NCBI RefSeq assembly: GCF_001429025.1
Contig: NZ_LMHT01000022.1
Coordinates: 124,001 to 188,000 of the forward strand
DNA from: Phenylobacterium sp. Root700
GTDB taxonomy: Bacteria; Pseudomonadota; Alphaproteobacteria; Caulobacterales; Caulobacteraceae
DNA length: 64,000 nt
Direction of reading: 5' to 3'
The notes under the pieces were generated by a model. It searched no databases. It was not told the DNA's origin and worked only from the letters and a program-made list of their open reading frames with translations. Position 1 is the stretch's first letter. Each line of letters begins with the position of its first letter. Positions 1 through 64,000 of the stretch are shown here, piece by piece. The translations under genes and the position numbers were made by a program.

Positions 1-2030
1 TCCAACGCGGCGCGCCCCAGGGCGAGGCCTACGATCTGGAAGTGAGCGGGGATCGCCTCGTCGTGACCTCAGGCGGTTCGGCCGGCCTGTTCTACGGCGC
101 TGTCAGCGTCTGGCAGCTCGCCACCGAGGTCGCGGGCAGGGGAGGCGTGGATATCGCCGCCCGCCGGATTGAGGACGCCCCACGTTTCGCCTGGCGCGGC
201 CTGATGCTCGACGGCGCCCGGCACTTCCAGGACGTGGAGTTCGTGAAGGGCTTCATCGACCGCATGGCGCTCGCCAAGCTCAACACCCTGCACTGGCACC
301 TGGTGGACGATCAGGGTTGGCGGCTGGAGATCAAGAAGTACCCGCGGCTGACCGAGGTCGGCGCCTGGCGCGTTCCCGCCGGTCCTGCCGCAGCGGCCGA
401 CATCGATCCGAAGACCGAGAAGCCGCGGGTGACCGGCGGCTTCTATACCCAGGACCAGGTGCGTGAGGTCGTGGCCTACGCCGCGGCGCGCCACATCACC
501 ATCGTGCCCGAGATCGAGATGCCGGGTCACGCGCATGCGCCCATCGTCGCCTATCCAGAGCTCGGTTCAGCGACGCCGGCGCCGACCGCGACATCCGGCG
601 ACTGGGGGGTCTTTCCCTACCTCTACAATGTCGACGACAAGACCTTCGGCTTCCTGGAAGACGTCCTGACCGAGGTCGTCGACCTGTTCCCCAGCCGCTA
701 CATCCACGTCGGCGGCGACGAGGCGGTGAAGGACCAGTGGAAATCCAACCCCGCCGTCCAGGCGCGGATGAAGGAACTTCATATCGCCAGCGAGGCCGCC
801 CTGCAGGGCTGGTTCATCTCGCGGATCGAACAGGTGCTGAACGCCAAGGGTCGGCGGCTGATCGGCTGGGATGAAATCCTCGAAGGCGGAGTCGCGCCGA
901 GCGCCACGGTGATGTCCTGGCGCGGGATCGACGGCGCCATCGTCGCGGCCAAGCTGGGCCACGACACGGTGCTGAGCCCGGCGCCGACCCTTTATCTCAA
1001 CCATCGCCAGACCGCCGCGCCGGACGGACTACCTGGCCGTGGTCAGGTGATCGGGCTGAAGGACGTCTACGACTACGATCCCATGCCGGCCGCCCTGAAC
1101 CCGGATGAACGCCACCACGTCCTGGGCGTCCAGGCCAATCTCTGGACCGAGCATATGCGCACCCAGGAGCGGGTCGCCTTGATGGCCTTCCCCCGCGCGG
1201 CGGCGCTGGCGGAAACGGCGTGGTCGCCGGCCGAACGCAAGGACTGGAAGGACTTCGCCGACCGCCTGCCAGCTGAACTCGGCCGCTATCACGCGCTCGG
1301 CCAGCCCGCCGACGAGACGGCGCTGCGCGTGCGCGCCATCGCCAGCCCGGACGGCGCAGGGGCCAGGGTCAGCCTGCTGGGCGCCGAGGAGGTGGGGGAG
1401 ATCCGCTACACCCTCGACGGCTCGGCGCCCAAGGCCTCGTCCTTGTCCTATCAGACCCCGATAGCCGCGCCGCTCGGATCGCGGATCCACGCCCAGGCGT
1501 TCCGGGACGATCAGCCCCTCGCGACCGCCTCCGAGATCGCGGTCGACGCCCGCTCGATCCGGACCCGCGCGAGCCAGGACCTGAAGTCCTGCAAGGACGG
1601 CTTAGTACTCAACCTTGAGGACGATGCGCCGGTGCGCGGCGACCGGGCGCGGTTCCTGATCGACGTCATGAACCCGTGCTGGATCTACCAGGACGCCGAC
1701 CTCGCCGGTGTGAGCGCCATCGAGGTGGCGGTCGGCCAACTGCCGTTCAATTTCCAGATCGGCAAGGACGTCGAGAACATCAAGTTCCGGCCTCCGGCCA
1801 CGCCCGACGGCGAATTGGAGGTGCGGCAGGGCTCCTGCGAAGGCGCGGTCGTCGCGACCCTGCCGCTGGCGCCGGCCACGAAATCGCAGGCGATCACCGT
1901 TCTGAAGGGTAGGATCGCCGGCGCCGCGGGGCCGCAGAACCTGTGTTTCACCTTCACCCAGAAGAGCGTCGAGCCGATGTGGGCTGTCGACCGTGTCACC
2001 CTGATCGTCGGAGGCCGCGATGACCGCTGA
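1..2030 (+). CDS. beta-N-acetylhexosaminidase, GH20 (5' end outside window)
   Basis: Removes terminal GlcNAc/GalNAc from chitin oligosaccharides or glycans, probably in the periplasm. The frame is open from base 3, so the signal peptide and true start lie upstream; 675 residues are visible. The first visible residues (EAYDLEV...GLFYGAVSVWQL) are the end of the small GH20b domain. The TIM barrel follows, with WRGLMLDGARH, LNTLHWHLVDDQGWR and the catalytic Asp-Glu pair in HVGGDE at 717-722. Next is a chitobiase-type C-terminal domain (IRYTLDGSAPKA, about 1400-1460). The last ~150 residues resemble a beta-jelly-roll carbohydrate-binding domain (inference). The stop overlaps the next ATG by 11 bases, so it is translationally coupled to the PTS genes, which fits GlcNAc release followed by uptake. 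Confidence 0.93.
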   Translation, partial: QRGAPQGEAYDLEVSGDRLVVTSGGSAGLFYGAVSVWQLATEVAGRGGVDIAARRIEDAPRFAWRGLMLDGARHFQDVEFVKGFIDRMALAKLNTLHWHLVDDQGWRLEIKKYPRLTEVGAWRVPAGPAAAADIDPKTEKPRVTGGFYTQDQVREVVAYAAARHITIVPEIEMPGHAHAPIVAYPELGSATPAPTATSGDWGVFPYLYNVDDKTFGFLEDVLTEVVDLFPSRYIHVGGDEAVKDQWKSNPAVQARMKELHIASEAALQGWFISRIEQVLNAKGRRLIGWDEILEGGVAPSATVMSWRGIDGAIVAAKLGHDTVLSPAPTLYLNHRQTAAPDGLPGRGQVIGLKDVYDYDPMPAALNPDERHHVLGVQANLWTEHMRTQERVALMAFPRAAALAETAWSPAERKDWKDFADRLPAELGRYHALGQPADETALRVRAIASPDGAGARVSLLGAEEVGEIRYTLDGSAPKASSLSYQTPIAAPLGSRIHAQAFRDDQPLATASEIAVDARSIRTRASQDLKSCKDGLVLNLEDDAPVRGDRARFLIDVMNPCWIYQDADLAGVSAIEVAVGQLPFNFQIGKDVENIKFRPPATPDGELEVRQGSCEGAVVATLPLAPATKSQAITVLKGRIAGAAGPQNLCFTFTQKSVEPMWAVDRVTLIVGGRDDR

Positions 2031-4530
2031 CCTGGTGCTGCGCTCGCCGCTGGATGGATGGGCCTCACCGCTATCGGAGGTCCCGGACCCGGTGTTCGCC
2101 GAGGCGATGCTGGGCGATGGCGTGGCGATCGACCCGACCGGCTCGACGCTCCATGCGCCCTGCGAGGGCGTGATCACCTCCATCCACGCGTCGCGTCACG
2201 CGGTGAGTTTGCGCGCCGCCGGCGGCGTCGAGATCCTGATGCATATCGGCCTGGAGACCGTCGCCATGAACGGCGAGGGTTTCGAGGCGCACGTCGTTGC
2301 GGGACAGGCGGTCGCGGCCGGTGACCGGCTGATCTCGTTCGATCTGGAGCTGCTGGCCCGCCACGCCAAGAGCCTGATCACCCCCATCGTCATCACCAAC
2401 CCAGCCGGCCGCGCGATCACCACGCGCTTTGTCGACCGCACCGTGAAAACAGGCGAGCCCTTGCTGGCCTTGTCCGGGGCGCTCGCCGGTGGCGTGGTCG
2501 CCGCCATCGCCGACACCCCCGAGTTGACCCGCGCCGTCATCGTGCCACTGATTCATGGCCTGCACGCGCGGCCCGCCGCCCGGGTAGCCGACACGGCCAA
2601 ACGCTTCGAAGCCGAGGTGTCGCTGGTGGCGCTCAATCGCCGGGCCAACGCCAAGAGCCCCATCGGACTGATGTCGCTGGGCCTGCGCCACGGCGATGCC
2701 GTCACCCTGGTCGCCACCGGTCTCGACGCCGCTGCAGCGCTCGAAGCGGTGGCGGAGCTGATCGAGGGCGGGATGGGGGAGGGCGCGCCGGTCAGGCCGA
2801 CGGTCTCCCCGGTTCCGTTCAGCGCCACGCCAACGGCCAGGCCGGGCGTCGCTGTCCTGCGCGGGGTCATGGCCTCGCCGGGCCTGGCGGTCGGCAAGGC
2901 GGTCAGGTTGTTCCTCGACGAAATCGCCGTGCCGGAACTCGGGCAGGGCGCGGCTCACGAGAAGGCGGCGCTCGACGCCGCGCTTACCGCAGTCCGGACG
3001 CGGATATCGCGGGAGGCCGAGGCCAGCGGCGGTCAGGCGCGCCGGGCGATCCTGGGCGCGCATGCCGCCTTCCTTGAGGACCCGGAGCTCACCGGCCAGG
3101 CCCTGCGGCTGATCGGCGAAGGCAAGAGCGCCGGCTATGCCTGGCGCGCGGCCATCGGCGCCTATGTCGAGGCTCTGCGCAGCCTCGGCGACCGCCGGAT
3201 CGCCGAGCGGGTCGATGATCTGTTGGATCTCGAACGGCGCGTGCTGTTGGTGATTTCCGGCCAGGAGGACCGCGGCCCGGACCTGCCGCAGGACGCCATC
3301 CTGCTCGCTGACGAACTGCTGCCGTCCCAGTTGATGGCCCTGGATCCGGCGCGGCTCGCCGGGATCTGCACCGCCGGCGGCGGACCCACCTCGCATGTGG
3401 CGATCCTGGCCGCCTCGATGGGCATCCCGGCCGTGGTCGCCGCCGGTCCTGGCGTAGCCCGCGTCAATGAAGGCACCAGCCTGATCCTCGACGCCGACGC
3501 CGGACTTCTGCACCTGGCGCCGGACGCCAAGGCGCTGGAGACCGCCCAGACCGCTCTCGCCGCGCGCAGCGAGCGCCGCATCGCCGCGCGCGCCACGGCC
3601 CGCGAGGACTGTCGGATGGCCGATGGCACGCGGGTCAAGGTGTTCGCCAACCTGGGCTCCCTGGCCGACGCCGAGGCGGCGGCCGACGCCGGGGCCGAGG
3701 GGTGCGGCCTGCTGCGCACCGAGTTCCTGTTTCTGGAGCGCGACACTGCGCCCGATGAGGATGAGCAGGCCGACGAGTACGCCGCGATCGCCCGAGCCAT
3801 CGGCGGTCGTCCCCTGATCGTGCGCCTGCTGGATGTCGGCGGTGATAAGACAGCGCGCTATCTACCCATCGCAGCAGAGGAAAATCCCGCGCTGGGCATG
3901 CGAGGAATACGCGTTCTGCTGCGCCGTCCGCATATCCTGCGGACCCAGCTGCGGGCGATCCTGCGCGGCGCGCCCCACGCCAAGATCATGGCGCCGATGG
4001 TCACTGGCCTTGGCGAACTACGCGCGGTGCGGCTGGTTCTGGACGAAGCCCGGCGTGACCTCGGCCGAGTCGGGCGGACCGACCTGGGCGTCATGATCGA
4101 GACCCCCGCCGCGGCCATGATCGCCGATCTGCTGGCGGCCGAGGCCGATTTCCTTTCGGTCGGCACCAATGACCTGACCCAGTACACCCTGGCCATGGAC
4201 CGCGGGAATCCGGACCTGGCCGGCGACATCGACGCCTTGCATCCCGCCGTCCTGCGGCTGATCGCCCAGACGACGCAGGGCGGGGCCAAGCACGCGCTTT
4301 GGACCGGGGTTTGCGGCGGATTGGCCGGGGATCTCGCCGCCGTGCCGATCCTGCTGGGGCTCGGGGTCAGCGAACTCTCCATGCCGTCCGCAGCGATCCC
4401 CGAGGCCAAGGCCATGATCCGGACGCTCTCGCCCGAGGCCTGCCGCGGTCTGGCGGCCAAGGCCCTGGCGCAGTCCTCGGCCGACGCGGTCCGGACGCTC
4501 TCCAACACCTTCCTCACCGGAGAAGCCTGA
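2020..4530 (+). CDS. nagF: PTS EIIA-HPr-enzyme I fusion (multiphosphoryl transfer protein)
   Basis: Cytoplasmic phosphorelay protein that takes phosphate from PEP and passes it to the sugar permease. Its 836 residues hold three modules in order: a Glc-type EIIA with active His75 (MHIGLETV), HPr with His182 (GLHARPAA) and the regulatory-Ser region SPIGLMSL, and enzyme I with His459 (GGGPTSHVAILA), followed by the PEP-binding barrel (SVGTNDLTQYTLAMDRGNPD) and the Cys loop (GVCGGLAGD). The order EIIA-HPr-EI is that of the GlcNAc system of pseudomonads and Caulobacter relatives. It starts inside the hexosaminidase stop region and ends one base before nagE, so one operon. Substrate specificity comes from its partners and is inferred. 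Confidence 0.95.
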   Translation: MTADLVLRSPLDGWASPLSEVPDPVFAEAMLGDGVAIDPTGSTLHAPCEGVITSIHASRHAVSLRAAGGVEILMHIGLETVAMNGEGFEAHVVAGQAVAAGDRLISFDLELLARHAKSLITPIVITNPAGRAITTRFVDRTVKTGEPLLALSGALAGGVVAAIADTPELTRAVIVPLIHGLHARPAARVADTAKRFEAEVSLVALNRRANAKSPIGLMSLGLRHGDAVTLVATGLDAAAALEAVAELIEGGMGEGAPVRPTVSPVPFSATPTARPGVAVLRGVMASPGLAVGKAVRLFLDEIAVPELGQGAAHEKAALDAALTAVRTRISREAEASGGQARRAILGAHAAFLEDPELTGQALRLIGEGKSAGYAWRAAIGAYVEALRSLGDRRIAERVDDLLDLERRVLLVISGQEDRGPDLPQDAILLADELLPSQLMALDPARLAGICTAGGGPTSHVAILAASMGIPAVVAAGPGVARVNEGTSLILDADAGLLHLAPDAKALETAQTALAARSERRIAARATAREDCRMADGTRVKVFANLGSLADAEAAADAGAEGCGLLRTEFLFLERDTAPDEDEQADEYAAIARAIGGRPLIVRLLDVGGDKTARYLPIAAEENPALGMRGIRVLLRRPHILRTQLRAILRGAPHAKIMAPMVTGLGELRAVRLVLDEARRDLGRVGRTDLGVMIETPAAAMIADLLAAEADFLSVGTNDLTQYTLAMDRGNPDLAGDIDALHPAVLRLIAQTTQGGAKHALWTGVCGGLAGDLAAVPILLGLGVSELSMPSAAIPEAKAMIRTLSPEACRGLAAKALAQSSADAVRTLSNTFLTGEA

Positions 4531-4531
4531 A

Positions 4532-6220
4532 ATGGCCTCGCCTCTCGAAGCTCTGCAGTCGCTCGGCCGCGCGCTGATGCTGCCCATCGCCGTTCTGCCG
4601 GCGGCGGGCCTGCTCCTGCGCCTGGGGCAGCCGGACCTCCTGGACATCCCGTTCATGGCGGCGGCGGGGGAGGCGATCTTCGCCAATCTTGGCCTGTTGT
4701 TCGCGGCCGGGGTCGCGGTCGGATTGGCGCGGGACAATAACGGTGCGTCGGGCTTGGCCGGCGTGGTCTGCTTCCTGATCGCCACCAAGGGCGCCGAGAC
4801 CCTGCTGCATGTGCCGCCCGAGGCGCTGAAGGGCATGGCCGGCGACGCCGTGGGCCTCGCCACCGCCGCTTTCAAGCAGAAGGCCATCGCCAAGGTCTCG
4901 GTGCCGATCGGCATCCTCTCGGGCGTGATCGGAGGTCAGTTTTACAACCGCTTCTCGAACGTGAAACTGCCGGAATACCTGGCTTTCTTCGGCGGGCGGC
5001 GTTTCGTGCCGATCATCGCAGGGCTAGCAGGCCTGGGGCTCGCCGGCGTCGTCGGCTTCACCTACGAAGGCCTCGACACCGCCATGGACGCGGCCAGCCG
5101 CGGGATCGTCGGGTCAGGGGAACTGGGGCTCTTCGTCTATGGCGTGCTGAACCGGGCGCTGATCGTCACCGGCCTGCATCACATCCTGAACAACATCGCC
5201 TGGTTCATCGTCGGCGACTTCAATGGCGCGACGGGCGACCTCAACCGCTTCTTCGCCGGCGACCCCACGGCCGGCGTCTTCATGGCCGGCTTCTTCCCGG
5301 TGATGATGTTCGGCCTGCCGGCCGCGTGCCTGGCCATGTATCACGCCGCCCCCGCGCACCGACGCAAGGCGGTCGGCGGGATGCTGGCCTCGATGGCCTT
5401 GACCACCTTTCTGACCGGGGTGACCGAGCCCATCGAGTTCAGCTTCATGTTCCTGGCGCCGGTGCTCTACGCGATCCACGCGCTGCTCACCGGCCTGTCG
5501 TTCGTGGTCATGAGCCTGCTCGATGTGAAGCTCGGCTTCGGCTTCTCGGCGGGCCTGTTCGACTATGTGCTGAACTTCAACAAGGCCACGCACCCGTGGC
5601 TGCTGGCGCCGATCGGCGCGGGCTATTTCGCGCTCTATTACGGCCTGTTCCGCTGGGCCATCGCCCGGTTTGACCTGAAGACGCCGGGGCGTGAGGCCGA
5701 GGTTGTTCCGTCCCAGGCCGTCCATGCGCCGAGCGGCCGTCGCGGCGAGGACTTCGTGACCGCCTTGGGCGGCGCCGCCAACCTCGTCAGCGTCGACGCC
5801 TGCACGACCCGGCTGCGCCTGGTCCTGGCCAATCCGACGGCCATCGACGAGGCCGCGCTGAAGGCCCTCGGTTCGCGCGGCATGGTGCGGCCTTCGGAGA
5901 AAGGCCTGCAGGTCGTGCTCGGGCCGATCGCCGATCAGGTGGCCGGCGAAATGCGCCAGTCCATGGCCGCCCAAGGCGCTTCGACCACCAAGGCCCAGAG
6001 CCTCGTCGCCCCAACGCATGGCGTTGATCTCGCGCGCTGGACGCCGGCGCTGGGCGGCTTGGCCAATGTTCGCCAGATCGAATTCCTGGCGGGCAGAATT
6101 CTGGCGGAGCTCAATGACGTCGCCGCCGTGGACGAGCCAGCGCTGCTGGCGCTCGGCGCACGCGGGATCGCGCGGCCGGCGCCAGGGCGCGTCCAGGTTT
6201 TGCTGAAGGTCGTCGTTTAG
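4532..6220 (+). CDS. nagE: PTS N-acetylglucosamine permease EIICB with a second, Cys-less EIIB-like domain
   Basis: Inner-membrane permease that imports and phosphorylates GlcNAc. Residues 1-380 are the glucose-family EIIC, with multiple membrane segments and the signature GVTEPIEFSFMF. An EIIB domain follows, with the phosphorylated Cys424 in VDACTTRLRL. After a short linker the last ~60 residues repeat the EIIB pattern: ALGGLANVRQIEFLAGR against ALGGAANLVSVDACTTR, then ALGARGIARP against ALGSRGMVRP. In the copy the Cys position is Leu519, so it cannot carry phosphate. There is no EIIA on this protein; EIIA comes from the upstream fusion. GlcNAc rather than glucose specificity rests on the neighbouring hexosaminidase. 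Confidence 0.93.
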   Translation: MASPLEALQSLGRALMLPIAVLPAAGLLLRLGQPDLLDIPFMAAAGEAIFANLGLLFAAGVAVGLARDNNGASGLAGVVCFLIATKGAETLLHVPPEALKGMAGDAVGLATAAFKQKAIAKVSVPIGILSGVIGGQFYNRFSNVKLPEYLAFFGGRRFVPIIAGLAGLGLAGVVGFTYEGLDTAMDAASRGIVGSGELGLFVYGVLNRALIVTGLHHILNNIAWFIVGDFNGATGDLNRFFAGDPTAGVFMAGFFPVMMFGLPAACLAMYHAAPAHRRKAVGGMLASMALTTFLTGVTEPIEFSFMFLAPVLYAIHALLTGLSFVVMSLLDVKLGFGFSAGLFDYVLNFNKATHPWLLAPIGAGYFALYYGLFRWAIARFDLKTPGREAEVVPSQAVHAPSGRRGEDFVTALGGAANLVSVDACTTRLRLVLANPTAIDEAALKALGSRGMVRPSEKGLQVVLGPIADQVAGEMRQSMAAQGASTTKAQSLVAPTHGVDLARWTPALGGLANVRQIEFLAGRILAELNDVAAVDEPALLALGARGIARPAPGRVQVLLKVVV

Positions 6221-6232
6221 CGGCCGCGAGCG

Positions 6233-6877
6233 TCAGCCGTCGGTGCGGTCGTAGGAGAACTGGATGCCGGCCGTGCCGCCGGTCTCGATGAACAGGTTCA
6301 TGAAGGCTGGAACCGTCGCGCTGCGGGCCCAGTCACGTTGCAGCTCGCAGAACAGCTGCGGCACGCTGATCATCTTGCCGCCGGCCTGTTCGATCCGGCG
6401 TAGGGCCGCGTCATGGGCGGCGAGCGATGTGCCGCCGACGGCGTCGGCGACGACATAGACCTCGTACCCGGCCGCCATCGCGTCGAGGGCGGGGAAGGTG
6501 AGGCAGGCCTCGGTCCAGAGCGCCGTCATGATCAGCTTCTTGCGACCGGTCTTCTCGACCGCCTCGCGGAATTCGACGTCCTCCCACGAGTTGATGGTCG
6601 TGCGGTCGTAGGTCGGGAACTCGCCCAGCACCTTGCGCAGCTGCGGGATCGGCGGCTTGTTCAGTCCGGTCTTCACGTTCACCGTCGAGTGGACAATGGG
6701 CAGGCCATAGGCCACCGCGGCCTTGGCCGCGCCGACGATGTTGTTGACCAGCAGTTGCCGGTCCATCGAGGCGATCGAGTTCACCTGCACAGGTTGGTAG
6801 TCGATGATGACGAAGGCGGAGTTCTGAGGCGTCAGCAGGTCATCGCGAACAGGATCGCGGATAGGTTCGCTGGTCAT
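6233..6877 (-). CDS. isochorismatase-family (YcaC-like) hydrolase
   Basis: Cysteine hydrolase of the isochorismatase fold, 214 residues, closest in pattern to YcaC. The nucleophile is probably Cys125 (ALWTEACLTFPALDAM) with Asp26 (FVIIDYQ); Lys82 is the likely third residue. The ATG at 6877 is preferred over upstream in-frame starts because a GAGAGA ribosome site precedes it and family homology begins there. It lies downstream of the pirin gene on the same strand, about 147 bases away with a hairpin between. The substrate is not predictable from sequence. YcaC relatives have unknown or broad amidase-like roles. Confidence 0.85.
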   Translation of the reverse strand: MTSEPIRDPVRDDLLTPQNSAFVIIDYQPVQVNSIASMDRQLLVNNIVGAAKAAVAYGLPIVHSTVNVKTGLNKPPIPQLRKVLGEFPTYDRTTINSWEDVEFREAVEKTGRKKLIMTALWTEACLTFPALDAMAAGYEVYVVADAVGGTSLAAHDAALRRIEQAGGKMISVPQLFCELQRDWARSATVPAFMNLFIETGGTAGIQFSYDRTDG

Positions 6878-6988
6878 GGCGATATCGTCTCTCTGCAGGT
6901 CCTCGCCAGGGCTCCACGCAGGATCGAGGTCCTGCGGGGCAGGGGACAGGGCGAGTTGGGCCGCCCCCACTGAGGAATGTCGACGTTC

Positions 6989-7017
6989 GGCCCCGGCCCA
7001 CATTTGGGGTCGGGGCC
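6989..7017. terminator. GC-rich hairpin between pirin and hydrolase genes
   Basis: GGCCCCGGCCCA at 6989-7000 pairs with TGGGGTCGGGGCC at 7005-7017 with one bulged base. On the + strand it is followed by TTT. On the minus strand, the direction of both flanking genes, no T-run follows. It may be a weak terminator or attenuator behind the pirin gene. Confidence 0.4.
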
Positions 7018-7024
7018 TTTCCGC

Positions 7025-7894
7025 CTAGGCGTGCGCGATCGCTCCGAAGCGGCCGGTGTTGAAGTCGTCGATCGCTTGATGGATCTCGGCTTCGCTGTTC
7101 ATCACGAACGGACCGTGGCCGATGATCGGCTCATCGATCGGCTCGCCCGTCAGCACCAGGACGACAGCGTCGCTGCTGGCGTCGATGGTCGCCGAGCCGC
7201 CTTCACGGTCGAGCATGACCATTTCGGCGTCCTGGGCGTCCTGCTGACCGTTAACGACGATCCGGCCGGACAGGACCACCAGCATGGTCGTGTGCCCATC
7301 GGGCAGGTCGAGCGTGACCGAGGCGTCGCGGTTCAGGCGCAGGTCCCACACGTTGATCGGCGTGAAGGTGCGCGCCGGCCCGGTGTGCCCGCGGAAATCG
7401 CCGGCGATGACGCGAACCCGACCCGCGCCGTCCGGCAGATCGACCGACGGGATGTGGCTATCCAGGATCGACTGGTAGCCAGGGGCGCTCATCTTGTCCT
7501 TGGCCGGCAAGTTCACCCAGAGCTGGATCATCCGGAACGGACCACCCGTGCGGGTGAAGCCCGGCGAGTGGAACTCCTCATGCAGGATCCCGCCGGCGGC
7601 GGTCATCCATTGGACATCGCCCGGACCGATCACGCCGCCTTGACCCGTGGAGTCGCGGTGAGCGACTTCACCGTCATAGACGATCGTCACGGTCTCGAAG
7701 CCGCGATGCGGATGCTGGCCAACCCCGCGAGGCCGCGTCGCGGGCTCGAACTGATGCGGCCCGGCGTAGTCGAGCAGCAGGAACGGGCTCACATGCGCGC
7801 CCAGCGAGTTGTAGGAAAACAGCGAGCGCACGGGAAACCCGTCGCCAACCCAATGGGCGTTGGGGTTGCTATAGAGTCCGAGGACCTTCTTCAT
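7025..7894 (-). CDS. pirin family protein
   Basis: Bicupin of the pirin family, 289 residues. The N-terminal cupin shows the metal-binding pattern with HPHRGFETVTIVYDGEVAHRD and later MTAAGGILHEE, and the family opening WVGDGFPVRSLF. Bacterial pirins such as YhhW can act as quercetin dioxygenases or bind enzymes; the role here is unknown. The ATG at 7894 has a GAGG site seven bases upstream, so the longer in-frame start at 7960 is rejected. It is divergent from the LysR gene with a 118-base gap, the usual arrangement for a LysR target. Confidence 0.9.
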   Translation of the reverse strand: MKKVLGLYSNPNAHWVGDGFPVRSLFSYNSLGAHVSPFLLLDYAGPHQFEPATRPRGVGQHPHRGFETVTIVYDGEVAHRDSTGQGGVIGPGDVQWMTAAGGILHEEFHSPGFTRTGGPFRMIQLWVNLPAKDKMSAPGYQSILDSHIPSVDLPDGAGRVRVIAGDFRGHTGPARTFTPINVWDLRLNRDASVTLDLPDGHTTMLVVLSGRIVVNGQQDAQDAEMVMLDREGGSATIDASSDAVVLVLTGEPIDEPIIGHGPFVMNSEAEIHQAIDDFNTGRFGAIAHA

Positions 7895-7994
7895 ATCGCA
7901 CCTCGTGATGGTGAACCGAGCACGGGCTCGATCTCTGTGGCCCAAAGAATAGGCCTCCACCGCGGGGCTCAGTAGATTGCCGGATCACACGCTG

Positions 7995-8012
7995 CGTCCT
8001 ACCAATAGGACG
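7995..8012 (+). promoter_or_regulatory. perfect inverted repeat covering the lysR ribosome site
   Basis: CGTCCTA (7995-8001) and TAGGACG (8006-8012) form a perfect 7-bp inverted repeat with a CCAA loop ending one base before the ATG. As RNA it would bury the AGGA ribosome site. As DNA, TCCT-N6-AGGA has the dyad shape of a LysR-type operator. Either mode would let the regulator limit its own synthesis (inference). Confidence 0.5.
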
Positions 8013-8915
8013 ATGCAGGACCTCAACGACCTCTACTATTTCGTCCAGGTGGTCGAGCAGGGCGGTTTCGCCCCGGCGGCCCGCGCTCTGGGCATGCAGA
8101 AATCCAAGCTCAGCCGCCGGATCGGCCAGTTGGAGGAGCGACTTGGCGTCCGCCTGATCCAGCGTTCCAGCCGCAGCTTCTCGGTCACCGAGATCGGCCA
8201 GGAGTATTATCGGCAATGCGTGGCGATGCTGGTCGAGGCCGAGGCGGCCCAGGCGGTGATCGACACGGTGCGCTCAGGGCCCCAGGGCGTGGTCAAGATG
8301 AGCTGCCCGCCGGGCTTGCTCTATTACAGCTTTGGCGAACTGATCGCGCGGTTCATGGCCGCCAATCCGTTGGTCCAGATCCATCTGAAAGCCGTTAACC
8401 GACGGGTCGACGTGATCGCCGAGGGTTATGACCTGGTCGTGCGGGCCGGCTCGCCGCAGGGCGAACCCAGCGGACTGATGATGCGCAAGCTCGGCGAAAC
8501 GCCGCAGTGCCTGGTCGGCAGTCCCGTCCTGCTGAACAGTGGTCCAGAGCCGACTGCGCCGACGGACCTCAGCGAGCTTCCGAGCCTGGACTTCGGTTTG
8601 CCGCAGGACACCCACGAATGGCGGCTCGAGCACACGGAAGGCCTGACGGCCGTGGCGCAGCATCAGCCCAGATTGATCACCGACGATCTCGCGTCGCTGC
8701 GGCTGGCCGCCATCGAGGGCGTCGGCATCGCCCAGTTGCCGTCCATGATGGTGCAGTCCGACATCGACGCAGGCCGCTTGATCAGCGTGCTGCCGGACTG
8801 GCGGCCGAAGAGCGATACGGTCTACGCGGTTTTTCCATCAAGACGGGGGCTGCTGCCATCAATCCGAGCCTTGCTGGACTTCCTCGCCGACGAATGCGTC
8901 GAGCACCGCCCATAG
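8013..8915 (+). CDS. LysR-family transcriptional regulator
   Basis: 300-residue LysR-type regulator. The N-terminal winged helix-turn-helix reads LNDLYYFVQVVEQGGFAPAA, then KSKLSRRIGQLEERLGVRL. The C-terminal part is a LysR substrate-binding domain of the AaeR/DsdC-like class (LVVRAGSPQG, EGVGIAQLPSMMV). ATG 8013 is used because TAGGA lies just upstream and the HTH begins at once; the 12 extra residues from an earlier start show no conservation. It is transcribed away from the pirin and hydrolase genes and probably controls them. Confidence 0.92.
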   Translation: MQDLNDLYYFVQVVEQGGFAPAARALGMQKSKLSRRIGQLEERLGVRLIQRSSRSFSVTEIGQEYYRQCVAMLVEAEAAQAVIDTVRSGPQGVVKMSCPPGLLYYSFGELIARFMAANPLVQIHLKAVNRRVDVIAEGYDLVVRAGSPQGEPSGLMMRKLGETPQCLVGSPVLLNSGPEPTAPTDLSELPSLDFGLPQDTHEWRLEHTEGLTAVAQHQPRLITDDLASLRLAAIEGVGIAQLPSMMVQSDIDAGRLISVLPDWRPKSDTVYAVFPSRRGLLPSIRALLDFLADECVEHRP

Positions 8916-9116
8916 CATAATTTCCGATAATATTCCTTAGGCGATGACAATGACCAGCGGGATTGGATTGCTGCCACCGTTGATTGCTGTCCGCAAAATC
9001 GTGCAGCTGGCGAGCCGTCCTCCGCCCCTTAGAGGTTCGAGATGGCTACGTCGGAAGGCCGACTGGAAAAGCTCCACCCACTCCCCCACCGGGAGGAACA
9101 CCCTCATAGGGGCCTC

Positions 9117-9150
9117 GGACGGCCGGCCGCTTGGCGGCGGGCGACCGTCC
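9117..9150 (-). terminator. hairpin behind the PEP-CTERM gene
   Basis: GGACGG (9117-9122) pairs with CCGTCC (9145-9150), enclosing a second GC helix (CCGC TTG GCGG). It sits eight bases past the stop of the minus-strand PEP-CTERM gene. It lacks a clear T-run, so factor-independent termination is uncertain. Confidence 0.4.
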
Positions 9151-9158
9151 CTAAGGCG

Positions 9159-9848
9159 TCAAGGCAGAGCGATGAGCGCGCGCCGGCTGCGGAGTGCGCT
9201 CCCGGCCAGTCCGAACCCTGCGATCATCATCGCCCAGGTGGCCGGTTCAGGGACGGCGCTGCTCAAAGAGGTGGCCTCCATGGCGACATTGTCGAAATTG
9301 ACTTGGCTGTAGACGGACGATTCCTCAGTGACACGGAAGCGAAACGACAGAGGCTGGCTGAGGGCCTCGGTCGCGTCGTAGCTCACGCTGAGGGTTCGGA
9401 AGGCGCCTGGATCGATGTCCGCCGCGCCGAATCCGCCCGAAGAGACGACCTGGCCACCCACGAGAATCTCGACGATGAACGCGGCGAGCGGGACGTCGAA
9501 ACGTCGGCCAACGTCAGCGGTCAGGACATAACGCGTGTTCTCTCCGACACTCGCGGCGGCGGTCTGACCCAGTACGCCGGGGGCATAGAGGTCCTTCTGA
9601 GTACCGATCCATCCTGTCTGGGCCCCATCCGGGACGTTTGCGAACAACTGCGTTGTGGGATTCTGCCAGCCCACATTGCCGCCGCTGTTGGTCCAGCCGT
9701 TGACGCCGCCGGCGCGGTAGGCGCCGTCTGTCAAAGGGGTCTCTTCGAAAGATGCGTTGCTCAAGCTGAGGACCGCAGCCTGTGCGCCGCATGCGCTGGC
9801 GACGAAGGCCGCCAGGGCGCAGCTCGCCAGTAGACTCACCGATTTCAT
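9159..9848 (-). CDS. PEPxxWA-CTERM sorting-domain protein
   Basis: Secreted protein of 229 residues. It starts with a signal peptide (MKSVSLLASCALAAFVASA, cleavage near AQA). The middle is a beta-rich domain opening LSLSNASFEET and carrying GWTNSGGNVGWQNP, typical of extracellular jelly-roll or DUF642-like domains. The C-terminus is the sorting tag VPEPATWAMMIAGFGLAG plus an Arg cluster (RSRR), as recognised by exosortase in alphaproteobacteria. ATG 9848 is chosen because the signal peptide starts there. No exosortase gene is in the window. The function is unknown; likely an extracellular or biofilm-matrix protein. Confidence 0.85.
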   Translation of the reverse strand: MKSVSLLASCALAAFVASACGAQAAVLSLSNASFEETPLTDGAYRAGGVNGWTNSGGNVGWQNPTTQLFANVPDGAQTGWIGTQKDLYAPGVLGQTAAASVGENTRYVLTADVGRRFDVPLAAFIVEILVGGQVVSSGGFGAADIDPGAFRTLSVSYDATEALSQPLSFRFRVTEESSVYSQVNFDNVAMEATSLSSAVPEPATWAMMIAGFGLAGSALRSRRALIALP

Positions 9849-10054
9849 CTTCTGCCCGTTCTTTGGTGCATGAATACAGAACGGTTTCACTAGGCGAGGC
9901 CCACGCCGACCACCCGCCCCGTTCGACCGGCTCGGCCTGGTACACGACCAAGTCGACCAATTTCCCGCAGCTTGGGAAAAGGCCGACCTCGATCAATCGA
10001 TCGCTGGACGGATGCGCCAGATCGGGGCGGTCAACGGGCGCAGACAGCCGCCGC

Positions 10055-11845
10055 CTATCGGACCGGCTCGGCCGAGCCCCCCTGCTGGCGGGCGTCATGG
10101 GCTCCGAACATCGTGGCCCCCGCTAGGGGTTGGTCGCCCAGGGAAAGCACCCGCGCCGTCGCCGGCGTCGCCGGCTGAAGGGTCGGACTACCCGTGACGA
10201 TGCCCTCGGCGATACCCCACGGCGCTTCCTCCGTCACCACGTGGCCGCGCTGCTCGAGCAGCGCCCGCGTATCGGCCGACAGAGCGAACGGCTCGGCGTA
10301 CACAACGTCCGGCAGCCACTGCATGTGGATACGCGGCGCGTCGATCGCGGCCTGCACGTCCATGCCATGGTCGATCATGTTGAGGATCGCCTGAAGCGTG
10401 ATCGTGATGATCCGGGAACCGCCGGGGCTGCCGATGATCAGCGCGACCTTGCCGTCCTTCGTCAGGATGGTCGGACTCATCGAACTGAGCGGGGTCTTGC
10501 CGGGCGCGACGGCGTTGTTGGCGCCTTGAATCAGGCCGTAGGTGTTGGGCGCGCCCACCTTGGCGGTGAAGTCGTCCATCTCGTTGTTCATGACGATGCC
10601 CGTCGCGCCGGCGACGCGGTGGGCCCCGAACCAGTCGTTGAGCGTGTAGGTCACCGATACCGCCGAGCCCTTGGCGTCGAGGACGCTGTAATGGGTGGTG
10701 TTGCGACCTTCATGGGCCGGCGCGGCGGGTCCGAGCGTTGACGACGGCGTCGCTCGGACGGGATCGATGCTCGCCCGCAGCCGCGCCGCGTATGACCGGT
10801 CCAGGAGCTGCGCGACCGGATTGGCCACGAAGTCCGGGTCGCCAAGCTTGTTGTTTCGGTCGACATAGACGCGCCGCAGGGCCTCGGCCAGGACATGGAC
10901 CTCCGCGGCCGAACGGAAGCCCATCGCCGACAGGTCGTAGCCTTCAAGGATGTTCAGCGCCTGGCAGATGGCGACCCCGCCCGAGCTGGGCGGCGGCGCC
11001 GATATGACGTGATAGCCGCGGTAGTCGCACTCGATCGGCTTGAGCTCGCGAACCTCGTACCGGGCGAAATCCTCTGGGGTGATCAGGCCCCCGCCCGCCC
11101 GGCTGGCGTCTGCGATCGCCGCCCCGATGGGGCCTTTGTAGAAGGCGTCGGGTCCCTTGGCCGAGATCAGCGACAGCGTCGCGGCCAGGTCTCGCTGCGC
11201 CAGCCGATCGCCCTTGGTGAGGAGCCGGCCTGCGGGCAGGAAGATGCGCGCCATCGCCGGGTCCTGACCCAGGCGTTCCCCCTCAAGCGCCATGACCGCC
11301 GCGTCGCCCTGCCCCAGCACGAAGCCGTCGCGCGCGAGCTTGATCGCCGGCGCCATCAGGGCGGCGCGGGACATGGTTCCGTAGAGCACGCGGGCGCGCT
11401 CCAGCCCCATCACCGTGCCCGGGACGCCGACAGCCTTCCAGCTATTGGTGGAGAGGTCTGGGATCACCTCCCCTTTCGCATCCTGGAACATCGTCGCGGT
11501 GGCGGCGATCGGCGCCTTCTCGCGGAAATCCAGGAAGGTCGTGCGCCCGTCGGCCAGGCGCACAGTCATAAAGCCGCCGCCGCCGATATTGCCGGCCTGT
11601 GGGTATACGACGGCGAGCGCGTATCCCACGGCCACCGCCGCATCGACGGCGTTGCCGCCCTTCCGCAGCACATCGACCCCGACCTCCGTCGCCAGATGCT
11701 GGGCGCTGACCACCATGCCGTCCCGCCCGGCGACCGGCGGCGGCGACGCGGCCTGTACGGCGGCGGCCTGCAGCGCCGCCAGCGCTGCGACCAAGCAAAC
11801 GGCCCATCGCCGCAACCGCGACGGGAGGAGTGATCTGGTGCGCAT
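10055..11845 (-). CDS. ggt: gamma-glutamyltranspeptidase
   Basis: Periplasmic Ntn hydrolase that cleaves the gamma-glutamyl bond of glutathione or transfers it. 596 residues with a signal peptide (to about VQAAS). The maturation site is the first Thr of NTTHYSVLD, which becomes the N-terminus of the small subunit after self-cleavage. Substrate-loop motifs PLSSMSPTI and GSPGGSRIITITLQ are intact, as is the lid region NNEMDDFTAK. ATG 11845 has an AGGAGA site upstream. It is divergent from a glutathione-transferase gene, so glutathione breakdown and use are next to each other. Confidence 0.95.
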   Translation of the reverse strand: MRTRSLLPSRLRRWAVCLVAALAALQAAAVQAASPPPVAGRDGMVVSAQHLATEVGVDVLRKGGNAVDAAVAVGYALAVVYPQAGNIGGGGFMTVRLADGRTTFLDFREKAPIAATATMFQDAKGEVIPDLSTNSWKAVGVPGTVMGLERARVLYGTMSRAALMAPAIKLARDGFVLGQGDAAVMALEGERLGQDPAMARIFLPAGRLLTKGDRLAQRDLAATLSLISAKGPDAFYKGPIGAAIADASRAGGGLITPEDFARYEVRELKPIECDYRGYHVISAPPPSSGGVAICQALNILEGYDLSAMGFRSAAEVHVLAEALRRVYVDRNNKLGDPDFVANPVAQLLDRSYAARLRASIDPVRATPSSTLGPAAPAHEGRNTTHYSVLDAKGSAVSVTYTLNDWFGAHRVAGATGIVMNNEMDDFTAKVGAPNTYGLIQGANNAVAPGKTPLSSMSPTILTKDGKVALIIGSPGGSRIITITLQAILNMIDHGMDVQAAIDAPRIHMQWLPDVVYAEPFALSADTRALLEQRGHVVTEEAPWGIAEGIVTGSPTLQPATPATARVLSLGDQPLAGATMFGAHDARQQGGSAEPVR

Positions 11846-12078
11846 GAGGTCTCCTGCTCCGCCTTGGTCGCCGTATATCCGACTCACCGCCGGTCATCAC
11901 GCTACGCCGTATTCGGCCATGTAATCGACACGCCCGAGCTTCCCCTCACCCATCATTAGAAAACCCGACCTTGGCGCCCGCCCAGGGATGGCCCACCTTC
12001 CCACCCGCCCGATTTGAATCGCCCCGCGTCCACTTGCCGTGATGCGCAGCTGGCGAGCTAGCGCCTGGAGCCCGATGA

Positions 12079-12954
12079 ATGACCGACACACCGGAATACA
12101 CCCCGCCGAAGGTCTGGACCTGGAACAAGGAGAACGGAGGCCGGTTCGCCAGCATCAACCGCCCGATCGCCGGGCCGACCCATGACAAGGACCTGCCGGT
12201 CGGCCGCCATCCGTTCCAGCTCTATTCCCTGGCCACGCCGAACGGCGTGAAGGTGACGGTGATGCTGGAGGAGCTGCTGGCGCTCGGCCATAGCGGCGCG
12301 GAGTACGACGCCTGGCTGATCAACATCGGCAATGGCGACCAGTTCGGTAGCGGGTTCGTCTCGGTGAACCCCAACTCCAAGATCCCGGCCCTGATGGACC
12401 GCAGCGGGCCGACGCCGATCCGGATCTTCGAGTCCGGCGCGATCCTGGTTCACCTGGCCGAGAAGTTCGGAGCCTTCCTGCCGACCGATCCGGCCAAGCG
12501 CGCCGAGTGCATGTCTTGGCTGTTCTGGCAGATGGGCAGCGCGCCCTATCTGGGCGGGGGCCTTGGCCACTTCTACGCCTATGCGCCGACCAAGATCGAA
12601 TACGCCATCGACCGCTTCGCCATGGAGGTGAAGCGCCAGCTGGACGTGCTGGATCGCCAGCTGGCCGAGCACCGCTACATCGCCGGCGACGAGTACACCA
12701 TCGCCGACATCGCGATCTGGCCCTGGTACGGCGGACTGGCGAAGGGCGTGCTGTACGACGCTGGCGAATTCCTGTCGGTGCAGGACTACAAGCACGTTCA
12801 GCGCTGGGCCGACGCACTGGCCGAACGTCCCGGCGTGCAGCGGGGCCGGATGGTCAACCGCACCTGGGGCGAGCCCTCCACCCAACTTTATGAACGCCAT
12901 GACGCCAGCGACTTCGAGCTGAAGACGCAAGACCGCCTGACTGAGGCGAAATAG
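12079..12954 (+). CDS. yghU: YghU-type glutathione S-transferase / disulfide-bond oxidoreductase
   Basis: 291-residue Nu-class glutathione transferase. The long N-terminal extension (PPKVWTWN, FASINRPIAGPTHDKDLPVG) followed by the thioredoxin-like domain (HPFQLYSLATPNGVKVTVMLEE, NPNSKIPAL, ESGAILVHLAEK) and the helical domain (YTIADIAIWPWYGGL) is characteristic of YghU. YghU has GSH-dependent disulfide reductase and low peroxidase activity. It is the first gene of a three-gene + strand run; the next ATG is eight bases after its stop. The pathway served is not known. Confidence 0.92.
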   Translation: MTDTPEYTPPKVWTWNKENGGRFASINRPIAGPTHDKDLPVGRHPFQLYSLATPNGVKVTVMLEELLALGHSGAEYDAWLINIGNGDQFGSGFVSVNPNSKIPALMDRSGPTPIRIFESGAILVHLAEKFGAFLPTDPAKRAECMSWLFWQMGSAPYLGGGLGHFYAYAPTKIEYAIDRFAMEVKRQLDVLDRQLAEHRYIAGDEYTIADIAIWPWYGGLAKGVLYDAGEFLSVQDYKHVQRWADALAERPGVQRGRMVNRTWGEPSTQLYERHDASDFELKTQDRLTEAK

Positions 12955-12962
12955 GACCCATC

Positions 12963-13877
12963 ATGACATTTGAGACGACACTATCGCTGGCCGGTCCTCT
13001 GCGCCGTCCCCGCCAGATGCTGGGCGATCAGGAATATGGTGGCCACGCCTCGATCCACGACGACTCGATGGCCGAGAAGCTGGGCTTCCGGGCCGGGCCG
13101 ATCGAGGGGCCGACCCATTTCAGCCTGTTCCCGCCCCTGCTGGAAAAGATCTGGGGCAAGACCTGGTTCGAACGCGGCTGCATTTCGTCCCACTACCTGA
13201 ACATGGTGGTCGAGGGCGAAGAGGTCCGCGCCTTCGCCGAGATCCCGGCCGACGGGGCGACGATGACGAGGGTCTGGGCCGAGAAGGCCGACGGCACCCC
13301 GGTGCTGGAGGCCAGCGCCAGCATCGGCCCTAATGCGGGCCCGACGTTGTTGGAGCGCCGTATGGCGGCGCTGCGCCCGCCCGAAAAGCTGCTGATCCTC
13401 GAAGACCTCCATGTCGGGATGAAGGGCGCGGTGGACGAGCAGGTCCGCATGGACGCCGACCAGCATATGGGCGCGCTCTATCCGTTCAGCCTGAACCAGA
13501 AGCTGGCGGCGATCACCGAAACCTCGCCCTGGTACTCCGACGCGGCGGCCTCGCCCTGGGGCCGTGCGATCATCCCGCTGGAGATGATCAGCGTGCTGGC
13601 CGAGCATTCGAGCCGGCTGGCGGGCTTCCCGGTCAAGGGGCCGGCGGTGGGGCTGTTCGCCGACCAGGAGATCTCGTTGATCGACGGGCCGCTGTTCGTG
13701 GGCGAGGACTATGTGTTGCGCCGTGAGATCGTGGCCCTGGCCGAGAGCAAGCGCACCGAGTCCTATTGGGTGCGCACCCGCATCTTCGACGCGAGCGGCG
13801 AGCGCCAGGTGGCCGAGATGCTGCTGAACCACGCGACGCTGAAGCATTCATACGCCGGATACGCCGACGCGGGCTGA
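12963..13877 (+). CDS. conserved hypothetical protein, MaoC/hotdog-like
   Basis: 304 residues without signal peptide or membrane segment. The N-terminal half contains GHASIHDDSMAEKLGF and GPIEGPTHFSLFPPLL, a pattern like the hydratase loop of MaoC-like hotdog proteins. The C-terminal half could be a second hotdog repeat (LFVGEDYVLRREIVAL, SYWVRTRIFD). Family membership is inferred from pattern, not shown. It is sandwiched between a glutathione transferase and an SDR with 8- and 26-base gaps, so likely one operon. A hydratase or acyl-CoA-binding role is possible. Confidence 0.65.
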   Translation: MTFETTLSLAGPLRRPRQMLGDQEYGGHASIHDDSMAEKLGFRAGPIEGPTHFSLFPPLLEKIWGKTWFERGCISSHYLNMVVEGEEVRAFAEIPADGATMTRVWAEKADGTPVLEASASIGPNAGPTLLERRMAALRPPEKLLILEDLHVGMKGAVDEQVRMDADQHMGALYPFSLNQKLAAITETSPWYSDAAASPWGRAIIPLEMISVLAEHSSRLAGFPVKGPAVGLFADQEISLIDGPLFVGEDYVLRREIVALAESKRTESYWVRTRIFDASGERQVAEMLLNHATLKHSYAGYADAG

Positions 13878-13903
13878 CGCCTGCCGGCAAGGGAGATCAA
13901 GAC

Positions 13904-14698
13904 ATGGACGTGAAAGACAAGGTCGTCGTCGTCACGGGCGGCGCCGACGGGATCGGCGCGGCCCTGGCTCGACGCTTCGCCAAGGCCAGCGCGGCCCAGG
14001 TGGTGGTGGTCGACCGTAATGGCGAAGGCGCGACGGCGGTCGCCAAGGAAATCGGCGGCGAGGCGGTGGCGCTCGACGTGACCGACGGCGAGGCGATGGC
14101 GGCCATGGTCGCCGACATCGAGGCGCGGCACGGACGGATCGATCTGTTCGTCTCCAACGCCGGGGTCGGCGACGGCGATCCGGACCGCAACAACGCCGCC
14201 TCCTCGCCCGACGCCGTGTGGCAGCGAGCCTGGAGCGTGAACGTCATGGCCCATGTCCATGCGGCCCGCGCGGTGACGCCGGGCATGGCGGCGCGCGGCG
14301 GCGGCTATATCCTGAACACGGTCTCGGCCGCGGGCCTGCTCTCGCAGATCGGCGGGGCGGTCTACTCGACCACCAAGCACGCGGCGGTCGGTTTCGCCGA
14401 GTCGCTGGCGATCACCCATGGCGACCAGGGGATCAAGGTCTCCATCCTGTGTCCGCAGGGCGTCGATACGGCGATGCTGCGCCAGGGAGGTTCGGGCTCG
14501 CCCCAGAGCCTGGACGGCGTGCTGACCCCGGACGAGGTCGCTGAAAGCGTCATCGCCGGGCTGGCGGCGGAGAATTTCCTGATCCTGCCGCACGCCGAGG
14601 TGCTGACCTACCTGCAGCGCAAGGCCGGCGACTATGATCGTTGGCTGGGCGGCATGCGCCGGCTCCGCGCCAAGGTCATGGGAACCTCGGCGGCCTAA
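13904..14698 (+). CDS. short-chain dehydrogenase/reductase
   Basis: 264-residue classical SDR, NAD(P)-dependent oxidoreductase of unknown substrate. It has the cofactor loop TGGADGIGAAL, the NAG motif (VSNAGVGD), catalytic Ser (LNTVSAAGLL) and YSTTKHA with Tyr and Lys. The acidic VVDRNGE after beta-2 suggests NAD preference. ATG 13904 follows GGGAGATCAAGAC; the 46-residue upstream extension runs through the previous gene and is rejected. Last gene of the yghU operon. Confidence 0.92.
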   Translation: MDVKDKVVVVTGGADGIGAALARRFAKASAAQVVVVDRNGEGATAVAKEIGGEAVALDVTDGEAMAAMVADIEARHGRIDLFVSNAGVGDGDPDRNNAASSPDAVWQRAWSVNVMAHVHAARAVTPGMAARGGGYILNTVSAAGLLSQIGGAVYSTTKHAAVGFAESLAITHGDQGIKVSILCPQGVDTAMLRQGGSGSPQSLDGVLTPDEVAESVIAGLAAENFLILPHAEVLTYLQRKAGDYDRWLGGMRRLRAKVMGTSAA

Positions 14699-14713
14699 GG
14701 CGAGGTCAAGCTC

Positions 14714-14744
14714 GCGACGCAGATCCGCCGAACCTCTGCGTCGC
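14714..14744. terminator. hairpin between convergent SDR and SMR genes
   Basis: GCGACGCAGA (14714-14723) and TCTGCGTCGC (14735-14744) form a perfect 10-bp stem with an 11-base loop between two convergent stops. There is no T-run on either side, so it is a probable but unproven bidirectional transcription barrier. Confidence 0.5.
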
Positions 14745-14758
14745 CGCGCGAGAATCGC

Positions 14759-15079
14759 TCAGTTTTGGGCGGCCAGCTTCATGCCGACGACGCCGAACAC
14801 GACCATGCCCATGAAGCCGATCTGGGCGATGGACAGCTTCTCGCCAAACAGCAGCGCGCCGCACACCCCGACGCCGACGGCGCCAAGCCCGGTCCAGATC
14901 GCATAGGCGGTGCTGGCCGGCAGGCCGCGCATGGCGAAGGCCAGCAGCCCCATGTTCACGAAACTCAGGAGGATCGGGACGCTGGCCGCCTGCCACGTCG
15001 CCTGAACGCCGGCCCACTTCAGGCTCAGCGCCCAGATGATCTCGGTTACAACGGCAATGCTGAGCGCAAGCCACGCCAT
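14759..15079 (-). CDS. sugE: SMR-family efflux protein, SugE/Gdx-like
   Basis: 106-residue, four-helix small multidrug resistance protein of the inner membrane. It keeps the essential membrane Glu (VVTEIIWALSLKW) and the motif STAYAIWTGLGAVG. The latter matches the guanidinium-exporter (SugE/Gdx) branch better than EmrE, which has IAYAIWSG. ATG 15079 has GGAGAAAT upstream. Only one subunit gene is present, so a homodimer is expected. Guanidinium specificity is inference. Confidence 0.85.
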   Translation of the reverse strand: MAWLALSIAVVTEIIWALSLKWAGVQATWQAASVPILLSFVNMGLLAFAMRGLPASTAYAIWTGLGAVGVGVCGALLFGEKLSIAQIGFMGMVVFGVVGMKLAAQN

Positions 15080-15111
15080 CGGATTTCTCCTGGTAGCGGG
15101 CTCGTGTGTCT

Positions 15112-15143
15112 GCGACGGCCGGAAACCCGAAAGAGGCCGTCGC
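15112..15143 (-). promoter_or_regulatory. leader hairpin upstream of the SMR gene
   Basis: GCGACGGCC (15112-15120) and GGCCGTCGC (15135-15143) form a perfect 9-bp stem, 33 bases ahead of the SMR start codon on the minus strand. It could be a 5'-leader RNA element. I looked for guanidine riboswitch landmarks (two ACGR tetraloop hairpins, or the ykkC core) and did not see them clearly. Confidence 0.35.
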
Positions 15144-15365
15144 ATATGGAAGTGAACGCGCTTCCTACAGGAACAGGGGCGCCAATCCAAGCCGACGCCG
15201 CCGCAAGGCGCGCTCTGGGCGCCGGCCGGAACCCCGATTGCAGCCCAGACCAAAGTCGCTCTGCGCTTCGGCCCCGGAATCTGCCACCCTGTCTCGGAGT
15301 ACGGACGGGCGCGGCCCCAACGACGAACAAAGCTCGCGAAAAGCGAGGGCATGGGAGAATTTGAG

Positions 15366-17036
15366 ATGGTGGACGCCGCCAGACCGGACGCAAGCCCGGA
15401 GCCCCACACCGTAGGCCGCAGGGATGGGCTGGTAATCGGCGCCGCCTCGGTTGGGACGGTCTTTGAGTGGTACGACTTCTATCTGTACGGCTCGCTCGCC
15501 ACCTACATCACCCATCACTTCTTCTCGGGCGTGAACGAGACGACAGGCTACATCTTCGCCCTGCTCGCCTTCGCCGCGGGCTTTGCGGTTCGGCCGTTCG
15601 GCGCCTTGGTGTTCGGCCGGCTCGGCGACCTCTGGGGCCGCAAGAATACGTTCCTGGTGACGATGCTGCTGATGGGGCTGTCGACCTTCGTCGTCGGCCT
15701 GCTCCCCTCCTACGCCCAGATCGGGGTCGCCGCCCCGATCCTTCTGGTGGTCATGCGCCTGATCCAGGGGCTGGCGCTCGGCGGCGAGTACGGCGGAGCG
15801 GCGACCTATGTCGCCGAACACGCCCCGCCCGGACGGCGCGGGCTCTACACCAGCTTCATCCAGATCACCGCCACCTTCGGCCTGTTCCTCAGCCTGCTGG
15901 TCATTCTGATGACCCGGTCGAGCATCGGCGAGGACGCCTTCAAGGAGTGGGGCTGGCGTGTGCCGTTCCTGATCTCCATCGCCCTGCTCGGGGTGTCGAT
16001 GTGGATCCGGCTGCAGCTCAACGAGAGCCCCGCCTTCCAGCGCATGGTCAGCGAAGGCAAGGCGTCCAAGCAGCCCCTGCGGGACTCCTTCGGTCGCTGG
16101 CCCAATCTGAAGATCGTGCTGCTGGCCCTGGTCGGGCTGACGGCGGGCCAGGCCGTGGTCTGGTACACGGGCCAGTTCTACGCCCTGTTCTTCCTGGAGA
16201 AGATGCTGAAGGTCGATGGCGCCCTGACCAACACCATGGTCGCCGTGGCCCTGCTGATCGGCACCCCGTTCTTCGTGCTGTTCGGCTGGCTGTCCGACAA
16301 GATCGGCCGCAAGCCGATCATCATGGCCGGTTGCCTGCTGGCCGCCCTCACCTTTTTCCCGCTGTTCCAGTCCCTGACCTCGGCCGCCAACCCGCAGCTG
16401 GCCCAGGCGGTGGCCACCTCGCCGGTGGTCGTCGTGGCCGATCCGGCGAACTGCTCCTTCCAGTTCGACCCGGTGGGCAAGACGGTGTTCAACAAGTCCT
16501 GCGACATCGCCAAGTCCTACCTGGCCAAGGCCGGGGTGACCTACACCAACCAGCCCGCCGCTCCCGGCTCGCTCGCCCAGATCAAGGTCGGGGATCAGGT
16601 GGTGGCCTCGTTCGCCGGCGACCAGATGGACGGCGCGGCCTTCAAGGCGCGAAAGACCACCTGGGAAGAGGAGATCGGCGAGGTTTTGACCGCCGCCGGC
16701 TATCCCGCCAAGGCTGACAGCGCTCAGGTGAACAAGCCGCTGGTGATCGCGATCCTGACCATCCTGGTGATCTACGTCACCATGGTCTACGGGCCGATCG
16801 CCGCCATGCTGGTCGAGATGTTCCCGACCAATATCCGCTACACCTCGATGAGCCTGCCCTACCACATCGGCAACGGCTGGTTCGGCGGCTTCCTGCCGAC
16901 CACAGCCTTCGCCATGGTCGCGGCCACCGGCAATATCTATTACGGCCTCTGGTACCCCATCGTCATTGCGGCGGTAACCTTCGTGGTCGGCATGCTCTTC
17001 CTCAAGGAAACCAAGGACGTCGACATCGAGGCCTGA
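15366..17036 (+). CDS. MHS-type MFS transporter with a large periplasmic insertion
   Basis: 556-residue proton-coupled metabolite symporter with 12 membrane segments. The family opening ASVGTVFEWYDFYLYG, the loop GRLGDLWGRKNTF after TM2 and SDKIGRKPIIMAG after TM8 are intact. Between TM9 and TM10 there is a ~110-residue hydrophilic insertion with two Cys (NCSFQFDP, KSCDIAKSY), predicted periplasmic. ATG 15366 has GGGAG eight bases upstream; 15351 is an alternative. Substrate unknown, probably a small organic acid. It is convergent with aceA and separated by a strong terminator. Confidence 0.88.
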   Translation: MVDAARPDASPEPHTVGRRDGLVIGAASVGTVFEWYDFYLYGSLATYITHHFFSGVNETTGYIFALLAFAAGFAVRPFGALVFGRLGDLWGRKNTFLVTMLLMGLSTFVVGLLPSYAQIGVAAPILLVVMRLIQGLALGGEYGGAATYVAEHAPPGRRGLYTSFIQITATFGLFLSLLVILMTRSSIGEDAFKEWGWRVPFLISIALLGVSMWIRLQLNESPAFQRMVSEGKASKQPLRDSFGRWPNLKIVLLALVGLTAGQAVVWYTGQFYALFFLEKMLKVDGALTNTMVAVALLIGTPFFVLFGWLSDKIGRKPIIMAGCLLAALTFFPLFQSLTSAANPQLAQAVATSPVVVVADPANCSFQFDPVGKTVFNKSCDIAKSYLAKAGVTYTNQPAAPGSLAQIKVGDQVVASFAGDQMDGAAFKARKTTWEEEIGEVLTAAGYPAKADSAQVNKPLVIAILTILVIYVTMVYGPIAAMLVEMFPTNIRYTSMSLPYHIGNGWFGGFLPTTAFAMVAATGNIYYGLWYPIVIAAVTFVVGMLFLKETKDVDIEA

Positions 17037-17061
17037 CTGCGAGCCGCCGAGCAGACAGCAA

Positions 17062-17090
17062 AACGGCCCGAGGCGACGCCTCGGGCCGTT
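17062..17090. terminator. bidirectional Rho-independent terminator
   Basis: AACGGCCCGAGGC (17062-17074) and GCCTCGGGCCGTT (17078-17090) form a perfect 13-bp stem with a GAC loop. AAA precedes it and CCGTCTT follows, so it can serve both the MFS gene and the convergent isocitrate lyase gene. Confidence 0.9.
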
Positions 17091-17115
17091 CCGTCTTAGG
17101 GGCTGAGCCGTTCGC

Positions 17116-18708
17116 CTAGGCGAATTGGTTCATCGTGTTGTGCGCGCCGCCGGCCTTCAGGGCCGCTTCGCCGGCGAAGTATTCCTTGTGGTCGTCGCCG
17201 ATGTCCGAGCCGGACATGTTCTGGTGACGAACGCAGGCGATACCCTCGCGGATTTCCTTGCGCTGAACGCCCTTCACGTAGCCGAGCATGCCTTGCGAAC
17301 CGAAGTATTCCTTCGCCAGGTTGTCGGTCGACAGCGCCGCCGTGTGATAGGTCGGCAGCGTGATCAGGTGGTGGAAGATGCCAGCCCGCTTGGCGCCGTC
17401 AGCCTGGAAGGTGCGGATGCGCTCGTCGGCGTCGTCCGACAGTTCGGTGCCGTCGTAGTCGACGCTCATCAGCTTGTCGCGGTCATAGGCCGAGACGTCC
17501 TTGCCCGCCGCCTTGTAGGCGTCGAACACCTGCTGGCGGAAGTTCAGGGTCCAGTTGAAGGACGGCGAGTTGTTGTAGACCAGCTTGGCGTTGGGGATCA
17601 CTTCGCGGACGCGATCCATCATGCCGGCGATCTGCTCGACGTGGGGCTTCTCGGTTTCGATCCACAGCAGGTCGGCGCCGTTCTGCAGCGAGGTGATGCT
17701 GTCGAGGACGCAACGGTCTTCGCCGGTGCCTTCACGGAACTGGAAGAGGTTCGACGGCAGACGCTTCGGACGCAGCAGCTTACCGGCGCGGTTGATGATC
17801 ACGTCGCCGTTCTTCAGGTCGGCCGGCGAGATTTCTTCGCAATCGAGGAAGCTGTTGTACTGGTCGCCCAGGTCGCCCGGGGTGTGGCTGACGGCGATCT
17901 GCTTGGTCAGGCCGGCGCCCAGCGAGTCGGTGCGGGTGACGATGATGCCGTTCTCGACGCCGAGTTCCAGGAAGGCGTAGCGGCAGGCGCGCACCTTGGC
18001 GAGGAAGTCGTCATGCGGAACGGTGACCTTGCCGTCCTGGTGGCCGCACTGCTTTTCGTCGGACACTTGGTTTTCGATCTGCAGGGCGCAGGCGCCGGCT
18101 TCGATCATCTTCTTGGCCAGCAGGTAGGTCGCCTCGGCGTTGCCGAAACCGGCGTCGATGTCGGCGATGACCGGAACGACGTGGGTCTGATAGTTGTCGA
18201 CGGCTTCGAGGAGCTTGGCTTCCTTGGCCTTGTCGCCGGCTTCGCGGGCGGCGTCGATCTCGCGGAACATGCCGCCGAGTTCGCGGGCGTCAGCCTGACG
18301 CAGGAAGGTGTAAAGCTCTTCGATCAGCGCCGGCACGGAGGTCTTCTCGTGCATCGACTGGTCCGGCAGCGGGCCGAATTCCGAACGCAGGGCGGCGACC
18401 ATCCAGCCCGACAGGTACAGGTAGCGGCGATCGGTCGTGCCGAAGTGCTTCTTGATCGAGATCAGCTTCTGTTGGCCGATGAAGCCGTGCCAGCAGCCCA
18501 GCGACTGGGTGTACTTGGACGAGTCCGCGTCATAGGCGGCCATGTCCTTGCGCATAATGTCGGCGGTGTAGCGGGCGATTTCCAGGCCGGTCTTGAAGCG
18601 GTTCTGGAGACGCATGCGAGCCACGGACTCGGCGTCGATGCCGCTCCAGGGGCCCTTCTTGCTCTCGATGAGTTGGCTCATCTGAATGATGTGGTCTTGA
18701 TAGGACAT
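17116..18708 (-). CDS. aceA: isocitrate lyase
   Basis: Cleaves isocitrate to glyoxylate and succinate, the first glyoxylate-shunt step needed for growth on acetate or fatty acids. 530 residues, the longer class of the enzyme compared with about 434 in E. coli. The catalytic loop is KQCGHQDGK; VIADIDAGFGNAEATY binds Mg and IVTRTDSLGAG follows. ATG 18708 follows AGAGG. It is divergent from a RamB/ScfR-like regulator, with operator-like repeats in the gap. Confidence 0.96.
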   Translation of the reverse strand: MSYQDHIIQMSQLIESKKGPWSGIDAESVARMRLQNRFKTGLEIARYTADIMRKDMAAYDADSSKYTQSLGCWHGFIGQQKLISIKKHFGTTDRRYLYLSGWMVAALRSEFGPLPDQSMHEKTSVPALIEELYTFLRQADARELGGMFREIDAAREAGDKAKEAKLLEAVDNYQTHVVPVIADIDAGFGNAEATYLLAKKMIEAGACALQIENQVSDEKQCGHQDGKVTVPHDDFLAKVRACRYAFLELGVENGIIVTRTDSLGAGLTKQIAVSHTPGDLGDQYNSFLDCEEISPADLKNGDVIINRAGKLLRPKRLPSNLFQFREGTGEDRCVLDSITSLQNGADLLWIETEKPHVEQIAGMMDRVREVIPNAKLVYNNSPSFNWTLNFRQQVFDAYKAAGKDVSAYDRDKLMSVDYDGTELSDDADERIRTFQADGAKRAGIFHHLITLPTYHTAALSTDNLAKEYFGSQGMLGYVKGVQRKEIREGIACVRHQNMSGSDIGDDHKEYFAGEAALKAGGAHNTMNQFA

Positions 18709-18814
18709 GTGCCTCTTCCGCGCTCGGCCGGGGGAAACTGGGAGGCCCCGGTACTTGATGGGTTCGGTACAGAGCCCTTCGCCGCTTGTGGAGTCGGCGC
18801 GAGGTGCAGATGTC

Positions 18815-18857
18815 AAACTTTACAGGGCTCGCTTGTAATGTTGTAATGTCTCTACAA
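18815..18857. promoter_or_regulatory. RamB-like box and TTGTAATG repeats between aceA and its regulator
   Basis: AAACTTTACA at 18815-18824 resembles the RamB box of corynebacteria (AAACTTTGCAAA). CTTGTAATGTTG at 18832-18843 resembles the same box on the other strand. TTGTAATG occurs twice in tandem (18833-18848), and TTGTA...TACAA (18841-18857) is an inverted repeat. Likely binding sites for the regulator at 18875. Confidence 0.5.
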
Positions 18858-18874
18858 TTTCGTGGAGTCGAGAC

Positions 18875-20293
18875 ATGTCGACGGAACGCCGCCTTTACGT
18901 GGGGCCTAGCCTGCGGAGGCTTCGCCGCGACCATGGGCTGACCCAGGCCGACATGGCCGCCGACCTCGACGTCTCGGCCTCCTACATCGCCCTGCTGGAA
19001 CGCAATCACCGCCCGCTCAGCGCCGAGATGCTGCTGCGGCTGTCGCAGACCTACAAGATGGACATGGCCGCCTTGGCCGGCGACGGCGGCTCGGACGACG
19101 CGGCCCGGCTGCAGGCGATCCTGAAGGATCCGATGTTCACCGACATCGACCTGCCGTCGCTGGAAACCGCCGACGTCACGACCAACTTTCCCGGCATCAC
19201 CGAGGCGTTGCTGCGGCTTTACACCGCCTACCAGGAGGAACAGCTCGCACTGGCCGACCGCGGGGCCGAGACGCTGGCGGCCGGCGGGCGAGGCTCCGAC
19301 GCGCCCGACCCGGTCGCCGAATCCCGGCGCTTCCTGGCCGCCCGCCGCAACAGCTTTCCAAGCCTCGACGACGCCGCCGAACGTCTGGCCCAAGCGGTCA
19401 GCGGGCATGACAACATCGTCGGCTACCTGAAGGCCCGGCACAATCTGCGGGTCCGGCGCCTGCCGTCGAACGTGATGGTCGGCTCCATCCGGCGGCTTGA
19501 CCGGCATCGCAAGGAGATCCTGCTGGACGACGGCCTGGACACCGCCAGCCAGCTGTTCCAACTCGCGCTCCAACTGGCCTATCTGGAGATGCGCCAGGAG
19601 GTCGACGCCGTGGCCGACGAGGGCGCCTTCGCCACCGAAAGCGGCGAGCGCCTGACCCGCCGGGCGCTGGCCAGCTATGCGGCGGCGGCGCTGCTGATGC
19701 CCTACTCCGCTTTCGCCAAGGCGGCCGAGGCCCGGCGCTACGACGTCGAGGCCCTGGCCCGCCAGTTCGGGGCCAGCTTCGAGCAGACGGCGCACCGACT
19801 GACCACCCTGCAGAAGCCCGGTCAGGAACGGGTGCCGTTCTTCTTCATCCGCGTCGATCCGGCCGGAAACGTCTCCAAGCGGCTGGACGGCGCGGGCTTC
19901 CCGTTCGCTCGCCACGGAGGCGGTTGCCCGCTGTGGTCGGTGCATCAGGCGTTCCGCACGCCGCGTGAAATCGTCACCCAGTGGTTGGAGCTTCCCGACG
20001 GCCAGCGGTTCTTCTCGATCGCCCGCACGGTGACCGCCGGCGGCGGCGCCTACGGCGCGCCGCGGGTCGAGCGGGCCATCGCTCTGGGCTGCGCGGCCGA
20101 GCACGCCGGCAAGCTGATTTACACCCAGGATCGACCCGGTTTCGGACCAGAGTTCGCGACCCCGATCGGGGTCACTTGCCGCCTCTGTCACCGCACCGAA
20201 TGCACCGCCAGATCGGCCCCTCCGATCGGCCGCCAGATCCTGCCTGACGACATCCGACGGACCAGCGCGCCCTTCGGGTTTTCGGACACCTAA
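18875..20293 (+). CDS. RamB/ScfR-type XRE regulator of glyoxylate or propionate genes
   Basis: 472-residue regulator. The N-terminal XRE helix-turn-helix reads LRRDHGLTQADMAADLDVSASYIALLER. A central IrrE/M78-like segment contains LFQLALQLAYLEM but no HExxH, so no protease activity is expected. The C-terminal part ends in a Cys-rich tail, GVTCRLCHRTECTARSAPP. This is the architecture of RamB and short-chain-acyl-CoA-responsive regulators. It lies between aceA and glcB and is transcribed away from aceA, so control of both is the natural inference. Confidence 0.88.
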   Translation: MSTERRLYVGPSLRRLRRDHGLTQADMAADLDVSASYIALLERNHRPLSAEMLLRLSQTYKMDMAALAGDGGSDDAARLQAILKDPMFTDIDLPSLETADVTTNFPGITEALLRLYTAYQEEQLALADRGAETLAAGGRGSDAPDPVAESRRFLAARRNSFPSLDDAAERLAQAVSGHDNIVGYLKARHNLRVRRLPSNVMVGSIRRLDRHRKEILLDDGLDTASQLFQLALQLAYLEMRQEVDAVADEGAFATESGERLTRRALASYAAAALLMPYSAFAKAAEARRYDVEALARQFGASFEQTAHRLTTLQKPGQERVPFFFIRVDPAGNVSKRLDGAGFPFARHGGGCPLWSVHQAFRTPREIVTQWLELPDGQRFFSIARTVTAGGGAYGAPRVERAIALGCAAEHAGKLIYTQDRPGFGPEFATPIGVTCRLCHRTECTARSAPPIGRQILPDDIRRTSAPFGFSDT

Positions 20294-20376
20294 ACCGCCG
20301 AGCGCGGATACGGCGCCCTACTTTTAGGGGGTTCAAAGTGAAGCGCTTCCGTGCAGTAAAGCGCCGGAGACAAGTG

Positions 20377-20405
20377 GTTCGCCGCCGTGACGGCGAACTT
20401 TGCAA
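20377..20405 (+). promoter_or_regulatory. hairpin and RamB-like box upstream of glcB
   Basis: GTTCGCCG (20377-20384) and CGGCGAAC (20391-20398) form a perfect 8-bp inverted repeat. Its right arm runs into GAACTTTGCAA (20395-20405), which matches the RamB-type box AACTTTGCAA and the AACTTTACA seen upstream of aceA. Probable operator for malate synthase. Confidence 0.5.
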
Positions 20406-20431
20406 CGCTTTATCGAGGGGCCGGTACGCTC

Positions 20432-22576
20432 ATGGACATCAGCAAAACCCTTACAGTCGAAGACATCTTGCATGCCTTCGTCGAGAGCGAACTCCTGCCC
20501 GGTACGGGAGTGTCCGCCGACACCTTCTGGAGCGCCCTGGAAACCATCCTGGCCGACTTTACGCCACGTAACGCCGAGTTGCTGAATCGTCGCGACGAAC
20601 TTCAGGCTCAAATCGACACCTGGTGGAGCGAGCGCAAAGGCCGCCAAACCGACGTCGCCGAGCAGACCGCGTTCCTCCGCGAAATCGGCTATCTGCAGCC
20701 CGAACCGGACGCCTTCCAGATCGGCACGCAGAACGTCGATCCGGAGATCGCCAAGCTCGCCGGACCGCAGCTGGTTGTCCCGGTTTCCAACGGCCGCTTT
20801 GCGCTGAACGCGGCCAATGCGCGGTGGGGCAGCCTCTATGACGCGCTCTACGGCACCGACGCCCTGGAGCCCCCGACCGGCGGCAAGGGCTACGACACCG
20901 ATCGCGGAAACAAGGTCATCGCCTTCGCGCGCGGTTTCCTGGATCGCGCCGCCCCGCTCGCGACCGGATCGCATGCCGACGCGGTCGCCTACACCATCGC
21001 AGGTCAAGCCCTCACCGTTCGTCTGAAAGACGGAACCCAGGCCGCCCTGGCGAACCCCGGACAACTGGCCGGATGGCGCGGGGCCGCCGAGGCGCCGGAC
21101 GGCGTTCTGCTGGCTCACAACAGCCTGCACTTCGAGATCCAGATCGACCCGCAACACTCGATCGGCAAGGACGACCCGGCCCACGTCGCCGACGTGCTGG
21201 TCGAGGCGGCGCTGACCGCCATCCAGGACTGCGAGGACTCCGTCGCCGCCGTCGACGCCGAGGACAAGACCGGCGTCTATCGCAACTGGCTGGGCCTGAT
21301 GCGCGGCGATCTGTCGGCCAGCTTCTCCAAGGGCGGCCGCACCGAGACCCGCCGTCTCGACGAAGATCGCCGCTACACCGCGCCGAACGGAACCGAGCTG
21401 ACCCTGCGCGGCCGCAGCCTGATGCTGGTGCGCAATGTCGGCCACCACATGACGACCGACGCCGTGCGCCTTGACGGCCAGCCGGTCTTCGAAACCGCGA
21501 TCGACGCTCTGATCACCGTCACCGCCGCCCTGCACGACCTGAAGGCGCGCCGCAACAGCCCGGCCGGATCGGTCTATGTCGTCAAGCCGAAGATGCATGG
21601 CCCCGACGAAGTGGCCTTGGCCGTGCGCCTGTTCGACATGGTCGAGGATGCGCTGGGCCTGGCGCGCAACACCGTCAAGATCGGGATCATGGACGAAGAG
21701 CGGCGCACCAGCGCCAACCTGAAGGCCTGTATCCACGCCGCGCGCGACCGCATCGTCTTCATCAACACCGGCTTCCTCGACCGCACCGGCGACGAAATCC
21801 ACACCGCGATGGAGGCCGGCCCGGTCGTTCGCAAGGACGCGATGAAGGCCGAACCCTGGCTGCCCGCCTACGAAAAGCGCAACGTCGAGATCGGCCTGGC
21901 CACCGGCTTCCCCGGCCACGCCCAGATCGGCAAGGGCATGTGGGCGGCTCCCGACCAGATGCAGGCCATGATGGCGGCGAAGATCGGCCACCCGAAGGCC
22001 GGCGCCAACACGGCCTGGGTCCCCTCGCCCACCGCCGCCGTCCTGCACGCCCTGCACTATCACGAGGTCGACGTCCCGGCGCTTCAGGCCTCGATGGGCA
22101 CGGCCGGCGCGACCGGACTGGAAGACCTGCTGACCCCGCCTCTGGCCCGCTCCAACTGGAACGCCGCCGATATCCAGCAGGAGCTGGACAACAACGCCCA
22201 GGGCATCCTGGGCTACGTGGTGCGCTGGATCGACCAGGGCGTCGGCTGCTCCAAGGTTCCCGACATCCATGACGTCGGCCTGATGGAAGACCGCGCGACG
22301 CTGCGGATCTCCAGCCAGCACATCGCCAACTGGCTGCACCACGAGGTCTGCACCGAGGCGCAGGTCCGCGAGACCTTCGGTCGGATGGCCAAGGTGGTGG
22401 ACGCCCAGAACGCCAGCGATCCGGTCTATCAGGCGATGGCCTCTGATCCGGCCGCCAGCATCGCCTTCCAGGCGGCGCTGGAACTGGTCTTCGAGGGCCG
22501 CGTGCAGCCGAACGGCTACACCGAGCACGTCCTTCACCGCCGCCGCCGCGAACGTAAGGCGCAGATCTCCGCCTAA
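20432..22576 (+). CDS. glcB: malate synthase G
   Basis: Condenses glyoxylate with acetyl-CoA to malate, the second glyoxylate-shunt step. 714 residues, normal for the G isoform. Family opening [13 protein letters not shown], the active-site region [20 protein letters not shown] and [11 protein letters not shown] are present, with [19 protein letters not shown] near the C-terminus. ATG 20432 is favoured by homology; GAGGGG lies about ten bases upstream. A GTG at 20387 is possible but overlaps the operator-like sequence. Downstream of the regulator on the same strand. Confidence 0.95.
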
Positions 22577-22616
22577 GGGTCAGGCCCGTCGGGCCGAGCC
22601 CCGGCGAAATGACATT

Positions 22617-22644
22617 CGGTGCGGTCGCGCGAGCGACCGCACCG
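22617..22644. terminator. hairpin between convergent glcB and ridA
   Basis: CGGTGCGGTCGC (22617-22628) and GCGACCGCACCG (22633-22644) form a perfect 12-bp stem with a GCGA tetraloop. On the minus strand it is followed by AATGTCATTT, favouring termination of the ridA transcript. Confidence 0.65.
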
Positions 22645-22651
22645 ACGTCGA

Positions 22652-22999
22652 CTAGCCGCGCGCGGCGACGACGATGACTTCGACCTTGTAGTCCGGGGTC
22701 GCCAGCTTGGCTTCGCCGGTGGCGCGCGCCGGGGCGTCTTTGCCGCCGACCCAGACATCCCAAACCGCGTTCATCTCGGCGAAATCGGCCATGTCGGCCA
22801 GCCAGATGGTGGCGCTGAGGATCTTGGACTTCTCGCTGCCGGCCTGGGCCAGCAGGGCTTCGACGGACGCCAGCACAGCCTGCGTCTGGGCCGTCACGCT
22901 TTCGCCCGGCGCGCCGACCTGGCCGGCGAGATAGACGGTGTCGCCGTGGATCACGGCCTGGCTCATGCGCGGCCCGGAGCCGATGCGCTCGATGCTCAT
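22652..22999 (-). CDS. ridA: RidA-family enamine/imine deaminase
   Basis: 115-residue YjgF/RidA-family protein. RidA proteins hydrolyse reactive imines to keto acids. It has YLAGQVGA near the N-terminus and the C-terminal ARATGEAKLATPDYKVEV, but an atypical RATGEA where many members have R-x-C/A. ATG 22999 is used; the upstream extension has no family similarity. Third gene after alr and dadA, with a 67-base gap to dadA. Removing the imine made by DadA is the likely job. Confidence 0.88.
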   Translation of the reverse strand: MSIERIGSGPRMSQAVIHGDTVYLAGQVGAPGESVTAQTQAVLASVEALLAQAGSEKSKILSATIWLADMADFAEMNAVWDVWVGGKDAPARATGEAKLATPDYKVEVIVVAARG

Positions 23000-23066
23000 A
23001 TGTGTTCGTCCTTGCTGGTGTAAGTGAAGCGACGTGAAGCTGAGGCCGGCTGCGACCGCAACCAAA

Positions 23067-24323
23067 TCATGCGGTGTATCGCGAGATCGCGAGGTCGCGG
23101 GTGTCGATGGCCGGCTCGGTGCGCCCGATCAGGTCGGCGATCACCTGGCCCGAGCCGCAGGCCATGGTCCAGCCGAGCGTGCCGTGGCCGGTGTTGAGGA
23201 ACAGATTGTCGACAGGCGTCGCGCCGATCACCGGGGTGCCGTCCGGGGTCATGGGGCGAAGGCCCGACCAGAACGTCGCCTCATTCACCCGACCTGCATC
23301 GGGGAACAGGCTTTGCAGCGAGTGCTCCAGCGTTCGGCGGCGCTGCGGATGCAGGTCGTTGGTGTACCCTGAAATCTCGGCCATCCCGCCGACCCGGATG
23401 CGGCTCCCCAGCCGGGTGATAGCGATCTTGTAGCTCTCGTCCAGCAAGGTCGAAACCGGCGCCCGGTCCGCGTCGGCGATCGGCACGGTGATCGAGTACC
23501 CCTTCACCGGATAGACCGGCAGGCGAAGGCCGAGCGGCTTCACCAGGGCCGGAGAATAGCTGCCCAGCGCTACGAGATAGGCGTCGGCGGTCACATCGCC
23601 GCGGCTGGTCTTCACCGCCGAAATCCGCCCGCCTTCCGTTTGAAGCCCACTGATGGCGGTCTGGTACTGGAACGTCACGCCCATCTGCGCCGCCAGCTTG
23701 GCCAGCGCCGTGGTGAACATGAAGCAGTCGCCGGTCTCGTCGTTCGGCAGCCGCAGTCCGCCGACCAACGGGTCGCGGGAATTGGCCAGGCCCGGCTCGG
23801 CGGCGATGCAGCCGGCCTTGTCGAGCACTTCGAACGGCACACCCCCGGCCCTCAGGACCTCGACGTCCTTGGCGATCCCGTCGAGCTGATGCTGAGTGCG
23901 AAACAGCTGCAGCGTGCCCTGCATGCGCTGGTCGTACTGGATGGCGGTCTCGGCCCGCAGGTCGATCAAGCGGTCGCGGCTGTATTCGGCCAGCCGCACC
24001 ATCCGGCTCTTATTCAGCGCGTAGCGCCCCGGCGTGCAGTTGCGCAGCATCGCCAGCAGCCAGCCGATCATGGCGGCGTCGAGCTTCGGCCGCAGGATCA
24101 GCGGCGGATGGTCCATCAGCAGCCACTTCACCGCTTTCGCCGGAATGCCCGGCGCGGCCCAAGGCGAGGCGTAACCCGGCGAAACCTCGCCCGCATTGGC
24201 GTGACTGGTCTCGCGGGCTGGGCCCGGTTGACGATCGATCACCGTGACCTCGTGACCGGCCTTGGCCAGATAATAGGCCGAGGTCACGCCGACCACGCCG
24301 GCGCCCAGGACTGCAACCTTCAT
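23067..24323 (-). CDS. dadA: D-amino-acid dehydrogenase small subunit
   Basis: 418-residue FAD enzyme that oxidises D-alanine to pyruvate and ammonia, passing electrons to the respiratory chain. The N-terminal Rossmann motif is [19 protein letters not shown] with acidic IDRQ. Family motifs [18 protein letters not shown] and C-terminal [15 protein letters not shown] are present. Its ATG overlaps the alr stop by four bases (ATGA), so the two are translationally coupled. Confidence 0.96.
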
Positions 24324-25468
24324 GCGTTGATTTCCAATGCGGTTGTCTGCGCCTCATCGAGATAGGTGCGCGCGTAACGGCGCCCGAGGCTCGTGAGAAT
24401 TTCGTAGGTGATGGTCCCGGCGTCGCGCGCCACGTCCTCGAGCGACTGGTGGGGGCCGATCAGTTCAACGGCGTCACCTGGCTTCAAGGCGCCGTCGGTA
24501 AGCGCGGTGACATCCAGGATCATGCTGTCCATCGACACCCGTCCGACGATGGGAAGCCGCACGTCGCCGAAATAGGCCGCCCCACGGCCGCCCAACTGGC
24601 GCGGCCAACCGTCGGCGTAGCCGACCGACACGGTCGCGAGCCGCGTGACGTCGGGCGCCGTGAAGGTGAGGCCATAGCCGACCCCGGTCCCCGCTGGGAT
24701 GGTTCTGATCTGGATCACCCGCGCGTCGAGGCGAACAACCCGCGCCAGCGGATTGGGTGCATCCTCGACAGGGTTCGCGCCGTAGAGGGCGAGCCCAGGC
24801 CGCACCAGACCGCCGTGGAACTTCGGCGCTGCGAAGGCGCCGCCGGAGTTGGCGAATGACCGCGGCAAAGGCGGCAACATGGCCGCCAGACGTTCGAAGC
24901 GCGCCAGTTGCTCGCCGTTGGCGGCGGCCTCCGGCGCGTCGGCGCAGGCCAGGTGGCTCATCACCAGCTTGATCTCGACCTGATCGAAGAAGCCCGGCGT
25001 TTCGGCGAGCCGCGCCACGTCTTCCGGCGGCAGGCCGAGCCGCGACATGCCGCTATCGATTTGCAGCAGCGCCGGCAGCCGCCGCCGCTCAGCCAGCGCC
25101 AGATCGCGCCAGGCCATCGCCTGCTCCATGGAGTTCAGGACGGGCAGCACGCCAGCGGCCGCGCACCGCGCCTCGGCGCCTGGCTGCAGGCCGTTCAGAA
25201 CGTAGAGGCGAGCGTCCTGGGGCAGCGAGGGCTTCAGGTGCAGCGCCTCGGAAAGGTGAGCCACGAAGAAGTCGCCGCAGCCCTCCTCGGCCAACACCCG
25301 CGCCACCCGAACCGCACCGAGCCCATAGGCGTCGGCCTTCACGACTCCGGCGACCGGCGAGGGCGCCACCAGCCCAGCGACGAAGGCGTAGTTCGCCCGG
25401 ATCGCGGCCAGATCGATGACGAGGCAGCCGCCAGCGTCGTCCGCGACCTCGCACCCTGCCCCGATCAT
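24320..25468 (-). CDS. alr: alanine racemase (catabolic, dad operon)
   Basis: 382-residue PLP enzyme interconverting L- and D-alanine. The PLP lysine is in [11 protein letters not shown] and the second catalytic Tyr in [19 protein letters not shown] is the usual C-terminal domain marker. A strong GGAGGGG site precedes ATG 25468. First gene of alr-dadA-ridA, divergent from lrp. This arrangement argues for the catabolic DadX role, though the enzyme could also supply cell-wall D-alanine. Confidence 0.94.
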
Positions 25469-25504
25469 GCCGCCCCTCCGCCAGCTTGGATTTTCAAGCC
25501 AGAC

Positions 25505-25575
25505 GATATTCGAAGGATATTCGAATTGTCAGCCAATTAGCCGCATGATTAGCTAATTGATGTCGGATATTCGAA
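25505..25575. promoter_or_regulatory. three GATATTCGAA repeats and an inverted repeat between alr and lrp
   Basis: GATATTCGAA occurs at 25505-25514, 25516-25525 and 25566-25575, all in the same orientation and at starts spaced 11 and 50 bases. Between them CAATTAG (25534-25540) and CTAATTG (25553-25559) form a 7-bp inverted repeat. Spacing near whole helical turns fits cooperative Lrp-type binding. Confidence 0.6.
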
Positions 25576-25599
25576 CATTGAACGGCACAAAATCAACCT

Positions 25600-26079
25600 A
25601 TGACCACATCAATCGACGGCACCGACCGCAGCCTGATCCGGCTGCTGCGCCTCAACGGCCGGCGGCCGAACAGCGAGCTCGCCGCCGAGGTCGGGCTGTC
25701 GCCCTCGGCCTGCCTGAGGCGCATCCGCATCCTTGAGGAGCGCGGCGTCATTCGCGGCTACACCGCCATCATCGCCGGCCCGGCCGAGGACGAGGGCGTC
25801 GTGGCCATCGTTCGCCTGACCCTGGAGAAACAGACCGAAGAGTACTTCAAGCGCTTCGAGGCGGCGGTCCGCGAGCACCCGGAAATCGAGGAATGCTTCC
25901 TGATGACCGGCGACGTCGACTACATCCTGCGCGCCTCGGCGGCCAGCGCGGCCGCATACGAGGCGATCCACACCGAAATCCTGTCCCGCCTGCCCGGCGT
26001 CGCCCGCATCCACTCGAGCATCGCAATGCGCAACGTCCTTCAACAACGTCCCGCCAAGCGGCGCGCGCCGCCGCGTTAG
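25600..26079 (+). CDS. Lrp/AsnC-family regulator of the dad operon
   Basis: 159-residue Lrp-type regulator. N-terminal HTH: DRSLIRLLRLNGRRPNSELA and GLSPSACLRRIRILEERGVI. C-terminal RAM ligand domain includes EECFLMTGDVDYIL. The ATG has no clear purine-rich ribosome site, so leaderless or weak initiation is possible. Divergent from alr-dadA-ridA. Activation of alanine catabolism by L-alanine, as for DadR in pseudomonads, is the inference. Confidence 0.92.
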   Translation: MTTSIDGTDRSLIRLLRLNGRRPNSELAAEVGLSPSACLRRIRILEERGVIRGYTAIIAGPAEDEGVVAIVRLTLEKQTEEYFKRFEAAVREHPEIEECFLMTGDVDYILRASAASAAAYEAIHTEILSRLPGVARIHSSIAMRNVLQQRPAKRRAPPR

Positions 26080-26083
26080 GCCC

Positions 26084-27694
26084 CTAGTTCACCCGGCGCG
26101 CCCGGCCGGCCCAGTACGGCTCGCGCAGCTCACGACGCAGGATCTTGCCCGAAGCGTTGCGCGGCAGCGCGGCGATGAAGTCGATGCTCTTGGGGGCCTT
26201 GAACGCGGCGATCCGGCCGCGTGCAAAGGCGATGATATCGTCAGGATCAGGCGACGTTCCGGGCTTTGCGACGACAATGGCCTTCACCGCCTCGCCCCAG
26301 GTGTCGTGCGGCACACCGATCACCGCCACCTCGGCGACGTCCGGGTGGCCGTAGACCGCGCTCTCCACCTCGGCCGGATAGATGTTTTCGGCGCCCGAGA
26401 TGATCATGTCCTTCACCCGGTCGTGGATGAACAGGTAGCCGTCTTCGTCCAGATAGCCGGCGTCGCCGGTGCGCAGCCAGCCGTCGTCGGCCATGGTGGC
26501 CTTGGTCGCCTCCGGCAGCCGCCAGTAGCCGGCCATGTTCGACACCGACCGCACCGCCACCTCGCCGACCTCATGGGGCGGCAGGCTTGCTCCCGCCTCG
26601 TCGACCACCTTCAGCTCGACCCCGGGCATCGGCAGGCCGGCCGCGCGCATCCGCGGCGTGCCGTTCGGATCGTGATCCTCCGGCGGCAGATAGACGATGG
26701 TGCCGCAGGTTTCGGTCATGCCGTACTGCTGGCAGAAACCGCAGCCGAAGATCTCCATGCACTCACGCAGCAGATCGAGCGGGATCGGGCTCGCCCCATA
26801 GAGGATGAACTTAAGGCGGCTGTAGTCCACCTCGCGGACACGCGGCTGGCGGACCACGATCTGCAGCGCCGCGGGCACCATGAACATCTTGGAGATCTGG
26901 TCGCGCTCGATGAAGTCCAGCACCTTGAAGGGATCGAACTCGCGCGCCACCACGCCCTTGGCGCCGTTGACCAGTCCGACGATCCCCCAGCCGGTGCCGC
27001 CGATATGGCCGACCGGCATGGCCACCAGGCTGATGTCGTCAGGCCCCCAGCGGTTCCAATCCATATTGGCGTCGGCCGCCTTGCGCCGACCGCCGAGGAT
27101 ATTCAGGTGGCTGAGCATCGCCCCCTTCGGCCGACCGGTCGTCCCGGAAGTGTAGAGCTGGACGGCGACCTCGTTTTCGCCGAGCGGCAGGTCGGGATCG
27201 GTCGCTGGTTGAGCATCCCGCCACGCCTCGTAGATTGGCCACCCTGAGCCGCCCGGCTCCATCGCCACGATCTTTACGCCGGGGAGATCGGGCGCGATCT
27301 GGAGCGCGCACTCGATCACTTCGGGGCCGACGAACAGCATCCGCGCCTGGGCGTCGCCGGCGATATAGGCCACCTCCGGCGGCGCCAGGCGCCAACCGAT
27401 CGGAGCCATGACCACGCCGATCTTCAGCGCCCCGAACAGCAGCTCGAAATAGTGGTCGCTGTTCTTGCCCAGATAGGCGATGCGATCGCCCTTCCCCAGC
27501 CCCTCGGCCAGCAGGGCCTGCGCCGCCTGGTTCGTCCGTTGGTCGAATTCGGCGAAACTGCTCTCCCGCCCCTCGAACACCAGAGCCGTCGCCGATGGTC
27601 GCCGCTGCGCATGATAGCGCGGCACGTCGCCCAGGGTCCGCATGGCCTCGAAATCGACGGGCTCCTGCGCGTGGTCGGTGATCGCGGATTCCAT
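26084..27694 (-). CDS. acyl-CoA synthetase (AMP-forming)
   Basis: 536-residue ANL-superfamily ligase that activates a carboxylic acid to its CoA thioester. The AMP-binding motif is LYTSGTTGRPKGAML; the later motifs QQYGMTETCG, WLRTGDAGYLDEDG and the C-terminal catalytic Lys (RNASGKILRREL) are all present. The start is ATG 27694 with GAGG upstream, 11 bases after the acyl-CoA dehydrogenase stop. Last gene of the TonB receptor operon. The acid is unknown. Confidence 0.92.
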   Translation of the reverse strand: MESAITDHAQEPVDFEAMRTLGDVPRYHAQRRPSATALVFEGRESSFAEFDQRTNQAAQALLAEGLGKGDRIAYLGKNSDHYFELLFGALKIGVVMAPIGWRLAPPEVAYIAGDAQARMLFVGPEVIECALQIAPDLPGVKIVAMEPGGSGWPIYEAWRDAQPATDPDLPLGENEVAVQLYTSGTTGRPKGAMLSHLNILGGRRKAADANMDWNRWGPDDISLVAMPVGHIGGTGWGIVGLVNGAKGVVAREFDPFKVLDFIERDQISKMFMVPAALQIVVRQPRVREVDYSRLKFILYGASPIPLDLLRECMEIFGCGFCQQYGMTETCGTIVYLPPEDHDPNGTPRMRAAGLPMPGVELKVVDEAGASLPPHEVGEVAVRSVSNMAGYWRLPEATKATMADDGWLRTGDAGYLDEDGYLFIHDRVKDMIISGAENIYPAEVESAVYGHPDVAEVAVIGVPHDTWGEAVKAIVVAKPGTSPDPDDIIAFARGRIAAFKAPKSIDFIAALPRNASGKILRRELREPYWAGRARRVN

Positions 27695-27705
27695 GGGCGA
27701 CGTCC

Positions 27706-28890
27706 TCAAAGTCCCAACACCAGACGGGCGATGATATCCCGCTGGATCTCGTTTGAACCGCCATAGATCGAGGCGGCGCGGTCGTTCAGATATCGGGGCA
27801 TGGCGGTCAGCGCCGCGTCCGGTCCGATCGGTGGAATGTTCGAGCCCGGCTCACGCGCCGCAGGCTGATCGGCGGCGGCGTAGACCCCGGCGGTCTCCAG
27901 CATCAGTTCGTCCAGCAGCTGCAGGGTTTCGCCGCCCTGCGTCTTGAGCATCGACGAGGCCGGCCCAGGATTGGCGCCCGACGCCAGCGCCGCCAGGATG
28001 CGCTGCTCAGCGATCTCGATGGCGGTGAGCTGGATCTCGGCGGCCGCCAGCCTGGCCCTGAATGCAGGTTCGGCCAACAGCCCGGCCTCGGCCGCCACCG
28101 TCCGCACCCGGCCGAGCATCACCTTGAGCCCAGGCGAGGCCCCGCCGCCGCGTTCGAACTCCAACAGGTACTTGGCGACGGTCCAGCCCTTGTTCTCCTC
28201 GCCGACCCGGCCGGAAACCGGGACCCGGACGTCCTCGAAGAAGACCTCGTTGACCTCATGCTCGCCAGCCAGGGTGATGATCGGGCGCACCCGGATGCCC
28301 GGCGTCGCCATATCCAGCAGCAGGAAGGTGATGCCGGCCTGCGGCTTGCCCGTGGTGTCGGTGCGGACCAGGCAGAACATCCGATTGGCCCATTGGGCGT
28401 GGGTGGTCCACAGCTTGGAGCCCGACAGCACGTAGTCGTCGCCGTCACGAACCGCGCGCAGTCCCAGCGAGGCGAGATCGGAGCCGGCCTGCGGCTCCGA
28501 ATAGCCCTGGCACCAATAGTCCTCGCCCGAGAGGATGCGGGGCAGGAAGTGCGCCTTCTGCTCCGCCGTCCCGAACCCCATGATCACCGGGCCAACCATG
28601 CGCAGGCCCATGGGCGCGAGGCTAGGCGCCCCGGCCCGCGCGCATTCGGCGGCGAAGATGTGCCGCTGCATCTCGTTCCAGCCGGGCCCGCCGTATTCGA
28701 CCGGCCAACTGGGCGCCGCCCAGCCCCTGGCGTGCAGGATCTTCTGCCAGGGCAGGCTGTAGCGCTTGTCCATGAAGACGCTGGTGGCGCGGCGTCCGGC
28801 CTCACGCAGTTCGGGCGTCAGCGAGGCCTCGAGGAAGCTGCGCACCTCGTCACGGAACGCAGCCTCCTGACTGGTGAGGTCGAGATTCAC
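27706..28890 (-). CDS. acyl-CoA dehydrogenase
   Basis: 394-residue flavoenzyme introducing a double bond alpha-beta to a CoA thioester. Family signatures: WCQGYSEPQAGSDLASL, GSKLWTTHAQWA and the C-terminal IYGGSNEIQRDIIARLVLG. The N-terminal GWAAPSWPVEYGGPGWNEMQ is common in dehydrogenases of terpenoid, steroid or branched-acid pathways (inference). It lies 11 bases after the TonB receptor stop and 11 before the ligase start, so one operon. Confidence 0.93.
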   Translation of the reverse strand: MNLDLTSQEAAFRDEVRSFLEASLTPELREAGRRATSVFMDKRYSLPWQKILHARGWAAPSWPVEYGGPGWNEMQRHIFAAECARAGAPSLAPMGLRMVGPVIMGFGTAEQKAHFLPRILSGEDYWCQGYSEPQAGSDLASLGLRAVRDGDDYVLSGSKLWTTHAQWANRMFCLVRTDTTGKPQAGITFLLLDMATPGIRVRPIITLAGEHEVNEVFFEDVRVPVSGRVGEENKGWTVAKYLLEFERGGGASPGLKVMLGRVRTVAAEAGLLAEPAFRARLAAAEIQLTAIEIAEQRILAALASGANPGPASSMLKTQGGETLQLLDELMLETAGVYAAADQPAAREPGSNIPPIGPDAALTAMPRYLNDRAASIYGGSNEIQRDIIARLVLGL

Positions 28891-28901
28891 CGATGCGACC
28901 T

Positions 28902-31268
28902 CTAGAACCGCGCCCGGAGCGTCACCCCATAGGTCCGTGGCGGCGCCAGGAAGGTCGCGAAGGTCCCCGTCTGCAACGGCTGATCAACGACCACCTGATT
29001 GTAGTCCTCGTCGGTCAGGTTCTGCGACCAGAGCTCGGCGGACCAGCGCTCGTCCGCCGAGCCCACCACAAGGCGCGCATTGACCAGGGTCATCGGCTTC
29101 TGGGACTTCATCGGATCGAGGTTGGACCCGGTGTTGTACTCCGAGGTGTATTTGGCCGAGAGGCTGGCCCGGAATTCCAGGTTGTCGCCGATCGGCCTCT
29201 TGTAGCTGGCCGTACCCGCCGCCGACCAAAGCGGCGCATAGGACAGGCGGCTGTTCGGCAGCCGCGGCGAGATGCCGGCCGGCGGGGCGAAGTCGCCGAA
29301 TTGAGTTTCGGCGTAGGTGACGCCGCCTGAGAAGCTCAGGCCCTCCAGCGGCGTGCGCCACATCAGGTCGAGGTCGACGCCGCGCGACACCACCTCCGGG
29401 ATCGAGGCCACCAGCCAGCTGATCCCCGTATAGGTGTTGAGCTGGAAGTCCTCGTAGGTCTGATGGAACAGGGTTGCGTTGGCGACCAGGCCATATCCCG
29501 CCGTGTTGGTCTTCACCCCCAGCTCATAGCTGGTCACCGTCTCGGCCGGGAAGCCGGTGTTGGGGTCGATCACCCCGATGGCCTTGCGCGAGCGGTCCAG
29601 GTTGAAGCCGCCGCTCTTGAAGCCCTCGGCGTAGGACGCATAGGCCATCACCCCTTCATTGAAGCGGTAGCTGCCTTTCAAGGTGCCGCTCCACCGGCCT
29701 TCGCCGGCGTCCTGGTGGGTGACGATGTTGTTGAAGGCTGGATCGGAGTGCGGGGCGCAGATCGCCGCGCGGGCCCCCGCAGGGATCGGTCGCACGATGG
29801 CGGCGGCGCAGGCGGCCGCGGGAACCGAGTTGGTGTAGTGGCTCTCGACGGTCTTCTCATCGTCGGAGTAGCGCAGGCCGAGCGTCAGCTCGAAGGCGTC
29901 CGTCACCTTCCAGCTGTTGTTGGTGAACAGCGCCCAGCCTTTCGAGGTGTGGTCGAAGCTGTCACGCGGTCCTTGGCCGGCGGGGAAGTTCGTCCCGACC
30001 GGAAGGCCGGTCAGGGCCGACACCGCGGCCGGATTGGCGCCGCCCGACAGCAGCAGGCTGAAATAGGTTTCATACGCGCTGCCGAATGTCGTCGTGGCCT
30101 GCGCCCTCAACGTCTCGTCCGAATAGAACGCTCCGACCAGCCAGTTCAGGTTCTCAGTCGCCCCGGCCAGTCGCACTTCCTGGGAGAAGGCCTTGATTTC
30201 GCTGAAGCTGGAGCCGTCGGCCGAGCGATACCAGATGTCCGCCGACGAGAAGTCGATGTCCGACCCATTCTCCGCTCGCCAATCGCGGAAAGCGGTGATC
30301 GAGGTCAGCGAAACGTCCTCGTTGATGTTCCAGTCGAGCTGGGCCGACACGCCCTTGTCGGTGATCTTCGATCCCATGTCCCGGTTGGCGTGGGCCACCC
30401 GCGCATAGGGATTGGCCGGGCGCATGACGCCGGCGTCGGCGGCCAGCGCGTCGACCAGGGCCGCGGTCGGCCCGGCCACGGTGACGAAGTTGACGCAGCA
30501 GTGCTCGTCGCGCTTAGAGAAGTCGGCCAGGAGCTTCACCACGACGGCGCTGGTCGGTTCGATCAGCAGCTGTCCGCGCACGGTGTAATAGTTCTGGTCG
30601 GTGTCGTCGGTGCGGGTACGGGGACCGGCGCCGGTCAGCACGTGGGCGAAACCGTCCCGCTCGCGCTTGGCGACATAGATCCGGCCGGCCATGACGTCGC
30701 CGGCGATCGGCCCCGTCACGCTGGCGGCCAGGCCGCGAGCGCCATGGTTGCCGTAAGTCACCTCACCGTTGGCGCCGAAGTCGAACGACGGCGGCTTGGT
30801 GATGACGTTGATCACGCCGGCCGAGGTGTTCTTGCCAAACAGCGTGCCCTGCGGGCCTTTCAGGATCTCGACGCGCTCCAACTCGCCAAGGTCGCCAAAC
30901 GCCACGCCGCTGCGCGAGCGGTAAACGCCGTCGATAACCGTACCGACCGACGACTCCAGGCCCGGGTTGTCGCCGATGGTCCCGACGCCGCGGATCCGGG
31001 CCGAGGTTTGGGCCTCGCTGGTCGATGAGGTGACGCTGAGGCCAGGGGCCAGGACCTGAAGATCCTTGATGTCGCGGACGCCGGCGTCCTGCAACTGGCG
31101 CTGAGGCAGGGTGGTGACGACAATCGGAACGTCCTGGAGGTTCTGTTCCCGCTTCTGTGCGGTGACCACCAATTCGGCGACCGTTCCCTGATCCTGGGCC
31201 AACGCCGGGCTCGCCGCGCAGGCGGCCGCCAGAATCGCCCACGAGGCGGTGCGCATCATGTGTCTCAT
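28902..31268 (-). CDS. TonB-dependent receptor of the acyl-CoA operon
   Basis: 788-residue outer-membrane receptor. Signal peptide (cleaved near ALAQ), TonB box region ELVVTAQKR, plug domain with VEILKGPQGTLFGKNTSAGVINVITK, and a 22-strand barrel ending in the aromatic RTYGVTLRARF. It leads an operon with acyl-CoA dehydrogenase and acyl-CoA ligase, so the imported compound is probably a hydrophobic acid (sterol-, terpene- or lipid-like; inference). Divergent from a LuxR-type regulator. Confidence 0.93.
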   Translation of the reverse strand: MRHMMRTASWAILAAACAASPALAQDQGTVAELVVTAQKREQNLQDVPIVVTTLPQRQLQDAGVRDIKDLQVLAPGLSVTSSTSEAQTSARIRGVGTIGDNPGLESSVGTVIDGVYRSRSGVAFGDLGELERVEILKGPQGTLFGKNTSAGVINVITKPPSFDFGANGEVTYGNHGARGLAASVTGPIAGDVMAGRIYVAKRERDGFAHVLTGAGPRTRTDDTDQNYYTVRGQLLIEPTSAVVVKLLADFSKRDEHCCVNFVTVAGPTAALVDALAADAGVMRPANPYARVAHANRDMGSKITDKGVSAQLDWNINEDVSLTSITAFRDWRAENGSDIDFSSADIWYRSADGSSFSEIKAFSQEVRLAGATENLNWLVGAFYSDETLRAQATTTFGSAYETYFSLLLSGGANPAAVSALTGLPVGTNFPAGQGPRDSFDHTSKGWALFTNNSWKVTDAFELTLGLRYSDDEKTVESHYTNSVPAAACAAAIVRPIPAGARAAICAPHSDPAFNNIVTHQDAGEGRWSGTLKGSYRFNEGVMAYASYAEGFKSGGFNLDRSRKAIGVIDPNTGFPAETVTSYELGVKTNTAGYGLVANATLFHQTYEDFQLNTYTGISWLVASIPEVVSRGVDLDLMWRTPLEGLSFSGGVTYAETQFGDFAPPAGISPRLPNSRLSYAPLWSAAGTASYKRPIGDNLEFRASLSAKYTSEYNTGSNLDPMKSQKPMTLVNARLVVGSADERWSAELWSQNLTDEDYNQVVVDQPLQTGTFATFLAPPRTYGVTLRARF

Positions 31269-31419
31269 CTTCTCTCCCCAGACCGCCCTTTGATGGACGG
31301 CTTTGTTCTGTCGTCACGAACACCGGTGACGCTGCCATCGATGGTTGCGGAAGCGGGCGGAGAACTACAAGCTAGCGGAAGTGATAGGGTCGCCTCCGCG
31401 ATCTGGGATTTGGCGGACC

Positions 31420-32178
31420 ATGACGAGCACGACGCCGCAGGCCGAGCAGGAATTGGTGCGAGCCTTGGCCGTGCAGGTCCGCGATCTGGGCTTGAGGATC
31501 GGCCTGCCCTACATCGCGGTCAGCGCCGATATTGGCGACCCCGAGCCGGTGCGCGACGCCGACGGCGTACCCTTCGCCGAGACCCTGTTCCGGTGGTTGG
31601 ATCCGGCCCTGCACTATTGGAAGGACCGCAGCTTCGCCCTGCGCTCGCCCTTCGTGTTCGCCGCGAGACATGTAGCCGAGCCGTTCTTCTTCGCAGACGG
31701 GCGTTTTGGGACCTGGCGCCCGGCGCCGCGACTGGAACGCCTTGAAGCTATCCAGTCCCCAGATCGCGTCGTGGTCGGAACCGCCATCGTGGCGCCGGCC
31801 CATCTGCCCGGCGGGGTGATCGGCGCCGTGGTTTGGGCCTCGCCGGAAGTCTTCGACATCCGCCCGACCTTCGAGCGTGAAGCGGCTGGTCTTCACGCCC
31901 TCGCGCTGCGTTGGCTGGCCGCCTACAACGACCTGGGCGTGGCGGCCGGCTCAGAGATGGTCCGGCTGACCCGGCGTGAGATCCAGTGCCTGAAATGGGC
32001 CGCCGACGGAAAGACCGACGCCGACATCGGGCAGATCATGAAGATCTCAACGCCGACGGTCCGCTTCCACATGCGCAACGCCGCCGACAAGATGGGGGTG
32101 GCCGGCCGTCCGCAGGCCGTCCACCACGCCACTACCCTCGGTTATATCGGCGAGCGCAAAAGTCGCAGCCGAGCCTAG
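31420..32178 (+). CDS. LuxR-type regulator (solo)
   Basis: 252-residue regulator. The C-terminal LuxR helix-turn-helix is clear: LTRREIQCLKWAADGKTDADIG, then STPTVRFHMRNAADKMGV. The N-terminal ~170 residues look like a diverged autoinducer-binding fold (WLDPALHYWKDRSFALRSPFVF), but canonical AHL contacts could not be assigned with confidence. ATG 31420 is preferred over a TTG at 31345. No LuxI-type synthase is in the window. It is divergent from the TonB receptor operon, whose substrate it may sense. The stop overlaps that of the MFS gene in a shared CTAG. Confidence 0.85.
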   Translation: MTSTTPQAEQELVRALAVQVRDLGLRIGLPYIAVSADIGDPEPVRDADGVPFAETLFRWLDPALHYWKDRSFALRSPFVFAARHVAEPFFFADGRFGTWRPAPRLERLEAIQSPDRVVVGTAIVAPAHLPGGVIGAVVWASPEVFDIRPTFEREAAGLHALALRWLAAYNDLGVAAGSEMVRLTRREIQCLKWAADGKTDADIGQIMKISTPTVRFHMRNAADKMGVAGRPQAVHHATTLGYIGERKSRSRA

Positions 32179-33470
32179 ACCTCCGCCGCGGACCGGCGGC
32201 AGAGGAAGCCGTAAATCGCGATCCAGATGTAGCAGGCCGCCGGAACCAGCAGCGCGATGCTCAGGCCGGCCTTGTCCGCGACCAGGCCGGTGAGCAGCGG
32301 GATGATCGCCCCGCCGACGATGGCCAGGCAGAGCAGGCCCGAGCCCTGGGGCGTGTCATCGCCCAGGCCCTCGATGGCCAGGGTGAAGATGGTCGGGAAC
32401 ATGACCGAGTTGCACAGCCCGATGGCGATGATCGCCACAGCCGAGACCATGCCCGCCGTGCCCGCCGAGGTGCAGGCCAACAGGCCAGCTCCAATCGCGC
32501 AGGCCCCCAGCACCAGGCCGGCCGGAACCTTGCGCATCACCGCCGAGCCGATGAACCGCCCGACCATGGCGCCGCCCCAATAGAGCGCGACCAGTTGGCC
32601 TGCCGTGGCGGCGACAGCGCCCAGGGTCTTGTCCAGCATCAGGTAGCTGATCATCACCGAGCCGATCGAGACCTCGGCGCCGACATAGACAAAAATTGAC
32701 ACCGCCCCGAGCGCCAGACGAGGACGCTTCAGCAGTGCGAAGTTGAACCCGCCGCCGACTTCGCTGGCCGAGGATGGCGCGGCCGGCGAGCGGCGCAGCA
32801 GCCAGAACACGACCGCGAGGACAACGAGCACCGAGGCGATCCCGAGGAACGGCAGTTGAACCGCATGAGCCTCGGCCTTGCGATAGGCTTCCAGCACGGC
32901 GGGCGCCACCTTGGCCGCGTCGGGGTGCTCGACCCCGCTCTTGAGGATCAGGGCCGCGCCGACCAGCGGGCCGACCGTGGTGCCGAGCGAGTTGAACGCC
33001 TGGGCGAGGTTGAGCCGCGAGTGCGACGTCTCCGGCGTGCCGAGCAGCGCGATCAGCGGGTTGGCGGCCACCTGCAGGGTGGTGATCCCCGCGGCCATCA
33101 CGAACAGCGCCGCCAGGAAGGCCGGATAGAGGCCCAGCTGCGCGGCCGGCGCGAACATCAGGCACCCCGCCGCCATCACGATCAGGCCGACCACGATCTG
33201 GCGGAAATAGCCGATCCTTGACAGCAGCAGGCTCGCCGGGATCGAGAACACCAGATAGCCGAGGAAGAAGGCGAACTGCGTCAGCATCGCCTCGGCGTAG
33301 TTGAGCTGGAACAGCCCCTTGAGCTTCGGGATCAAGGTGTCGATCAGGACTGTCGCAAAGCCCCAGGCGAAGAACAGCGCCACCACCAAGGGCGCCACCC
33401 GCGCCGCCGCCGAGGCGCTGTGTGTCCCAACCGCCGCCGCAGCGCGACGAATATCCAGGGGCTGTTCCAA
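32175..33470 (-). CDS. FucP-like sugar:H+ symporter (MFS)
   Basis: About 431 residues, 12 membrane segments, of the fucose/glucose/galactose permease family. FFAWGFATVLIDTLIPKLK, ANPLIALLGT, LNLAQAFNSLGTTVGPL and the later YVGAEVSIGSVMISYL are family hallmarks. The start is unusual: a TTG at 33470 has GGCGGAGGAA just upstream, stronger than the GTG at 33491 that almost touches the GH3 stop. Co-transcribed with GH3 and likely imports the glucose it releases (inference). Confidence 0.9.
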   Translation of the reverse strand: MEQPLDIRRAAAAVGTHSASAAARVAPLVVALFFAWGFATVLIDTLIPKLKGLFQLNYAEAMLTQFAFFLGYLVFSIPASLLLSRIGYFRQIVVGLIVMAAGCLMFAPAAQLGLYPAFLAALFVMAAGITTLQVAANPLIALLGTPETSHSRLNLAQAFNSLGTTVGPLVGAALILKSGVEHPDAAKVAPAVLEAYRKAEAHAVQLPFLGIASVLVVLAVVFWLLRRSPAAPSSASEVGGGFNFALLKRPRLALGAVSIFVYVGAEVSIGSVMISYLMLDKTLGAVAATAGQLVALYWGGAMVGRFIGSAVMRKVPAGLVLGACAIGAGLLACTSAGTAGMVSAVAIIAIGLCNSVMFPTIFTLAIEGLGDDTPQGSGLLCLAIVGGAIIPLLTGLVADKAGLSIALLVPAACYIWIAIYGFLCRRSAAEV

Positions 33471-33492
33471 GCCGTTTCCTCCGCCGATCACT

Positions 33493-35454
33493 TTACTGGG
33501 TCAGTCCGTAGCCGAACCGATAAAGCGGTGCGGCGCTGTCATAAGGTTTGTCGCTCGCCTGGGACTGCACCGCAGCCATCGACGAGGGCAGTTCGAAGGG
33601 CAGACGCCCCTGCGCCTTGGCCTTGCCCATCAGGACGTCAAGCAGAGCCGCGTCGCTGACCCCGAAGTCGCCGATCAGAACGCTGGCGCGATCCTTGACC
33701 CCGGTCAGGATGGCCGGCCGATCGAGGAAGACGCTGACGATGGTCGGGACCTTCGCGCTCGCCTGCTTGATCGCCTCATAGTCCGCCGCGCCGTCCTTGA
33801 AGTCGAGATCACCCTCGTGCTGCATCAGGCCGAACAGATAGTTCGGATGGAGCATCTGGTGCGGCGCGCCAGTGCGGATGATGGCGACGTCGGCCTTATC
33901 CGGGCTGTCGACAACCACCAGGCCGCGAGCAGCGGCGATCTTGGCGTCCAGGCCCTGCAGATAGACCTTCTTGCCCGCCGTCAGCGGCAGGACGCCGTTC
34001 TTCTTTTCAAGCAGCACCAGCGAGCGAGCCTGGGCCGCCTCGCCCTCGGCCTGGAACGCCGGCGAGCCGACGATCCGTCCAGCCCGGGCCGGATCGACAT
34101 AGGGATTTTCGAACAGGCCCTGCTCGAATTTCTGGACCAGGATCCGCTTCACCGACTGGTCGAGCCGCGCCTCCGTCGCCTGCCCCGACTTGACGATCCC
34201 GACCAGCAGCTCGGAATTTTCCGTGCCGCCGAACTGGTCGACCCCGGCGCCCAGCGCCTTGGCGAAGCGCTGGGTCTCGGTCAGATCATCGACGCCCCAG
34301 GGCATGCCGATCACCGGCGGCTGGCCAGCCTTCCACTCGCCGCGGCAGGCCGCCGGGCAATCGTTGGTGATCGCCCAATCGGAGAGAATGACTCCGTTGA
34401 AGCCGTACTTGCCGCGCAGCAGATCGGTCAGCAGGTACTTGTTGAAGCCCGCCCCCACCTGCTCCACCGGCTTGCCGTCGATGCTCAGGTTTTCAAGGAT
34501 CGAATAGGTCGGCATGACGCCCGCCGCCTTGGCGGCGAAGGCGCCTTCGAACGGCTTGACGTGATAGGCGAAGTTCCCGCCCGGGAAGGTCGCGTAGCGG
34601 CCATAGGGACTGTGGCTGTCCCAGCCCTCCTTGGCCGCGCCATACCCGACCCAGTGCTTGACCACGGCGACGACGCTGTCCTTGGACAGGCCGTTCTCGC
34701 CGGCCTGGAACCCGGCCACATAGGCCCGGACCATGCGCGAGGCCAGGTCGGCGTCCTCGCCGAACGTGCCGGTGATCCGCGACCAGCGCGGTTCGGTGGC
34801 CAGGTCGGCCTGCGGCGACAGCGCCACATGGATGCCGGTCGCGCGGTATTCCTGCCGCGCCACATCCCCAAAGCGGCGCATCAAGGCGTCATCGCCGATC
34901 GCGGCGAAGCCCAGGCTCTCCGGCCATTTCGAGAAGCCGCCCGAGTCGACGCCCGCGCCGGCTGTAGATTGGAAGTGATTACGCGGATCGGTGCTGATGG
35001 TCGCGGGCACGCCGAGCCGGGTCTGCTCCGCCAGGGCCTGCAACTTGTTGTTCTCTTCGGCGATCGCCGGCCCCGAGCCGCTGAGGCGGGTGATGAAGCT
35101 GGAGACCCGCTTCTCGTTGATCAGTTTGGCCGCGCCTTCGAAATCATAGTGCTCGCCAGACCCGAACGTGTTGCCGGGGGCCGGCACGGTGCCGTGCATC
35201 ATGGTTCCGGCCTTCTCGTCGAGCGTCATCCGCCCCACGAGATCGTTGGCGCGCGCCTGCGGCGTCAGCCGCCAGTCTTCATAGGGTTCGAGCTTGCCGC
35301 TGCGGTTGAGGTCCTTGAAGGACAAACCATCGACGGTGAGCTTGGCCGCCGAGCGCGCGCCAAGATCCGGCTGCGTGGCCGCCTGGCCCTGAGCCGGGAT
35401 CGACGACAAGGCCGCCAGCGCCGCCCATGCGTATCCGATCCGCCGTACGTTCAT
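33493..35454 (-). CDS. GH3 family beta-glucosidase-like hydrolase (short form)
   Basis: 653-residue periplasmic GH3 enzyme with a signal peptide (to AQGQA). Conserved elements: MTLDEKAGTMMHG, SFITRL, VVAVVKHWVGYG and the nucleophile Asp in FNGVILSDWAITND. A C-terminal (alpha/beta)6 domain is present (RSLVLLEKKNGVLPL), but the terminal fibronectin-III domain of BglX-type enzymes is lacking. ATG 35454 follows GGGAGGG. A LacI-island operator core lies 129 bases upstream, overlapping the glk stop. Operon with the FucP-like transporter. Likely acts on a beta-glucoside; linkage unknown. Confidence 0.9.
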   Translation of the reverse strand: MNVRRIGYAWAALAALSSIPAQGQAATQPDLGARSAAKLTVDGLSFKDLNRSGKLEPYEDWRLTPQARANDLVGRMTLDEKAGTMMHGTVPAPGNTFGSGEHYDFEGAAKLINEKRVSSFITRLSGSGPAIAEENNKLQALAEQTRLGVPATISTDPRNHFQSTAGAGVDSGGFSKWPESLGFAAIGDDALMRRFGDVARQEYRATGIHVALSPQADLATEPRWSRITGTFGEDADLASRMVRAYVAGFQAGENGLSKDSVVAVVKHWVGYGAAKEGWDSHSPYGRYATFPGGNFAYHVKPFEGAFAAKAAGVMPTYSILENLSIDGKPVEQVGAGFNKYLLTDLLRGKYGFNGVILSDWAITNDCPAACRGEWKAGQPPVIGMPWGVDDLTETQRFAKALGAGVDQFGGTENSELLVGIVKSGQATEARLDQSVKRILVQKFEQGLFENPYVDPARAGRIVGSPAFQAEGEAAQARSLVLLEKKNGVLPLTAGKKVYLQGLDAKIAAARGLVVVDSPDKADVAIIRTGAPHQMLHPNYLFGLMQHEGDLDFKDGAADYEAIKQASAKVPTIVSVFLDRPAILTGVKDRASVLIGDFGVSDAALLDVLMGKAKAQGRLPFELPSSMAAVQSQASDKPYDSAAPLYRFGYGLTQ

Positions 35455-35582
35455 TTCGCCCTCCCCGTTTTTTCTTTCGTCCGCCCAGGGCCCTGAAAAA
35501 GGGCGGCGGGCTCGGCCTTGATCCGAACCCGCCAGTGCCGCGTGGGTGACGCGAATATTTCCAGCAGAGCACACGCTACTGT

Positions 35583-35593
35583 TAACGTTGTCA
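35583..35593 (-). promoter_or_regulatory. LacI-type operator core, GH3 promoter
   Basis: TAACGTTGTCA, identical at five sites of the island. On the minus strand it reads TTGACAACGTTA, so it overlaps a TTGACA -35 hexamer pointing at the GH3 gene. The last three bases are also the TGA stop of glk. Confidence 0.7.
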
Positions 35594-36589
35594 ATGCGCG
35601 ACTTGAAGCGCTCGCGCCGTAAGATCCTGGGCGATGCGCGCGGCGCCGATCAGCGCGGTGTGGGGTTGCACGATCACGCGTGTGGGCATGTCCTGCACCA
35701 AACCGCTGAGCCGCCCCTTGGCCTCGAACCGCTGCCGGAAACGGCTGAATTCCAGGAAGGAGGCCACGCCGGTCGCCAGACCTCCGGCCAGGAACACCCC
35801 GCCCCTTGCACCGAATGTCAGGGCTGCGTCTCCCGCCACCGATCCGAAGACGGCGCAGAACTGTTCCAGCACCGCCACGCACAGCCGATCACGCTTGATG
35901 AGCGCGCCTTCGGTGATGTCCTCCGGCGTCAAGCCGGGTTCAGCCGGCAGGGCGAGGATCTCGGCCATGACCTCGTACAACGCCAACAGGCCAGGGCCAG
36001 ACAGCAGCCGCTCGATGGAGACACGGCCATGCTGAGTTCTCAGGGCGCGCAGGATCTCGATCTCGATGTCGTCGGTCGGCGCGAAGCTCGCGTGGCCGCC
36101 CTCGCTGGCGACCACCTGCAACCCGCCCTGCCCGCCCCGGATCAGCGCCGCCAGGCCAAAACCCGTACCCGCGCCGGCCACCAATATCGGCGCCCCAGCC
36201 AGGCCCGGAAGCTCGCGCCCGATCACTTGGCTATCCTCGGGCCGCAGGTCGGCGACGCCGGTCGCCAGAGCCTCGAAGTCGTTCACCAGCCTGGCCCGAG
36301 CGAAGCCTTGGCCCAGCAGCTCGGCCTCCGAAGCTTCCCAGGCGACGTTCGTCAGACGCGCCGCCCCGTTCGCCACGGGGCCGGCGACGGCGATCACCGC
36401 CGCCTCCGGCCGCGCGGTCAAGGTCACCGAAGCCATGAAGGCTTCAGCCGCCTCGGCCAGGCTCGCATGATCACGGCACAGCACATTGCGGGCGCAGACG
36501 ATCGACGAGCGTCCCTCGCCCAAGGTCACCACGGCGAAACGCGCATTGGTGCCGCCGATATCGCCCACCAGGGCGTAACTCCCACTCAT
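35591..36589 (-). CDS. glk: glucokinase
   Basis: 332-residue Glk-type (non-ROK) kinase phosphorylating glucose with ATP. N-terminal phosphate loop ALVGDIGGTNARFAV; AVAGPVANGAARLTNVAWEAS and VAGAGTGFGLAALI bind sugar and nucleotide; GGVFLAGGLATG is the C-terminal adenosine motif. ATG 36589 lies 14 bases after the phosphatase stop. Third gene of TonB receptor-phosphatase-glk. It supplies the intracellular end of a glucoside pathway. Its stop codon lies inside the operator of the next operon. Confidence 0.94.
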   Translation of the reverse strand: MSGSYALVGDIGGTNARFAVVTLGEGRSSIVCARNVLCRDHASLAEAAEAFMASVTLTARPEAAVIAVAGPVANGAARLTNVAWEASEAELLGQGFARARLVNDFEALATGVADLRPEDSQVIGRELPGLAGAPILVAGAGTGFGLAALIRGGQGGLQVVASEGGHASFAPTDDIEIEILRALRTQHGRVSIERLLSGPGLLALYEVMAEILALPAEPGLTPEDITEGALIKRDRLCVAVLEQFCAVFGSVAGDAALTFGARGGVFLAGGLATGVASFLEFSRFRQRFEAKGRLSGLVQDMPTRVIVQPHTALIGAARIAQDLTARALQVAH

Positions 36590-36603
36590 TCGCCCGCTCG
36601 CCT

Positions 36604-37416
36604 TCAGTAGGCCGACGGGGCGATGAGCGCGGCCTCGGCGTCGCACGCCTGAGGTTTCTCCGCCCCGGGCGCGGCCCGCAAGGCGGCAAGCTCGGCGCGC
36701 GCCTGATCCATGTCGGCCCGGAACTCCGGCGAGCCATGCAGGGTGGCGAAGGTCGAGGCGGCGACCACGGCCCCGGCCTCGACGGCGCTGGCGTTATGAG
36801 CGCCGCACACCGCGCGGCTCTGACCATAGGCCCGGCCGCGGGTCAGGATCTCGGTGGCCTGATCCGGCGCCAGTTCGGCCAGCACCAGGGCCCAGGACCA
36901 ACCCCAGACGGTGTGACCGGACGGATAGTCGAAACTGCTCGCGACCTGCGCGGTCGGTTGGCAGATCTCGCCCTGTGCGACCTGGAAGGGTCGCAGCCGC
37001 TTGAAGTGGTGCTTGGCGCTTTCATTGGCGACCATGCTGTCGCCCAGCACCCGAAGCATGATCGCGTTGAGCTTGGGCGCATTGTCGGCCGTGAGCTTGA
37101 CCCCGACCGAGCAGGAATAGGCCTCCATCATCGCAGCCGGCGCCATCTGGACGTCGCGGGTCGCCAGTTTCCAACGCTCCCCGTCCTTGAGCGCCCGCGT
37201 CGACTGGAAGACCGCTCGGTCGGTCTGGTCGCGCGGATCGCCATCGGTCGGCGCCGGCGCGACGATGTGCTCGGCGTTCAGCGCGCCCGGCGCCAGGTAG
37301 CCCTTTGGCAGGGTCGGAAATTTCACCGGCTCGGCGCCGGCCAGGGCGGCGCCGGCCAGGATCGAGATCCCGGCCGTAACCACCCCTGCGCAGATCAGCT
37401 TGCGCATGTCGTTCAT
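36604..37416 (-). CDS. class A nonspecific acid phosphatase (PAP2 family) with altered motif
   Basis: 270-residue secreted PAP2-fold phosphatase with a signal peptide. Motif 1 is intact (K-x6-RP in KHHFKRLRPF), as is motif 2 (YPSGHTVWGW). Motif 3 should be SR-x5-H-x3-D but reads SRAVCGAHNASA, so the Asp that supports the nucleophilic His is Ala. Activity may be reduced or changed. The start has GAGAGG upstream. It lies 28 bases after the TonB receptor and 14 before glk, so its substrate is probably a phosphorylated sugar in the periplasm (inference). Confidence 0.88.
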   Translation of the reverse strand: MNDMRKLICAGVVTAGISILAGAALAGAEPVKFPTLPKGYLAPGALNAEHIVAPAPTDGDPRDQTDRAVFQSTRALKDGERWKLATRDVQMAPAAMMEAYSCSVGVKLTADNAPKLNAIMLRVLGDSMVANESAKHHFKRLRPFQVAQGEICQPTAQVASSFDYPSGHTVWGWSWALVLAELAPDQATEILTRGRAYGQSRAVCGAHNASAVEAGAVVAASTFATLHGSPEFRADMDQARAELAALRAAPGAEKPQACDAEAALIAPSAY

Positions 37417-37444
37417 CGTAATCCTCTCAAACTCAGGCTGGAGA

Positions 37445-39607
37445 TCAGCGCAGCTTCACACCGGCCTTGATCCCGAAGGTTCGCGGCGCGCCGTAGCTGC
37501 CGAAGAAGTTGCGCGCGGAGTCGGAGCTGACCGACAGCAGCACCGCTTCGTCCTCGAGGTTGTCGACGAAGGCCTCGACGTACCAATCCTTGTCGGCGCT
37601 GTAGCGCAGGCTGAGGTCGGTGGCCGTGTAGCCCTTCTGGCTCGCCTGGGCGTAGGGGTTCAGCACCGTCCCGGCGACCCGGATGTCGCGGTTGTTGAAC
37701 TCGGTGAAGTAGACCTTCGACTGGTAGCGCGTGCTGGCGCGCGCGGTCAGTTCGCCCGACGCCAGCGGGATCGAATAGGCGACGCCCAGATTGCCGTTCC
37801 AGCGCGGCGCGCGCGGCAACCGGTTGCCTGACAGGTCATGCACCGTCCCGTAGAGCGCGTCGATCGCGCCGGTGTAGCGGTCGAACTTCGCGTCGAGATA
37901 GCCGGCCGAGGCGTCGAAGCTGAGACGATCGGTGATCCGGGCGCGGCCTTCGAACTCCAGGCCCCAGACGGTCGAAACCCCCGCGTTCGTGGTCAGGGCG
38001 CGGATGACGCCGCTCTCGTCCGGGCCGAGAGAAACCACCTGCAAGTCTTTGTAGTCATAGTAGAATGCGGAGAAGTTGGCGAGCAGTCGGCGGTCGAGGA
38101 AGTAGTTCTTCGAACCGAGCTCGTAGGCGGTCAAGGTCTCGGGACCGAAGTTGCGGTTGCTGGTGAACCCGCCAGCCTTGTAGCCGGTCGAGACGCTGCC
38201 ATAGACCATGTTGTCCGGCGTCACTTCCCAGTCCGCGCCCAGACGCCAGGTGGTCTTGGCCCAGGAACCGGCGTCCGGTCGGAAGGTATTGATCGTCGTG
38301 CCCAGCGGCCGCGTCAGCCCGACCGGATTGCCCTTGCGGTCCTCGGAATAGCGAATGCCGCCGAAGATGGTCAGGGTGTCGGTGATGTCGAAGTCCACCT
38401 GCCCGAACGTCGCCCAGGATTCTGCGAAGCGGTCGGGACGGAGCAGCACCACCCCGGTGGTGCGGGCCAGGTTGGTGTACTGGTAGAGGTTATCGTCGTT
38501 GGTTTCCTTGATGTAGTAGGCGCCAAGGATGTACTTCAGCGGGCCGTCGCCGTTCGACGCCAGGCGAAGCTCCTGCGAGAAGGTCTTGTTCTTATTGAAA
38601 TAGTGGATGGTTTGAGTGCCCGTCGCGGTGGCGTCGACATCGCTGGTCACTTCCTGATCGTCGGCCCGATATGAGGTCAACGAAACGATGTCAAAGGCGT
38701 CCAACCCGTAGGTGACCTCGCCGGTCACGCCCCAGATCTTGTTGTTGATGCTGCCGGCCGTGTTGGTCTCGGCGCGGTAAGGCGCGCTGCGGCCGGACTT
38801 GATGTAGCTCACCGGGCCGTTGCCGATCAGCACGTTGCCGGTTCCGGCCCCGCCGGCGTGATAGTAGTCGGCCGAGAGCAGCATCCGCAGTCGCTCACCA
38901 GGGGTGAACAGCATGTGGACCCGGCCGGCCTCCTCCTCGGCGTCGCCGAGGTTCGGCATCCCCGGCGTGACGTTCTTCTGGTAGCCGTCACGGCGGTTGA
39001 TGATGAAGGCGGCGCGCGCGGCCAGCGTCTCATCGATGATGGGGAAGTTGTACATCCCCTGGGCGGTCATCCGGGAATAGTCGCCGAGCAGCATCTCACC
39101 GGCGGCCTCGAAATGGTTCACCGGCTTGCGGGTGATGATGTTCAGGCTGCCCGCCGTGGCGTTACGGCCCCAGAGCGTTCCCTGCGGCCCGCGCAGCACT
39201 TCGACCCGCTCAAGATCGTAGAAGACCGAGTTGGCGCCCGACGGCCTGGGCAGATAGACGCCGTCCAGGTGGAAGGCCACCGACGGGTCGCGCTGCGGCA
39301 CAACGCCGGCCGAGCTGACGCCCCGGATGCTGATGATCACCTCGTTGCCGGCCTGGCCGATATTGAGGTTGGGGACCTTTCCGGTCAGGTCGCCGGCGTC
39401 GACGACATTCTGCTGCTGCAACACGTCGCCGCTGATGGCGCTGACGGAGAGCGGAGTGCTCTGCACGGTGCCTTCGCGCTTCTGGGCGGTGACCACCACT
39501 TCTTCGACCTGGACCGGACCGGCGCGGCTTCCCGATTGCGCATGGGCGGCGCTGGTCATGGCCAGCGCGGCGGCGCCGGCCAGCCAAAAGACTTTGCTCG
39601 TCATCAT
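37445..39607 (-). CDS. TonB-dependent receptor 1 of the LacI island
   Basis: 720-residue outer-membrane receptor. Signal peptide (cleaved after AHAQ), TonB box VEEVVVTAQKR, plug with VEVLRGPQGTLWGRNATAGSLNIITRK, barrel ending FGIKAGVKLR. Two adjacent ATGs at 39607/39604 follow AGGGAGAAC. The LacI-type operator core lies 46 bases upstream. First gene of receptor-phosphatase-glk. Probably imports the same glucoside as receptor 2 or a related one; the two share about the same plug sequence but differ in the loops. Confidence 0.93.
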   Translation of the reverse strand: MMTSKVFWLAGAAALAMTSAAHAQSGSRAGPVQVEEVVVTAQKREGTVQSTPLSVSAISGDVLQQQNVVDAGDLTGKVPNLNIGQAGNEVIISIRGVSSAGVVPQRDPSVAFHLDGVYLPRPSGANSVFYDLERVEVLRGPQGTLWGRNATAGSLNIITRKPVNHFEAAGEMLLGDYSRMTAQGMYNFPIIDETLAARAAFIINRRDGYQKNVTPGMPNLGDAEEEAGRVHMLFTPGERLRMLLSADYYHAGGAGTGNVLIGNGPVSYIKSGRSAPYRAETNTAGSINNKIWGVTGEVTYGLDAFDIVSLTSYRADDQEVTSDVDATATGTQTIHYFNKNKTFSQELRLASNGDGPLKYILGAYYIKETNDDNLYQYTNLARTTGVVLLRPDRFAESWATFGQVDFDITDTLTIFGGIRYSEDRKGNPVGLTRPLGTTINTFRPDAGSWAKTTWRLGADWEVTPDNMVYGSVSTGYKAGGFTSNRNFGPETLTAYELGSKNYFLDRRLLANFSAFYYDYKDLQVVSLGPDESGVIRALTTNAGVSTVWGLEFEGRARITDRLSFDASAGYLDAKFDRYTGAIDALYGTVHDLSGNRLPRAPRWNGNLGVAYSIPLASGELTARASTRYQSKVYFTEFNNRDIRVAGTVLNPYAQASQKGYTATDLSLRYSADKDWYVEAFVDNLEDEAVLLSVSSDSARNFFGSYGAPRTFGIKAGVKLR

Positions 39608-39652
39608 GTTCTCCCTGGGCGCGGCCGGCGCTTCATGGCCCCGGCCGTCTGT

Positions 39653-39663
39653 TAACGTTGTCA
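39653..39663 (-). promoter_or_regulatory. LacI-type operator core, TonB receptor 1 promoter
   Basis: TAACGTTGTCA within TGTTAACGTTGTCA (39650-39663), identical over 14 bases to the site upstream of the GH3 gene at 35580-35593. It overlaps TTGACA on the minus strand. Confidence 0.75.
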
Positions 39664-39708
39664 ATTTCAGATGGACTGAGACGCCGCGATACCGCGGCGT
39701 CTCTGGAC

Positions 39709-41913
39709 CTAGAACCTGGCCGAAAGCTGCACGCCGTAGAGCCGCGGCGGCGCATAGGCGCCGGAGCCCGCGACACGGTTGACGTTCTGAGCGTCGGGGC
39801 TGCCCTGTACCAGAACCGCCTCGTCCTCGAGATTGCGACCGTAGGCCATGAGGCTCCAGACACCGCCTGGCGCATCATAGGTCACGATCAGGTCGGTCTT
39901 GGTGTAGGCGTCCTGCTCGGTCACATCGAAGTTGTGATAGTCGAGGTTCTTGCTGCTCTCGTAGTGGGTCTGGACCCGCACGGTCAGCCGGCCGTCATTG
40001 GTGAAGCTCCAGCTGTGCTGGTAGCCGAGATTGAAGGTCCACTCCGGCGACTTGGCCAGCGTCAGGCCCGAATAGTCCGCGAAGCCGGGGGAGAACGAGT
40101 CGCCTCCAAGCAGGGCGAAATCCTTGTACTCGGCATGCAGATAGGCGGCCGAGCCGTCAATCCGATCGTTCTCTGTGATCAGCAACGTGCCTTCCAGCTC
40201 GGCCCCGTAAAGCGTCGCCTTGGCGGCGTTGACAGTGACAGCCGAGGGCTGGCCGGCGACGACGCCGGTCCCGGTGACCTGGAAGTCCTGATAGTCGTAG
40301 TAGAAGGCCGACAGGTTTAGCTGAGCGCGGTTCTCCATGAACCGGTTCTTGGCCCCGACCTCGTAGGCGGTCAGACGCTCTGGCTCATACTTGTTGTTCA
40401 GCGGCGGCAACCCGTCGCCGTAGCCGCCGGCCTTGTAGCCCGTCGAGGTCGAGACGAAGAGCAGCGAGGTCGGCGTCAGATCGAACTCCATACCCAGCTT
40501 GTAGTCGGTCGACTCCCAGGTGAAGTCCGCGACGTTGCCGTAAAGCAGGCATCCGGGCGGCGGGGCGCCGAAGAACGGCCGCTCCATACCGCCTGGCATC
40601 TGACAGCCGCCATTGCTGTTCAGCGCCACGTAGGTCCCGCCGGTCCGCCCCTTGTGGTCACGCGTGTAGCGCAGCCCCGCCGTCGCCCGCAGCTGATCGG
40701 TGAAGCTGTAGGTGCCCTGCGCGAACACCGCCTTGGAGTCCGAGTAGGTGTTGGGCTGGATGAAGGCCACCAACGGGAAGATGTTGGCGTAGACGTTGTT
40801 GGTCTCTTTGAAATAGTAGAGGCCGCCGACCCACTTGAACCGGCCCTCGGCATTGCCGAGGCGCAGTTCGTGCGACTCCTGCTGCTCATCAGAGTCGAAA
40901 TAGATGGTGTTGCAGCCGAGCCCGAGCACGGGGTCGCAGCTGCTCGGCGGGCGAGGCGCTCCAACCCGATAGTTGCGGCCGCTGCCGGCCAGCGTATGGA
41001 CGAGATCGTTACGGATCGCGCCCAGATAGGTCAGCACGCCGAACGACAGATCCAGATTGGCCTGCGCGCTGAGCCCGTAGTTTTGCTGATTGCTCGCGCC
41101 GTCGCGGGAGATCGGGAACGTATAGGGATCGCCCCCGGCCGCGTACTGGCCCAGCGGCGCGCTGGCGCTGCCGACATAGTCGTTGCGGAAATAGTCGCCG
41201 CTCAGCAGCAGCGAGAAGTTCTCGGTCGGCTTCAGCAGGACATGCAGGCGCAGGGCGACCGCGTCTTCATCGTTGTAGTCGTTGGACGGCGCGTTGGAGG
41301 TGTAGCCGTCGCGCTTGGCCGTCTGGAAGGCGGCGCGCACCGCCACCTTGTCCGAGAACGGCAGGTTCACCGCGCCGCTCGCGCGGATCAGGGAGTAGTT
41401 GCCGAGCTCAAGCTGGGCGTTGGCCTCATACTCGCTGGTCGGTTTCTTGGTGATGACGTTGAGGCTGCCGGCCGTGGCGTTACGGCCATAGAGCGTGCCT
41501 TGCGGACCACGCAGCACCTCGGTGCGGTCGAGATCGAAGAACAGGCCGGCGGCCGAACGCGGGCGCGCCATGTAGACGCCGTCGACGTTGAAGGCCACAG
41601 CCGGGTCCCCGACCTCGGTGTTGTTGGTGCTGCCGATGCCGCGCACCGCGATCTCCACCGAGCCGCCGACCGAACCGATCTGCACGCCGGGCACGACCGT
41701 GGTCAGGTCGGTGACGGTGCGGACGCCCTGCTTCTCGAGCTGGTCGGCCGAGAGCGCGGTGATCGCGAGCGGCGTGCTCTGCGCGGTCTCCTCGCGACGC
41801 TGGGCGGTGACCACCACCTCCTCGATTTCCATATTGGACTGGGCGTGCGCGGCGGTCGCCAGCATCAACACCTGAACAGCCGCACTCGCGGCCAGAATAG
41901 ACCTGGTGAACAT
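39709..41913 (-). CDS. TonB-dependent receptor 2 of the LacI island
   Basis: 734-residue outer-membrane receptor. Signal peptide (to AHAQ), TonB box IEEVVVTAQRR, plug with TEVLRGPQGTLYGRNATAGSLNVITKK, barrel ending YGVQLSARF. ATG 41913 has GAGGGGGAAACG upstream. Single-gene unit: receptor 1 starts downstream with its own operator. It is divergent from the first LacI gene, and the gap holds two facing operator cores. Likely the main uptake route for the inducing glucoside (inference). Confidence 0.93.
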   Translation of the reverse strand: MFTRSILAASAAVQVLMLATAAHAQSNMEIEEVVVTAQRREETAQSTPLAITALSADQLEKQGVRTVTDLTTVVPGVQIGSVGGSVEIAVRGIGSTNNTEVGDPAVAFNVDGVYMARPRSAAGLFFDLDRTEVLRGPQGTLYGRNATAGSLNVITKKPTSEYEANAQLELGNYSLIRASGAVNLPFSDKVAVRAAFQTAKRDGYTSNAPSNDYNDEDAVALRLHVLLKPTENFSLLLSGDYFRNDYVGSASAPLGQYAAGGDPYTFPISRDGASNQQNYGLSAQANLDLSFGVLTYLGAIRNDLVHTLAGSGRNYRVGAPRPPSSCDPVLGLGCNTIYFDSDEQQESHELRLGNAEGRFKWVGGLYYFKETNNVYANIFPLVAFIQPNTYSDSKAVFAQGTYSFTDQLRATAGLRYTRDHKGRTGGTYVALNSNGGCQMPGGMERPFFGAPPPGCLLYGNVADFTWESTDYKLGMEFDLTPTSLLFVSTSTGYKAGGYGDGLPPLNNKYEPERLTAYEVGAKNRFMENRAQLNLSAFYYDYQDFQVTGTGVVAGQPSAVTVNAAKATLYGAELEGTLLITENDRIDGSAAYLHAEYKDFALLGGDSFSPGFADYSGLTLAKSPEWTFNLGYQHSWSFTNDGRLTVRVQTHYESSKNLDYHNFDVTEQDAYTKTDLIVTYDAPGGVWSLMAYGRNLEDEAVLVQGSPDAQNVNRVAGSGAYAPPRLYGVQLSARF

Positions 41914-42005
41914 CGTTTCCCCCTCGTGACCGATATCCAACGCCCGGCCATCAATTTTCAGGCCCAGCAAACCAGCCGAACCGACGCCGGAAAGAGATCA
42001 CATCC

Positions 42006-42040
42006 GATAACGTTGTCAATTTGAATCTGACAACGTTATC
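42006..42040. promoter_or_regulatory. paired, facing LacI-type operators (receptor 2 / lacI)
   Basis: GATAACGTTGTCA (42006-42018) and its exact reverse complement TGACAACGTTATC (42028-42040) form a 13-bp perfect inverted repeat around a nine-base spacer. Each arm itself is centred on AACGTT. The left copy faces the receptor gene, the right copy faces lacI, in the same relative orientation as at the other sites. Confidence 0.8.
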
Positions 42041-42167
42041 TGGATCGCAAATTTGTAGTACTGAGTATCCTTCCCGGCCGGCGTCGCTAAACGGCGGCGG
42101 CCCTGTGGAGCTTGCAGCTTTACGCGAACCGGACGAGGTTCCGAGGGCGCGCCGTCTGGAGTTAGGC

Positions 42168-43178
42168 TTGACCCGTCAACCGACGATCAAAGACGTCGCC
42201 ACCAAGGCCGAGGTCTCCTTCAAGACCGTGTCGCGGGTGCTCAATGGCGAGCCGCATGTTCGCGAAGAGGTCCGTGATCGAGTTTTGGCCGCGGCGGCGG
42301 CGCTCAACTATCGCCCGAACATCGCCGCCCGAGGCCTGATCGGCGGGCAGTCGCGACTGATCGGATTTCTCTACGACAACCCCAACTACAGCTATGTGAC
42401 CGAGGCCGAGATCGGCGCCCTGCTCCGCTGCAAACAGTCCGGCTACCACCTGGCGATCGAGCCGGTGGATTCGCAGGGCGATGTCGGCGGCCAGATCGAA
42501 CAGATCCTCGCCAGCCTGCGCCTTGACGGCGTAATCCTGACCCCGCCGATCTCCGATGATCCGGCCGCCCTGGCCGCTCTCGACCGGCTGGGTGTCAGGC
42601 ATGTGCGAATCGCGCCGCACGCCGACCGGGATCTCAGCCCCTGCGTCTTCATCGACGACGACGAAGCGGCTTTCGCCATGACCCGCAGTTTGCTGGATCT
42701 GGGGCACAGGACCATCGGGTTTGTTCTCGGGCACCCCGACCACGGAGCCTCGCCGCAGCGCCTGGCCGGGTTCCGCCGCGCGATGCGGGAACAAGGACTC
42801 AGCCCGGACGCAAACCACCTGATCCAGGGCTACTTCACCTTCGAGTCAGGAATGGAGGCGGGCCTGCGCCTGCTCACCCTGCCCCACCGCCCCACGGCGA
42901 TCTTCGCGGCCAACGACAAGATGGCCCTGGGCGTCATGGCCGCGGCGCGCGACCTGGGCCTGACCATCCCGGGCGACGTGTCCATCGCCGGCTTCGACGA
43001 CACGCACGCCGCGCAGATGGGGTGGCCGTCGCTGACGACCGTCCACCAACCGGTCGAAGACATGTGCGCCGCAGCCGCCGGCATGTTGATATCGCTGGCC
43101 GCCGGCGAGCCCCTTCGCGAGGCGGCCAGAAAGCTCGACTTTCAGATCATGCCGCGTGCGTCGACCGCGCGGATCTAG
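42168..43178 (+). CDS. LacI-family regulator 1
   Basis: About 336 residues. HTH: PTIKDVATKAEVSFKTVSRV, then hinge LNYRPNIAARGL; periplasmic-binding-like effector domain with GFLYDNPNYSYV, TIGFVLGHPDH and DVSIAGFDDTHAA. No ATG lies close to the HTH. TTG 42168 has GGAG six bases upstream and starts three residues before PTIKDV, so it is the best start; GTG 42105 is an alternative. Its promoter carries one of the paired operators, so autoregulation is likely. Its stop overlaps that of the second LacI gene in CTAG. Best candidate for the regulator of the island. Confidence 0.9.
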   Translation: MTRQPTIKDVATKAEVSFKTVSRVLNGEPHVREEVRDRVLAAAAALNYRPNIAARGLIGGQSRLIGFLYDNPNYSYVTEAEIGALLRCKQSGYHLAIEPVDSQGDVGGQIEQILASLRLDGVILTPPISDDPAALAALDRLGVRHVRIAPHADRDLSPCVFIDDDEAAFAMTRSLLDLGHRTIGFVLGHPDHGASPQRLAGFRRAMREQGLSPDANHLIQGYFTFESGMEAGLRLLTLPHRPTAIFAANDKMALGVMAAARDLGLTIPGDVSIAGFDDTHAAQMGWPSLTTVHQPVEDMCAAAAGMLISLAAGEPLREAARKLDFQIMPRASTARI

Positions 43179-44191
43179 ACGCTTGGCGGCGCGGCGGTCG
43201 TGCCGCGAAACACCAGGCTGAAATCCAGCCGCCGATGCTCGACCTTGCGCTCCTCGGCGTCCGCTTGGCCGATGACCAGCTCGGCGGCGGCGGCGGCCAT
43301 GGCCTGGATAGGTTGGCGCACCGTCGTCAGTTGCGGCCAGGCTAGCCGCGCGATCTCGCTGTCGTCGAAGCCCGCCACCGAAAGATCGCCCGGAACCGAC
43401 AGTCCCAGCCGATGCGCGGCGGCCATCACCCCGATCGCGGTCTCGTCGTTGCTGCCAAAGATCGCGGTGGGACGATCGGGGGCGGTCAATAGCGACATCG
43501 CGCTGGTCTCGCCGCCGTCAAACATGAAGTCACCTTGCTGGACCAGCCGCGGTTCGATCGCCCGCCCTCGACCTTCAAGCGCGAGGCGGTAACCTTCGAA
43601 GCGCCAAGCCGACGCTGCGTGGTCCCCTGGCCCAAGGATGAAGCCGATCTTCTCGTGACCGAGGTCAAGCAGCGCCTCGGTCATCTCGCGGGCGGCCTGG
43701 ACGTCGTCGATCGAGATCGACGAGGCCCGCTCAGGCTCGAGGCTCGGCGCCATCCGTACATATGGGGTGCGGGCGCGGTCGAGAGCCTCGAGCACCGGCA
43801 GGTCGTCAGTCATCGGCGGCAGCAGCAGGAACCCGTCAGGCCTGAGCGCCGCGATGGCGCTGACCACTGCGCCAGCCATGACATCGGTGCGGCTGTCATA
43901 GGGCTGGGCCACGACATGATAGCCCTCAGCCCGGCAGTACTGGATCGCCCCTTGCTGGAACTCGGCCACATAGGCGGGAATGATTTCCGGGATCAGCAGG
44001 CAGATCAGGAACGACCGCGATCCGGGAAGCCCCCGCGCGAAGACGTTACGCCGATAGCCAAGCGCAGAGACGGCGGCCTGCACCCTGTCCCTGGCCTCCG
44101 CGCTGACGTGGCGTTCGCCGTTCAGCACGCGAGATACGGTCATCACCGACAGGCCGGCCCATGCCGCCACGTCCCGGATCGTCGTCGTCAC
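43175..44191 (-). CDS. LacI-family regulator 2
   Basis: About 338 residues. HTH TTIRDVAAWAGLSVMTVSRVLNGE, hinge LGYRRNVFARGL, effector domain with KIGFILGPGDH and DLSVAGFDDSEIARL. GTG 44191 with GGAG ten bases upstream is preferred; GTG 44236 is possible. It is convergent with regulator 1 and is a paralogue (similar layout, different recognition helix: MTVSRV against KTVSRV). No TAACGTTGTCA core lies in front of it. It may sense a different sugar or recognise a variant operator. Confidence 0.9.
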   Translation of the reverse strand: MTTTIRDVAAWAGLSVMTVSRVLNGERHVSAEARDRVQAAVSALGYRRNVFARGLPGSRSFLICLLIPEIIPAYVAEFQQGAIQYCRAEGYHVVAQPYDSRTDVMAGAVVSAIAALRPDGFLLLPPMTDDLPVLEALDRARTPYVRMAPSLEPERASSISIDDVQAAREMTEALLDLGHEKIGFILGPGDHAASAWRFEGYRLALEGRGRAIEPRLVQQGDFMFDGGETSAMSLLTAPDRPTAIFGSNDETAIGVMAAAHRLGLSVPGDLSVAGFDDSEIARLAWPQLTTVRQPIQAMAAAAAELVIGQADAEERKVEHRRLDFSLVFRGTTAAPPSV

Positions 44192-44266
44192 GCGTTCGAA
44201 TCTCCGCCCGTCGGCCGGTTTGCCGACGGTCCTCACGCGCGGTTATAGCGCGGAAATCTGAAGGAA

Positions 44267-44294
44267 GCGGCCTCGTCGTATCAGACGAGGCCGC
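44267..44294 (-). terminator. Rho-independent terminator behind the esterase gene
   Basis: GCGGCCTCGTC (44267-44277) and GACGAGGCCGC (44284-44294) form a perfect 11-bp stem with a GTATCA loop. On the minus strand it is followed by TTCCTTCAGATTT. It ends the GH3-esterase transcript before lacI 2. Confidence 0.85.
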
Positions 44295-44302
44295 GCCCAA
44301 GA

Positions 44303-45898
44303 CTAGTGCTGGCCTGCGTCGACGGCCTGCTCGGTGAGATCGAGCCGCGCCTTCCAAGGATCGGCCTTGGCGGCGGTTCCATCATTGGCCAGATCCAGAA
44401 TCTGATCACTCGCCGGATCATAGACCGGCCAGGCCGGACGACCGTCGCCGTTAGGATCACCTGTTTTCGCGAAGGCCACCCAATAGGCGTTGGTGAGTTG
44501 CGCGATCTTGGCGTCGGAGGGGGTCAGGGCCTCGCCGTACTTGGCCTTGACCGTGTCGAACACGTACGGGATTTCCGTGGCGTGCGGAGCGCCTGGCCAT
44601 TCCTTGCGCATCGACTCAGCGACATAGGAGAACCGGAAGACGTAGACCGGCCGCTTCAGATGCGACCAGGCCTTGGCCGCGAACCGCGCCGGCTCGACCA
44701 TCATCTTGTCGCTGGCGACCAGCGACCCGACCGCGCCGACGCTGCCCGTGCCCTTGGGATCGTAGGCCGCCTGAGCCGCCGCTCGGTTCGCAGGCCCGAA
44801 GGGCGCGTAGATCTCATCCAAGGTCCGGGCCATCGAGATCCCGATGTCCATGCTGTTGGCGCCGACCATCAACGGGACATTGGCGCCGCCGCCGGCCCGG
44901 TAGATCCGTTCCGGCTCATCCACCACGATCAGGCCGTCGGTCATCGGCCCGGCGTAGGTCGGTGTGGGCGCGAACATGGTCATCAGGTTCAGATTGGCGA
45001 TGACGGCGTCGGTCGGGAGCTTGCGCAGCGCGGCCAAGGCGGCGGCGTCCTCGCCTTCAATCCCAACGCTCTTGGCGAAGGCCAGCCCGACGGTCTCGCC
45101 CGAAGGCGGCGCCCCGGCGGTGGTCCCGCTGACGCGGCGACCGGGGGCCATGGTGCCCCGTCCGCCGCCGGACTCGACGATCGCCTTGTGGAACAGCCCC
45201 TTGGCCTCCGGCGTCGTCAGCAGGGTGTGGACCGAGAAGCCCCCCGCCGATTCTCCGAAGACCGTGACATTGCTTGGGTCACCGCCAAAAGCGGCGATGT
45301 TCCTCTGCACCCACTTGAGCGCGGCGATCTGGTCCATGAACCCGTAGTTGCCGAGCGGCCCCTTCGGGCTCTCCTTGCTGAGCGCGGGGTGGGCGAAGAA
45401 CCCGAACCGGCCGAGGCGATAGTTGAAGCTGACGAGAACCACGCCCTGCTTGGCGAACTGGTCGCCGGCATAGACCTCCGGCGACGAACCGCCGTTCACG
45501 AAGCCGCCGCCATAGATCCAGACCATCACCGGCAGCTTGGCCTTGGAGGCCGCGGCCGGACGCCAGACGTTCATGACCAGGCAGTCCTCGGACGGCGCCG
45601 TCCCCAGGGGCGCTGCGTCGCTCGGGAACGGTTTCTGCGCGCAGTCATGGCCATACTCGGCCGCTGGGCGGATACCGCTCCAGGCCGGGGCCGGTTGCGG
45701 CGCGCGCCAGCGCAGGTCGCCGACCGGCGGGGCCGCGAACGGCACGCCCTTGAAGGCGGCAACCCCATCCTTGACCACGCCTTGGACCTGGCCGCTCTGG
45801 GTCCGAACCACTTCAGTCCGGGTCTCCGCAGCGTGCGCCCCGCTGCTCGCGAGGCCGACCACCAGGGCCGCGCCCAGAGCACTCATCTTGCCGTTCAT
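44303..45898 (-). CDS. carboxylesterase type B
   Basis: 531-residue secreted alpha/beta hydrolase (signal peptide to AHA). Oxyanion loop VMVWIYGGGFVNGGSS, nucleophile Ser in VFGESAGGFSVHTLL and the His region PHATEIPYVFD are present. ATG 45898 follows GGGGAAAAAGCT. It lies 44 bases after the GH3 gene and is probably in its operon under the operator at 48260. An esterase beside two glucosidases suggests an acylated or phenolic-ester glucoside as the natural substrate (inference). Confidence 0.9.
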   Translation of the reverse strand: MNGKMSALGAALVVGLASSGAHAAETRTEVVRTQSGQVQGVVKDGVAAFKGVPFAAPPVGDLRWRAPQPAPAWSGIRPAAEYGHDCAQKPFPSDAAPLGTAPSEDCLVMNVWRPAAASKAKLPVMVWIYGGGFVNGGSSPEVYAGDQFAKQGVVLVSFNYRLGRFGFFAHPALSKESPKGPLGNYGFMDQIAALKWVQRNIAAFGGDPSNVTVFGESAGGFSVHTLLTTPEAKGLFHKAIVESGGGRGTMAPGRRVSGTTAGAPPSGETVGLAFAKSVGIEGEDAAALAALRKLPTDAVIANLNLMTMFAPTPTYAGPMTDGLIVVDEPERIYRAGGGANVPLMVGANSMDIGISMARTLDEIYAPFGPANRAAAQAAYDPKGTGSVGAVGSLVASDKMMVEPARFAAKAWSHLKRPVYVFRFSYVAESMRKEWPGAPHATEIPYVFDTVKAKYGEALTPSDAKIAQLTNAYWVAFAKTGDPNGDGRPAWPVYDPASDQILDLANDGTAAKADPWKARLDLTEQAVDAGQH

Positions 45899-45942
45899 AG
45901 CTTTTTCCCCAACGGCACGAGGCCGCGCTTTGTGTTTGTTTC

Positions 45943-48159
45943 TCATGGCTTCAGCAGCGTGGCGGTGACGCGCGAGGCGCCGTTCAGTCGCAGGTCCGCC
46001 GAGCTCGCGCCGACGGCGACGGCGTAATCGCCCGCCGAAACCCGCCAGCCCGGAGCCTTGACGTCGTACTCTGCCAACAGCCGCGGGTCGGCCGACACCT
46101 CGACCTTGCGAGTCTCGCCCGGCTTCAGCGCCACCTTCTTCCAACCGATCAGACGGCGTTGTTGACCAGGCGGGGTGGCGTAGACCTGCGCCACCTCCAT
46201 GCCCTCGCGGGCTCCGGCGTTGGTCAGGGTGAAGCTCACCTTCAGCGTCTCCCCGCCTGCCACCTTCAAGCCGCCGTAGGTGAAGTGGGTGTAGGAAAGC
46301 CCATGGCCGAAGGGGAACAGCGGCTTTTGCCCGCGTGCCTCAAAGCCGCGATAGCCGACCTCCGAACCTTCCGGATAGGGCACGCTGAACAGCGGATCAT
46401 TGCCGCCGAACAGAACGAACTTGAGCTCCGAGCCGGGGATCTTGGGACGCGGAAGCTGCGCCTCGCTTTGCGGGAAAGAGATCGGCAGCTTGCCGGACGG
46501 ATTGACCTTGCCGAACAGGATGTTGGCGATGGCCTCCCCGCCCCGTTGCCCCGGATACCAGACCTCGAGCACGGCCCCGACGTTGGACAGCCAGGGCATC
46601 AACACCGGATTTCCGGTCTGCAGCACCACGATCGTGCGCGGATTGGCGGCTGCGACGGCGGCGATCAAGGCGTCCTGACCATCCGGCAGCGACAGGTTCG
46701 GCGCGTCCTGGATCTCGGTCTGCCATTGTTCGGCGAAGACGATGGCCACCTCGGCCTGCTTGGCCGCCGCTACGGCGGCGGCGATGTCCTGGCCGCCGGA
46801 GAAGCTGACCTTCGCACCCGGAGCCGCCGCCGCGATCGCCTTCATCGGCGACGAGGCGTGGTAGACGATCTTGAACAGGCCCCCGAAGGCGCCCTTGCCG
46901 GGAAGCTCCAAGGCCGATCCGCCATACGAAATCACCTGCGAGGATCCGGCCCCCGAAAGCACGCCCACGTCGGCATGGGCGCCGATCACCGCGATGGACT
47001 TGGCTTGGGCCGCCAACGGCAGCAATCCGCCCTCGTTTTTCAGCAGCACGGCGCCTTCCTCGGCGACCTTCTGGGCGACCGCGGCGTGGGCCGCCTTGTC
47101 GATGTCGCGCTTGACCGGCGGATGCTCGACCACGCCGACTGCATACATGCTGTGCAGGATCCGGCCGGCCATGTCGTCCAGCCGCGCCATTGGCACCTGG
47201 CCGCTTTCGACGGCGGCCTTCAACGGCGCGCCGAAGAAGTCCTGCTTGTCGAAGGTGTGGGCCGACTCCTGGTCCAGGCCGCCCATCGCGGCCTTCACCG
47301 TCGAGTGCACGCCGCCCCAGTCCGACATCACCCAACCCGGGTAGGCCCAGTCGCCCTTCAGCACCTTGTTCAGCAGGAAGTCGTTCTCACAGCCATACTC
47401 GCCGTTGATGCGATTATAGGAGCACATCACCGCGCCGGGCTTGCCGCGCTCGATGGCGATCTCGAACGCCAGCAGATCGGTCTCGCGCATCGCCTTCTCA
47501 TCGATGTCGGAGCTCAGCGTCATCCGACCGGTCTCCTGGTCATTGATCGCGAAGTGCTTCACCGTCGAGATCACGTGGCGGCTCTGGATGCCGGCGATCG
47601 ACTCCCCCGCCATGACGCCGGCCAGCAGCGTGTCCTCGCCGAGATATTCAAAGTTGCGGCCGTTGCGCGGGTCCCGCGCTAGATTGACCCCGCCGGCCAG
47701 CAGCACGTTGAAGCCTTTGGCGTGGGCCTCAGTTCCGATCATCGCCCCGCCGTCATGGGCGAGCTGCGGATTCCAGGTCGAGGCGGTGGCGAGGCCTGAC
47801 GGCAGCGCCGTGGCCTGATCGCCCGGCCGCATATTGCCGCCGTTGGCGACGCCCAGGCTGGCGTCGCTCTCCTGCAAGGCCGGCACGCCCAGCCGCGACA
47901 CGCCGGGAACATAGCCAGCCCCTCCCAGGGCCTCCTTCGGCGGCGTTGCATTCATCGGCGGCGGCGCACCCTTCAGGCTCGCGCCGAAATAGCCGTGCAC
48001 CAGGGAGAGTTTCTCATCCAGGGTCATCTGACCGACCGTCGCCGCGGCTCGCTGAGCCGGCGCCTGGGTCCGATCCTGCGCTGCGGCCGAAGCCGTCCAC
48101 GCCATTGCTGTGACAGCCACAAGTTCCACGCCACGCCGGCGCCATCGACGTTCGAGCAT
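45943..48159 (-). CDS. GH3 beta-glucosidase (BglX-like, full length)
   Basis: 738-residue periplasmic GH3 enzyme with signal peptide (to SAAAQ). Domains in order: TIM barrel (MTLDEKLSLVHG, VSRLGVPALQESDASLG, STVKHFAINDQET, nucleophile Asp in GWVMSDWGG), (alpha/beta)6 domain (EEGAVLLKNEGGLLPL) and a fibronectin-III-like C-terminus (PFGHGLSYTHFTYGG, REGMEVAQVYATPP). ATG 48159 follows GAGGGGGGAACG. An operator core lies 101 bases upstream. Hydrolyses beta-glucosides to glucose. Confidence 0.94.
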   Translation of the reverse strand: MLERRWRRRGVELVAVTAMAWTASAAAQDRTQAPAQRAAATVGQMTLDEKLSLVHGYFGASLKGAPPPMNATPPKEALGGAGYVPGVSRLGVPALQESDASLGVANGGNMRPGDQATALPSGLATASTWNPQLAHDGGAMIGTEAHAKGFNVLLAGGVNLARDPRNGRNFEYLGEDTLLAGVMAGESIAGIQSRHVISTVKHFAINDQETGRMTLSSDIDEKAMRETDLLAFEIAIERGKPGAVMCSYNRINGEYGCENDFLLNKVLKGDWAYPGWVMSDWGGVHSTVKAAMGGLDQESAHTFDKQDFFGAPLKAAVESGQVPMARLDDMAGRILHSMYAVGVVEHPPVKRDIDKAAHAAVAQKVAEEGAVLLKNEGGLLPLAAQAKSIAVIGAHADVGVLSGAGSSQVISYGGSALELPGKGAFGGLFKIVYHASSPMKAIAAAAPGAKVSFSGGQDIAAAVAAAKQAEVAIVFAEQWQTEIQDAPNLSLPDGQDALIAAVAAANPRTIVVLQTGNPVLMPWLSNVGAVLEVWYPGQRGGEAIANILFGKVNPSGKLPISFPQSEAQLPRPKIPGSELKFVLFGGNDPLFSVPYPEGSEVGYRGFEARGQKPLFPFGHGLSYTHFTYGGLKVAGGETLKVSFTLTNAGAREGMEVAQVYATPPGQQRRLIGWKKVALKPGETRKVEVSADPRLLAEYDVKAPGWRVSAGDYAVAVGASSADLRLNGASRVTATLLKP

Positions 48160-48259
48160 AGCTCGTTCCCCCCTCACGAACCGCTGAGCGGTTTCCTCGT
48201 CGCATTCACGGGCGCACATCCGCGCACCATGACGACGACCAATGCTGCGCCCACTCTGG

Positions 48260-48270
48260 TAACGTTGTCA
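48260..48270 (-). promoter_or_regulatory. LacI-type operator core, GH3 (BglX-like) promoter
   Basis: TAACGTTGTCA within TGGTAACGTTGTCAATT (48257-48273). On the minus strand it reads TTGACAACGTTA toward the GH3-esterase operon. Confidence 0.75.
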
Positions 48271-48330
48271 ATTCGCATTGCTCCGGCGCCCTTCGATGAG
48301 CCGGAACACGACCAGCCGGCCAGAAGACGA

Positions 48331-48356
48331 GACCCCGACGCGTGCGCGCCGGGGCC
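48331..48356 (-). terminator. terminator behind czcA
   Basis: GACCCCGACGCG (48331-48342) and CGCGCCGGGGCC (48345-48356). In minus-strand RNA the stem is continuous, with two G-U pairs and a two-base loop, followed by TCGTCTTCT. Ends the metal-efflux operon. Confidence 0.6.
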
Positions 48357-48371
48357 TCTGATCTTCCAGCG

Positions 48372-51300
48372 CTATTCCGCCGCCGCCGGGACTGGTCCCG
48401 CGCGCCGAGGTGAACGGCGCTCGGCCAGGCCCAGGACAACCTGGGTGATGGCCGGCAACACCAACAGGGTGAGCGCCGTGGCGGTGATCAGCCCGCCGAT
48501 GACGACCATGGCCAGGGGCTTCTGCACCTCAGCCCCCGTGCCGCTGGCGAGCGCCATCGGGATGAAGCCGATAGCCGGGACAAGACCCGTCATCACCACA
48601 GGGCGCACCTTCTCCATCGCGCCTTCGATGATCGCCTGGGTGAGCGCCATCCCGGCCTCCAGACGCTGGCGGATGCTGCTCATCACCACCAGGCCGTTCA
48701 GGACCGCGACGCCCGCCAGGACGATGAAACCAACCGCCGCCGACACCGAGAAGTTGATCCCGCTCATAGCCAGTGCAAGGACCCCGCCGCCCAGTCCCAG
48801 CGGCACGGCGACGAACACCGCGATGGCCGGCGCGAACCCGCCAAGCGCCAGGTAGAGCAAAGCGAAGATCGCCGCGAAGCAGATCGGCACCACGATCGCC
48901 AACCGTTGGGAAGCGGCCTGCAGGTTCTGGAACTGACCGCCCCACTCGATCCACGTCCCCGGCGGCAAGGCCACGGCCTCCACCTTCGGGCGCGCTTCGG
49001 TGACGAACGAGCCGACGTCGCGACCACGGACATTGGCCTGGACGACCACCCGCCGTTTCCCGCCCTCGCGGCTGATCTGGTTGAGCCCCTCGACATAGCG
49101 GAACTGAGCCAGTTGGCTGAGCGGCACGGAGCCGCGCGAATGACCGCCTTCCTCCGGCAGCATCACCGGCAGCGCGCCCAGGGCGTCCAGATCGTTGCGG
49201 GTCGACTGCGGAACCCGGACCACGACGTCGAAGCGGCGGTCGCCCTCGAACAACAGCCCGGCCTCGCGCCCCGCCATCGCGGCGGCGACCGTGTCGGCCA
49301 CCTCCTCAACGGTCAGCCCGAACCGCCCGATGGCCGCCCGGTCGAACCGGACGTCGAGGGCCGGCGCGCCACTCACCTGCTCCACCCGCACGTCAGCCGC
49401 GCCCGGCGTGGACTGCAACGCCGCGGCGATCCGAGCCCCTGTGGCGCTCATCTTATCGAGATCGTCGCCATAGATCTTCACCGCGACGTCGCCGCGCACC
49501 CCGCCGATCAGCTCGTTGAAGCGCAGTTCGATCGGCTGGCTGAGCTCGTAGCCCTGACCGATCAGCGCGTTGGCCTTGGCCTCCACGCGGGCGATCACCT
49601 CTTCCTTGGTCTTGACGTCCTTGGGCCACTCCTTCTGGGGCTTGAGGATCACGAAACCATCGGAGATGTTCGGCGGCATCGGATCGGTCGCGACCTCGGC
49701 GGTGCCGGTCTTGGAGAACATGTAGTCCACCTCCGGCAGGCTGCTGATCGCCTGTTCCACCCCCCGCTGCATCCGCAGGGATTGTTCCAACGACGTGGAC
49801 GGTACGCGCTGTGAAGCGAGCGCCAGGTTCTTCTCATCAAGCTGGGGGATGAACTCCTGCCCCAGGAAGGTGAAGGCCACGCCGCAGAGGACGAAGACGC
49901 CCGCCGCCGCTCCGATGAACGGCCAGGGCCGAGCCACGGCCTGCCGAAGGACCGGCTCATAACGCTGCTTGATCTTGGCGATGGCCCAGACTTCCTTCTC
50001 AGCCACCTTGCCCCGGATCAGCAGCGCGACCATCGCGGGGACGAAGGTCAGCGACAGGACGAACGCTGCGGCCAAGGCCAGCATCAAGGTGATCGCCATC
50101 GGCGAGAAGGTCTTGCCCTCGACGCCGGTGAAGGTGAGCAGCGGGGCGAACACCAGGAAGATCACCCCTTGGCCGTAGACAGTCGGGCGGATCATCTCCT
50201 GGGAGGCCAGCATGGTCTCCTCCAGCCGCTCCCGAAGATTGAGCAGCCGGCCTTCGAGGTGCTGTCGCTCGGCCAGGCGGCGCAGGCAGTTCTCGATGAT
50301 GATCACCGCCCCGTCGACGATCAGGCCAAAGTCGAGGGCGCCCAGGCTCATCAGGTTGCCGGAGACCCCGAGCGTGTTCATCCCGATGCCGGTCATCAAG
50401 AACGAGATCGGAATGATCAGCACCGCGATCAGCGCCGCGCGGACATTGCCGAGCAGGAAGAACAGCGCGATCGCGACCAGGACCGCGCCTTCGAACAGGT
50501 TGCGCTGAACCGTGGCGATGGTGGCGTTGACCAGCTTGGAGCGGTCCAAGGTCGGCGTGACCTTCACCCCGACCGGCAACGACTTTTCGACGGTCTGGAG
50601 CTTTTCGCCCACCGCCTTGGCGACGGTGCGGCTGTTTTCGCCGATCAGCATCAAGGCGGTGCCGACCACCACCTCGTGGCCGTTCATGCTGGCGGCGCCG
50701 GTGCGCAGTTCGCCGCCGATCCTGACCGCCGCCACGTCCTGCACCCGGACGGGCACGCCGCCTCGCGTGGCGATGACGGCGTCCGAAATCTCGTTGATCG
50801 AGCGGATGCGGGCGTCGGCGCGAACCAGATAGGCCTCGCCGCCGCGCTCCAGGAAATTGGCGCCGACCGACAGGTTCGCGGCCTCGAGGGCCTTGGCCAG
50901 TTCGGAGAACGACACGCCATAGGCGCTGAGCTTCACCGGATCGGGTTCGACCAGATACTGTTTCTGGAACCCGCCGATGGAGTCGACACCGGCCACGCCG
51001 CGCACGGTGCGCAGTTGCGGACTGATGATCCAATCCTGCACGGTCCGAAGATAGGCCGCGCGCGCCACGTCATCGGTCAGGCGCTCGCCTTCAGGCGTCA
51101 GGAAGGCGCCGTCCGACTGCCAGCCGGGCTGGCCGTCCTTGGCCTTTGCGCCCTTCCCGCCCGGATTAGCGAAGTCCACGGTGTACATGAAGACTTCGCC
51201 CAGCCCCGTGGTCACCGGGCCGATCTGCGGCTGAACCCCTTCAGGCAGGTCGTCGCGCGCCTGGGCGAGCCGTTCGCTCACCTGCTGGCGGGCGAAATAG

Positions 51301-51608
51301 AGGTCGACGTTCTCCTTGAAGACCGCCGTCACCTGCGAGAAGCCGTTCCGCGACACCGAACGCGTGGTTTCCAGGCCGGGGATGCCGGCCAGCGCTGTCT
51401 CCACCGGGAAGGTCACCCGCTTCTCGATCTCGACGGGCGACAGTCCCGGATCGACGGTGTTGATCTGCACCTGATTGTTGGTGATGTCGGGCACCGCGTC
51501 GATCGGCAACTTCGAGAGTTGCCAGACGCCGATCCCCGAGATGATCGCGACAATGAAAATGACTGCCCAGCGCGCCCGGACGGAAAGGGCCATGAGACCT
51601 GCGATCAT
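48372..51608 (-). CDS. czcA: CzcA/NccA-type heavy-metal RND pump
   Basis: 1078-residue inner-membrane proton antiporter of the heavy-metal RND branch. The proton-relay segment in TM4 is DFGLIVDGAVIIIEN (about residue 426) with both Asp and the Glu. The periplasmic porter domain carries the NccA-type insert around GWQSDGAFLTPEGERL. Likely substrates are Co, Zn, Cd or Ni; the sequence does not decide. It starts three bases after the czcB stop. Last gene of a CDF-peptide-CzcC-CzcB-CzcA operon. Confidence 0.93.
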   Translation of the reverse strand: MIAGLMALSVRARWAVIFIVAIISGIGVWQLSKLPIDAVPDITNNQVQINTVDPGLSPVEIEKRVTFPVETALAGIPGLETTRSVSRNGFSQVTAVFKENVDLYFARQQVSERLAQARDDLPEGVQPQIGPVTTGLGEVFMYTVDFANPGGKGAKAKDGQPGWQSDGAFLTPEGERLTDDVARAAYLRTVQDWIISPQLRTVRGVAGVDSIGGFQKQYLVEPDPVKLSAYGVSFSELAKALEAANLSVGANFLERGGEAYLVRADARIRSINEISDAVIATRGGVPVRVQDVAAVRIGGELRTGAASMNGHEVVVGTALMLIGENSRTVAKAVGEKLQTVEKSLPVGVKVTPTLDRSKLVNATIATVQRNLFEGAVLVAIALFFLLGNVRAALIAVLIIPISFLMTGIGMNTLGVSGNLMSLGALDFGLIVDGAVIIIENCLRRLAERQHLEGRLLNLRERLEETMLASQEMIRPTVYGQGVIFLVFAPLLTFTGVEGKTFSPMAITLMLALAAAFVLSLTFVPAMVALLIRGKVAEKEVWAIAKIKQRYEPVLRQAVARPWPFIGAAAGVFVLCGVAFTFLGQEFIPQLDEKNLALASQRVPSTSLEQSLRMQRGVEQAISSLPEVDYMFSKTGTAEVATDPMPPNISDGFVILKPQKEWPKDVKTKEEVIARVEAKANALIGQGYELSQPIELRFNELIGGVRGDVAVKIYGDDLDKMSATGARIAAALQSTPGAADVRVEQVSGAPALDVRFDRAAIGRFGLTVEEVADTVAAAMAGREAGLLFEGDRRFDVVVRVPQSTRNDLDALGALPVMLPEEGGHSRGSVPLSQLAQFRYVEGLNQISREGGKRRVVVQANVRGRDVGSFVTEARPKVEAVALPPGTWIEWGGQFQNLQAASQRLAIVVPICFAAIFALLYLALGGFAPAIAVFVAVPLGLGGGVLALAMSGINFSVSAAVGFIVLAGVAVLNGLVVMSSIRQRLEAGMALTQAIIEGAMEKVRPVVMTGLVPAIGFIPMALASGTGAEVQKPLAMVVIGGLITATALTLLVLPAITQVVLGLAERRSPRRAGPVPAAAE

Positions 51609-51611
51609 GAC

Positions 51612-52775
51612 CTAATGCCCCTCGCCTTCGCCCTTGCCGAGTTCGGCTTTCAGCAGGAAGGCGTTGCGGGCGGCGATGACCTGCCCCGCCGCCAGCCCGC
51701 TGACGATCTCGGCCCGCCCGGCGCTGCGCTGCCCAACCGTCACCGGCCGCGCCTCGAAGCCCGCGGCCGTGCGCACGAACACCACGTCATGGCCCTCGAC
51801 GCTCTGGACGGCCTCATCGGGAACCACGATCGCCTTCGACCCGCTGGCGACGCCCGGGATGATGCGAGCCCGCACCGATTGACCCGGCTGCAGTCCGTCC
51901 GGAGACACGTCCAACACCGCGGTCGCCGCGCGCGTCTCGGCGTTCAGCCCCGGCGTGATCGACCGCACCTTGCCTTCAATCGCCCTCCCGTCCGCCGTCT
52001 CGATGACGGCGCGGTCACCCGGCTTGATCCTCGGCGCGTCCATGTCGGCGATTGAGGCCTCGACCTGGATCAGCTTCGGATCGGCGATCCGGAAGAGTTC
52101 GGTCTCCGGCTGGACAAAGGCGCCCAGGTTCGCGGTCGACGCGGTGATCTGGCCTGAGATCGGGCTGGCCACGATGACCCCGCGGCCATCGGCCGTGACG
52201 TTCGCCGCCCCGGCGGCGACCTGCGCGCGGCGGGCCTCTGCATTGGCAGCCGCCGCCTCCGCCTGCGCCTGCTCATAGTCCTGCCGGGCCGAGACCCGCT
52301 GCTCGAACAGACGGCGTTCACGCGCCAGGGTCGTCTGGGCCAGGGTCGCGCGGGCTGCGGCCACCGAACGGTCAGCGGCGATCTGCGCCGCCTCGCGGCT
52401 CTCGACCACGGCCAAGGCTTCACCGGCGCGGACCGGATCGCCCAGTCGCTTGTAGATGCGGGTCACCGCCCCAGCGGCGCGGGCCGTCAACACCGCCTCG
52501 CCTCCTGGCGTGGCCGCGACCGTGCCTTGCGTGAGGATCTCCCCCGCAAAGCCGCCGGCCGAGACCGGTTGGACAACGATGCCGGTCGCCTGGATCGCTC
52601 CGGCTTCCATCACGACGACCCCGGGTTCGCCTTCTTCATGCTCGGCTTCAGCAGCGGCGGCGACTGCGGTGACCGGTTTGCCGTCGCTCAGCTTCGCCAG
52701 GCTAAAACCGCCCAGGCCGGCGAGGATAACAGCGGCCGCCACACCGCCGTAGAGGCGGGATTTGTCTTGCTTCAC
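51612..52775 (-). CDS. czcB: CzcB-type periplasmic adaptor
   Basis: 387-residue membrane-fusion protein linking the RND pump to the outer-membrane channel. An N-terminal anchor (GGVAAAVILAGLGGFSL) precedes an acidic/His stretch (AEAEHEEGEPG) that may bind metal. Then come the lipoyl halves (VLTARAAGAVTRIYKRLGDPV, IVASPISGQITA) around a coiled-coil hairpin, and beta-barrel/MP domains. The tail GEGEGH ends in His. Its GTG start overlaps the czcC stop (GTGA). Confidence 0.92.
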   Translation of the reverse strand: MKQDKSRLYGGVAAAVILAGLGGFSLAKLSDGKPVTAVAAAAEAEHEEGEPGVVVMEAGAIQATGIVVQPVSAGGFAGEILTQGTVAATPGGEAVLTARAAGAVTRIYKRLGDPVRAGEALAVVESREAAQIAADRSVAAARATLAQTTLARERRLFEQRVSARQDYEQAQAEAAAANAEARRAQVAAGAANVTADGRGVIVASPISGQITASTANLGAFVQPETELFRIADPKLIQVEASIADMDAPRIKPGDRAVIETADGRAIEGKVRSITPGLNAETRAATAVLDVSPDGLQPGQSVRARIIPGVASGSKAIVVPDEAVQSVEGHDVVFVRTAAGFEARPVTVGQRSAGRAEIVSGLAAGQVIAARNAFLLKAELGKGEGEGH

Positions 52776-54025
52776 GGTTGTTCTCCAAAGGGCGCGCGGC
52801 CTTGCAGGCGCGCAAGCACGGCCTGGGCGCTCAGGCGCTCCAAGGCTGCATCCAAGGTTTGGGCGCGGGCGTCGGCGAGCGCCCGACGGGCGCCCAGCAG
52901 TTCGACGAGGGCGAGCTTGCCGCCCTCGTATCCGATGCGGGTCAGGCGATAGGCTTCCTCCGCCGTCCGCTCCCCCTCTCGCGCGGCGACCAGCCGGCTG
53001 TCGGTGGCGGCGACACGGGCGACACCCGCCCTGGCGCCGGCTTCAGCGTCGAGCCGCGCGGCCTCCAGCCGGGCCTCGGCGGCGCTTAGCTCGGCCTGCG
53101 CCGCCCCAATGTTTCCCCGGTTGCGGTCAAACAGCGGGAATGGCGCCGAGACGCCGGCGACCATCGCGGTCGTGTCGTCTTCCTGAAACCTGCGCACGCC
53201 GAGCGAGATGGAAAGATCCGGCGTCGCCCGGGTGCGTTCGACCCGGATCCGCCGGGCGGCGGCTTCACGCTCGGCCTGGGCGGCGAGGTAGCCTGGGCTA
53301 GCCAGCGGATCGAGCGGCGAGATCGTGAGCTTCCGATCGGCCTGCGCCAACAGGCTCGTGGAGATCGAACTGAGCGGCGTCGGCGCTCCGGCCAGGACGG
53401 TCAGCGCCCCGAACGCGGTCGCCCGCGCCGCCCGCGCCTCGTCGAGCCCGGCCCTGGCGGCCTGGACCGCGGCCATCGCCTGGACGCGACGCAGATCGGC
53501 CTCCCGTCCGGCCTCCACCAAGGCGCTCGCAACCCTGGCGTCCTCCTCGGCGAGAGCCACGGCTTCCGTCGTGAATTCAACGCGGCGCTCGGCCGCCTCA
53601 GCCCCCGCATAGGCGGCTGCGAGATCGTAGGCGAAGGCTGCGCCGGCCTCGGCGGCGCGGCGGCGCGCAGCCTCGACCTCAGCCCGGCCGGCCTCGACAC
53701 GGGCTCCGCGCTTGCCGCCGAGTTCCAGGGTCTGTTCAAGGCTCGCCGTGGTCTCGGCCAGGCTTGAGCCCTTGTAGGGACCGGACCCGGAAAAATTCTC
53801 GATCTCGACGCCCAAGATCGGGTTGGGCCGGGCGCCCGCCTGGTGGGCCAACCCGGTCGCACGGGCGATCTCGGCGCGCGCTTCGGCCAAGCGCGGCGAC
53901 GTCGTCTGGGCCTGGCGGAGCAGTTCTGGGTAGGGCGGCGCAGGGTCGGCGGACGCCGCGCCCGCAGACAGGGCGACACCTGCCATGACCGCGCAAAGCG
54001 GCCACCGGCGATAGGGGGAAGTCAT
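52772..54025 (-). CDS. czcC: CzcC-type outer-membrane efflux channel
   Basis: 417-residue TolC-family protein with signal peptide (to GAASA). Two outer-membrane-factor repeats of long helices: PNPILGVEIENFSGSGPYKG with LEQTLELGGKRGARV in the first half and PLFDRNRGNIGAAQAEL in the second. ATG 54025 has GAGG upstream. Forms the tripartite pump with CzcB and CzcA. Confidence 0.92.
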   Translation of the reverse strand: MTSPYRRWPLCAVMAGVALSAGAASADPAPPYPELLRQAQTTSPRLAEARAEIARATGLAHQAGARPNPILGVEIENFSGSGPYKGSSLAETTASLEQTLELGGKRGARVEAGRAEVEAARRRAAEAGAAFAYDLAAAYAGAEAAERRVEFTTEAVALAEEDARVASALVEAGREADLRRVQAMAAVQAARAGLDEARAARATAFGALTVLAGAPTPLSSISTSLLAQADRKLTISPLDPLASPGYLAAQAEREAAARRIRVERTRATPDLSISLGVRRFQEDDTTAMVAGVSAPFPLFDRNRGNIGAAQAELSAAEARLEAARLDAEAGARAGVARVAATDSRLVAAREGERTAEEAYRLTRIGYEGGKLALVELLGARRALADARAQTLDAALERLSAQAVLARLQGRAPFGEQP

Positions 54026-54076
54026 GGAAATCCTCGCGTGATGACGGATGAGACGCGCGCAGGCGCGCGTAGTCCG

Positions 54077-54439
54077 TCAGGCGCGTGGAGGTCGCTCGAG
54101 TCCGGCGGGAGCTCGGGAAGCGTGGCGCGTGGAAGGCGGCGCCAGATAGTGCTGATCGAGCGGGCTCAATTCAGTGGTGGTCTCGACCGCGAGCACCCCG
54201 AACCCAACACCGTGGTGGCAATGGCCATGGGGACAGGCCGCCGACGAACCGCCCCCGTGACCGTCGTCCGGATGGTCGCTGGAGGGCAGGACATGGTCCT
54301 GCTGCGACGTAGCAACCGCGGCTTCACTGTCCGCCTCGCAGAGGACGGCGTCGAGGATCGGGGCCGCCAACAAGGTCGTCAGCAGGCAGACGGCCATCAG
54401 GCCGCCGAGCTTGCGCCACCATGTTTTGAGTCCCGTCAT
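54077..54439 (-). CDS. small His/Cys-rich periplasmic protein (CzcI-like)
   Basis: 120 residues. A hydrophobic N-terminal segment (LMAVCLLTTLLAAPILDAVLC) looks like a signal or anchor. The mature part is rich in potential metal ligands: DHPDDGHGGG and ACPHGHCHHG. It lies eight bases after the CDF gene and 51 before czcC, on the same strand, where other Czc operons keep CzcI. Function unknown; periplasmic metal binding or modulation of the pump is inferred. Confidence 0.75.
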   Translation of the reverse strand: MTGLKTWWRKLGGLMAVCLLTTLLAAPILDAVLCEADSEAAVATSQQDHVLPSSDHPDDGHGGGSSAACPHGHCHHGVGFGVLAVETTTELSPLDQHYLAPPSTRHASRAPAGLERPPRA

Positions 54440-54447
54440 CGCGGCGT

Positions 54448-55167
54448 CTATAGCTGCGACGTCGATGGGCGGGAATGCGTTACAAAATCACGGTTCGCCT
54501 CGGTCGACTTGGCTTCACGAAGCTCCTGACGCGCCTGGGCCGTGATCTGCCAGGCTGAGCGCAGGAACACCGCGGCGAGCAGCACGCCGACCAGCAAGTC
54601 GGGCCAGCGCGACCCGGTCACGCCGACCGCGACGCCGGTCGCCGCCACCGCCAGGCACTGGATCATGTCGTTGCGGGTGCAGAGCCAGACCGAACGAACA
54701 TTGGCGTCGCCGTTGCGGTAGCGAACCAGGAGCAGCGCCGCCAACAGGTTGGCGGCCGCACCGAACAGGCCAAGACCGGAGATCACGCCGGCCTCCGGCG
54801 TCGCGCCGCTCAGGGCCCGCCAGATGGCGAAACAGAGGATGCCAGCAGCCATCGCCGCCAAGCTGGCGCTCTTGATCAAGGCCGCGCCGGCGCGCACCTG
54901 GACGCTCCTGCCGATGGCCCAAAGGCTGAGGGCGTAGGTCGCCGCATCGGCCGCGAAATCCAGGGTGTTGGCCGCCAGCGACGCCGAACCGGCCATCAGG
55001 CCGCCGACCGCGACAACCGCGAAGCCGACCAGGTTGATGGCGATCACGCCCATCAGGGCGCGGCGATAACCGACGGAGGCGCCGTCGAAGACCACCGCAT
55101 GGCCGCAACCGCATCCGCTGGCTGGCGACTCAGACTTGGTCTCGGGAGATGAGGTACAGCTCGACAT
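54448..55167 (-). CDS. cation diffusion facilitator-like transporter
   Basis: About 239 residues with six predicted membrane segments. It has the CDF pattern GSASLAANTLDFAADAATYAL (Asp-x3-Asp in TM2), but the long cytoplasmic C-terminal domain of large CDFs is missing. The N-terminus is Cys-rich (SGCGCGH), a possible metal-capture site. ATG 55167 sits about seven bases after the predicted -10 hexamer, so translation may be leaderless; ATG 55182 would lie inside the promoter. First gene of the efflux operon. Confidence 0.85.
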   Translation of the reverse strand: MSSCTSSPETKSESPASGCGCGHAVVFDGASVGYRRALMGVIAINLVGFAVVAVGGLMAGSASLAANTLDFAADAATYALSLWAIGRSVQVRAGAALIKSASLAAMAAGILCFAIWRALSGATPEAGVISGLGLFGAAANLLAALLLVRYRNGDANVRSVWLCTRNDMIQCLAVAATGVAVGVTGSRWPDLLVGVLLAAVFLRSAWQITAQARQELREAKSTEANRDFVTHSRPSTSQL

Positions 55168-55173
55168 GAGCCC

Positions 55174-55204
55174 AACCTGCATCCTCTAGCCACTAGAGGA
55201 TCAA
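55174..55204 (-). promoter_or_regulatory. MerR-type promoter of the metal-efflux operon
   Basis: On the minus strand: -35 TTGATC (55204-55199), a 19-base spacer, and -10 CAGGTT (55179-55174). The spacer holds the palindrome CCTCTAG-N3-CTAGAGG (55183-55199). An over-long spacer with a central dyad is the hallmark of MerR-family activation. Confidence 0.7.
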
Positions 55205-55242
55205 GCCCCTATTTTCAGGAACCGCAACCGGACGCCTCGCCC

Positions 55243-55686
55243 ATGTCTCAGCTCTCCATCGGCGCCCTCGCCAAGGCCACCGACGTCAAGGTCACGACGA
55301 TCCGGTTCTACGAGCAGATCGGCCTGCTGCCCCAGCCCTCGCGCGCCGCCAACGATCGACGGATCTATGACGAGCGGACCCTGAGCCGCCTGGCCTTCAT
55401 CAAGCACGCTCGCCAACTGGGCTTCGCGGTCGACGCCATCCGCACCCTGCTGCAGCTCTCCGATGACCCCGAACAGCCGTGCGAACAGGCCAACATCCTG
55501 GCGGCCGAGCAACTGGCGGCGGTGGACAGCAAGATCGCGCGGCTGCAGGCCCTGCGCGGCGAACTGCAGCGCGTGGTCTCGGCGGCTTGCCAGGGGCGGG
55601 TTTCCGACTGCCGCGTGATCGAGGTCCTGAGCGATCACCGCCATTGCGGGGGCGAGCACGATGCACCCGCCCCTCTGGCGTCCTAG
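55243..55686 (+). CDS. MerR-family metal-responsive regulator (CadR/ZntR-like)
   Basis: 147 residues. Winged HTH: LSIGALAKATDVKVTTIRFYEQIGLL with PSRAANDRRIYDE; a dimerisation helix follows. Metal ligands: Cys80 (EQPCEQAN), Cys116 and Cys123 (ACQGRVSDC) and a His/Cys tail (DHRHCGGEHD). The Cys80/Cys116/Cys123 set is that of Zn/Cd/Pb sensors. Divergent from the efflux operon. Its stop overlaps the stop of manC in CTAG. Confidence 0.92.
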   Translation: MSQLSIGALAKATDVKVTTIRFYEQIGLLPQPSRAANDRRIYDERTLSRLAFIKHARQLGFAVDAIRTLLQLSDDPEQPCEQANILAAEQLAAVDSKIARLQALRGELQRVVSAACQGRVSDCRVIEVLSDHRHCGGEHDAPAPLAS

Positions 55687-57116
55687 GTCCGCGCGTAGTC
55701 GTCCTCGTAACGGACGATGTCGTCTTCGCCGAGATAGGCGCCCGATTGAACCTCGATGACGCTGAGCGGCTGGTCGCCCGGATTGGCGAGCCGATGACGC
55801 GCGCCCAGGGGGATGAAGACAGACTCGTTGGCCCGGACCGTCACGTCCCGGTCGCCGATAGTCGCCAGCGCCACGCCGCTGACCACGACCCAGTGTTCGG
55901 CGCGGTGAGCGTGACTTTGCAGGGAGAGCTTGCAGCCGGGCGCCACGGTGATCCGCTTGACCTGGAATCCGTCGCCGCCGAGCACGGTCTCGTACCAACC
56001 CCAGGGCCGACGCACCCGCCGCGCCTGGGTGGCGGCCTCGCGTCCCGCGGCGCGCAGGACTTCGACAATCCGCCCGACGTCCTGGTCGACCGTACGGTCG
56101 GCGACCAGCACGGCGTCAGGCGTCGCCACCACGATCAGATCATGCACGCCGAGCGTCGCGACCACGGGCCCGTCGCTACGCACATAGGAGTTGGTCGTCG
56201 CCTCGGCGAAGGCTTCACCAACCAGCACATTGCCCGCCGAGGTCTTCTCGCCGAGCTCCCACAGCGTCGACCAGGCCCCGACGTCGGTCCAATCGAACCG
56301 GGCCTTCACCACAGCCAGCCGGTCGCTGCGCTCGATCAGCGCGTGATCCAGCGAGATCGAAGGGCCGCCGGCGAAGGCGGCTTCCTCCAGCCGCACGAAA
56401 TCCAGGTCGCGCCGCGAGGCGTCCAGCGCCGCTTTCGCCGCGGCCAGGACGGCGGGCGCCAATCGCTCGATCTCGTCGAGAACCAGTCGCGCCGGCGCCA
56501 GCAGCAGGCCGCTGTTCCACAGATAGTCGCCGGTCTTGAGCAACGCCTCGGCCGCCGCCAGATCGGGCTTCTCGATGAACCCCGCGACCCGCCAAGCCTC
56601 GTCGCCCTGCCCCATCGGCGCGCCAACACGGATATAGCCGTAGTCCGGGACCGGCGAGGTCGGATCGATCCCGAACAGCACCAACGCGCCCTGTTCGGCG
56701 ATGGCCGCCCCGATCTCCACCGCGTGAAGGAACTGCGCCCTGTCGCCCACGACGTGATCGGCGGGCGTCACCAGGATCAGGGCGTCAGGATCGCGATCAA
56801 GCGCCAACAGCGCGGCCACGACGGTCGGCGCGGCCGTGTTGCGGCCGCAGGGCTCCAGGGCGATCAGCGGGTCCCCAACGCCGATGACGCGAAGCTGCTC
56901 TGCGATCGTGAAACGGTGCTCGACATTGGCGACGACGATCAACGGCTCGAAGCGGGCCGGATCGGACACCCGCGCCGCGGCCATCTGCAGCAGCGTCTGC
57001 TCGCCGGTCAGCGAGAGCAGCTGCTTGGGATGACTTTCGCGCGAGGCGGGCCATAGGCGCGCGCCCGCTCCGCCGGACAGCAATACCGGGAAGATCCTGG
57101 AACGGCGCGTACTCAC
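55683..57116 (-). CDS. manC: mannose-1-phosphate guanylyltransferase / mannose-6-phosphate isomerase
   Basis: 477-residue bifunctional enzyme making GDP-mannose for polysaccharides. N-terminal nucleotidyltransferase: LLSGGAGARLWPASRESHPKQ; C-terminal type II isomerase cupin: RPWGWYETVL and LQSHAHRAEHWVVVSG. GTG 57116 has AGAGGG upstream. No other polysaccharide genes are adjacent, so it may serve a distant capsule or O-antigen cluster. Confidence 0.95.
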   Translation of the reverse strand: MSTRRSRIFPVLLSGGAGARLWPASRESHPKQLLSLTGEQTLLQMAAARVSDPARFEPLIVVANVEHRFTIAEQLRVIGVGDPLIALEPCGRNTAAPTVVAALLALDRDPDALILVTPADHVVGDRAQFLHAVEIGAAIAEQGALVLFGIDPTSPVPDYGYIRVGAPMGQGDEAWRVAGFIEKPDLAAAEALLKTGDYLWNSGLLLAPARLVLDEIERLAPAVLAAAKAALDASRRDLDFVRLEEAAFAGGPSISLDHALIERSDRLAVVKARFDWTDVGAWSTLWELGEKTSAGNVLVGEAFAEATTNSYVRSDGPVVATLGVHDLIVVATPDAVLVADRTVDQDVGRIVEVLRAAGREAATQARRVRRPWGWYETVLGGDGFQVKRITVAPGCKLSLQSHAHRAEHWVVVSGVALATIGDRDVTVRANESVFIPLGARHRLANPGDQPLSVIEVQSGAYLGEDDIVRYEDDYART

Positions 57117-57216
57117 GAAACCCTCTTCTCGACCGGCGCCGATTCATGAGCGCTCCATCCAGCATATGACACAGCGGCGGCAGGAACGTGCCCCAATAGG
57201 CGTTCTGCGCCGGGAC

Positions 57217-57627
57217 CTACTCGATGGTGGTGTTGATGGTCATCCCGGCCTTCAGGGCCAAGGTGACCGGGGTCTTCTCGACCACCTCGGCCAAGCGCTG
57301 CACCTGGCCCTCGTCCAGCCCCTCGTCGAAGCTCACCACGCGCTCAATCACACGTTGGCCGTCGATGATGCGCAGCGTCAGCGCCACGTGGACGCCGACC
57401 GGCGGCCACGCCTTATGCTCGCAGTACATTCGCAACGTGATCGCCGAGCACGCCCCAAGCCCCGACAGGACGTAGCCGAACGGCGAGGCCCCGGCGTCCG
57501 CGCCGCCAAGTCCCTTGGGTTCATCGGCCGTCAACCGATGATGGCCCGCCGCGATGGCCACCGCGTAGGGCGTCTCTCCAAGATCGGCGTGGACCGAGGC
57601 GATGATCATCTCTCCAGGCGCGCTCAT
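57217..57627 (-). CDS. OsmC-like protein lacking the second canonical Cys
   Basis: 136 residues of the OsmC/Ohr fold. The first redox Cys is Cys60 (GLGACSAITLRMYCEHK). The second, usually in a CPV motif, is Thr120 (EKTPVTLAL); another Cys sits at 69. OsmC proteins reduce organic peroxides with a Cys pair, so the activity here is uncertain. It is upstream of manC on the same strand with a 100-base gap. Confidence 0.88.
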   Translation of the reverse strand: MSAPGEMIIASVHADLGETPYAVAIAAGHHRLTADEPKGLGGADAGASPFGYVLSGLGACSAITLRMYCEHKAWPPVGVHVALTLRIIDGQRVIERVVSFDEGLDEGQVQRLAEVVEKTPVTLALKAGMTINTTIE

Positions 57628-57719
57628 GGCGGCTCCTCCGTGCCGGGCTGACGGCCCCTACCCCGCGCCATGGGACGGGGCGCCGTCAAGGCGTCCTACC
57701 TTGCCCGCACAAAGAAAGA

Positions 57720-57745
57720 CCCCGGCGGCTTGGGAGCCGCCGGGG
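57720..57745 (-). terminator. Rho-independent terminator of the TonB receptor gene
   Basis: CCCCGGCGGCT (57720-57730) and AGCCGCCGGGG (57735-57745) form a perfect 11-bp stem with a four-base loop. On the minus strand it is followed by TCTTTCTTTG. It lies 38 bases past the receptor stop. Confidence 0.9.
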
Positions 57746-57783
57746 TTGAGGATACCGGGGGGTGATCGAGGGTTGGCTTCGGA

Positions 57784-60630
57784 TCAGAATTTGAAGCGGA
57801 TACCCGTGGTGTAGTAGCGGCCGACCACGTCGTGGATGGCCAGGACCGCCGGATAGCTGATGCCCGGCTGATCCCGCGCCGGGGCGAACGGCGGCGCGCG
57901 ATTGAACAGGTTGTTGATCGTGATGAAGGCGTCGAGATCGCGGCCAGCCACCTCGAACTTGTAGGTCACGGTCGTGTCCACGTAGGTGATGTCCGGGATC
58001 GTATTGTCCGCGAACACCAGGGCCGGATCGTTGGTCCGCTTCAGCTTACCGATGTAACGCGCCTGGAGGTTCACCGAGAGCGGGCCGTCGGTGTAGTTCG
58101 CCACGACGTTGAACCGGTCGATCGGCGCGCCGCCATTGACGATGCGAGGATCAGCGCCAGCGGCCTGGACCGGAGCAGCCGTCGCCGTGGTCTTGGTCTT
58201 ACGGGTCGGGTTGTAGCTGCCGATCAGTCGCAGATCGAGGGTCGCTTCAGTGTCGTAGAACTTGTCCAGCTGCAGCCGGTAGGCCGCCTCGTAGTCGATG
58301 CCGTGATAGTAGGCCATCGCCTGGTTGAACGGGGTCGAGCGCACCGAGATCGGGAAGTTGTTCGGCGAGCGATCCGAGAACGGACCCGGCCGGACGATGT
58401 TGGCGCACAGCGGCGAGGTCCCGTTGCTCCGCTCGCACTCCTCGTTCGAGAAGGTCGTGCTGATGTTGGTGATCACGTCGCTGATTTCGATGTTGTAGTA
58501 GTCCAGCGAGGCGCTGAAGCCTGGGATGTAGCGGGGCTGCCAGACCACACCGACGGTGTAGGTGTTGCCTTCTTCCGGCGTCAGGTTCGGGTTGCCGCTG
58601 GAAAGGCTGATCGCCGTCTGGTTGACGTTGGTGTGGATGTCGTTGAACGGCCCACGCCCGGCGGAGTCGCCAGCGAACAGTTCGTACAGCGTCGGCGCCC
58701 GGATATCGCGCGAGCGGGTGTAGCGGAAACGCAGCTCTTCGATCGGCTGGTAGCTGACGCCGATCTTCCAGGTCGTGACGCCGCCGCTGGTCGAGTAGTC
58801 GGTGTAGCGGGCCGCGGCGTTGACATCGAGGCTGTAGACGAAGGGCAGGTCCTTGAAGACCGGCACCTGGGTTTCGACGAAGACTTCCTTGATGTTGTAC
58901 TCGCCGTCAGCCTTGCCGACGTTCGTCGAGGCGGTCCGGTTCAGGTAGGTGTTGACGTTGGTGCGCAGGCCCACCAGCGAAACCGGGCTAGCCGGATCGG
59001 AGTTGGTGGTCTGGTGCAGCTCTTGCTTGCGGTACTCGGCGCCGGTCGCGAAGCTGACCACGCCGGCCGGCAGGGTGAACAGCTCACCCGAGATTTCCGC
59101 CGAGACGACGTCCATCTTCTGGGCGATCTGATACTGCGAGACCCCCATGACATAGTCGTTCTGGGCCTGGGTGACCGCGCCGTCCCCGAAGATGTTGATC
59201 GGGATACAGTCGTCCTGCATGCCCGGATTGGTCTGGGTGATCCGGCAAACGATGTTGCCGTTCGGGCCGCGAACGGCGTCGAGGGCGGCATACCAGTTGC
59301 GATTGATCAGGTTGCCGAAGTGGGTGACGCGAACCCGCGAGTCGCCGTGGCCGTAGGTGGCCTTCCAGCGATAGTCGCCCAGGTTCCCCTCGGCGCCGGT
59401 CAGGAAGGTGTAGACGTCGTTGAGCGTATTCACCCACTTGTAGTCGAGGTCGCGCCCGATCCGGCCGCCGATGAAGCTGGTGTAGCCGGCGGCCTCCATG
59501 GTCTGGCGCACGCCGTTCGGCAGGAACGGGTTCTCGGTGAAGATCCGGAAGTCGCCGAGCTGGGTGCCCGAGCCCACGGTGTTGAAGCGGTTGAACGACT
59601 CCGCGAAGGTCAGCTGGGCGAACAGCTTGATGTCCGGGGACACTTCGTAGTCGATCCGGCCGAACAGCTGATCGGTGATGATCTTGCCGGTCAGGGCGTG
59701 ACCGACGATGGCCGCGCCATCGCTGTTGTAGGAGTAGTTGCTGGTCCCGGTCGGGATGCCCGAGTTGAACGGCACGAGCTGGCCGTTCGGCAGGAAGTGA
59801 TAACCGCGCAACGGGTTGCCGGCGTTCATCGAGGCGGTGTTGTTGTTGATCACCGTCCCGTAGGTGGCCGAGATATAGGCCGTGTCACGATAGGCGCGGA
59901 TCGGGTTGGCCGCGGTGCCCTGGCCCGCGACGATCCAGTTGTCGTCACCGTTCGGGCGCTTGGCGTTGTCCGAAATCCCGTCGCGCTCATAGTGCTCGGC
60001 GCTGAACAGGACGTGCAGTTTATCGGTGATGTTCGCGCCGGCGGCGATGCCGAAGCGCCACGAGGCGTCGTCCTTGTAGTCGGAGATCCCGGCTTGGGCG
60101 ACGCCCTTCACGCCGGTGAACTTGGTGTCGAGGATGAAGTTGATGACGCCCGACACGGCGTCGGAACCGTAGGCCGCCGAGGCGCCGCCGGTGACGACGT
60201 CGACGCGCTGAACCAGCAGCTGCGGAATGATGTTGGTGTCGACGGTGCCGTCATAGCTGGTGGGCGGGACGCGCTGTCCGTCGAGCAGGACCAGGCCGCG
60301 GATCACGCCGATGCCGCGCAAGTTCAGATAGTTGCCGGCCGCCGGGCTCGTCGCCGAGGCGCCGGGGTTGCCGGCGCTGCGCGAGTTGGCGAATTGGGGA
60401 AGCTGGTTCAGACCATCGGGGATGCTGGCCGGCGCGGACTTGGCCAAGGCTTCGGTCGTCGCGACCGTAACCGGCGTGGGCGCAGCCGTGCCGTCGCTGA
60501 CGATGCGCGAGCCGGTGACGATGACTTCTTCGACGTCCTGCGCCGCGGCGCTTTGGGCGAAGGCCCCGTTGGCCATCGCGAGGGTCGAGGCCCCCACGAA
60601 GAGCGCAGTAGTAAGGCGATGATAGTTCAA
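57784..60630 (-). CDS. TonB-dependent receptor (large, GntR-site promoter)
   Basis: 948-residue outer-membrane receptor. Signal peptide (to GAFAQ), TonB box VEEVIVTGSRI, plug with LVQRVDVVTGGASAAYGSDAV and a long barrel ending GIRFKF. The DVVTGGASAAYGSDAVSGV form belongs to a different subclass from the three receptors above and is common in carbohydrate or peptide receptors. Single-gene unit with its own terminator. Downstream of SMP-30 and the PQQ dehydrogenase on the same strand but with its own promoter; a shared substrate is inferred. Confidence 0.93.
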   Translation of the reverse strand: MNYHRLTTALFVGASTLAMANGAFAQSAAAQDVEEVIVTGSRIVSDGTAAPTPVTVATTEALAKSAPASIPDGLNQLPQFANSRSAGNPGASATSPAAGNYLNLRGIGVIRGLVLLDGQRVPPTSYDGTVDTNIIPQLLVQRVDVVTGGASAAYGSDAVSGVINFILDTKFTGVKGVAQAGISDYKDDASWRFGIAAGANITDKLHVLFSAEHYERDGISDNAKRPNGDDNWIVAGQGTAANPIRAYRDTAYISATYGTVINNNTASMNAGNPLRGYHFLPNGQLVPFNSGIPTGTSNYSYNSDGAAIVGHALTGKIITDQLFGRIDYEVSPDIKLFAQLTFAESFNRFNTVGSGTQLGDFRIFTENPFLPNGVRQTMEAAGYTSFIGGRIGRDLDYKWVNTLNDVYTFLTGAEGNLGDYRWKATYGHGDSRVRVTHFGNLINRNWYAALDAVRGPNGNIVCRITQTNPGMQDDCIPINIFGDGAVTQAQNDYVMGVSQYQIAQKMDVVSAEISGELFTLPAGVVSFATGAEYRKQELHQTTNSDPASPVSLVGLRTNVNTYLNRTASTNVGKADGEYNIKEVFVETQVPVFKDLPFVYSLDVNAAARYTDYSTSGGVTTWKIGVSYQPIEELRFRYTRSRDIRAPTLYELFAGDSAGRGPFNDIHTNVNQTAISLSSGNPNLTPEEGNTYTVGVVWQPRYIPGFSASLDYYNIEISDVITNISTTFSNEECERSNGTSPLCANIVRPGPFSDRSPNNFPISVRSTPFNQAMAYYHGIDYEAAYRLQLDKFYDTEATLDLRLIGSYNPTRKTKTTATAAPVQAAGADPRIVNGGAPIDRFNVVANYTDGPLSVNLQARYIGKLKRTNDPALVFADNTIPDITYVDTTVTYKFEVAGRDLDAFITINNLFNRAPPFAPARDQPGISYPAVLAIHDVVGRYYTTGIRFKF

Positions 60631-61105
60631 GAATTCCTCCCGAGATCCTGGCGTCTTGCCCCTCGCCGCGCAAGCGCAGGCGCAGGCTTACGCCCGCGTT
60701 CCACGCTCGCCTCGTGGCGATGGTTTTCGAGTAGCTTGCGCTTCCCCCGTTTGCGTCCTCGACCTTGTGGCCGAGCGGCGCTCCCTTGATGACTGTATAC
60801 AGTATTCTGCACTCAGGCCGTCAAGGGCACTCTGTATACAATTTGACCAGCGTTCGCTCGGGCTACGCCTTTGGGTTGGAGTGCGACACGAATGTCACAC
60901 TTCGACGACGATTCCGCGAAAACGAGGCGTTGGAGGCCAAAATCCACGGTTTCACGGCCACCACCCATGCCTCTCGGCACGATGGCGTCCGCCGACTTAG
61001 CCCGGCTTGCCTTGAAGACAACGGGGAACTGGCCGTCCGCTGCTCGCGGCCGGCCACCGATCACCACCTATGCTTGTCTCACTCCGTTTTGAACGGAGCC
61101 GATGG
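60631..61105. other. 475-base intergenic region
   Basis: Holds the TonB receptor promoter and operators (60793-60841) and a ~160-base leader between the predicted start of transcription and the receptor ATG. CTCCGTT-TTG-AACGGAG at 61082-61098 is a small hairpin behind the SMP-30 stop. Short + strand reading frames here show no protein-like pattern. Confidence 0.6.
60793..60841 (-). promoter_or_regulatory. two TGTATACA operators around the TonB receptor promoter
   Basis: CTGTATACAG (60793-60802) and CTGTATACAA (60832-60841), 39 bases apart. The palindrome TTGTATACAA type is used by FadR-branch GntR regulators. Between them lies -35 TTGACG (minus strand, 60824-60819), then a 17-base spacer and -10 TGTATA (60801-60796), which is part of the nearer operator. 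No GntR gene is in the window. Confidence 0.65.
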
Positions 61106-62110
61106 CTAGATCTTGAGCTTGCGCGCCTTGATAGGGACCCGCGCCAGCCGGCGATTGGACGACATGTAGAGATAGCCGTCGCCGCCGAGCTCGCAGTTCG
61201 ACACCACGTCGTTCAGGCGGATGTTGCCCAGACGCCGGCCGCCCGGCGCGATCACCGCGATACCATCGCGGCAGGACACCCAGACGTTCCCGACCTGGTC
61301 GACCTTGAGGCTGTCGCCCCCCATGATTCCGCTCGCCGCGCGGTCCACGAACAGGCGATCCCCCACCGATTCGCCAAGGGCGTTGAGGCTCACCGCCACC
61401 CAGCCCTTGGTCCGATCGGTATGATAGAGCGTGCGGCCGTCCGGCGAGATACCTACCCCGTTCGGGACCTCGGCCTTGGCGATCAGCGACACGGTGTTGT
61501 CCGGCGCGACCCGGAAGACCCCGGTGTAGTCCATCTCGCGCAGCGGCGAGCGCAGGCCGTCTTTCAAACCGTAGGGCGGGTCGGTGAAATAGATCGAGCC
61601 GTCGACCGGCGAGACGCACAGGTCGTTTGGGCTGTTGAACCGTTTGCCCTCGAAGCGGTCGGCGATGACGCTCTTGCGCTTGGTCTTCAGGTCGATATGC
61701 CCGATGCAGCGGTTGCCGCTGTCAGCCACCACCAGGCCTCCGCGCCCGAGGAACAATCCGTTGGTCCCCGGCTCCGAGAGGTTGGCCGCGACGGCGTCGC
61801 CCTCGTAGCCCGAGGGCTTCAGCCAGGCCGAGCCGCCGTCCTTCGCCGACCAGCGGGTGATGATGTTGGTCCGCGGATCCGACACCAGGACATGGCCGCC
61901 CTTGCCGCCCACCCAGACCGGCCCCTCGCTCCAGACGAAACCGCCTTGGACCTCTTCGACCACGGCGTCGGCGTCGATCAAGGCGTCCAGCGCCAGATCC
62001 AACCGCTCGACCTTGCCGACGACCGGATAGGTGGTTTGCGCATGGGCTATTGCCGGCGGCGCCATGGCGGCGCCGGCGGCCAGCACGGCCCGCCTGGAGA
62101 GACTGGTCAT
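61106..62110 (-). CDS. SMP-30/gluconolactonase-family lactonase, Tat-exported
   Basis: 334-residue six-bladed propeller that hydrolyses sugar lactones. The N-terminus has a twin-arginine signal (SLSRRAVLAAGAAM, cleavage near AHAQ). Signatures: EGPVWVGGKGG, NSPNDLCVSPVDGSIYFTDPPYG and PNGVGISPDGRTLYHTD, which carry the metal ligands. ATG 62110 lies two bases after the PQQ dehydrogenase stop. It would open the lactone formed by the dehydrogenase in the periplasm. Confidence 0.9.
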   Translation of the reverse strand: MTSLSRRAVLAAGAAMAPPAIAHAQTTYPVVGKVERLDLALDALIDADAVVEEVQGGFVWSEGPVWVGGKGGHVLVSDPRTNIITRWSAKDGGSAWLKPSGYEGDAVAANLSEPGTNGLFLGRGGLVVADSGNRCIGHIDLKTKRKSVIADRFEGKRFNSPNDLCVSPVDGSIYFTDPPYGLKDGLRSPLREMDYTGVFRVAPDNTVSLIAKAEVPNGVGISPDGRTLYHTDRTKGWVAVSLNALGESVGDRLFVDRAASGIMGGDSLKVDQVGNVWVSCRDGIAVIAPGGRRLGNIRLNDVVSNCELGGDGYLYMSSNRRLARVPIKARKLKI

Positions 62111-62112
62111 GC

Positions 62113-63753
62113 CTATTGCTCCGCCTTGATTTGACTGTCGGGCAAGGTGAAGGCGTAGAGCGTGTCCCCTGCCCCCATCAGCAGCCACTGCTTGCCGTCC
62201 AGCATGTAGGTCATGGGACCGTTCGATTGGTTGGCCGCGGCCTTGTAGTGCCAGAGGATCTCGCCGTCGTTGGCGCGATAGCCGATGATGTTGCCCTGGT
62301 CGTCGCCGGTGAACAGCAGGTTGCTGGCCGTCGAGATCAACCCCGGACCGATGGTGGTGCCGGCCGAGCGGACATTCGGATAGACGTGCTCCCACCGGCG
62401 CTTGCCGGTCAGGGGATCGATGGCCATCAGCACCCGCTGCGCCTCGCCGACGCTGGGTCCGCCAGTACCGGCGTAACCGGCCGGGATCGGGCTGGTGTCG
62501 AGCTTGTAGTAGAGCGTCATCCCCCGGATCGTGTTCACGTAGAACAGGCCAGTGGTCTCGCTGAAGGTCGGATTGTACCAGTTGGTCGGGTTGTTATTGC
62601 TGATCGAACCCTCGACCTTCGGGTCGTTGTCACGGTCCGAGATCGGCTCTCCAGTGACCTCGTTGCGCCCCTTCACCCACTTGATATCGTCGATATAGGG
62701 CTGCGAGACGAGATACTTCCCGGTCTCCCGGTCGACGGTGACGAACCAGCCGGAGCGGGCGGCGAAGGACATCAGCTTGCGCGGCTTGCCGTCGATCACC
62801 CGGTCGAACAGCACCGGCACCTGGGTGTTGTCGAAGTCGTGGGTGTCGTGCGGCATCGGCTGGAAATGCCACTTCAGCTTACCGGTTTCGACGTCCAACG
62901 CGATGATGGTGGCGGTGTAGAGGTTGTCGCCCAGCCGCCCTTGGCCGGCATAGACCGGGTTGGCGTTGCCGGTGCCCCAATAGATCATCTTCAGCTCGGG
63001 ATCGTAGGATCCCGGCATCCAGGTGCCGCCGCCGCCGCGCATCGAGGCCGCGACGTTGGGCCAGGTCTCGATCCCCGACTCGCCCTCGCCCGGCGTGGTC
63101 CAGAATTTCCATTGCTCGGCCCCGGTTTCCGGGTCCAGGGCCATCAGGAAGCCGCGGATATCCATGGCGTCGCCGCCGACCCCGACCAGCACATGGTTTC
63201 CGGCGATGATCGGGGCGGAGGTGGAGAAGTACTGCTCGCGGGCGTTGGCGATCTCCTTGCGCCAACGCTCTTTGCCGGTCGAGGCGTCCAGGCAGATGAC
63301 CCAGTTGTCCGGGCCCAGGAAATAGATCCAGTTCTTGTACATCCCGACGCCGCGATTGCCGACGAGATGGCCGCCCTTGTCGACCCAGGTGTACTGCCAG
63401 AGCCGCTCGCCGGTCCGCGCATCCAGGGCGTAGACCAGGTTCGGCAGGGTCACATAGAGCACCCCGTTGACCATCAGCGGCGTGCCCTTGAGCACGGGCA
63501 CAGGCGAGCCGCGTTGCGGCCCCACGTCGCTGAACTTGGCGGTCCAGGCCGGGGCCAGGGTGTCGACGTTCTTCTCGTCGATCTGGGTCAAGGGCGAGAA
63601 CCGGCGGCCGGTATAGTCGCCGTGATGGGTGGGCCAGACGTCGACGGGCGGCTTGCCCAGGGTCGACATGTCCAAGGTGTTGGCGGCGAGCGGCGTGGCG
63701 CTCAGCAGCACGGCGAGCGCGCAGGCGCCCAGGGCGGCGAGTTTCGCGCTCAC
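62113..63753 (-). CDS. PQQ-dependent dehydrogenase without the vicinal Cys pair
   Basis: 546-residue periplasmic eight-bladed quinoprotein with signal peptide (to PLAAN). It has YTGRRFSPLTQI near the N-terminus, the tryptophan-docking repeats (ALDARTGERLWQY, CLDASTGKERWRK, MAIDPLTGKRRWE), SYDPELKMIYWGTGNANP, and PHDTHDFDNTQVPVL with the catalytic Asp region. The adjacent Cys-Cys of methanol/ethanol dehydrogenases is absent; the only Cys are in the signal peptide and in ICLDAST. Substrate probably a sugar or alcohol. GTG start overlaps the upstream stop (GTGA). Confidence 0.92.
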   Translation of the reverse strand: MSAKLAALGACALAVLLSATPLAANTLDMSTLGKPPVDVWPTHHGDYTGRRFSPLTQIDEKNVDTLAPAWTAKFSDVGPQRGSPVPVLKGTPLMVNGVLYVTLPNLVYALDARTGERLWQYTWVDKGGHLVGNRGVGMYKNWIYFLGPDNWVICLDASTGKERWRKEIANAREQYFSTSAPIIAGNHVLVGVGGDAMDIRGFLMALDPETGAEQWKFWTTPGEGESGIETWPNVAASMRGGGGTWMPGSYDPELKMIYWGTGNANPVYAGQGRLGDNLYTATIIALDVETGKLKWHFQPMPHDTHDFDNTQVPVLFDRVIDGKPRKLMSFAARSGWFVTVDRETGKYLVSQPYIDDIKWVKGRNEVTGEPISDRDNDPKVEGSISNNNPTNWYNPTFSETTGLFYVNTIRGMTLYYKLDTSPIPAGYAGTGGPSVGEAQRVLMAIDPLTGKRRWEHVYPNVRSAGTTIGPGLISTASNLLFTGDDQGNIIGYRANDGEILWHYKAAANQSNGPMTYMLDGKQWLLMGAGDTLYAFTLPDSQIKAEQ

Positions 63754-64000
63754 TTCAGCGTCTCCAGATAGGTCGTGACGTTGCTCATGTCCTGGTCCTT
63801 CAGCGTCCGGGCCAGTTCGCGGTGGGCGGCCAGCGGGTCCTTGATCTCGACCTTGACGGCCTTGGTCCGGGCGAACGGCCGCACCGCGCCGGCTGCATCC
63901 ACGATCACGATGCGGAAGTCGTCGACCTGCCTGACACGGCCCTCGAACCTGCCCTGCGGCGAGGTCACCACCGCCTGGAAGGCGCGCGGGCCATCGGCCG
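63750..64000 (-). CDS. C-terminus of a probable cytochrome c partner (5' end outside window)
   Basis: The frame is open to the window edge; 82 C-terminal residues are visible. GRFEGRVRQVDDFRIVIVD, VKVEIKDPLAAHREL and the tail DMSNVTTYLETLK match the end of c-type cytochromes that accompany PQQ dehydrogenases. The CxxCH haem site would lie outside. Its stop overlaps the dehydrogenase start by four bases. Expected to take electrons from the dehydrogenase (inference). Confidence 0.65.
   Translation of the reverse strand, partial: ADGPRAFQAVVTSPQGRFEGRVRQVDDFRIVIVDAAGAVRPFARTKAVKVEIKDPLAAHRELARTLKDQDMSNVTTYLETLK

Follow-up and report, generated by a model that had tools for sequence, protein, structure and literature searches.

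The window – the whole stretch of DNA analysed, 64,000 nucleotides of Phenylobacterium sp. Root700 – carries at its start three genes on the forward strand, the last of which encodes a sugar permease with two EIIB domains. The features are as follows.

3–2030, forward strand: upstream open reading frame, open at the window start, beta-N-acetylhexosaminidase-like by its translation.
2020–4530, forward strand: partner gene, an EIIA-HPr-EI fusion (NagF-like) of 836 amino acids, assigned from its Pfam domains and holding the one PF00358 match of the genome.
4532–6220, forward strand: nagE-like gene, EIIC-EIIB1-EIIB2, 562 amino acids, a putative GlcNAc-type EIICB permease (TIGR01998; Pfam PTS_EIIC 13-321, PTS_EIIB 407-439).
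5741–5959, forward strand: EIIB1, residues about 404-476, with CTTRLR (Cys424, Arg427, Arg429); Pfam PTS_EIIB, 46.6 bits.
5960–6028, forward strand: linker between EIIB1 and EIIB2, of low model confidence at residues 484-496 (pLDDT below 50 there; pN/pS 0.55).
6029–6217, forward strand: EIIB2, residues about 500-562 (42.0 bits to the EIIB1 HMM; model pLDDT 86.6; PDB Z 9.8).

The product of 4532–6220 is a putative GlcNAc-type permease: against TIGR01998 (N-acetylglucosamine IIBC) it scores 639.3 bits, in two matched stretches and above the cut-off of 553.2, with the neighbouring fusion and the hexosaminidase-like frame as context. A single base separates the stop codon of the fusion from the start of nagE. 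The fusion comprises EIIA (residues 7-128), HPr (170-249) and PEP-utilising enzyme domains between 281 and 802, all by Pfam. The frame at 3–2030, whose translation reads as a putative beta-N-acetylhexosaminidase-like enzyme, fits with use of GlcNAc. Searching the host genome (4.58 Mb, 99.94% complete) at E <= 0.001 returned one match to PF00358 (EIIA-Glc), in the fusion gene adjoining nagE, and one to PF00367, in nagE itself. A promoter and terminator scan of 5900–6500 found neither.

The first-pass annotation of this DNA had described the end of NagE as a repeat of the EIIB pattern, with Cys424 matched by Leu519, and both statements are confirmed. Taken alone, the tail (5960–6217) matches positions 407-463 of TIGR01998 (E 1.1e-6), and an HMM built from 116 EIIB1 domains, one of them the window's, gives it 42.0 bits, where the best of 5000 shuffles of the tail reached 13.1 bits. 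Against Pfam the window tail alone matches no family at E <= 10; PF00367 is matched by 65 of the 73 tails in our alignment at E <= 0.1. EIIB1 and EIIB2 are identical at 23 of 56 residues over EIIB1 408-463, and the alignment pairs Cys424 with Leu519, Arg427 with Arg522, Arg429 with Leu524 and Gln460 with Gln555. There is no Cys in the 88 residues of the tail, the only His of which sits in the linker, and the active-site motif C-x-T-R-L-R fails at its first place, taken by Leu519. Of the two active-site arginines of the EIIB class, the first is kept (Arg522) and the second replaced by Leu524. To judge from these residues, the missing Cys means that EIIB2 cannot transfer phosphate by the EIIB-type Cys route, and it is for this route that the earlier claim that a Cys-less copy is unable to carry phosphate would hold.

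A tail that did not fold as EIIB would have spoken against a repeat; the models predict the opposite. AlphaFold2, given an alignment of 73 tails (A2: the window's and 72 of 79 named tails, near copies being left out), returned a tail model with a mean pLDDT of 86.6 and the order helix, strand, strand, helix, strand, strand. Among solved structures it superposes best on E. coli EIIB-Glc, with Z 9.8 and an rmsd of 1.6 A (62 residues) for chain C of 3bp8, Z 9.5 for 3bp3 and Z 9.2 for 1o2f, and Foldseek also puts these three at the top. A profile of the 73 tails likewise matched glucose-class EIIB structures with an E of 1.9e-15. A second alignment (A3) held 54 of the 79 named full proteins. In the full-length model the last helix of EIIB1 lies at 467-480 and EIIB2 has no such helix, so that the window copy is, as modelled, a shortened EIIB from which the C-terminal helix is absent. 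Confidence falls below a pLDDT of 50 at residues 484-496, a segment of the linker that is probably flexible.

We considered whether a frameshift or an assembly fault could account for the short end. The EIIB helix is not continued in one other forward frame after 6100, nor is it continued in nagE's own frame past its stop; moreover L190, the nearest relative, also ends without the last helix. On these grounds such a cause is unlikely.

The architecture raises the question of a role within the permease: EIIB2 might pack on EIIB1 or EIIC, or join two permeases, and so tune the conformational change without binding EIIA. EIIB2 and the rest of the permease form one chain, joined by a linker that is probably flexible, and shortened copies may bare a face otherwise hidden by the last helix. 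However, the dimer interface of the solved EIICB lies in EIIC, and a purely structural role leaves unexplained both the conservation of an Arg beside a lost active site and the company of the fusion, to which we come below. We regard a role confined to the permease as distinctly unlikely.

A survey of NagE proteins for the duplication, as called for in the first-pass annotation, showed that EIIB2 is an ordinary feature of the GlcNAc EIICB permease family and not special to this genome. Searches with TIGR01998, which are independent of the tail, gave matches at E <= 0.001 in 11 of 60 relatives, in 12 of 289 genomes at class level and in 57 of 398 at phylum level. A further 80 named loci were added, and as the query that ranked them by similarity contained the tail, this choice favours rows with a tail. 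The single-EIIB rows of the trees, 15 at first and 20 later, were hand-picked from more. The first set thus drawn up holds 117 permeases (the window's is one of them), each read with the flanks of its locus, and yields 116 distinct C-terminal segments once L123 is dropped. In length, 113 of these could accommodate a second EIIB, and the EIIB1 HMM matches every one of the 113, the weakest (L189) at 8.9 bits; the three short segments (L181, L182, L195) have no fusion within the loci read. L123, a Sphingomonas record, has a frameshift inside EIIB2, with the remainder of the domain in another frame, and is left out of all counts.

A later set comprised 13 plasmid records out of 589 with a match. 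Eight of the 13 have the fusion together with a long tail, and the HMM matches four of these eight at 11 to 34 bits (L218, L219, L222, L225). The others (L213, L214, L223, L224) are all from fusion-linked plasmids of Novosphingobium; since their long tails score below 8 bits, EIIB2 appears nearly erased there. These worn tails still measure about 75 residues and show, by eye, Arg-Leu after the Cys place and HLLF near the end. Beyond the phylum of the window, EIIB2 is found in L115 (Myxococcota) and L219 (Gemmatimonadota). An oddity of one lineage is ruled out by these two records and by the relatives across the phylum.

Several further observations were made in passing. L218 and L222, the two annotated EIIB2-bearing records inspected, name the protein only IIBC. 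A locus of the same genus as the window (L012, G004:C30) has a nagE frame that is missing the greater part of EIIC as well as the beginning of EIIB1, its EIIB2 tail being open, which could be an assembly fault or a deletion. Two closely similar nagFE-like pairs occur in each of two genomes (L175/L176 in G664; L057/L070 in Caulobacter sp. BP25). Finally, L202:1-7001 (G165:C5:38000-45000) has three small EIIC-less frames, of 179-181 codons stop to stop, each with two tandem EIIB domains that both have their Cys intact.

The columns of the alignment show what EIIB2 has kept and what it has shed. Cys is present at the place of Cys424 in 116 of 116 EIIB1 domains and in 15 of 113 EIIB2 domains. The Arg three residues further on is the most conserved column of EIIB2 (110/113) and the sole invariant one in the 73 aligned tails; the three copies without it (L185, L186, L187) are glucose-type rows. 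The second Arg, at +5, is kept in 74 of 113. The last helix is retained in all 15 Cys-bearing copies and is gone from 27 of the other 98, that is, from 27 of 113 overall. On the permease tree, parsimony puts the changes of the Cys state at 7 or more and those of the last helix at 8 or more.

The nearest row of an EIIB2 is another EIIB2 in 111 of 113 cases when 229 EIIB domains are placed in one tree, and a recent duplication in the lineage of the window is thereby ruled out. The two exceptions are L115, nearest its own EIIB1, and L188, nearest the EIIB1 of L195. Because these two copies, the ones nearest to EIIB1, both keep Cys, we read the order of events as duplication first and loss of Cys later.

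The chief rival to docking, the reading we favour and develop below, sees in EIIB2 what is left of an old duplication, slowly decaying and tolerated at the C-terminus though it has no task to perform. The small number of copies that still have Cys and the repeated absence of the last helix are as decay would have them, as are the four Novosphingobium tails too worn for the HMM and the frameshift in L123; the window copy is, moreover, among the more reduced ones. Rates of substitution point both ways. Over 26 hand-picked pairs pN/pS is 0.13 for EIIC, 0.17 for EIIB1, 0.42 for EIIB2 and 0.55 for the linker (the gap between EIIB2 and linker being given as plain values); over the 17 pairs with EIIC pS below 0.35 the values are 0.12, 0.12, 0.38 and 0.51. 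EIIB2 thus evolves at about two and a half times the ratio of EIIB1, as a remnant might, but its ratio remains below 1 and below that of the linker. Selection on EIIB2 is, on this account, relaxed but purifying. The comparison of the window with L190 runs the same way (dN/dS 0.44 for EIIB2, 0.18 for EIIB1), and together with the loss of the second Arg and the last helix from the window copy this also suits decay. Against a mere remnant stand an open frame in 113 of the 114 long tails of the first set, L123 being the exception, across several families and with L115 and L219 besides; the near-invariance of one Arg; and the confident model of the domain. On balance a remnant seems unlikely to us, though it merits being taken seriously.

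A second column deserves comment. Gln460 is kept in 116 of 116 EIIB1 domains but is matched by His in 98 of 113 EIIB2 domains, the window being among those that keep Gln (Gln555); the near-constant His may be a sign that the last strand has taken on a different role. This His, and the Cys kept in a minority of relatives, would be consistent with an EIIB2 that is still phosphorylated, on another residue, and serves as a reservoir or relay. The window copy, however, has neither the Cys nor that His, and the same His occurs in the stand-alone tandem EIIB proteins of L202, which keep both Cys. Phosphorylation of EIIB2 is accordingly the most improbable of the roles considered here.

The distribution of EIIB2 follows that of the EIIA-HPr-EI fusion closely. 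EIIB2 is accompanied by the fusion, whole or in part, in 113 rows of the first tree (130 permeases), 13 have neither, two have EIIB2 only (L102, at a contig edge, and L188) and two the fusion only (L197, L199); the EIIB2 rows are the 113 matched by the HMM plus L210 and L211. In the extended tree (142 rows, with plasmid records added and L102 left out) the corresponding figures are 121, 18, one and two, the four worn Novosphingobium tails being counted as EIIB2 (117 without them). In both trees "fusion" denotes a match to EI or HPr in the locus, sometimes a piece cut by a contig edge. Among the 79 named EIIB2 rows EIIA, HPr and EI are found together in 67, all three joined with the permease in one, EI only in six, HPr and EI in two, EIIA and HPr in two, and none in one. 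A sign test on independent pairs found three pairs in each tree and none opposed (median p 0.5 in the extended tree and 1 in the first); the association falls short of significance because there are too few independent events.

L188 has two EIIB domains and no fusion in the 11 kb read, and L197 and L199 have the fusion yet encode a NagE with one EIIB, that of L199 having EIIC and EIIB separated by a long Ser/Thr/Asn-rich stretch. In L097 and L113 the gene before NagE is an EIIA-HPr, like a small FPr, with no EI match in the locus, and NagE keeps EIIB2. Where EIIA is fused behind EIIB there is a single EIIB, in 13 of 13 cases (L026, L131, L132, L145-L154) and also in L220 (Priestia). HPr, EI and EIIA are separate genes in L221 (Haliovirga), and here too EIIB is single. 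Three NagE proteins of Azospirillum (L215-L217) end after EIIB1 and have no fusion within 3.5 kb. In the tree they fall within the clade that bears the fusion; their sister there (support 98) is L115, from Myxococcota, a row with the fusion and with an EIIB2 in which CTTRLR is fully retained. Because the Azospirillum rows are sister to L115, whose EIIB2 is nearest its own EIIB1, this looks like loss of the old EIIB2 followed by a fresh duplication where the fusion works, with the search for the fusion covering 3.5 kb.

A further group (L185, L186, L187, L210, L211), from two other families, forms a clade far from the NagE rows in the tree, at a place that drew a long-branch warning. Two of its members, L210 and L211, were scanned with TIGR02002 and proved to be glucose-type (679.8 and 658.8 bits, cut-off 591.8). 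All five rows combine the fusion, of which L185 shows the EI part only (contig edge), with a degenerate EIIB2. Each of these five EIIB2 domains gets a higher score from the NagE EIIB2 profile than from either EIIB1 profile, as an origin from NagE might have it, but the EIIB2 profile is the looser one.

The duplication itself, the EIIB fold, the loss of Cys, the near-invariant Arg and the company of the fusion are the established parts from which an explanation must be built. We propose that EIIB2, a duplicate of the EIIB already present in the permease, has been retained as a non-catalytic, tethered site at which the EIIA of the fusion docks – a reading we hold tentatively, giving it close to an even chance. 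Phosphate would pass from PEP to EI, to HPr and to the fusion's EIIA, which would hand it to Cys424 of EIIB1, from where the incoming sugar would receive it. On EIIB2 the EIIB surface about the missing Cys, with Arg522 at its centre, would be offered without a phosphate acceptor, and the domain would so hold the fusion at the membrane; because the acceptor is missing, there would be no competing transfer. Should the fusion dimerise via EI, EIIB2 could be occupied by one EIIA as the second passes its phosphate to EIIB1. The binding of EIIA, the dimer arrangement and the gain in transfer are what the docking model adds, and they are put forward as proposals.

Of the roles offered in the first-pass annotation – a regulatory domain, a dimerisation domain, or a domain that binds phospho-EIIA without transfer – the last appears to fit best, given the near-invariant Arg and the fact that the genome's one PF00358 match is fused next door; the claim is to that extent partly supported. 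The Arg three residues after the Cys place is presumably a contact for EIIA: in E. coli EIIB-Glc, R424 and R426 reportedly pair with two acids of EIIA-Glc, according to a 2003 paper on the EIIA-EIIB structure. We aligned 110 EIIA rows, most taken from fusions and a few from EIIA fused to permeases, with E. coli EIIA-Glc: both His are present in 110, the first acid is Asp in 110 and the second is Asp or Glu in 109. A counter to docking is that Arg +3 is missing from three aligned glucose-type rows that have EIIB2, and the conserved Arg may be structural or serve another partner.

One such partner might be a transcription regulator, to which EIIB2 would report transport for the control of nag genes, as E. 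coli EIIB-Glc does with the repressor Mlc. The best PDB match of the tail model, 3bp8, is an EIIB in complex with Mlc, and since EIIA and Mlc are served by the same EIIB surface the conserved Arg fits both alike. Mlc, however, reads the phosphate state of EIIB, and a domain without Cys would have no such state to report; we consider a regulatory contact of this kind improbable.

E. coli EIIB-Glc (PtsG; 3bp8, 3bp3, 1o2f) has the fold predicted for EIIB2, but the window copy is without its Cys, its second Arg and its C-terminal helix. The N-acetylglucosamine EIICBA (NagE, NF007608/PRK10255) shares with the window protein the EIIC-EIIB1 core that places the latter above the TIGR01998 cut-off. It ends in EIIB-EIIA, whereas in the window EIIB2 stands in that place and EIIA belongs to the EIIA-HPr-EI fusion. 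A second EIIB in NagE may already appear in the survey of PTS genes in Pseudomonas that Reizer and others made in 1999. The literature passages searched gave no description of one, and those of PMC8745565 and PMC13104625 contain nothing on it. NagF-NagE of Ralstonia eutropha H16 is, like the window pair, a two-protein GlcNAc PTS of an EI-HPr-EIIA fusion and an EIIBC (PMC3222305). In the passages describing it the permease is termed EIIBC and a second EIIB goes unmentioned.

A likeness in plan, and the precedent on which the docking model draws, is offered by FruA and FruB/FPr of the E. coli fructose PTS, described as an extra permease EIIB (IIB') and a multi-domain phosphoryl donor partner. 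The primary paper on IIB' is reportedly that of Charbit in 1996. The IIB domains of FruA are of the fructose class, which is another fold family, and lie N-terminal to EIIC; EIIB2 of NagE differs in having a predicted glucose-class fold, in being C-terminal and in being shortened. That the tails are not fructose-class follows from the PF00367 matches and from the profile match to glucose-class structures already given. Sections of two papers state that IIB' serves protein-protein contact and not transfer (PMC6872149; PMC2405797), and section 12 of the latter adds that FruA transporters have their IIB domain in duplicate and that E. coli needs both to reach full activity, and it suggests FruB as the source of the fusions that contain a glucose-type EIIA (PMC2405797). 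The window pair shows the same plan – a Cys-less duplicate with a multi-domain donor next door – as a likeness of sequence alone. EIIB2 is, by its sequence, like IIB' in plan and not a member of that family.

It is conceivable, if doubtful, that a more general rule lies behind these cases: permeases fed by a soluble multi-domain donor (EIIA-HPr, mostly with EI) would gain a spare EIIB as a docking clamp, separately in FruA-FruB, in NagE-NagF and in the glucose-type permeases, with Cys lost repeatedly and the donor-contacting Arg kept in the GlcNAc line. Because a dead copy of a catalytic domain is kept beside a live one, the arrangement suggests that delivery of the donor, and not chemistry, limits these two-protein sugar importers. 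Seen against the known systems, the second EIIB of NagE is a variant of a known design, with nothing strange in kind, and through it an arrangement familiar from the fructose PTS reaches a large set of GlcNAc permeases.
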